Virus record (IMG/VR): IMGVR_UViG_3300024895_000017
Location: 1-25,661 of that record
From: a virus
Reading direction: 5' to 3' (one strand)
Length of the DNA: 25,661 nucleotides
Part shown: positions 1 to 25,661 of the stretch, one piece after another
Layout: each line of letters opens with the position of its first letter
How positions within the stretch are numbered: position 1 is the stretch's first letter
Made by a program: the position numbers and the translations under genes
The notes under the pieces: generated by a model
Seen by the model: only the letters and a program-made list of their open reading frames with translations
Databases searched by the model: none
Told to the model about the DNA's origin: nothing

Positions 1-44
1 CCACACGGGTACAAATGCTCGCATTTATGGCGAAAATTTCCAGT

Positions 45-54
45 GTCTATAGAC
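45..54. repeat. Perfect 10-bp palindrome
   Basis: GTCTATAGAC reads identically on both strands. It lies 34 bp before the -10 box. It may be a protein-binding site or chance; only its self-complementarity is directly visible. Confidence 0.35.
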
Positions 55-61
55 TCAACAA

Positions 62-93
62 CAATGATTTAAGTCATTGATTTTAAATATAAT
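62..93 (+). promoter_or_regulatory. Candidate late promoter with overlapping palindromic operator
   Basis: TATAAT at 88-93 is a perfect sigma70 -10 hexamer, but no good -35 hexamer lies 16-18 bp upstream. That position is instead occupied by CAATGA-TTTAAG-TCATTG (62-79), whose 6-bp arms are exact inverted repeats. A strong -10 with a weak -35 overlapped by a palindrome is the layout expected of a promoter needing an activator, or controlled by a repressor. It would start RNA near base 100, just before the small terminase gene. The promoter role is inferred. Confidence 0.4.
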
Positions 94-118
94 AATGATT
101 TTACATTGGTGATTTTTT

Positions 119-604
119 ATGGATAAAAAAATAGCTGATATTGGAAGTTGGCGTAATTACTCGCTAAATAAAATATCACAATTAGCTGGTGTATCTCGTG
201 AAACGGTGCAACGTCGTTTGAATGATGCCGGTGTGACAGCAGCAGAAGTGCGGGATGGTTTCCCTGTGTTTGATATTTGGGAGGCCGCGCGGGCAATATT
301 ATTGCCAACGGCTGTTAATCTTGATTATTCCGATCCGGAAAAATTACCCGCAAAAGAACGAAAAGACTGGTACGAAGGTACCAAGGCAAAAATAGCCGTT
401 GAAAAAGAACAAGGCGAATTACTCAACTACGCGGATGTAAAACAAACCGTCGCTGAAATTATCAAGCCTGGCTTGCAGCTTCTTGATTCAATACCCGACA
501 ATTTAGAACGCGATTATAACCTGTCACCAAAGATAATCGCCGATATAGAAAAACGCTTTGATACCTTACGTCACCAATGGGCTGACGAACTTGAAAAACT
601 ATGA
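119..604 (+). CDS. Terminase small subunit (DUF1441/Nu1-like)
   Basis: This 161-residue protein has the size and layout of the DUF1441 family, related to lambda Nu1, which binds the packaging site and recruits the large terminase. Residues 15-40 form a helix-turn-helix-like segment (NKISQLAGVSRETVQRRL) for DNA recognition. Residues 80-105 (PAKERKDWYEGTKAKIAVEK) match the conserved charged segment following the DNA-binding domain, and the C-terminal half is helical. The start ATG follows a weak GGTGA at 108-112. The stop overlaps the next start as ATGA, implying translational coupling to the large terminase. Family assignment is from remembered sequence pattern and position. Confidence 0.8.
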   Translation: MDKKIADIGSWRNYSLNKISQLAGVSRETVQRRLNDAGVTAAEVRDGFPVFDIWEAARAILLPTAVNLDYSDPEKLPAKERKDWYEGTKAKIAVEKEQGELLNYADVKQTVAEIIKPGLQLLDSIPDNLERDYNLSPKIIADIEKRFDTLRHQWADELEKL

Positions 605-2790
605 GAAAAGGTAGCGAACTCGCACATGACATAGCAGACCTAATTAGGCCAGGCGAAAAAATAACTCCTGCTGAAGCCGCTAAAAAATATCTCAAAGTAA
701 AATCAAAATCAGGCGGTGCTGAAGACTGGAATGCAGAGCTAACACCCTACATCGTTGAACCTCTTAACTGCTTGGCCAGTCGAGACTATGATGCAGTCAT
801 CTTTATCAGTTCAGCGCAATCCGGCAAGACAGCAGGATTAGTCTTAGGCGGCATGGCCTACAGCATCAAAAGCAGTAAATCTGATTTTATGGTTGTGCAA
901 ACGACAAAAGACACCGCTGGACAATTTGAGCGTAAAGAACTCGGCTGGACCATACGCAACAGTCCAGAATTAAAAAAGCAAATGGCCGCTGGCAGCCGTG
1001 CTGATAATACTTTTGTCAAAGAATTTAAAAACGGCCAACTGATGTTTATCTCATGGCCAACAGTAAACCAACTATCCGGAAAAGCCTTACAGTTCATTTG
1101 TATGACCGATTACGATCGCATGGATGCAATCGACGGCGAAGGCTCAATATTCAAGCTCAGCCAAAAACGAACCACGACCTTTTTAAGCAAGGGAATGTCG
1201 TTGGCAGAAACAAGTCCCAGTGGAAAAATAACCGATCCAACTTGGCGGCCAACGCTGGAAAGTCCACACGAAGCACCACCCTGTGAATCGCAGGGGTTAA
1301 GCCTCTACAATATGGGGGATAGACGGCGGTTTTATGTGCAATGTCCAGAATGTGGCGAGCATTACCTGCCTCCAATCGATCACAGCGGCTTGGATTTTCC
1401 AATCGACAAAGATTTATTCGGTGTCACTATTGCCAAACTGACGCGCAAACCTAAATTTGTATGCACGGCTAACGGTTGCCTAATCGACATCAAACACAAA
1501 AAGGATATGATCGCCAGCGGCAAGTGGCTGAAAGAAGGGGAGGTCATCATTGATGGCAACATCATTGGTAAACCCGTTGAACACCAAACGCATTTAAGTG
1601 AAGATGAAATAGTCAGCTCAAGCCGTATCGCTTCATTCTGGTTACCTGGAATCTTCGCCGCCTATTCCAACGCGGAAAAAATGGCACAAGCCTTTTTGGA
1701 TGGCTTACGCGAATATGATATTACCGGCACTGAAGACACACTACAAGCCGTCCTTAATCTGGATTTTGGATCACCGTATTTATCGCGGCAACGAGTCGCT
1801 GAATACAACGCTGGCGATTACGAAAAACGTGCGGAAGAAATACCCGAAAAAACTGTGCCGTTAGGTGTGCGATTTATTATTGCCTCAATCGATGTGCAAA
1901 CGTGGGGCTTTTCGGTTTTAGTCATTGGCTACGGTGTGCATTATGAACGCTGGCTAATCGACCGTTATGAAATACGGTTATCAGCCCGCATTGAAGATGA
2001 TCGTTATTTGAATATGAAGCCGTCCGTCTATCTTGAAGACTGGCTAGTTATTCGTGATAAAGTCATGACGGCCATTTATCCGTTGTCTGATGGTTCAGGC
2101 AGACACATGAAAGTGTTAGCTGTTGGCAGTGACAGCAACGGCGAAGCAGGCGTGACAGAACGCGCTTATGACTTCTGGCGGGTACTCAGAAAACAACGCC
2201 TGAATCAAAACTTTTTCCTACTAAAAGGCGAACGACCAAAGCCTGGCGTTTACAAGCCGAAAGTTAGAAAGTCATACCCAGAAAAGCAAACCGCACGCGA
2301 TGTTAAAGGCGCAAATGCGAAAAAGGAAATACCGATATGGATAGTCAATACCACCATGGTGAAAGACACTTTATCAAGCGACCTAAAAAAAGACCGTCAC
2401 GCACCGCGTTATATTCATTTCCCCTCATGGTTGCCGTCATCGGCTTATGAAGAGCTTACTGTTGAATACCGTGATGATGTTCTAGGCTGGATACAGCCAC
2501 GCGGCAAAAAGAATGAACTGTTTGACCAACTCGGTTATGCCGAAGCGGTACTGGCGGCCAAGCTGATTGAAGACAGAAAAAAAGACTTAGACTGGGATAA
2601 CCCACCAGCATGGGCTGCAACATGGGATAAAAACTCACAGATAATCGATACAGAACCAAAGCCAATACCAACAAAACCCGATGAACCCATGAAACAAACC
2701 GACTTACTCAACATGCCAAAAACAAAACCAGCACAACCAAAAAACCAGCCAACAAATAGTTGGCTAAATCAAACAGGGGATTGGCTATGA
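601..2790 (+). CDS. Terminase large subunit (GpA family)
   Basis: This 729-residue ATPase-nuclease powers DNA packaging through the portal and cuts concatemers into genome lengths; it resembles lambda gpA. The Walker A-type loop is SAQSGKTA (residues 71-78), and the hydrophobic strand at 163-170 ending in an aspartate (FICMTD) is the likely Walker B. A zinc-ribbon-like insert has CPEC at 248-251 and CTANGC at 288-293. The nuclease domain begins near 425, with Asp431 (IASIDVQ) and Asp511 (VGSDSNGEAG) as likely metal ligands. The last 50 residues are rich in proline and lysine, a probable flexible tail that contacts the portal or small subunit. The start overlaps the upstream stop, so the weak ribosome site probably relies on coupling. 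Confidence 0.93.
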   Translation: MRKGSELAHDIADLIRPGEKITPAEAAKKYLKVKSKSGGAEDWNAELTPYIVEPLNCLASRDYDAVIFISSAQSGKTAGLVLGGMAYSIKSSKSDFMVVQTTKDTAGQFERKELGWTIRNSPELKKQMAAGSRADNTFVKEFKNGQLMFISWPTVNQLSGKALQFICMTDYDRMDAIDGEGSIFKLSQKRTTTFLSKGMSLAETSPSGKITDPTWRPTLESPHEAPPCESQGLSLYNMGDRRRFYVQCPECGEHYLPPIDHSGLDFPIDKDLFGVTIAKLTRKPKFVCTANGCLIDIKHKKDMIASGKWLKEGEVIIDGNIIGKPVEHQTHLSEDEIVSSSRIASFWLPGIFAAYSNAEKMAQAFLDGLREYDITGTEDTLQAVLNLDFGSPYLSRQRVAEYNAGDYEKRAEEIPEKTVPLGVRFIIASIDVQTWGFSVLVIGYGVHYERWLIDRYEIRLSARIEDDRYLNMKPSVYLEDWLVIRDKVMTAIYPLSDGSGRHMKVLAVGSDSNGEAGVTERAYDFWRVLRKQRLNQNFFLLKGERPKPGVYKPKVRKSYPEKQTARDVKGANAKKEIPIWIVNTTMVKDTLSSDLKKDRHAPRYIHFPSWLPSSAYEELTVEYRDDVLGWIQPRGKKNELFDQLGYAEAVLAAKLIEDRKKDLDWDNPPAWAATWDKNSQIIDTEPKPIPTKPDEPMKQTDLLNMPKTKPAQPKNQPTNSWLNQTGDWL

Positions 2791-3005
2791 CAACAGCAAG
2801 CGAAATGGTTGCTCTTTATACCAACGCTGAAATCGCGGTTTTGAGCGGTAAAGAATTTATGCTTAATGGTCGTAAAGTCGTTAGAGAGGATTTATCGATG
2901 ATACGCGCAGGCCGGCAGGAATGGGAGCGTAAAGTACAAGCCGAAAGTAACAAAACTAGTCAAAAATCACGGTTTGCTTATGCCGATTTTAGCGATTTAA
3001 CCTAA
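2787..3005 (+). CDS. gpW-like head-tail connector protein
   Basis: This 72-residue protein lies exactly where lambda W lies, between the large terminase and portal genes. gpW proteins are about 70 residues, with two helices and a beta hairpin, and bind under the portal to let tails join. Here an N-terminal helix (residues 4-20) precedes a predicted hairpin around LNGRKVV and a second charged helix, matching that order. I chose the ATG at 2787 because it overlaps the terminase stop as ATGA and has an AGGGGA ribosome site just upstream. An in-frame ATG at 2760 would add nine residues inside the terminase gene and is less likely. Confidence 0.75.
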   Translation: MTTASEMVALYTNAEIAVLSGKEFMLNGRKVVREDLSMIRAGRQEWERKVQAESNKTSQKSRFAYADFSDLT

Positions 3006-3015
3006 AAATTTATCC

Positions 3016-4488
3016 ATGAATGTACTAGACAAAATCATCGGCATTTTCTCACCTAAAGCCGCTTTTGAACGCAGCCGTTATCGTGCCGTGCAAGCCGCTT
3101 ATGAAGCCGCTAAGCCAGATAGAACCCGCACAGGTAAAATTGACAATTCCAGTGCAGACCGACTTACGCAAAAAGCGGGTAATGGCTTACACGGTTTTAG
3201 CCGCCATTTAGAACAAAACAATGATTTTTGTTACTCGATTTTACTGACAAAAACCAATAACGTCATTGGTGCAAAAGGCATTAACGTTGAACCCATGCCA
3301 TTACGCACAAACGGCACTATTCACAGTGAGTTTAAAAAAATCCTGCTGACTGGCTGGGAAAAGTGGAGCAATAATCCAGAGGTGACAAAATCATTAAGCT
3401 ATGCGGATTGTGAGCGGTTAGCTTACTGGACAAAACAGCGCGATGGAGAATGCTTTGTACAGTTTATAGTCGGCGAACTGCCAACGCTACGGCATGGCTG
3501 GAAAATTCCGTTTTCAATTGAGCTTATTGAGCGCGATTACCTGCCTGTCTGGAATAGTAGCTTAACCAGCCGTGTACAGCAAAGCATCGAGCGTAACGAA
3601 TGGGGGCAGGCGATTAACTACCATGTGCTAAAAGACCATCCTGAAGGAATCAGTTATCGCAACAGCTTGGATTATCGCATTATTCCAGCCAGTCGCATGT
3701 TGCATTTGAAACGCGTAACACGTTTTAAACAGTCACGCGGCGTGCCATTATTCGCACAAATCATTAAGTCCTTAGAATGGATCGGTAGTTATTTACGAAG
3801 TGAAGCCATTGCCGCGTTAACAGCATCCATGTTTGCCGTCGTTATCAAAAAAGGCAATCCAGATGCTTATGATAGCGAGACCGACAGCAATGGCAAGCGC
3901 ATGATGGGACTAGACTCAGGTACTGTTATTGACGATTTATTACCTGGTGAATCACTCGATGTAGTCAGCTCAAACCGTCCCAATTCAGCCAGCACGCCCT
4001 TTGTCGATTTAGTAACTAAGTTTATGTGCGGTGCGGTTGGCGTGAATTGGTCGAATGTCACTAACAATTATGATGGCACTTATATCAGCAAACGCGCTGA
4101 GCGGATTGACAGCCAAAAGAATTATGAAGCGGATGCCCACGAATTCATTAAGGAAATGACTAAGCCCATTTATGAAAAGCATATTGAAATGGGTATCTTG
4201 GCAGGCGTTTACAAAATACCGAAAGATTTGGATTTAGACACGCTTTTCGATGCGGGTTATTTTTCACCGGCCATGCCAGAACTTGACCCAAACAAAGACA
4301 GCAACGCCAGCGAAACCTATATTGCCAACGGTATAAAATCCACACCGCAAATTATTCGCGAAAAAGGCGGTAATCCAGATCAGGTGCTGGAACAGGAAGC
4401 CGAATGGCAGGCCAAGGTTAAGAAAAAACAAATGTGGTTTACCACCTTTCAAAAAGAACCGACAGATAATACAAACCAAGCCGCGTAA
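3016..4488 (+). CDS. Phage portal protein, lambda family
   Basis: This 490-residue protein matches the lambda portal family in size, position and motifs. Portals form a dodecameric ring at one capsid vertex through which DNA enters and leaves and on which terminase docks. Recognisable segments include an N-terminal RSRYRAVQAAYEAA stretch, a region around NNVIGAKGINV (about 81-92), a WTKQRDGECF segment (about 138-147) and an IELIERDYLP segment. No canonical ribosome site lies in the 10-base gap after the gpW-like gene, so reinitiation is likely. The stop codon lies in the loop of a terminator-like hairpin. Confidence 0.9.
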   Translation: MNVLDKIIGIFSPKAAFERSRYRAVQAAYEAAKPDRTRTGKIDNSSADRLTQKAGNGLHGFSRHLEQNNDFCYSILLTKTNNVIGAKGINVEPMPLRTNGTIHSEFKKILLTGWEKWSNNPEVTKSLSYADCERLAYWTKQRDGECFVQFIVGELPTLRHGWKIPFSIELIERDYLPVWNSSLTSRVQQSIERNEWGQAINYHVLKDHPEGISYRNSLDYRIIPASRMLHLKRVTRFKQSRGVPLFAQIIKSLEWIGSYLRSEAIAALTASMFAVVIKKGNPDAYDSETDSNGKRMMGLDSGTVIDDLLPGESLDVVSSNRPNSASTPFVDLVTKFMCGAVGVNWSNVTNNYDGTYISKRAERIDSQKNYEADAHEFIKEMTKPIYEKHIEMGILAGVYKIPKDLDLDTLFDAGYFSPAMPELDPNKDSNASETYIANGIKSTPQIIREKGGNPDQVLEQEAEWQAKVKKKQMWFTTFQKEPTDNTNQAA

Positions 4489-4500
4489 AGCGGTTTTTTT
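4478..4500 (+). terminator. Terminator-like hairpin after the portal gene
   Basis: AAGCCGC (4478-4484) pairs with GCGGTTT (4490-4496) with one G-T wobble, around a 5-base loop holding the portal stop codon. Seven T residues follow the stem (4494-4500), as in rho-independent terminators. It lies only 18 bases before the capsid gene, with no room for a new promoter, so it can only be partial or antiterminated if the capsid is made from this transcript. The short stem argues for an attenuator or an mRNA-stabilising end. Confidence 0.55.
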
Positions 4501-4517
4501 ATGCCAGTGAGAAACAC

Positions 4518-6515
4518 ATGAGTATTAAACATACCATCAAAGCCTTAGCCAATAACCCGACGGTTACTGAATTATTGATTTACGGCGATATTGGCGAAGA
4601 TTTTTGGGCAGAAGAATCAAACGATGCAAAAAGCATTGTCGCTAAGCTCGATGCAATCAGCACGCCAGACATTCATATTCGCATTAATAGCAATGGTGGC
4701 AGTGTTGTTGATGCAATTGCTATTTATAACGCAGCGAAACGTCATGCAGCAACCATCACCGTATTCATTGATGGTGTAGCATTTTCAGCCGCGTCTTTAA
4801 TAGCAATGGCTGGTGATACCGTCATTATGGCCGCCAATGCGTTATTTATGATTCATGCACCATCAACAATTAGCAGAGGAAATGCTGAGCAATTCCGCAT
4901 TGATGCGGATACCCTTGATAAATATGCGGACGCAATGGCGCATAGTTACATGGAAAAAACAGGAAAATCCAAAGATGAGATTGATGCGTTATTAAAAGAT
5001 GGTTTAGATCATTACTTTACCGCCGAAGAAGCCAAGGCAGAAGGCTTTATTGATGCGATCAATGAAGCAGCCAGCATTCAAATTGCCGCCATCGCCACCC
5101 GTTTTAAACCACCGCAAGCGTGGCTTGCACAAAATCAACTACAAGGAAATACTCCCATGCCCACAGAACAAAAACCTAATTCAGAAACCACACCCACACC
5201 ACAAGCTGTGATTGATGACTCAATCACAGCGAAAGCTAAAGAAACCGAACGACAAACCAGCATTAAAGCGATTTATGCGCATGTGCCTGTTGACCGCACT
5301 GATATTCATGCGCTATTACCGACCATGTTAATTGATGCCAGCATCACCGAAGAAAAAGCCCGTGAACAAATTCTGGCGAAAATCGGCGAAAACCAGCAAC
5401 CAGTAGGTAAATCACATCATATTCAAATGGGTGCTGATGAAACCGATACTTTTAAAATGCTGGTTACTGCGTCTTTATCAGCCCGTGCCGGTATTGAAAA
5501 AGATAGCGAAAAAAGTCGTATTTTACGCGGTTCAAGTTTATTAATGCTGGCTGAAAAGTCGTTGAATATCCAGGGCATTAATACGCACTCTATGAGCAAA
5601 CAGCAAATGGTATCCGCCGCTTTTACCCATTCATCCAGTGACTTTGGTAATTTGTTAGCCAATGTTGCCGAAAAAGCAATGATGAAAGGCTATGATGAAG
5701 CACAGGAAACTTTCCAACTGTGGACAACAGCTGGATCAGCAGGGGATTTTAAGCCAGTTAGCCGCGTTGATTTGAATACTTTTCCATCGTTGGATAATGT
5801 GAGCGAAGGTGCTGAATATAAATATGGAACGATCGGGGATCGTGGGGAAACTGTCCAGCTTGCTACTTATGGCAAATTATTCAGTATTACCCGCGAAGCA
5901 ATCATCAACGATGATTTAAACGCATTCACTAAAATCCCGATGAAAATGGGCAGAGCGGCCATTCGTACTATTGGCGATTTGGTTTATGCGGTGTTAACAG
6001 CAAATGCAGCAATGGCTGACGGTGTGGCATTATTCCATAGCACTCATAAAAACCTATTAACATCGGCTGTAATGTCAACTGCATCAATCGATGCAATGGC
6101 AGTGGCAATGGGTTTACAAACTGATGGCGGTGCTAATGCCAAAGGTTTAAACATTCCATTGTCTTACATTATTTGTCCGTTAGCGTTGCGCGGTTTGGCT
6201 AACACCATCCGCACCTCACAGTATCGTGTCGGTGATGCGGATACAAAAATGGCTAATACAGCCCCCAATGTTGTACAAAACACTTTTGAAGTCATTGCCG
6301 ATGCCAGACTGGATGCGGCAAGCTCGACTAATTGGTACGGTGCGGCAAATCCAGGCCAATTCGATACGGTCGAAGTCACTTATTTAGACGGCATTCAAAC
6401 CCCCTACCTTGAACAGCAAGATGGTTTTACTACCGATGGGGCAGTTTTCAAAGTGCGTATGGATGCCGGTGTCAAGGCGTTGGACTTCAGAACGTTAGCT
6501 AAAAACCCTAATTAA
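4518..6515 (+). CDS. ClpP-like prohead protease / major capsid protein fusion
   Basis: This 665-residue polypeptide combines two jobs usually encoded separately. Residues 15-185 are a ClpP-like serine protease: the nucleophile is Ser90 in GVAFSAAS, with His113 in MIHAP and Asp179 in EGFIDA, matching ClpP's Ser-His-Asp order. Such enzymes cleave scaffold and capsid during prohead maturation. Residues 200-340 are polar and helical, fitting a scaffold or delta domain. About 340-665 is the shell-forming capsid protein, with typical features such as FGNLLANVAEKAM and ITREAIINDDL. Fused protease-capsid proteins are known in related phages. Release of the mature capsid would require cleavage in the linker. 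An internal start at 5157 may make a protease-free form. Confidence 0.9.
   Translation: MSIKHTIKALANNPTVTELLIYGDIGEDFWAEESNDAKSIVAKLDAISTPDIHIRINSNGGSVVDAIAIYNAAKRHAATITVFIDGVAFSAASLIAMAGDTVIMAANALFMIHAPSTISRGNAEQFRIDADTLDKYADAMAHSYMEKTGKSKDEIDALLKDGLDHYFTAEEAKAEGFIDAINEAASIQIAAIATRFKPPQAWLAQNQLQGNTPMPTEQKPNSETTPTPQAVIDDSITAKAKETERQTSIKAIYAHVPVDRTDIHALLPTMLIDASITEEKAREQILAKIGENQQPVGKSHHIQMGADETDTFKMLVTASLSARAGIEKDSEKSRILRGSSLLMLAEKSLNIQGINTHSMSKQQMVSAAFTHSSSDFGNLLANVAEKAMMKGYDEAQETFQLWTTAGSAGDFKPVSRVDLNTFPSLDNVSEGAEYKYGTIGDRGETVQLATYGKLFSITREAIINDDLNAFTKIPMKMGRAAIRTIGDLVYAVLTANAAMADGVALFHSTHKNLLTSAVMSTASIDAMAVAMGLQTDGGANAKGLNIPLSYIICPLALRGLANTIRTSQYRVGDADTKMANTAPNVVQNTFEVIADARLDAASSTNWYGAANPGQFDTVEVTYLDGIQTPYLEQQDGFTTDGAVFKVRMDAGVKALDFRTLAKNPN
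5143..5159 (+). promoter_or_regulatory. Internal ribosome site and in-frame start inside the protease-capsid gene
   Basis: AAGGAAA at 5143-5149 lies seven bases before an in-frame ATG at 5157 (Met214), at the junction between the protease domain and the linker. Starting here would make a 452-residue protein containing scaffold and capsid without protease. Lambda does something similar: the Nu3 scaffold starts inside gene C. The site is better than the one before the full-length start (CAGTGAGA), so the short form could be the more abundant. Use of the site is inferred. Confidence 0.55.
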
Positions 6516-6528
6516 TCACAGCGTGATT
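6514..6528 (+). repeat. Small inverted repeat after the capsid gene
   Basis: AATCAC and GTGATT form a perfect 6-bp stem around an AGC loop, overlapping the capsid stop codon. No T-run follows, so it is not a standard terminator. It could protect the upstream mRNA end or be incidental. Confidence 0.3.
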
Positions 6529-6558
6529 TAATCATTCATAAACAATAGAGATAAAACA

Positions 6559-7236
6559 ATGGCTAAAAATTATATTCAAGACGGCGAAGTCCTATCATGG
6601 CTGAATAGTACCGGCGCGGCAATTGCCAGCGAAGTACCCGTTGCCTTTGGCATTTGGTGTATGGCAATCGCACTGGTTGATATTGCCATTTCTGCGTCAG
6701 GTGCAGTGGCAGTCGAAGGCGTTTGGCAATTAACCAAATACGGCGCGGTATCAGGTGCGGCAATCGCACAAGGCGCGGGTGTTTGGTGGGATGCCACAAA
6801 CGGCTATGTTGTCAATGCACCGGCAAAAAATACTTATTTTTTAGGTTTTGCCAGCGAAGCCGCTTTAACAGCGGCAACTACCGTCAACGTCATACTGGAA
6901 GAATTTTCAGCAGAAGGGACACGGGTATTAACACTCGCGGCAACAGGTACAGAGACGCTTGGTGTCGGTGATTTTGTAGGTGGTGACCTGGTAGTTTTTG
7001 TTCCCAATACAGCGGCAAAAACTATTAATTTACCTCCTGTCGCAAATATTCCAATCAGCAGAAAGCTCACCGTGCGGAAAACCAGTGCGGATGTAGCGGC
7101 TATCACATTAGACCCAAACGCCTCAGAGCTTATCGCAGGCGGTGCTACTCATGCCGCATTGGATGCCAATAATGATTGGGCATGTTTTATTAATACCGGC
7201 ACAGCCTGGGCATTAGTTAATTCAACGATCGCCTAA
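6559..7236 (+). CDS. DUF2190-like capsid decoration protein with extra C-terminal domain
   Basis: The first 110 or so residues of this 225-residue protein resemble DUF2190 proteins, glycine- and alanine-rich proteins encoded just after the capsid gene that act as cement or decoration on the shell. The N-terminal MAKNYIQDGEVL, the central GAVAVEGVWQL and the GVWWDATNGYVV segment are typical. Residues 113-225 go beyond the usual DUF2190 length and look like a second beta-sandwich (VVFVPNTAAKTINLPP, LTVRKTSADVAAITLDP, WACFINTGTAWAL), a pattern seen in surface domains of phage fibres. I infer a cement protein displaying an extra exposed domain. A modest AGAGATAA ribosome site precedes the start. 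Confidence 0.72.
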   Translation: MAKNYIQDGEVLSWLNSTGAAIASEVPVAFGIWCMAIALVDIAISASGAVAVEGVWQLTKYGAVSGAAIAQGAGVWWDATNGYVVNAPAKNTYFLGFASEAALTAATTVNVILEEFSAEGTRVLTLAATGTETLGVGDFVGGDLVVFVPNTAAKTINLPPVANIPISRKLTVRKTSADVAAITLDPNASELIAGGATHAALDANNDWACFINTGTAWALVNSTIA

Positions 7237-7241
7237 CCAAT

Positions 7242-7272
7242 ACCAAGCCGCTGTCATTGATAGCGGCTTGGT
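7242..7272 (+). repeat. Strong intergenic hairpin
   Basis: CCAAGCCGCT (7243-7252) and AGCGGCTTGG (7262-7271) are exact inverted repeats, extended by one A-T pair, around a 9-base loop. This is the strongest hairpin I found between genes. It is followed by TTATTAAT rather than a T-run, so termination would be weak. It may separate capsid and decoration mRNA from later genes by pausing, processing or 3'-end protection. Its AGCCGC/GCGG core resembles the hairpins after the portal and gpU-like genes. Confidence 0.6.
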
Positions 7273-7291
7273 TATTAATAGAGGTAACTAA

Positions 7292-7564
7292 ATGACAAAG
7301 ACAGACATTATTTTTTATTTAATCGCGTTCAGCGGCGTGTATTGCCACTGGTTTAAAAAATATGCCCGTGACCAATTATCATGCAGTTTTGCCCGTTATT
7401 TAATCGTTGAACCGAAAAACACCTTTGTCACTTTAATTACTTTACTGGTTGCGATGTTCACGATGCAAGGGTCAGGCATACTTTTAGAATTGACGAGGGA
7501 AAATATCAGTCTGGTATTTATGGCGGGTTGGACGGCGGATAGTGCCTTGAACAAGGGGGAGTGA
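7292..7564 (+). CDS. Small membrane protein, about three membrane segments
   Basis: This 90-residue protein has hydrophobic segments near residues 6-20, 44-65 and 71-85, separated by a basic loop (FKKYARDQLS). The ending GWTADSALNK resembles small phage membrane proteins of unknown function that I recall with a similar ADSALNK ending. A good AGAGGTAA ribosome site precedes the ATG. It overlaps the next gene, which also encodes a small membrane protein. Size and topology are compatible with a holin, but the position after capsid genes, 10 kb from the endolysin, is atypical. Superinfection exclusion is another possibility. Function is not established. Confidence 0.6.
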   Translation: MTKTDIIFYLIAFSGVYCHWFKKYARDQLSCSFARYLIVEPKNTFVTLITLLVAMFTMQGSGILLELTRENISLVFMAGWTADSALNKGE

Positions 7565-7806
7565 TGCCAGAGCCACACGAGCGGCGAGCATTAAGTATCA
7601 GCACTGAACAGCTTAATTTACTGGCTGAACAAATCGCTGAAAAAGTATCCGAAAAAGCGGCGGTAAAAGCCGTCAATTTAATCAAGGATGGCATTTATCA
7701 GGAAGCAGGTAAAACTCTGTTATCCAAACTACTCCAGTTAATGGGCGTTGCATTACTCGGAATTATGTATTGGCTGAATAAAAACGGCTATATCCAAATT
7801 TATTAA
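7564..7806 (+). CDS. Small protein with amphipathic helix and C-terminal membrane segment
   Basis: This 80-residue protein begins with a charged stretch, then a long amphipathic helix (about 15-50, rich in Glu, Lys and Ala, with heptad-like spacing), then one membrane segment (about 53-70, LLSKLLQLMGVALLGIMYWL) and a short polar end. I chose the ATG at 7564, overlapping the upstream stop as TGATG, because AGGGG at 7554-7558 is well spaced from it; the GTG at 7561 is too close. The layout recalls small phage membrane-anchored helices such as XhlA-type holin partners, but I do not recognise the family. Coupling to the preceding gene suggests they act together. Confidence 0.55.
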   Translation: MPEPHERRALSISTEQLNLLAEQIAEKVSEKAAVKAVNLIKDGIYQEAGKTLLSKLLQLMGVALLGIMYWLNKNGYIQIY

Positions 7807-7819
7807 CGTAGGTAAAAAA

Positions 7820-8461
7820 ATGAGCGGCACATCAAATGCAGAACAAAACAAATATCTCGACGCCACTTTGCGCGGGCAAACTTATACCGCATTAACCAAT
7901 GTCTATGTGGCATTATTAAAATGCACTAAAGGCACGGTTGCGCGGTCAACAGCGTATTCATTGAATGATACGGTTTGCTTTGTAACACCCGATGGCTTTA
8001 ACCATCTTTACAAGGTAACAACGGCAGGCACAACGGCAGCAGGTGCGCCCTCCTATTTAGGCGTTGCTGATGAAGCGATTACCGATGGAACGGCAGTTTT
8101 AACCGAGCAAGCGGCTGCGCTTGAAGCTAATACCTCTATGAATGAGGTGTCTGGCGGTGCGTATGGTCGGGTAACGGTAGCGTGTTCATTATCTGCCTGG
8201 GCAGGAACACAAGGTGCGGGTACAACTACAGCATCAAGCGGAACAAACGCAACCACATCCAATAATGCGGCAATCACCTGGACACAGGCAACCGCAAACT
8301 GGACAACTGATCCTGAAAAAATCTGGGGTTTTGCTTTGTATGATGCGTCAACGGCAGGAAATTTAGTTAGATACGGCGGCTTTACTGTTGCACAGTCCGT
8401 ATTAAACACCAACACATTCTCTATTTTGACTGGTCAATTGACGGTTAAAGTAGATAAGTAA
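7820..8461 (+). CDS. Tail-fibre-like beta-sandwich protein with an inserted domain
   Basis: The outer parts of this 213-residue protein resemble a common small phage fibre family (gp80-like). The N-terminus is NAEQNKYLDATLRGQTYTAL followed by VYVALLKC, and the C-terminal half has WTQATANW, IWGFALYDASTAGNLVRYGG and a final TFSILTGQLTVKVD strand. Residues about 44-95 look inserted: a YKVTTAGTTAAGAP segment followed by ITDGTAVLTEQ, a motif seen in carbohydrate-contacting regions of many fibres. A TAGGTAA ribosome site precedes the start. It is probably a virion fibre component; the receptor is unknown. Confidence 0.6.
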   Translation: MSGTSNAEQNKYLDATLRGQTYTALTNVYVALLKCTKGTVARSTAYSLNDTVCFVTPDGFNHLYKVTTAGTTAAGAPSYLGVADEAITDGTAVLTEQAAALEANTSMNEVSGGAYGRVTVACSLSAWAGTQGAGTTTASSGTNATTSNNAAITWTQATANWTTDPEKIWGFALYDASTAGNLVRYGGFTVAQSVLNTNTFSILTGQLTVKVDK

Positions 8462-8507
8462 CAAAATCTTACAGGCAGTTATTTATTAATATGTTTTAGG
8501 AATAATA

Positions 8508-9086
8508 ATGTTAAATAGCACACAAAGAGCAACACTCAGGGCAGATATGGTTGCACTATCACAAGTAGGACAGCCATTACAGACAGCTATTGCTACCGAA
8601 GATTTTCAATTTATTGCTAATTATTACAATTCAAGTCCTGTAGCGCAGGTAATGGGGTGGAATACAGAAACGCACACCAACGCAATTATTGACGCTATCA
8701 CATGGACATCTTACACACCAACGGATGCAACCGACGGCACAGCAATTCAGACTAATCGTGCGCTTGTTATTGGTATCAAACAGTTCAACCTGCAAAATAT
8801 AATCAATGGCAGATCAACTATTGACGCATCAAAAGCAGGCATAAGAGCAGGCTTAAGAGATGCTGTTATAGCGATACCATCTGGCACGGGAGGAGCTAAT
8901 CTTAGTGCAGGTGGTACTGGCGGCGTTAATGTTTTGAATGCTTGTACTCGTGTTTCGTCACGGCTTGAGATTATGTTCGCCAGCGCACCTGTAGCAACAG
9001 GACCAGTGTCAGCAGTTAATTACACTGTGCAAGGCGCAATCGGGCAACAAGAAATATCAGACGTTTGGGGAGGTTTATTACCATGA
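8508..9086 (+). CDS. Conserved phage virion-region protein, function unknown
   Basis: This 192-residue protein begins with a helical segment (TQRATLRADMVALSQVGQPL) followed by a YNSSPVAQVMGWNTE region. It ends with RAGLRDAVIAIP, NACTRVSSRLEIMFAS and a beta-rich VNYTVQGAIGQQEISD. I recall a family with this order, a polar N-terminus followed by an arginine-rich helical pair and a closing strand, encoded among fibre genes of several proteobacterial phages. No biochemical role is known to me. It starts after a good AGGAATAAT site and overlaps the following gene by four bases. A structural or fibre-assembly role is inferred from position only. Confidence 0.6.
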   Translation: MLNSTQRATLRADMVALSQVGQPLQTAIATEDFQFIANYYNSSPVAQVMGWNTETHTNAIIDAITWTSYTPTDATDGTAIQTNRALVIGIKQFNLQNIINGRSTIDASKAGIRAGLRDAVIAIPSGTGGANLSAGGTGGVNVLNACTRVSSRLEIMFASAPVATGPVSAVNYTVQGAIGQQEISDVWGGLLP

Positions 9087-9598
9087 CTACTGTCAACCAA
9101 GCGTATGGGACTTATACAGCTTTAACAGTCACTAATTTACAGTCTTTGGCTATTGATACGGCAGACCCTTACGCTGGTTGGCAATCGGCTAGGGTAAGTA
9201 ATCTGTCAACACTGGCAATTGATTATGAGATTATTGTTGACTTATCAACAGCCGCAACTGCACCCGCTAATGATAAAGCGGTTTATGTGTACATTGTACC
9301 TTGGGTTTCCACCGATGGCGGTACAACTTGGATATGTGGAGGCAACTTTAGCACCACAACATTACCAACAGGTACAGAGGGGACCGCTTCAATAACAGAC
9401 CCTAACAGTATGTTAGGGCCAGTTGTTATTCCTTATGCCATTACTTCACAACGCATTCAGAAGTGGTTTAAATTGAGTCAATTGTGCGAAGGTGCATTAC
9501 CGGACGCATTTAGTGTAGTCATTAGAAACAATTGTGGGGCGGCACTTAGCACAGGTTGCGTAGTAGCTTATAGAGCAATCACTTTTACTAACGCATAA
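9083..9598 (+). CDS. Putative virion beta-sandwich protein
   Basis: This 171-residue protein is rich in Thr, Ser, Ala and alternating hydrophobics, typical of all-beta virion proteins. It has a repeated NLQSLAIDT / NLSTLAIDY pattern near the N-terminus and a VYVYIVPWVSTDGGTTW strand pair. I chose the ATG at 9083 because GGGGAGG at 9067-9073 lies nine bases upstream and the codon overlaps the previous stop as ATGA; an in-frame start at 9065 would place that ribosome site inside the gene. It sits between two fibre-cassette genes and is probably a fibre or spike partner. No catalytic motif is visible. Confidence 0.55.
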   Translation: MTTVNQAYGTYTALTVTNLQSLAIDTADPYAGWQSARVSNLSTLAIDYEIIVDLSTAATAPANDKAVYVYIVPWVSTDGGTTWICGGNFSTTTLPTGTEGTASITDPNSMLGPVVIPYAITSQRIQKWFKLSQLCEGALPDAFSVVIRNNCGAALSTGCVVAYRAITFTNA

Positions 9599-9600
9599 CT

Positions 9601-11553
9601 ATGTTTCCCGTTGATAACAAGCGGCGATTTCAACCTAAAGCTTATGTAGAGACTATAAGACAAGGCCTTGGAAAAGACCTAATTTTAGCAGTCAACCTGC
9701 AAAATGGTATTGTTCGTAATGCGGTAAATGGTGAGGTCCCAACATTAACAGGTATAGCGGCAACACCTTCATCTTCATGCGGTTTAGAAGGTAAGTTATT
9801 TGATACTGCCAGTTATAATTTTGTTAGAACAAAGTGTCCAGCGTCTACTGATGACTTCACTATTCTGGTTATCCAGAATTATAAAAGTAATGCAGCCAAT
9901 AACCAGTCACCAGTATCGTTTAATAATAAATTCTTTCTTTATGCACCACTATCAACCGCTGGGCAAATATATTTTTATAGTGCTGGCACAGAGGGTTCAT
10001 TATCTGGAAATGGAGCAATAACGGCAGGTAAAAGCCAGACATTAGTAATCAAAAAGGAAGTATCGACACTTGCATCATATGTAAATGGCGTAGCACAAGC
10101 ACCGACAGGCACATTTGGCGGTATATTCAGTGCCGGAACAACGCGTCTCGGTATTGGTTATGACACAACTGAATATTGTAAGAATGAATTAGATTTAGTC
10201 TTAATCTGGAAACGAGCATTAACTGTTTTAGAAATAAAGTCTATCTCAGACAATCCATGGCAGATTTTTAAATCCTATCGTGCTTTTATTCCTTCGCTGC
10301 CTGCCAGCGGTCCTATTAGTGTTAATGGTTCAGTATTAAGCGTTCAAAGTCAATTATCTAGTGCTGAAGCCACCGTTTCATCTATTACCGTTAATGGTGT
10401 AGCGAAGTCAGAGCAAAGTCAATTAGCAAAAGCCGTTAGTATAGTTTCCGCATTAACTGTTAATAGTGTCGGTTATTCTGCACAGTTACAAAATGCCAGC
10501 GCAACAGCCACCATAAGTAATTTAACGGTAAATGGCATTGCCGAAAGCAGTCAGTATCAAAACGCCAAAGCAATTAGCACGGTCTACTCTATACAGGTTT
10601 TTGGTGTAGGCAAAAGTTATCAGCAACAAATAGTAGGCGCACCGAGTTCAGTCGCATTCGCGTCAGTCAATGGCATAGGACAAAGCCAACAGGCGCAAAG
10701 CACCAGCGCAATCGGAAATATTGACTCTATTGCAGTTAATGGCACAGCAAAATCTGAACAGACACAAAATGCCAGTGCCATCGGTTCGACAACTGCTGTA
10801 GGGAGCAACGGCATTGGTGGTAGTTTACAAGCCCAAAGTGCTTATGCTACAGGCTTGGTTAATGTTAATGGCGTTGGTAGCAGCTTACAGCAACAAAGCA
10901 CACAAGCCGTTCCTAGCGTTGCCTCATTAACCATCAATGGTATTGGGAAATCAGAGCAAACACAAGGCTTAAGCGCGATAGTCTCTATTATCTTTGCAAA
11001 TGTAAACGGCGTTGGTGAGGCTAAACAAAATCAATTAGCCTATGCAGTAGCATCAAATAGTTTTGCCGCTGTTAATGGCATAGCTCATTCGACACAGGCA
11101 CAATCAGCTTATGCAGCAGGGTCAATAGCATTATCAGGTGTTGTCGGTGATTCATGCCAGACACAGAGTGCAGGCGCAGTCGGTTCTGTTTCATCCATTA
11201 CTGTTAATGCGATAGGAAAATCTGAACAGTCACAAAACAGTACAGCAATAGGGTTATCATCGGGAATTATTATCAATGCCCTCGGCATTACGGATCAATT
11301 CCAAAATGCCTATGCAGTCGGTACTGTAACAACCGAACAAACCCCTGTAATGGGTGGCAGTTCACAAGCACAAAATGTTTATGCCGCTGCCTTGGTTAAT
11401 ATCAATGCTATCGGTGGCAGCTTACAGCAACAAAGCACAAAAATTGTTATCGGTTCACAGATACAAGATGCAACACACCCAAGATATTACGCCATTCAAG
11501 CAGAGCAAAGGGGATACATTGTGAAAGCAGAAAACAGAGGCTATGTTATATGA
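9601..11553 (+). CDS. LamG-like fibre protein with tandem 23-residue repeats
   Basis: This 650-residue protein has three parts. Residues about 20-230 look like a concanavalin/LamG-type beta-sandwich: FTILVIQNYKS strands, LASYVNGVAQAPTG, TTRLGIGYD, and a closing LDLVLIWKRALTVLEIKSI typical of these folds. Residues 241-623 are about 17 copies of a degenerate repeat, mostly 23 residues, of the form VNGIGKSxQxQNAxAIGSVxSIT. The last 25 residues (PRYYAIQAEQRGYIVKAENR and onward) form a short distinct end. The layout suggests a sugar-binding head joined to a beta-rich fibrous shaft, with the C-terminus as attachment point. The next gene is a probable fibre adaptor. No clear ribosome site is visible, so reinitiation is likely. 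Confidence 0.7.
   Translation: MFPVDNKRRFQPKAYVETIRQGLGKDLILAVNLQNGIVRNAVNGEVPTLTGIAATPSSSCGLEGKLFDTASYNFVRTKCPASTDDFTILVIQNYKSNAANNQSPVSFNNKFFLYAPLSTAGQIYFYSAGTEGSLSGNGAITAGKSQTLVIKKEVSTLASYVNGVAQAPTGTFGGIFSAGTTRLGIGYDTTEYCKNELDLVLIWKRALTVLEIKSISDNPWQIFKSYRAFIPSLPASGPISVNGSVLSVQSQLSSAEATVSSITVNGVAKSEQSQLAKAVSIVSALTVNSVGYSAQLQNASATATISNLTVNGIAESSQYQNAKAISTVYSIQVFGVGKSYQQQIVGAPSSVAFASVNGIGQSQQAQSTSAIGNIDSIAVNGTAKSEQTQNASAIGSTTAVGSNGIGGSLQAQSAYATGLVNVNGVGSSLQQQSTQAVPSVASLTINGIGKSEQTQGLSAIVSIIFANVNGVGEAKQNQLAYAVASNSFAAVNGIAHSTQAQSAYAAGSIALSGVVGDSCQTQSAGAVGSVSSITVNAIGKSEQSQNSTAIGLSSGIIINALGITDQFQNAYAVGTVTTEQTPVMGGSSQAQNVYAAALVNINAIGGSLQQQSTKIVIGSQIQDATHPRYYAIQAEQRGYIVKAENRGYVI
10321..11469 (+). 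repeat. Tandem 69-bp coding repeats of the fibre shaft
   Basis: Repeat units begin at residues 241, 264, 287, 310, 333, 356, 379, 402, 422, 445, 468, 491, 511, 535, 558, 578 and 601 of the fibre protein. Most are exactly 23 residues; three are 20 and one is 24. Conserved positions are V-N-G at the start, a serine near position 7, glutamines at 9 and 11, and A-x-A or A-I-G near 13-17. DNA copies are diverged rather than identical, so this is an old repeat maintained by structure. Confidence 0.8.
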
Positions 11554-11867
11554 GTGATTTTTGGAATGAATTTGATGTAATAAAACCCATTGGTCTAAAA
11601 GACCCTAATGCGATACTTGATTACCCGATAGACTGGAATTCCTGGCTTGCTGGGATCAGCGCAACTTATTCAATCCACGCCGTTTCAAAAACAGGCAGCA
11701 TCATCATAGATTCTGACTCACATTTAAATGGTGTAGTGACTGTGATAATCAGCGGGGGTACCGTGGGGGAAACAGCCTCATTTACTATTCGTATGACAGC
11801 AACAGTCGCCGGCGGTGGTATCCGTGTTGATGATAGGACATTTTATTTAGAAATAGTTGAGCGGTAA
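11550..11867 (+). CDS. Putative fibre-tail adaptor protein
   Basis: This 105-residue all-beta protein begins with KDPNAILDYPIDWNSWLAG, the signature I associate with small phage proteins commonly annotated as fibre-tail adaptors. The rest alternates hydrophobic and polar residues, with a GGTVGETASFTIRMTAT segment ending near DDRTFYLEIVE, typical of a single immunoglobulin-like sandwich. It overlaps the repeat-fibre gene by four bases (ATGA), with AGAGG a little upstream. Position directly after a fibre and before head-joining genes supports a role in attaching the fibre near the head-tail junction. The adaptor function is taken from the family name, not shown here. Confidence 0.6.
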   Translation: MSDFWNEFDVIKPIGLKDPNAILDYPIDWNSWLAGISATYSIHAVSKTGSIIIDSDSHLNGVVTVIISGGTVGETASFTIRMTATVAGGGIRVDDRTFYLEIVER

Positions 11868-11869
11868 TT

Positions 11870-12166
11870 ATGGCAAGTTTTTCAGATAACTTTCCCGATG
11901 CTGATTTAATCGAAGCACTAGGCGATGATATTATTTATACGCACCGTCAGCAAGCCTACGCCATAAAAGCCATTGTTGATCGCAATGTTGAACGGGTGGG
12001 TAATGATGGCTATATTCCTGAACTTCGCACAGAAATCGAGTTCATAAAAGCCGATATTCCTTTTTATCCGTTGCGCGGTGATACCATCAAAGAGAAAGAT
12101 ACCACTTTTACCGTAGATTCTGTTATCGCTAACGATGGTGTTTATATCCGCCTGGCAGTCAGATAA
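11870..12166 (+). CDS. Head-tail joining protein (gpFII-like)
   Basis: This 98-residue protein has the size of lambda gpFII-type head-tail attachment proteins, which bind the connector and provide the surface on which the tail docks. The N-terminus carries FSDNFPDADLIEALGDDIIY, followed by beta strands including IELRTEIEF-like segments, PLRGDTIKEKDTTFTVDSVI and a final GVYIRLAVR strand. The G-D-T-I followed by tfTVDSV pattern is typical of this fold. The stop overlaps the next start as TAATG. The following gpZ-like and gpU-like genes keep lambda's FII-Z-U order, which supports the call. Confidence 0.7.
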   Translation: MASFSDNFPDADLIEALGDDIIYTHRQQAYAIKAIVDRNVERVGNDGYIPELRTEIEFIKADIPFYPLRGDTIKEKDTTFTVDSVIANDGVYIRLAVR

Positions 12167-12783
12167 TGGCAACGGTTAACATCAATCAAGCACAGCTTGA
12201 TGAGATTAAGCGGCTATTGGCTTCTATCGGCACACAATCAAAAACAGCACTAAAACGGTCAGTGAGTCGCACGGTCACAGGGGTAAAAACGCAGGTTGCC
12301 AAAGAAATAAGTGGCGTAGTAACGTTGAAATCAGCCTATATCAAAAGCTGTATCACTTCTAATTTAGAAGTCGATACTTCATTTGGTGTTTCTGGCAAGA
12401 TTACCATTAACGCGGGATTTAATCGCGGGCGTGCAAATTACTGGACAGCTTTAAGTCAGTATCAAACCAACAAACTTAAAAAAGGTGTTAGCGTCAAGAT
12501 TTATAAAAGCGGTGGCGTTACAAAATTCAGGCACTTTTTTATTCTAAATTTAGGTAGTGGGCACAAAGGCATTTATAAACATGACCGTGATGCCAGTGGA
12601 AACTATATAAAAACTAGGACAGGGAAAAACAAAATCATTGAATTGGTGGGGACAGCAGTCACTGAAACGTATTTGAATACACCAACGTTAGCACAGCGTG
12701 TTGAAACTGATGCTGCAAATCGGTTGATGACTGAACTAAACCGCCAAATCACTTATTTACTATCACAGCAAGCACTCCCATGA
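12166..12783 (+). CDS. Minor tail protein Z-like (GPZ family)
   Basis: This 205-residue protein matches prophage minor tail protein Z in length and pattern. An N-terminal helix pair (LDEIKRLLASIGTQSKTALK, then RSVSRTVTGVKTQVAKEIS) precedes a VVTLKSAYIKSCI segment and an arginine/lysine-rich beta region. A C-terminal helix (LAQRVETDAANRLMTELNRQ) closes it. In lambda, gpZ is needed for correct tail completion and positioning of DNA at the head-tail joint. It overlaps both neighbours by a few bases, and its place between the FII-like and U-like genes is conserved. Confidence 0.75.
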   Translation: MATVNINQAQLDEIKRLLASIGTQSKTALKRSVSRTVTGVKTQVAKEISGVVTLKSAYIKSCITSNLEVDTSFGVSGKITINAGFNRGRANYWTALSQYQTNKLKKGVSVKIYKSGGVTKFRHFFILNLGSGHKGIYKHDRDASGNYIKTRTGKNKIIELVGTAVTETYLNTPTLAQRVETDAANRLMTELNRQITYLLSQQALP

Positions 12784-13214
12784 CCAATACGATTAGAGAA
12801 CAAATCATTCAGGCTTTCGCAGCCCGCGCTCAAAGTCTAAGCGATTTACCCGTTGAACGCGCATTGCGGTCAATCGGCGAAACCAATGAAAAGTTTATTA
12901 GCATTTGGGACGGGGAAGATCAGGCACTTGAAGCGGGTTATGGCATACAGAAAATGCAGTTTCCCATTGTGCTTGAATGTGTTTATAAAGCTGGCCCATT
13001 AAATCCCAGTGTTGCAGCCAATGCGCTGATGGGTAATGTTATCAAAACCATTTTTACCGGTAGCCATACATTCAGCAATTTAGCCAGCGCGATGAATTTA
13101 GCCAGTGCCGCACCATCCTATCCGATGGATGGCAGCGATTACAGCACGGTATTTGTGACATTTAACATCATTTACACCACGAAAAAAGGCGATCCATTTA
13201 CACTCGCGCCGTAA
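12780..13214 (+). CDS. Tail terminator / completion protein (gpU-like)
   Basis: This 144-residue protein lies between gpZ-like and tail tube genes, where lambda has U, the ring that stops tail tube growth and joins it to the head. The N-terminal helix IREQIIQAFAARAQSLSDLP, the following strands (FPIVLECVYKA), the helix SVAANALMGNVIKTIFTG and the closing strand DYSTVFVTFNIIYTT fit the mixed alpha-beta tail terminator fold. I do not recognise a close lambda U match by sequence, so the call relies on position, size and fold-like pattern. It ends just before a terminator-like hairpin. Confidence 0.62.
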   Translation: MTNTIREQIIQAFAARAQSLSDLPVERALRSIGETNEKFISIWDGEDQALEAGYGIQKMQFPIVLECVYKAGPLNPSVAANALMGNVIKTIFTGSHTFSNLASAMNLASAAPSYPMDGSDYSTVFVTFNIIYTTKKGDPFTLAP

Positions 13215-13235
13215 TACACCTAAAACCAAACACCC

Positions 13236-13258
13236 GCCGCTGAAAAGCGGTTTTTTTT
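13236..13258 (+). terminator. Intrinsic-terminator-like hairpin before the tail tube gene
   Basis: CCGCT (13237-13241) and AGCGG (13246-13250) pair perfectly around a GAAA loop, extended by a G-T wobble, and eight T residues follow (13251-13258). The GNRA-type loop makes the short stem more stable. It lies between the tail terminator and tail tube genes, 24 bases before the tube start, so read-through or antitermination is needed unless another promoter lies nearby. Confidence 0.6.
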
Positions 13259-13281
13259 GCTTACTAAAAAGGAAACAAATC

Positions 13282-14265
13282 ATGCCTTCAGCTCAAGACG
13301 CAAAACTAGAATATGAAGCAGGCCAAACGGTTACTGCGATGTCGGAAATTACCGACAGTGGCGATCATAAAAAATACACCACTCTTGCCGATCAATTCAG
13401 CGGATCGGCAGGTTATACAGCTGTCATTAAGCCCAATGGCTTAATCACCGGCGGTGCTGTTACTCCTGCGGTTAGCGCAACCAATGATATGGTTGATACC
13501 GCCGCTTTGACCTGTTATTTATCTGGCGTAAAAACCACAGTCAATGCAACAACCGATAAAGTTATTACGCGCGGTGCAACATCCAATACGCATATTATCA
13601 ATTCAATCACTGTAACCAGTGCAGGTGCGATTGCGGTAGTGGCAGGCACTGCTACCACTGCATTTTCAGAAACACGCGGCGCGGCCGGTGGTCCCCCATT
13701 TATTCCAGTGGGTAGCATTGAGATAGCGCAGGTTAGATTAACATCAATCACTGCAGGCGTAATTACTGCCAGTCAAATCACACAGGTAGTGGGTTACAGT
13801 CAAGAACGCTGGGATTATCCAATTTTTGAAGAGGATAACTTTAACGGTACAGTCAATTTTATTGCTGCATTACCATTGATTCACACAGGTTCATTGCCTA
13901 AAAAAGTATTTGCAAGCTATGCAGAGCCTATTTTTGCCGAATTATCTAACGTGACTGATTTTGTGCCACCTGAACAAAGTTACTCATCGTCATCAACTGC
14001 TATTTATGGCGGCATTGTCGGTAATAGCTCCAAATCACTGACACAGGGTAGTTTTACAGCGTATTTAAAAAGTGCGGTGTCTGATTCTATTGTTGGACTG
14101 GCAGGTAAAAACTTGTTCTTTCGCTTTTATCCAGATAAATACCAGTCAGATTACATTATCTGCCAAGGCATTTTAGGGCTAACACGGACCTTGCCAGCAG
14201 CCGATAACATCACAGCCAGTTGTACAATCAGCCCGTTTAAGCCTGCTGTTAACGTGATCGCCTAG
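13282..14265 (+). CDS. Major tail tube protein with extra beta domain
   Basis: This 327-residue protein lies immediately before the tail assembly chaperone and tape measure genes, the canonical place of the tail tube protein. Residues about 45-170 form a beta domain with a SGVKTTVNATTDKVITRGAT segment and the motif TRGAAGGPPFIPVGSIEIAQ, which I recall from other phage tail proteins. Residues about 170-327 (beginning GYSQERWDYPIFEE, later QGSFTAYLKSAVSDSIVGLA and NLFFRFYP) probably contain the tube-forming sandwich. Its length exceeds a minimal tube subunit and fits a tube with exposed surface domains, as in lambda gpV. A strong AAGGAAAC ribosome site fits high expression. Confidence 0.72.
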   Translation: MPSAQDAKLEYEAGQTVTAMSEITDSGDHKKYTTLADQFSGSAGYTAVIKPNGLITGGAVTPAVSATNDMVDTAALTCYLSGVKTTVNATTDKVITRGATSNTHIINSITVTSAGAIAVVAGTATTAFSETRGAAGGPPFIPVGSIEIAQVRLTSITAGVITASQITQVVGYSQERWDYPIFEEDNFNGTVNFIAALPLIHTGSLPKKVFASYAEPIFAELSNVTDFVPPEQSYSSSSTAIYGGIVGNSSKSLTQGSFTAYLKSAVSDSIVGLAGKNLFFRFYPDKYQSDYIICQGILGLTRTLPAADNITASCTISPFKPAVNVIA

Positions 14266-14267
14266 TC

Positions 14268-14729
14268 ATGAGCTTCGACGCTAAAGCCTTTACCAAAGCG
14301 CGGTTTGAACAACGAACCGCGCTTGTTCCCGTGCCTGAATTAGCCAGCTTTTTCAAAGAAGACGAAACGCCAGAATTTGAAGTACGCGGGCTGGATGGTG
14401 CTGAATTTTCACGGTGCAGCGATGCCGCCAAAAAGCGGCAAAACATCGAACTGCTGATTGATAGCGGGGTGTTGACTAAAGATCACATCGAAGAACTTAG
14501 GCAATTATTGGGTGATACCAAAGACAAACCCGCCGATATTATTCGGCGGCTGGAAGCGTTGGTGATTGTTTTTCCTGAAATCAGCTTACCAGTATGGGTC
14601 AAAGTCTGTGACGTTTACCCGATTACCTTTTTTAACCTATCCAACAAAATATTTGAACTGACAGGGCAGGGCAAAGCAGTGGAAAAGCCGCTGCCTTGTG
14701 GCGAGATACCAGCGTCCGATCCGTCCTGA
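14268..14729 (+). CDS. Tail assembly chaperone (gpG-like)
   Basis: This 153-residue soluble, helical protein between the tail tube and tape measure genes fits the tail assembly chaperone that coats the tape measure during tail polymerisation. An N-terminal beta segment (EFEVRGLDGAEFSRCSDAAK) is followed by charged helices (DHIEELRQLLGDTKDKPADI) and an aromatic VCDVYPITFFNLSNKIFEL stretch. In most siphophages this gene is extended by programmed frameshift into an overlapping frame. Here the -1 frame is open from 14657 to 14854 with a protein-like sequence. The gene starts three bases after the previous stop, suggesting coupled translation. Confidence 0.7.
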   Translation: MSFDAKAFTKARFEQRTALVPVPELASFFKEDETPEFEVRGLDGAEFSRCSDAAKKRQNIELLIDSGVLTKDHIEELRQLLGDTKDKPADIIRRLEALVIVFPEISLPVWVKVCDVYPITFFNLSNKIFELTGQGKAVEKPLPCGEIPASDPS

Positions 14730-14854
14730 CACTGCTAGATATTAAGGGCGGTTATCTTTATGAACACCGCCCTGACATTTTCCCACAAGGCTTTCTAACT
14801 GACACAGAGTGCGAACTCTGGGTACTCTATTACCAAGACAAAAGCAAAAAGTAG
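14657..14854 (+). CDS. Chaperone extension in the -1 frame (gpT-like), frameshift or separate start
   Basis: The frame one base behind the chaperone gene is open from 14657 to a TAG at 14852-14854 and encodes 65 residues. From about residue 15 it reads like a real folded end: VRSVLTLLDIKGGYLYEHRP, then IFPQGFLTDTECELWVLYYQ and a basic DKSKK tail. It fills the otherwise empty 131 bases before the tape measure. No ATG is available; a TTG at 14696 is possible. The expected route is a -1 shift between 14657 and 14729, with GGGCAAA (14669-14675) or GGAAAAG (14681-14687) as imperfect slip candidates. The coding call is fairly sure; the mechanism is open. Confidence 0.65.
   Translation, partial: TDRAGQSSGKAAALWRDTSVRSVLTLLDIKGGYLYEHRPDIFPQGFLTDTECELWVLYYQDKSKK
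14745..14773 (+). repeat. Perfect 8-bp inverted repeat inside the chaperone extension
   Basis: AGGGCGGT (14745-14752) and ACCGCCCT (14766-14773) are exact inverted repeats around a 13-base loop. The hairpin starts 15 bases after the chaperone stop codon, inside the -1-frame coding stretch. It is too far from the candidate slip sites (more than 55 bases) to be a usual frameshift stimulator, but it could affect reinitiation or tape measure expression. Confidence 0.4.
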
Positions 14855-14860
14855 GTTTTT

Positions 14861-17764
14861 ATGGTTGATGCAACCCGCGTCGTTGAAATCGTTTTTAATG
14901 CGATAGATAACACAGGCCAAGGGCTGGCCAGTGTTAATGACAAACTGGATCGCGGTGTAAAAGGTGTCAGCTCATTTACTGCACCGCTTGCTGATTTAGC
15001 CAAACAAGCCGAAAAAGCTGAGCTGGCAATCACGGCATTGGGGACGGTGTTTTTAGGCTTTGCCGTTAAAGAAGCCGCTGACGTAACGCAAAGCATCAAA
15101 GCCATCGGCACACAAATCAATCGCACATCGAATGAAGATGTCGAAGACATGATGGTCAAGTTTCAGGAATTCGCGAAAACCTCGCAGTCCAGTTTTGAAA
15201 TTTTGAAAGATGCGACATTTGATGCGGTATCCAGCATCGGTGATTATGATAAAGCATTAGCCGTAATGACGGTGACTGAAAAACTGGCGGTTGCCGGGCA
15301 GTCTGATTTAGCAGTCACAACGAAAGCCGTTACCGACATCATGGGTGCCTATGGTATGGCGAATGGAACTGCCGCCGAAACCATGAAAAATGCGGATCGG
15401 GTTGCCGCTGCGATGTTTACCACCATGCAGTTGGGTGTCACTGACATGGATGGCTTGGCCGGAAGTATCGGACGCGTTGCTGCCACTGCATCGGCTGCGA
15501 ACGTACCTATTGAAATGGTCGGTAGTGCGATTGCTGCCATTACCGGTGCCGGTGTTGACGTTGATGAAGCGATGACACAGATAGTGCAGTTATTTAAACA
15601 ACTGTTAAATCCCAGTGATGAGCTTGCGGCGGCGTTAGGAGGGATTTCATTATCTGCCGATGGATTACCTGCTGTTTTGGACAAACTCAAAGAAGCTACC
15701 GGCGGTAATGCCGAAGCCTTATTTAAGATGTTTGGGCGTGTCGAATCGGCAAAAGCCGCGATGGTATTAATTAACGACGAAGCGGGAAAATTTAAAGGTA
15801 CTTTAGACTTAATGACTAAAAGTACCGAAAACTTTAACAAAGCGTTTAAGGACGTAGAACGTAGCGTCGAAGGAACGACGCAAATTTTAGCGAATAATTT
15901 TCGCGTCATGATGCAACAAATTGGCTTGCCGTTGGAAGAGGGCTGGCTGGAAATTCTAGAATCCTTGGTTAAAGTTACACAAGGTTTTCAAGTATCGATT
16001 GATGATGATGCTTTTTTACCGGTGCTTAATGCCTTTAAAGGCTTTGAAGTAGACATTGCCCATTTTTTTGAAGGCCTAGCAAAGGTTTTACCTGAAGCGA
16101 TGAGCAAGCTGGATTGGAGCGGCTTATTAGATTCTTTGGGCAGTGTAGGGCGTGACATAAAAGCCCTATTCGGCGATGTCGATTTAACGACCGCTGATGG
16201 CTTAGCCCATGCGATCCAGTTCGTTATTGATTCTATGGAATCGCTTAACCGCGTCATCGGTGGCATTATTGATGCGTGGAAGCCGGTTATACAGTCATTT
16301 TTCAACGCGGCAGGGGCGTTTAATGGTCTGGATGACAGCACCAAACGAACCACAGGTAATGTGCTGGGTATCTCACAAATATTTGAGTCGTTAAAAGGTA
16401 TTTTAACAGGGGCAAATGATGCGTTACAAACCATTGCCAAGACCATGCAGTTTATCGGTGGTCTTAATGTAGCTACCGCACTGGCAGGGATAGCCCCATC
16501 ACTGGCACCATTAGCAGCAGTTGTACCTGAAATTATCGCATTAGGATTAGCATTTAGTGCTTTAGCACTTGAAGCAAAAAATTATTATGATGCTTATGAA
16601 GAAAAACAGGCGTTAGAAAAATCCATTGTTGAATCAACCAAGGCGTATAAAAACGGGTTGGAAGATTTAAACGCCACTTATCAGGAAATATCTGCTCGCA
16701 CCGGTGTTGCTATCAAAGATACGGCCGATTTTCATCGGCAAATCGATAACGGAACACTGGTTTTTGAGAAAGCTACTGGGCAATGGACAACTGCAAGTGC
16801 ATTAATAAAGAAAGTTGGGGATGCAACAGGATTATGGTTTTTATCAGTAGAAGACCTTAACAAAGAATTAGGTGGAAGCCTAGTTACTTTTGATAAGGCA
16901 GCGGGGAAATATGTTTCTTATGAAGGTCAGGTTGATGCTTTAGCAAAGCAAACCGAAAAAGCGACATTTATAAATGGTGGCTGGACAGATTCAGTTGATA
17001 AAGTCGCTCAGTCAATGGGCCTAGCAAGCAGCAAAGGCGAAACGCTGTTTGATACATGGAGCAAAATAGAGGATGCTGAATCTTCTTTACTAATAGCCAG
17101 TGATGCCGGCTTGGATGGTTTCATTCGTTATGAAGATGGCATGTATAAAGTCATCACCACCGGCGAAAAGCAAAAGAAAACCCACGAAGATGTCAAAAAG
17201 GCGGTTGAAGATACTACCAAGTCAAACATACGCGGTTCTGAAGAATGGAAACGCGTGCAGGAAGTTATGCAGGCGGCCACCGACAGCGCAAACGATTTTA
17301 AAATCAAAGCCGCTGAGCTGAATGAAAAACGTTACGAAGCCAATTTAACCGCTGTTGTCGATTTACACGTTGCCGATGTGGAAGCGCAAACTGCGCGGAT
17401 TCAAGCCGCCTTTGAATCGCTCAACAAAGGTATTGAAAGTACCGGCGATACGCTATCAAAGCTCGCTGATTCACTCAGTCAAAATTTAAACCCGAATAAC
17501 GAAGGCTTTTTAAAAGAGCTGGTTAAACAAGAAAGCGACCGCCGTGATCAGGAATTCGAGCTGCAAAAAGAGCTGGTTACCAATCAGATTGATTACATCA
17601 AATTAAAATCAGACCGCCTGCAAAAAGGCGATGCGCTGATCAAAATAAATTCAGGCGATTTAGCCCCTGAACTCGACGCATTATTTGAAAAAGTATTACA
17701 ACGCGTTCAGATAAAAGCCACTGAAGACGGCATGAACTTATTGCTGGGTTTAGGCAGCGATTAA
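14861..17764 (+). CDS. Tail tape measure protein
   Basis: This 967-residue protein is the longest in the tail assembly block. It occupies the tail lumen, sets tail length by its own length and is ejected ahead of the DNA. Residues about 65-380 match the conserved tape measure domain, with the helical pattern AADVTQSIKAIGTQINRTSN, VTTKAVTDIMGAYGM, TTMQLGVTDMDGLAGSIGRV and GAGVDVDEAMTQIVQLFKQL. A hydrophobic stretch near 528-568 (GGLNVATALAGIAPSLAPLA and following) could be membrane-active. The C-terminal 130 residues form long charged helices. The length would suit a tail of roughly 150 nm if helical along its length, which is only an estimate. The ribosome site (TAGGT) is weak. Confidence 0.9.
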   Translation: MVDATRVVEIVFNAIDNTGQGLASVNDKLDRGVKGVSSFTAPLADLAKQAEKAELAITALGTVFLGFAVKEAADVTQSIKAIGTQINRTSNEDVEDMMVKFQEFAKTSQSSFEILKDATFDAVSSIGDYDKALAVMTVTEKLAVAGQSDLAVTTKAVTDIMGAYGMANGTAAETMKNADRVAAAMFTTMQLGVTDMDGLAGSIGRVAATASAANVPIEMVGSAIAAITGAGVDVDEAMTQIVQLFKQLLNPSDELAAALGGISLSADGLPAVLDKLKEATGGNAEALFKMFGRVESAKAAMVLINDEAGKFKGTLDLMTKSTENFNKAFKDVERSVEGTTQILANNFRVMMQQIGLPLEEGWLEILESLVKVTQGFQVSIDDDAFLPVLNAFKGFEVDIAHFFEGLAKVLPEAMSKLDWSGLLDSLGSVGRDIKALFGDVDLTTADGLAHAIQFVIDSMESLNRVIGGIIDAWKPVIQSFFNAAGAFNGLDDSTKRTTGNVLGISQIFESLKGILTGANDALQTIAKTMQFIGGLNVATALAGIAPSLAPLAAVVPEIIALGLAFSALALEAKNYYDAYEEKQALEKSIVESTKAYKNGLEDLNATYQEISARTGVAIKDTADFHRQIDNGTLVFEKATGQWTTASALIKKVGDATGLWFLSVEDLNKELGGSLVTFDKAAGKYVSYEGQVDALAKQTEKATFINGGWTDSVDKVAQSMGLASSKGETLFDTWSKIEDAESSLLIASDAGLDGFIRYEDGMYKVITTGEKQKKTHEDVKKAVEDTTKSNIRGSEEWKRVQEVMQAATDSANDFKIKAAELNEKRYEANLTAVVDLHVADVEAQTARIQAAFESLNKGIESTGDTLSKLADSLSQNLNPNNEGFLKELVKQESDRRDQEFELQKELVTNQIDYIKLKSDRLQKGDALIKINSGDLAPELDALFEKVLQRVQIKATEDGMNLLLGLGSD

Positions 17765-17776
17765 CGGGGGATTACC

Positions 17777-18028
17777 ATGTACTGCACTAACAATGACTGT
17801 CCTGTTGAACAGGAATGTTCGCACCGCTTGCCACCTGAAAATGGCGCACGATTTTTATTTAATCCTATACCTTTATGGCACGACCGTTGCCAGTCTTTTC
17901 AATGCCGCCATGCGAAATACAAAACACCACCTTATAACAATCGCCAGCAATGCCATTTTTGTTTAGTAAAAGTCGAAGTCAAGCCAAGGATAACTCATGC
18001 GAATAAGTCTGTGTACAGTGCTATTTAA
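17777..18028 (+). CDS. Small cysteine-rich protein, possible metal binding
   Basis: This 83-residue protein has seven cysteines (3, 8, 14, 38, 43, 59, 62) and several histidines, including QCHFC near 58-62, suggesting one or two zinc or Fe-S sites. A strong GGGGG ribosome site lies six bases before the ATG. It overlaps the next gene by 32 bases, so the final segment (THANKSVYSAI) is encoded by shared DNA. I do not recognise the family. Its position just after the tape measure recalls lambda L, a tail-tip protein with an Fe-S cluster, but gpL is much larger and this is not a demonstrated homologue. Confidence 0.6.
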   Translation: MYCTNNDCPVEQECSHRLPPENGARFLFNPIPLWHDRCQSFQCRHAKYKTPPYNNRQQCHFCLVKVEVKPRITHANKSVYSAI

Positions 18029-18353
18029 CACCAACGGCGATGTATTGCTGGATGCGTCTGAAGACAGTGACATTAATTTCTTATCACGGCGATTAAGTCG
18101 CACAGCGACGCTGGACGGTGGGGCGGTGATCGTTGATAACGGCTTCAGTGCGTCCGATGGCACGATAAAAATCAATATTGAACCCTCACAAAATGACCTG
18201 GCTTTGTATCAAGCCATAGCCGCCATTATCAAACAATTCGGCATGGTTACGATAGCCTGTGCTGATGGCGTATTTTTAGCCGCGATTGAAAGTGTCACTA
18301 ATCCTAAAACCCGCTTAACCATCAATTTATTGATAAAAAGCCAACTGGTATAG
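17997..18353 (+). CDS. Conserved small tail-region protein
   Basis: This 118-residue protein has a compact alpha/beta pattern: RRLSRTATLDGGAVIVDNGF followed by strands (DGTIKINIEP), a helix (LALYQAIAAIIKQFG) and closing strands (VTIACADGVFLAAIE; TRLTINLLIKSQLV). I recall similar proteins of about 110-120 residues carrying the R-x-x-R-T-A-T-L-D-G-G motif between tape measure and tail-tip genes of other phages, without a known function. AAGGAT just upstream gives a good ribosome site. The location suggests a distal tail or baseplate role. Confidence 0.6.
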   Translation: MRISLCTVLFNTNGDVLLDASEDSDINFLSRRLSRTATLDGGAVIVDNGFSASDGTIKINIEPSQNDLALYQAIAAIIKQFGMVTIACADGVFLAAIESVTNPKTRLTINLLIKSQLV

Positions 18354-18355
18354 CT

Positions 18356-18964
18356 ATGATAGATGATTTTGATATAACGAAACTAAAAGCGGTCTTACCC
18401 CATGACGTGCTTGAACAAGTGCATGAACTATTACAGCCTTTCAACATTACCAACAAATTACGCCTGGCACATTTTTTAGCGCAATGCGCTCATGAAAGCG
18501 GAAATTTCAAGCTTATCATTGAAAATCTAAATTACAGTGCAGAAGGGCTGTTAAAGACATGGCCAAAACGTTTCCCTAACTCAATAAATAAAGAATATGC
18601 AAGGCAACCAGAACGGATAGCCAACCGTGCTTATGCTAACCGACTAGGTAACGGTAGCGAACTAACAGGTGATGGTTATAAATATCGTGGGCGTGGCTAT
18701 ATCCAACTGACAGGGAAAAACAATTATGCGGCGTTCAGTCGTTTTATCGGAGCTGATTGTGTTGCTAATCCTGATTTGGTCGCAACCAAATATCCTCTGG
18801 CCAGTGCGGCATTTTTCTTTGATAGTAATCGCCTGTGGAAATGGTGCGATGCAGGGTCCAGTGAACAGGATGTCGCTAACGTGACGAAACGCATAAATGG
18901 CGGTTTAATCGGCTTATCAAACCGTATTAAATTATTCAACCAAATTTACTCATTAATTAAATAG
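18356..18964 (+). CDS. Glycoside hydrolase family 19 endolysin
   Basis: This 202-residue protein is a chitinase-class (GH19) lysozyme-like enzyme that cleaves the peptidoglycan glycan backbone. The general acid is Glu47 in FLAQCAHESGNF, and Glu56 in IIENLNYSAEGL is the probable second acidic residue. GDGYKYRGRGYIQLTGKNNY (106-125) is the substrate-cleft signature of the family. WCDAG and VTKRINGGLIGLSNR complete the C-terminal lobe. There is no signal peptide, so it would need a holin to leave the cytoplasm or be carried on the tail. It sits among tail genes without adjacent holin or spanin genes, which is unusual for an endolysin. Confidence 0.9.
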   Translation: MIDDFDITKLKAVLPHDVLEQVHELLQPFNITNKLRLAHFLAQCAHESGNFKLIIENLNYSAEGLLKTWPKRFPNSINKEYARQPERIANRAYANRLGNGSELTGDGYKYRGRGYIQLTGKNNYAAFSRFIGADCVANPDLVATKYPLASAAFFFDSNRLWKWCDAGSSEQDVANVTKRINGGLIGLSNRIKLFNQIYSLIK

Positions 18965-18972
18965 GCAAACCA

Positions 18973-19401
18973 ATGGGCGCAACGGTAACAAAAGAAGGGG
19001 CAAAAATTATTTTTGACCAATGTAACAAGAATATAACCACGGATCGCGGCACGGATTTACAGCTTGGTTTATATACCAATACAGGTGATTTAGCGACATT
19101 AAGAGCGACGGCCTTGGCGAGCATTACTGAACCCACGGGCGGTGGTTATGCCAGAAAAACCTTAACCGATGCCAGTTGGGATAATAGCGTTGACTATATA
19201 TCCAGTTATGCAAAACAAACCTTTACTGCCACAGGTGGGGCAATGACTGGAACAATACATGGCTTTTTTATTGCCACGACAGGCACCACACCGCGCTTAA
19301 AAGAAATCATTGAGTTTGGCACCACAGCACCCAGTGGTATTGTTTTAGCCGAGGGCAGCAGCGTATCGTATACGCCGAAAGAGATATTTGTCTCACCATG
19401 A
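18973..19401 (+). CDS. Small tail-fibre-like beta protein
   Basis: This 142-residue protein follows the pattern of small phage virion proteins of a gp80-like type. It has an N-terminal helix (KEGAKIIFDQCN), a TDLQLGLYTNTGDL strand, an ITEPTGGGYARKTLTDASW motif, AKQTFTATGGAMTGTIHGFFIATTG, and a final strand running to SYTPKEIF. The order N-helix, LYTN, GYA+KTLTxASW, G(F/Y)(F/Y)I is the part I recognise. It may be a distant relative of the protein at 7820. It overlaps the LamG-containing tail gene downstream by four bases and probably forms part of the tail tip or fibre. Confidence 0.6.
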   Translation: MGATVTKEGAKIIFDQCNKNITTDRGTDLQLGLYTNTGDLATLRATALASITEPTGGGYARKTLTDASWDNSVDYISSYAKQTFTATGGAMTGTIHGFFIATTGTTPRLKEIIEFGTTAPSGIVLAEGSSVSYTPKEIFVSP

Positions 19402-21101
19402 GCGCGATACTACTTTGTCATTTTAATGGGACTGATGCGTCCATTGATTTTATTGACAATGGGTTTCATGAATTGGCATTGACGGCGTATAGTGCCGCTG
19501 AAATTTCAACCGCTGATTTTGTTCTTGGTGATGCGTCAGGGCTTTTCCAAAATACAATTAATACCCGGGTTGAGGGAACTTATTCAACAACGATTAATTT
19601 AACTGACCTAACCATTGCATTCAGATTTATTGTCTATAGCTTTAAAACTAATCCAAGTAATGATGCGGCGGCACGGCTGTTGGTCTTAAAATCCGCAGCC
19701 GGCAATCATATTAGAATCTTGCTGAATGATATAAATAATGATGGCACCGGCAATTTATTCATTACCGCAACGAACACAGCGGATGATAGCGCGTTTAGCA
19801 CGGAAACATCTAACCCTATCGCGATTCAATTGGATACCTGGTATGCGGTGCGGTTTGAAATTTACGGCAACACGTTGTACAGCTATTTGAATGGAATCAA
19901 ACAAGGGACACAGGAAACCAGTGCCATTTATCGGGATATTTATGCGGTAGTGATGGGCGGTGAAGCCAGTGGTGATTTTAATTTGGCAATGAATGGCCGC
20001 CTTGATGAGTTGCTGATTGATGACACGTCTTTATTAATCGGTGCGGCAAGTTATCCCGTTGAGATTGTTGAATTCAGCAGTCTTTATAACTACACCGACA
20101 TCATAAAAATGTACACGGTGGGTACTGATATTGAGTTTGATTTAAACTTCACTGAAGCAGTGAATCTTAGCACCGCATTTCCAGAAACGCACGACTATGA
20201 GAATGAAATTGATGTTAGCTTTTCAATCAATAACGGCTATGAATCCTATGTTGGGCTTGAAAATGTTGAAATCGTCAATGTAGGTTTCCAGATCAATAGC
20301 AGTTACAGCTATGAGGTGTATATCCCGCCGAACTGGATTCAGCGCAATTTTATTGCCCGTATCGGGGATTTACCGCTGCCGATGGCTTCGTTTAACGCCA
20401 CACTGTCAGCCAGTGGTAGCAGTTATGTTTCTTTACAAATACCCGCTTTAACAAGCGCGTTGCTGGATGAAATTATTGCCCGGCAAACTGATCCGATCAT
20501 TATAAGCCGTTCCCATGTTTACAGCGACGGTTCAGTCAAAGAGCGGGAATTTATCCACGTCAATTATGACAATATTAGCAGTGATACAGGACCAAAATCA
20601 GGTACCACAATTACCTTATCAGGGCGCAAATATATCCCTGTTGCGCAATCCAAAGAGGTTATTCAAACCGAAGTTTATTACCGCAACTTCTCACAAGGCA
20701 AAGCGCGTTATCGAATCCCTGTCAATGATGAAATCAACCTGGGCGATAAACTGATTATTGATAATACTGATTTTATTGTCGGTAAAATCACTTATTACAT
20801 TAGCACGTCCAATGAGTTTATGGAATGTCAGGAATATATCGCCGATGGTACAGACAGCATCGGTATTGGCAGCAATATCAGACCTGTGCCGTTACAGGCT
20901 TATCTGGTTGCAGAAACCCATCCTAATTATTTCCTCTGGCAGGCACAAGGCTATTTATTTAATGGCCGCGCGATGAACCCCGCTGATTTTACCAACTATG
21001 CCTATAATTTATGGTATGACGGTGCAGGCCTGCTATGGTACGCCGAAAACTTCCCTGTCTATGAGCCAGACGGAATAACACAAGCCAATGTTAATATATG
21101 A
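19398..21101 (+). CDS. Tail-tip protein with N-terminal LamG-like domain
   Basis: This 567-residue protein starts with a concanavalin/LamG-type sandwich at about 1-215. MSAILLCHFNGTDASIDFID, LTIAFRFIVYSF and DTWYAVRFEIYGNTLYSYLNG are followed by the closing GRLDELLIDD typical of the fold. Residues about 215-310 are a beta-rich spacer. Residues 310-480 (RNFIARIGDLPLPMASFNAT, then ISRSHVYSDGSVKEREFIHV) look like a hub or tail-tip domain. The C-terminus, rich in Tyr, Trp and Asn, ends NFPVYEPDGITQANVNI. I infer a distal tail component contacting host glycans. The LamG assignment is from strand pattern; the rest is unassigned. Confidence 0.6.
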   Translation: MSAILLCHFNGTDASIDFIDNGFHELALTAYSAAEISTADFVLGDASGLFQNTINTRVEGTYSTTINLTDLTIAFRFIVYSFKTNPSNDAAARLLVLKSAAGNHIRILLNDINNDGTGNLFITATNTADDSAFSTETSNPIAIQLDTWYAVRFEIYGNTLYSYLNGIKQGTQETSAIYRDIYAVVMGGEASGDFNLAMNGRLDELLIDDTSLLIGAASYPVEIVEFSSLYNYTDIIKMYTVGTDIEFDLNFTEAVNLSTAFPETHDYENEIDVSFSINNGYESYVGLENVEIVNVGFQINSSYSYEVYIPPNWIQRNFIARIGDLPLPMASFNATLSASGSSYVSLQIPALTSALLDEIIARQTDPIIISRSHVYSDGSVKEREFIHVNYDNISSDTGPKSGTTITLSGRKYIPVAQSKEVIQTEVYYRNFSQGKARYRIPVNDEINLGDKLIIDNTDFIVGKITYYISTSNEFMECQEYIADGTDSIGIGSNIRPVPLQAYLVAETHPNYFLWQAQGYLFNGRAMNPADFTNYAYNLWYDGAGLLWYAENFPVYEPDGITQANVNI

Positions 21102-21277
21102 AAAACCCTGAGATAAACGAACAGCGCGTGCTGAATGAGCGTGCAATAGCCATCGGTGCAAAGATAAAACGTGCGGTTGGCTACACAGTGGAACTTAATG
21201 ATGAGCATTACATTGTTTCCACCCGTTCTGAACTATACAGCTTGATAAGCAATCTGGAAAAACAACATGTCAAATAA
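21098..21277 (+). CDS. Small hypothetical protein (59 aa)
   Basis: This ORF starts at an ATG overlapping the stop of the LamG tail gene (ATGA) and ends at a TAA that overlaps the next small gene by 11 bases. The product is charged, with a helical first half (QRVLNERAIAIGAKIKRAVG) and a short beta hairpin (YTVELNDEHYIVSTRSE) followed by a helix. I do not recognise the family. The tight overlaps on both sides and the folded-protein pattern are the evidence for it being real. Confidence 0.5.
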   Translation: MKNPEINEQRVLNERAIAIGAKIKRAVGYTVELNDEHYIVSTRSELYSLISNLEKQHVK

Positions 21278-21434
21278 AAGCTACGCAACCATGAATCTTT
21301 TAAAAAAGGATTATGAGCCGTTTAAGCGTTATTGTCATGACCATGATCTGGTCATCAAAGATGAGTTGGCAAAGGCTTTGCATGATTATCTGAAAAATAA
21401 AGCGCATAAGGAAAAGCAACATGACACAGGATAA
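21267..21434 (+). CDS. Small hypothetical protein (55 aa)
   Basis: The ATG at 21267 is preceded by GGAAAAAC, and the ORF ends inside the next gene (14-base overlap). The product is highly charged and probably helical throughout, with KKDYEPFKRYCHDHDLVIKD followed by LAKALHDYLKNKAHKEKQ. No membrane segment or metal-site pattern is seen. It is supported by its place in a chain of overlapping small genes. Function unknown. Confidence 0.45.
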   Translation: MSNKSYATMNLLKKDYEPFKRYCHDHDLVIKDELAKALHDYLKNKAHKEKQHDTG

Positions 21435-21714
21435 TCTAGCAACAAGAGATGATTATGACGTACCTAAATCCATGTTGATTGATGTGATTTATGCCGCGCC
21501 AAAAATTGAACACCCCGATGATTTTGTCAGCGATGAAATTACCAATCAGGTTGTCCGGCAATTCGCCAAAAAACTTGCCAAGCATATCGAAAAAACTGAG
21601 CGGGCGTTTTGTGATGAATACCGTATCAAACTGAATGTACTCACCGACGATCAACTTCACGGTCTGGTTAATGCCCGCGCTTTGCAAATGATGTTGGAAC
21701 AGACCAATGTTTAA
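21421..21714 (+). CDS. Small hypothetical acidic/helical protein (97 aa)
   Basis: A good AAGGAAAAG ribosome site precedes this 97-residue gene. The product has an acidic, proline-containing N-terminal part (DDYDVPKSMLIDVIY, IEHPDDFVSDEI) and a long C-terminal helical region (VVRQFAKKLAKHIEKTERAF, then TDDQLHGLVNARALQMMLE). There is no signal peptide or membrane segment. I do not recognise it. Its neighbours are other very small genes between two tail-fibre genes. Confidence 0.6.
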   Translation: MTQDNLATRDDYDVPKSMLIDVIYAAPKIEHPDDFVSDEITNQVVRQFAKKLAKHIEKTERAFCDEYRIKLNVLTDDQLHGLVNARALQMMLEQTNV

Positions 21715-21841
21715 AGAGATATATTACTTGGCTTTTATCATCGTGCGTAGTTGGAAATATTTAAACCAATATGAACGGCTTACCGGTGATATTCAAAATA
21801 ATAATTTATGGCACTATAAAAAATGGAGGTTTGACGAATGA
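21707..21841 (+). CDS. Tiny hypothetical protein (44 aa)
   Basis: This ORF overlaps the preceding gene by eight bases and the following start as ATGA, filling an otherwise empty 120-base gap. The product starts with a hydrophobic stretch (MFKEIYYLAFIIVRSWKYL) that could be a short membrane helix or buried amphipathic helix, then a polar, tryptophan-containing tail. The ribosome site (GGAAC) is weak. The overlaps are the main support; it could be noncoding. Confidence 0.35.
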   Translation: MFKEIYYLAFIIVRSWKYLNQYERLTGDIQNNNLWHYKKWRFDE

Positions 21842-22071
21842 ATTTTAATATTGGCGATCGCGTTAAAAAAGTCGGTGGGGATTATTCCATAACCGGCACG
21901 TTGGTATCGGCATTTTATAAAGCCAGCGGTCAAATGCGTTATGTCGTAGAAGCCGATCAACCGCGCGGTTTATTGCACATTTACAGTGCGGCTAACCTTC
22001 AGCCTATGACGTGGGTTGATGAGTTTAAGGTGTTTGTTTTGCTGGCTGTGGCTAATTTATTGAGACTGTGA
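21838..22071 (+). CDS. Small SH3/KOW-like protein
   Basis: GGAGG well placed before the ATG supports this 77-residue gene. Residues 1-55 follow a small SH3/KOW-like barrel pattern seen in many phage and prophage proteins: FNIGDRVKKVGGDYSITGTL, then QMRYVVEADQPRGLLHIYSA, with alternating strands and a DRVKKxGGDY start. After about residue 57 comes a more hydrophobic tail (DEFKVFVLLAVANLLRL) that could be an amphipathic or membrane-associated helix. The precise role is unknown. The overlap with the 44-residue ORF upstream suggests coupled translation. Confidence 0.6.
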   Translation: MNFNIGDRVKKVGGDYSITGTLVSAFYKASGQMRYVVEADQPRGLLHIYSAANLQPMTWVDEFKVFVLLAVANLLRL

Positions 22072-22085
22072 TTATATTTATATAA

Positions 22086-22277
22086 ATGACTGAAACACCC
22101 GCCCATTACACCATTGAAAAACCCTTACATGACATGAGCATTGAAAAGCTCTGTCATTTCCGTTGTCATCACTGTCAAGGTTGGTGGACAATTGCCGATT
22201 GGCAGCCTGTTGAATCGGTTTATTGCCCGCATTGCGGTACTAACGCTAAAGTAAAAGAGATACCCGCCGATGTCTAA
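22086..22277 (+). CDS. Small zinc-ribbon protein
   Basis: This 63-residue protein carries a clear four-cysteine zinc ribbon: CHHC at 27-30 and CPHCG beginning at 47, with TIADWQPVESVY between. Rubredoxin-type knuckles of this kind usually stabilise small nucleic-acid- or protein-binding domains. The ribosome site is poor, but the gene overlaps the start of the long fibre gene by eight bases. I know similar short zinc-ribbon proteins in phage accessory regions without assigned function. Confidence 0.6.
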   Translation: MTETPAHYTIEKPLHDMSIEKLCHFRCHHCQGWWTIADWQPVESVYCPHCGTNAKVKEIPADV

Positions 22278-25200
22278 AGCCCGCATAGTTGAAAGTCTTG
22301 GAAGTGGTAAATACAAGGTCAAGCTGTTGCTTGATGTGGAAGCGATTAAGGAATTAATTGAAGAGCTTGATGTAGAGATAGATAACTCAAATTATTTAAT
22401 AAATTTCACGCTTGAAAATAAGGTAACTAAGGCTAAAGCCGATTTAGACCATCACGCCAATGACACTAGGGGGCCACAGTATGATCTTGATCCCGTAACC
22501 ATTTCCAGAATGTGGTGGTTACGCCATATATTGGATAACGCATTAAAAGCAGTGGTTAATGAAAAAATAAGGCGCGAATCTATGCGCAACGAAAAAGGCA
22601 AGCTGGAAGAAGTATTAGCCAACGCTGAAACGCTTAAAACAGTGTGGTGTGCGGATTTTACCGAAGATTTAGCTGTGGGCAGTGAAGTGGGCGTTATCGA
22701 CTGGTATCAGTATCGCGGTAATGCAACCGCCAATAAACCTGTAATCATGCCCGCCTATATTGAAGGCACAGAAAGTGCTTATAAAGGAATTCGTGATGGC
22801 AGGCTGGCACCTCAACGGATGTTATCGACTAACAGTTGGTGGTATGCGATGATGATTTGCGCGGGCTTGGAACGCTACAATCCGCGTTATCGTAAAGCCA
22901 CTATCACCGTGATTCATGACAATGGCTTGTGTGATGTCACAGTCGATAAAAACTACACGCAATTAATTGAAGCAGAAGCCAAGAAACTCACTACTAAAGA
23001 GCTATTTCTTAAAAATGTGCCGGTGCGTTATCTGACTTGTGATTGTCTGGCATTTGAAGTCAATGACCGCGTGGTACTGGAATATCCGCGTAAAGATGTT
23101 CACGCCTATCTGGTAGCAGGATTTAAAGCCAAACGTGAAGACCTGATAAAAAAATCGACTAAAACGCAGGCAGAAATCACCGCGTTGGAAGGTAAAATCA
23201 CGGCCAAGAATGCGGAAATCGATGTATTAAATCAGCAAGCCGAAACACAAACCACCATCATTAAAAATGAAGCCGATGCAGCGGGCATTACGGCTTTGCA
23301 AACAGACATTGACGCGCTGGATCAACAGGAATCCACGTTAAAAGACACGATAAAAACGGCCACATCCGATAAAGAAAGTGCTGAAGCCGCTGTGGCGCAA
23401 TTAATTGTCGCGCGCGATGAAAAACAGGCGCAAATCGACACGCTGAATGATGATCTGGATCAACTGATTGCCAATAATGCACCGCCAGAAGATATAGCCG
23501 CTAAAGAATTACAGATTACGTTAGCCATTAATGAGCTGATCGCGATAAATCAGGATTTACAGGACGCGTCACAGCTTCTTGCTGATGCTACGGCCACGCT
23601 GAATGACTCAGAAATCAATCTCCGCAGCGTGCAAAAAGAAAAAAGCGACAAACAGGCGTTATTAATCCCGTTATTATCACAAACCACGCTGGCAAAAGAT
23701 GAATTACGCTACATTCTGGAAAAAATCGTTTATGAAACGCAAAAGCTGATTAAATTGCAGGATGAAAAATTCGGCATTGAAACCAGGGTAACAGGGATAG
23801 AAGGCGAAATTATCAGGCTTCAGGAACTGGAAAATAAAGAGCAAGCCAAATCAGCTAAATTAAAAAAGTTCACGGATACCAGGCCAAAAGAAATTACTGT
23901 GGTGGGCTTTGAATCAAATCCTCGTCGCTGTGATCCACCGATATTTATCACTTATACTAATAAATTGAGCAGTGGATTAAATACAATTATTGATAATCCG
24001 CCTTGGTGCTGGAATAAATCAGAAAGGATTGTTTATAAAAAAGGTATTGTAAATCCTATTGTAAAAAATGATTTTTTTGCGGGGAAAGATTACTGGATAA
24101 GCAAAGGCGGTATGGCTATAAGCTGGTATAAAGATACGGTTTACTGGAAAGGAGATTATTTTGTTTTAACAGCAAATAAAATAATCTGCTGTGCTTATAA
24201 AAATAAAACCCTTATAACAGTAGAATTCGATTCAGTTAACCATTATTCAATCAATACTTACTTGCATGAAGAAAGTAACTTTACTTTTTCATTAAGCAGT
24301 TCACGGATATTTTTTACCGGTGCTGGAACTAATATTAATAATTATGACACCATAGTACAGGCTGCATTTTTAACGGATGCAACCACATTGGTCGCTATAA
24401 TGTTTTTACAAAACTCATGTAAAAGCGTGTTTAATGTATTCAGATTCGCCGCTGATTATCAAACTGAAAGTAAAGAGGAGGCGTTATCTGGAACAGGGGA
24501 TTTTTCAGCCAGTTTTTATAATAATGGCACAGAGTTTTTAAACCCGACTGTGATAACAAACACTTATATTGCTTCACAAACAAATAGCCCGACAGTATTT
24601 TATATTGATAAAGACATTGTTTATGTAGTCGCAGAGCAAAAGAAATCTGAATCGTATATAAATTATACAGCCAGCTCTGATTATTTAATAGAAAACAGAA
24701 ATGACATTATAAAAGAAAATAATTCTGTAAAATTATATGAATATAAAGATAGCGTTCTAACAAACATAGTGATGTCATTGTTTGTTACATCAAGTGCAAA
24801 TGAAACAGCAAGCAGTGGTGCTGGATACTCTCATAATAAAACAGCAAATTATTCAACAAGAGAATTAGTATTTTTTGATAAAACTAAAAATCTAAGTATC
24901 TATTTTGATGAAAATACAGTTACTAATAATAATTATTCTGTTGAATTAGATAAGTATATTATTAATATAGCAGGAACATCAAAGTTAACTGTTGAATTTA
25001 AAAACAATAAAACAGTTGTTTTTTTAAGAAACATATTAATAAATGTTATACAGCAAGATACTTTTATAATGCTCCCCAATACAATCGGTAATTCTTCTGG
25101 ATCAGGTCCGTCTAATATCGATATGTATAAAAAATATGATTATGCGTTTGATGGAAAATTATTTATTTTGGCTTTTTATCCTACCGGTGATGATAATGAT

Positions 25201-25353
25201 AATGGGAAAACAATTATTATAGACATTACAAAAACGCAATTAAGTTATAGCATTCTTGATTATCGGGTTGATATTGATTTTGTTTTTGATGAAAATCACG
25301 TTAAGGTAGCCAGATTTTTCCCATTATCAGTAACCCAACTGGTAGAAAAATAG
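22270..25353 (+). CDS. Large tail protein with central coiled coil and variable C-terminus
   Basis: This 1027-residue protein ends the tail operon. Residues 1-285 are a conserved-looking N-terminal domain (MSKARIVESLGSGKYKVKLL; DPVTISRMWWLRHILDNALK; NPRYRKATITVIHDNGLCDV), probably the virion-attachment part. Residues about 287-533 are an almost uninterrupted coiled coil rich in Gln, Asp, Lys and Ala. Residues 540-1027 are beta-rich and heavy in Asn, Lys, Tyr and Ile, encoded by visibly more AT-rich DNA from about 23940 onward. The layout suggests a tail-tip fibre with a stalk and a separately evolving receptor-binding end. I find no enzyme motif. A GAGAT ribosome site lies upstream. Confidence 0.7.
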   Translation: MSKARIVESLGSGKYKVKLLLDVEAIKELIEELDVEIDNSNYLINFTLENKVTKAKADLDHHANDTRGPQYDLDPVTISRMWWLRHILDNALKAVVNEKIRRESMRNEKGKLEEVLANAETLKTVWCADFTEDLAVGSEVGVIDWYQYRGNATANKPVIMPAYIEGTESAYKGIRDGRLAPQRMLSTNSWWYAMMICAGLERYNPRYRKATITVIHDNGLCDVTVDKNYTQLIEAEAKKLTTKELFLKNVPVRYLTCDCLAFEVNDRVVLEYPRKDVHAYLVAGFKAKREDLIKKSTKTQAEITALEGKITAKNAEIDVLNQQAETQTTIIKNEADAAGITALQTDIDALDQQESTLKDTIKTATSDKESAEAAVAQLIVARDEKQAQIDTLNDDLDQLIANNAPPEDIAAKELQITLAINELIAINQDLQDASQLLADATATLNDSEINLRSVQKEKSDKQALLIPLLSQTTLAKDELRYILEKIVYETQKLIKLQDEKFGIETRVTGIEGEIIRLQELENKEQAKSAKLKKFTDTRPKEITVVGFESNPRRCDPPIFITYTNKLSSGLNTIIDNPPWCWNKSERIVYKKGIVNPIVKNDFFAGKDYWISKGGMAISWYKDTVYWKGDYFVLTANKIICCAYKNKTLITVEFDSVNHYSINTYLHEESNFTFSLSSSRIFFTGAGTNINNYDTIVQAAFLTDATTLVAIMFLQNSCKSVFNVFRFAADYQTESKEEALSGTGDFSASFYNNGTEFLNPTVITNTYIASQTNSPTVFYIDKDIVYVVAEQKKSESYINYTASSDYLIENRNDIIKENNSVKLYEYKDSVLTNIVMSLFVTSSANETASSGAGYSHNKTANYSTRELVFFDKTKNLSIYFDENTVTNNNYSVELDKYIINIAGTSKLTVEFKNNKTVVFLRNILINVIQQDTFIMLPNTIGNSSGSGPSNIDMYKKYDYAFDGKLFILAFYPTGDDNDNGKTIIIDITKTQLSYSILDYRVDIDFVFDENHVKVARFFPLSVTQLVEK

Positions 25354-25368
25354 CTGTCTGGAAAATAA

Positions 25369-25661
25369 TCATACCTCCAAGTCTTCTGGCTTCAAATTAG
25401 TATAGCGTTTCAAGGTTTGCCAGTTTTCATGCAGGCTTATTAACTGCACCTGCTCAATGCGTAAGCCTTTTTCAAACAAGCGGCTGATCGCCTCATGGCG
25501 TAAATCATGCCAGTGCAAATCCTCGATACCCAACAGCTTACAGGCATTGGCAAAGTAGGCACTGATGGTACGGGAATTGTAGGGAAAAATATGTTCAGCA
25601 ACACGCGGTTGTTTTTGGACGATTGTCCATGCTGAATTAGGGTACTTGAACCGCTTGTGAT
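25369..25661 (-). CDS. Tyrosine-type integrase, C-terminal fragment (runs off the window)
   Basis: The minus strand encodes at least 96 residues, cut by the right edge of the window. It has the tyrosine recombinase catalytic end: HDLRHE (His51-Arg54, counted from the first visible residue), then the LHENWQT segment with His78, and the nucleophile Tyr86 in KRYTNL, followed by KPEDLEV before a TGA at 25369-25371. These enzymes integrate and excise the phage genome at att sites. The first catalytic arginine and DNA-binding N-terminus lie beyond the window. It converges on the tail operon with only 15 bases between stops, and I see no terminator there. Confidence 0.9.
   Translation of the reverse strand, partial: HKRFKYPNSAWTIVQKQPRVAEHIFPYNSRTISAYFANACKLLGIEDLHWHDLRHEAISRLFEKGLRIEQVQLISLHENWQTLKRYTNLKPEDLEV

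Follow-up and report, generated by a model that had tools for sequence, protein, structure and literature searches.

In phages lambda (C/Nu3) and Mu (I/Z) the protease gene contains an in-frame internal start, from which a protease-free product sharing the C-terminal part of the protease is made. In both systems the nested frame yields scaffold only, with the capsid protein supplied by a separate gene. HK97 and D3 encode protease and capsid in separate genes (PMC10275583, PMC12749128), and an HK97 prohead is built from 415 capsid copies and holds about 60 of the protease, the protease number in D3 being about 90 (PMC12749128). Maturation requires few proteases and many shell subunits, and a one-gene fusion of the two seems to impose a 1:1 ratio. 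Such fusions, as the first-pass annotation of the locus described here had stated, are already known: the three-part fusion has been published (PMC8508860, PMC6536676), with protease, scaffold and capsid in one gene described for MD8 (PMC8508860). Present annotation (NCBIfam 'exception' families, PHROG 'head maturation protease') lists one product for these genes. A text search of the MD8 paper (PMC8508860) returned no mention of an internal start or start codon, and no description of a nested start in protease-capsid fusions was found in the openly licensed PMC literature searched.

The DNA analyzed (the window) is a 25,661-base stretch of an IMG/VR virus record. Its gene content points to the half of a tailed-phage genome that specifies head and tail, since it encodes both terminase subunits (small and large), the portal, the fusion protein, a head decoration protein and, further on, a tape-measure protein. 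No PHROG matches were obtained for the large ORFs at 9601-11553 (650 aa) and 22270-25353 (1027 aa) of the window. The fusion locus contains the following features:

3016..4488, + strand: portal gene (phrog_21), directly 5' of the fusion gene
4518..6515, + strand: fusion gene for a ClpP-like prohead protease, scaffold and major capsid protein (NF045540, PF00574, PF25209)
4542..5063, + strand: protease domain, residues 9-182, with Ser90, His113 and Asp179 (AF2 pLDDT mostly >90)
5143-5149, + strand: internal Shine-Dalgarno (SD) sequence AAGGAAA, from the sequence; an SD is kept at the junction across homologues
5145..5222, + strand: disordered junction linker, residues 210-235 (AF2 model, pLDDT <50), containing the nested start
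5157-5159, + strand: nested in-frame start codon ATG (Met214), from the sequence; the aligned position is conserved
5157..5570, + strand: putative scaffold region, helical, residues about 214-351 (AF2 helices; function predicted)
5157..6515, + strand: predicted nested in-frame product, a scaffold-capsid of 452 aa and 48.7 kDa
5598..6512, + strand: HK97-fold shell domain, residues about 361-665 (PF25209, AF2, Foldseek)
6559..7236, + strand: head decoration gene (phrog_122), directly 3' of the fusion gene

The fusion ORF starts with ATG and is open for 665 codons, giving a full-length product of 665 aa (71.5 kDa). The first-pass annotation had read it as a ClpP-like protease joined to the major capsid protein, and the profile searches agreed: NF045540 (scaf_prot_MCP1) matched residues 17-664 with 656.9 bits against a curated cut-off of 475, and the Pfam domains CLP_protease (PF00574) and Phage_capsid_4 (PF25209) were found at residues 35-183 and 368-663, respectively. 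An AF2 model of the fusion, built with 41 homologues from which rows of annotated phage records were excluded, reached a mean pLDDT of 86.7, and its protease part matched ClpP folds in the PDB (E about 1e-12). The proposed catalytic residues Ser90 and His113 are kept in all 74 rows of the window's clade with a residue there, and the Asp179 column holds D in 65 of 75 rows, with T, N or H among some of the others. The nested part modelled alone showed an N-terminal helix (residues 15-41) and more helices within its first approximately 140 residues, followed by the shell fold, and in Foldseek this model matched encapsulins and HK97-type capsids with probability 1.00.

The closest described relatives, the NF045540 fusions (PHROG 133; F10, MD8, mEp460, Gifsy-2), have the same domain order as the window gene and match over the full length. 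The NF045541 fusions (scaf_prot_MCP2, e.g. Rhodobacter RcDormio) have a homologous scaffold-capsid part with a nested start likewise at the junction, and differ in carrying Peptidase_S78 instead of Clp ahead of it. The layout of the predicted nested product, a helical N-terminal scaffold followed by the shell fold, is also that of HK97 and D3 (PMC10275583, PMC12749128), the scaffold function being putative here and the region analogous to the HK97 delta domain; unlike the separate protease and capsid genes of HK97 and D3, the window has the single ORF 4518-6515.

A terminator-like hairpin followed by a T run (AAGCCGC GTAAA GCGGTTT TTTT, 4478-4496) overlaps the end of the portal gene and precedes the fusion gene. 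It is a possible attenuator, such patterns being expected by chance about as often as they are observed.

At the domain junction the AAGGAAA sequence is separated by seven bases (5150-5156) from the ATG at 5157, the arrangement noted in the first-pass annotation, and Met214 falls in the disordered linker. The frame opened there reaches PF25209 without a stop. As in the lambda C/Nu3 type, the window gene has an in-frame internal start with its own SD after the protease domain, and the likeness to Nu3 inside lambda C drawn earlier is apt; the difference is that here the nested frame continues into the capsid domain and its product ends in the shell protein. The site had also been called strong. 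This held in relative terms, since Met214 is the best of 39 in-frame ATG, GTG or TTG codons inside the ORF (anti-SD pairing -5.4; runner-up -4.7) and pairs better than the fusion gene's own start at 4518 (-3.6). In absolute terms the site is moderate: a pairing of -5.4 is reached by 5 of the 113 in-frame internal ATGs of the window's genes, and the signal in the window alone is therefore suggestive and not decisive. An internal promoter in place of internal translation was considered and dropped, since a scan for sigma-70-like sites found none on the + strand between 4300 and 6700.

To compare homologues, fusion loci were collected from IMG/VR, one genome contig and phage records, and 91 distinct sequences were aligned; for the window's clade (clade A) 64 representatives with <90% identity to each other were used. 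Two further loci (L002 and L003) have a gene identical in DNA to that of the window and bring no independent evidence. The closest relative whose gene differs (L004, about 65% identical) has the Met, and its SD is a weak GAGAA (-2.7). The linker of this clade is low-complexity and variable in the alignment, except for position 214 and the SD-coding E before it. Residues aligned to Met214 are M in 64, V in 5 and L in 4 of the 75 rows, and the codons are ATG (64), GTG (4) or TTG (4) in 72 of them, the others being GTA, AAC and CAA; one of these three rows (L066) has a Met a few residues off (TKGNQM). The genes with TTG at this position use it for 2-12% of their Leu codons. Upstream of the nested start, A at -11 and G at -10 are found in 88% and 81% of the clade, respectively.

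A start preceded by an SD (dG at most -5.4) was present in the linker of 58 of the 64 representatives, compared to 9.6 expected from shuffling the order of the linker codons (z 17.7). The best linker start was picked for some of the counts in clades A and B, and the unselected test gave z 6.7 and 5.5, respectively; in the window's clade this test covered all linker ATGs and showed stronger SDs than expected from synonymous codon choice. The median dG was -6.9 at linker ATGs and -1.7 at other in-frame ATGs. Members L034, L040, L049 and L075 pair poorly. Per-sequence synonymous shuffling with the best linker start is weak for single genes, because K-E dipeptides readily encode an SD, and it was replaced by pooled and fixed-site tests and by codon-order shuffling. 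The z-scores overstate independence because the representatives share ancestry, and SD pairing is no more than a proxy for initiation rate. With these qualifications, sequence comparison indicates that start and SD are conserved across homologues far beyond chance.

The same feature recurs in other fusions. In the S78-type fusions (NF045541; RcDormio and relatives) an ATG with an upstream SD was found in 29 of 29 representatives (z 5.5), with the SD placed in codon phase 0 in 9 cases, phase 1 in 6 and phase 2 in 14, where it encodes KE, KG, TR, LE, QR and other pairs. The first-pass annotation had proposed aligning homologous fusions at the junction, and both the ribosome site and the Met are kept there in the window's clade and in the S78 type. 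Homologues lacking both would have spoken against a nested start, and the opposite was found: even in the F10/mEp460/Gifsy-2 clade, MD8 belonging to the same subgroup, the start is kept, shifted about 15 residues upstream of the window's position and lying in another motif, [KEQ][ED][FY]xxMP. In this clade AGGA at -14 to -11 is invariant in all 42 Met-bearing representatives, and in 42 of 43 representatives, against 20.8 expected, G is the last base of the codon preceding GA, the strongest bias among 38 comparable K/E/Q columns; no similar bias was seen at other columns preceding a G-initial codon. The only F10-type representative without the nested Met, on Aeromonas caviae plasmid unnamed3, has ATT in its place and AAA as its SD codon. 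In Rahnella aceris plasmid p2 the fusion gene was observed outside a normal head operon, near HEPN-domain and primase-like genes, with no portal annotation adjoining it.

These data bear on the possibility that the gene makes a single product, each capsid precursor bearing a protease in a 1:1 ratio, and that the junction is conserved as a peptide, for instance as a self-cleavage site. Such a site would be expected close to the domain junction, and KE-S/T-(T)-M is a common peptide in the window's clade. However, the peptide varies (KE, QE, EE, QG, RG, KG, TR, LE, QR) while the SD stays, and its occurrence in all three codon phases with varied peptides in the S78 type means that peptide conservation is no explanation there. 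In addition, in 72 of the 75 rows the start residue is encoded by ATG, GTG or TTG, synonymous third positions are constrained, and the starts recur alongside unrelated protease types. A peptide motif or cleavage site as the cause of conservation was rejected on the evidence from SD phase, codons and start codons, and we regard a single product as very unlikely.

Junction starts were also found in other fusions. Lactococcus c2 l5 (locus L300, 9418-10860, 480-aa product) likewise joins protease and capsid and has an SD and ATG inside the gene, ahead of the scaffold region (M131 after AAAGGAG), although its protease and capsid belong to other subfamilies (proheadase_HK97-like, PF06673) and it represents a separate fusion. 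According to the c2 record the mature capsid begins at codon 206, downstream of M131, which fits removal of the scaffold. The Pfam family PF06673 (c2-type capsid) begins exactly at Met131 of l5, as if its members had been annotated from the nested start. The distant c2 relatives GE1 (M137) and Q54 (M144), Stenotrophomonas S1 (M207), Synechococcus MinM1 (M223) and Vibrio and Shewanella phage fusions carry a start at the junction, as does Paracoccus Pben1 with AAAGGG. Three loci (L116-L118) contain another PF25209 fusion, about 800 aa long, and two of them (L117 and L118) have ccGGAGGAG...ATG at the junction; the N-terminal part of L118, the one searched, had no Pfam match.

Relatives with split genes suggest where the nested start comes from. 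FP_Epona (locus L306) has an S78 protease gene (1309-1839) and, 13 nt on, a separate capsid gene with its own AGGAGG. The two genes match NF045541 positions 4-159 and 151-634, respectively, and the nested start of the fusions therefore corresponds to a normal capsid gene start. The internal start would then most simply be the own start of a once free-standing capsid gene, retained when that gene was joined in frame to the upstream protease. In the actinobacteriophage Brevibacterium LuckyBarnes (locus L308, 846-2048) an unfused protease-scaffold gene has a strong nested start (M249 with AAGGAGG) and the capsid gene is separate, an arrangement resembling lambda C/Nu3. The capsid-domain tree split most S78 fusions from most Clp fusions (support 100/96), except that the S78-type S1 and PY223 grouped with the Clp fusions and the Clp-type Paracoccus with the S78 ones. 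Because they form long branches, an exchange of proteases across the junction, though possible, is not proven.

A capsid gene beginning at this point in FP_Epona, together with the weak sites of a few fusions, would also agree with the nested start being a relic that contributes little, the fusion protein being the main product. A relic would be expected to decay, yet SD and start survive large sequence divergence and changes in linker length, and in most members pairing is stronger at the nested site than at the best protease start (54 of 74 in the window's clade and 56 of 78 in the S78 type). We consider a relic very unlikely.

The reading favored by these results is that one gene gives two in-frame proteins, a minor protease-scaffold-capsid of 71.5 kDa and a major scaffold-capsid of 48.7 kDa, which we hold to be very probable. 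From the sequences we infer initiation, ratio, co-assembly and cleavage as follows. Ribosomes starting at 4518 would make the minor 71.5-kDa form, and those starting at ATG 5157 with the SD at 5143-5149 would make the more abundant 48.7-kDa form, a counterpart of the HK97 capsid precursor. Because both end in the same shell domain, long and short forms could co-assemble. A minority of prohead positions would be taken by the long form, which brings the protease in, while most subunits would be protease-free, and after assembly the protease would cut the scaffold and itself off the shell domain. A strict fusion is tied to 1:1. With two starts in the same gene the dose problem would be solved, and the protease would come to lie inside, carried by a capsid subunit.

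Initiation at 5157 could also be real and serve a role other than dosage, such as supplying a minor protease-free subunit at the pentons or around the portal. The ratio of the two products is not readable from sequence, and in 15 of 74 members of the window's clade and 22 of 78 of the S78 type pairing is better at the protease start than at the nested start. On the other hand, the protease of HK97-type proheads is a minor species (about 60 copies against 415, PMC12749128), and a 1:1 fusion without a second product could not reach such a capsid:protease ratio. We therefore regard a non-dosage role as quite unlikely. The earlier proposal of a nested start giving a protease-free scaffold-capsid is supported, with initiation and the role in dosage as its predicted parts; what is new is that the predicted nested product extends into the capsid protein and that this recurs with different proteases.

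These fusions as a class are probably not single-protein genes. Three or more types of protease (Clp/S14, S78 and c2-type proheadase) are involved, in phages of Pseudomonadota and Firmicutes, and the ribosome site kept at the junction would make a protease-free scaffold-capsid, so that two genes would have been joined with two doses kept, and the protease domain would be exchangeable before a conserved scaffold-capsid unit. If this is true, genes labelled 'protease/major capsid fusion' would conceal another capsid precursor, made in larger amounts. Should the nested start be used, the annotation of the most abundant structural protein is about 200 residues too long in many temperate phages that infect E. 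coli, Salmonella, Pseudomonas and environmental bacteria, with consequences for proteomics, structure work and capsid engineering. Use of the nested start would also explain how the protease enters the prohead, riding on a capsid subunit, and would offer a rule, directly open to testing, by which protease and capsid genes can fuse with dosage control retained.
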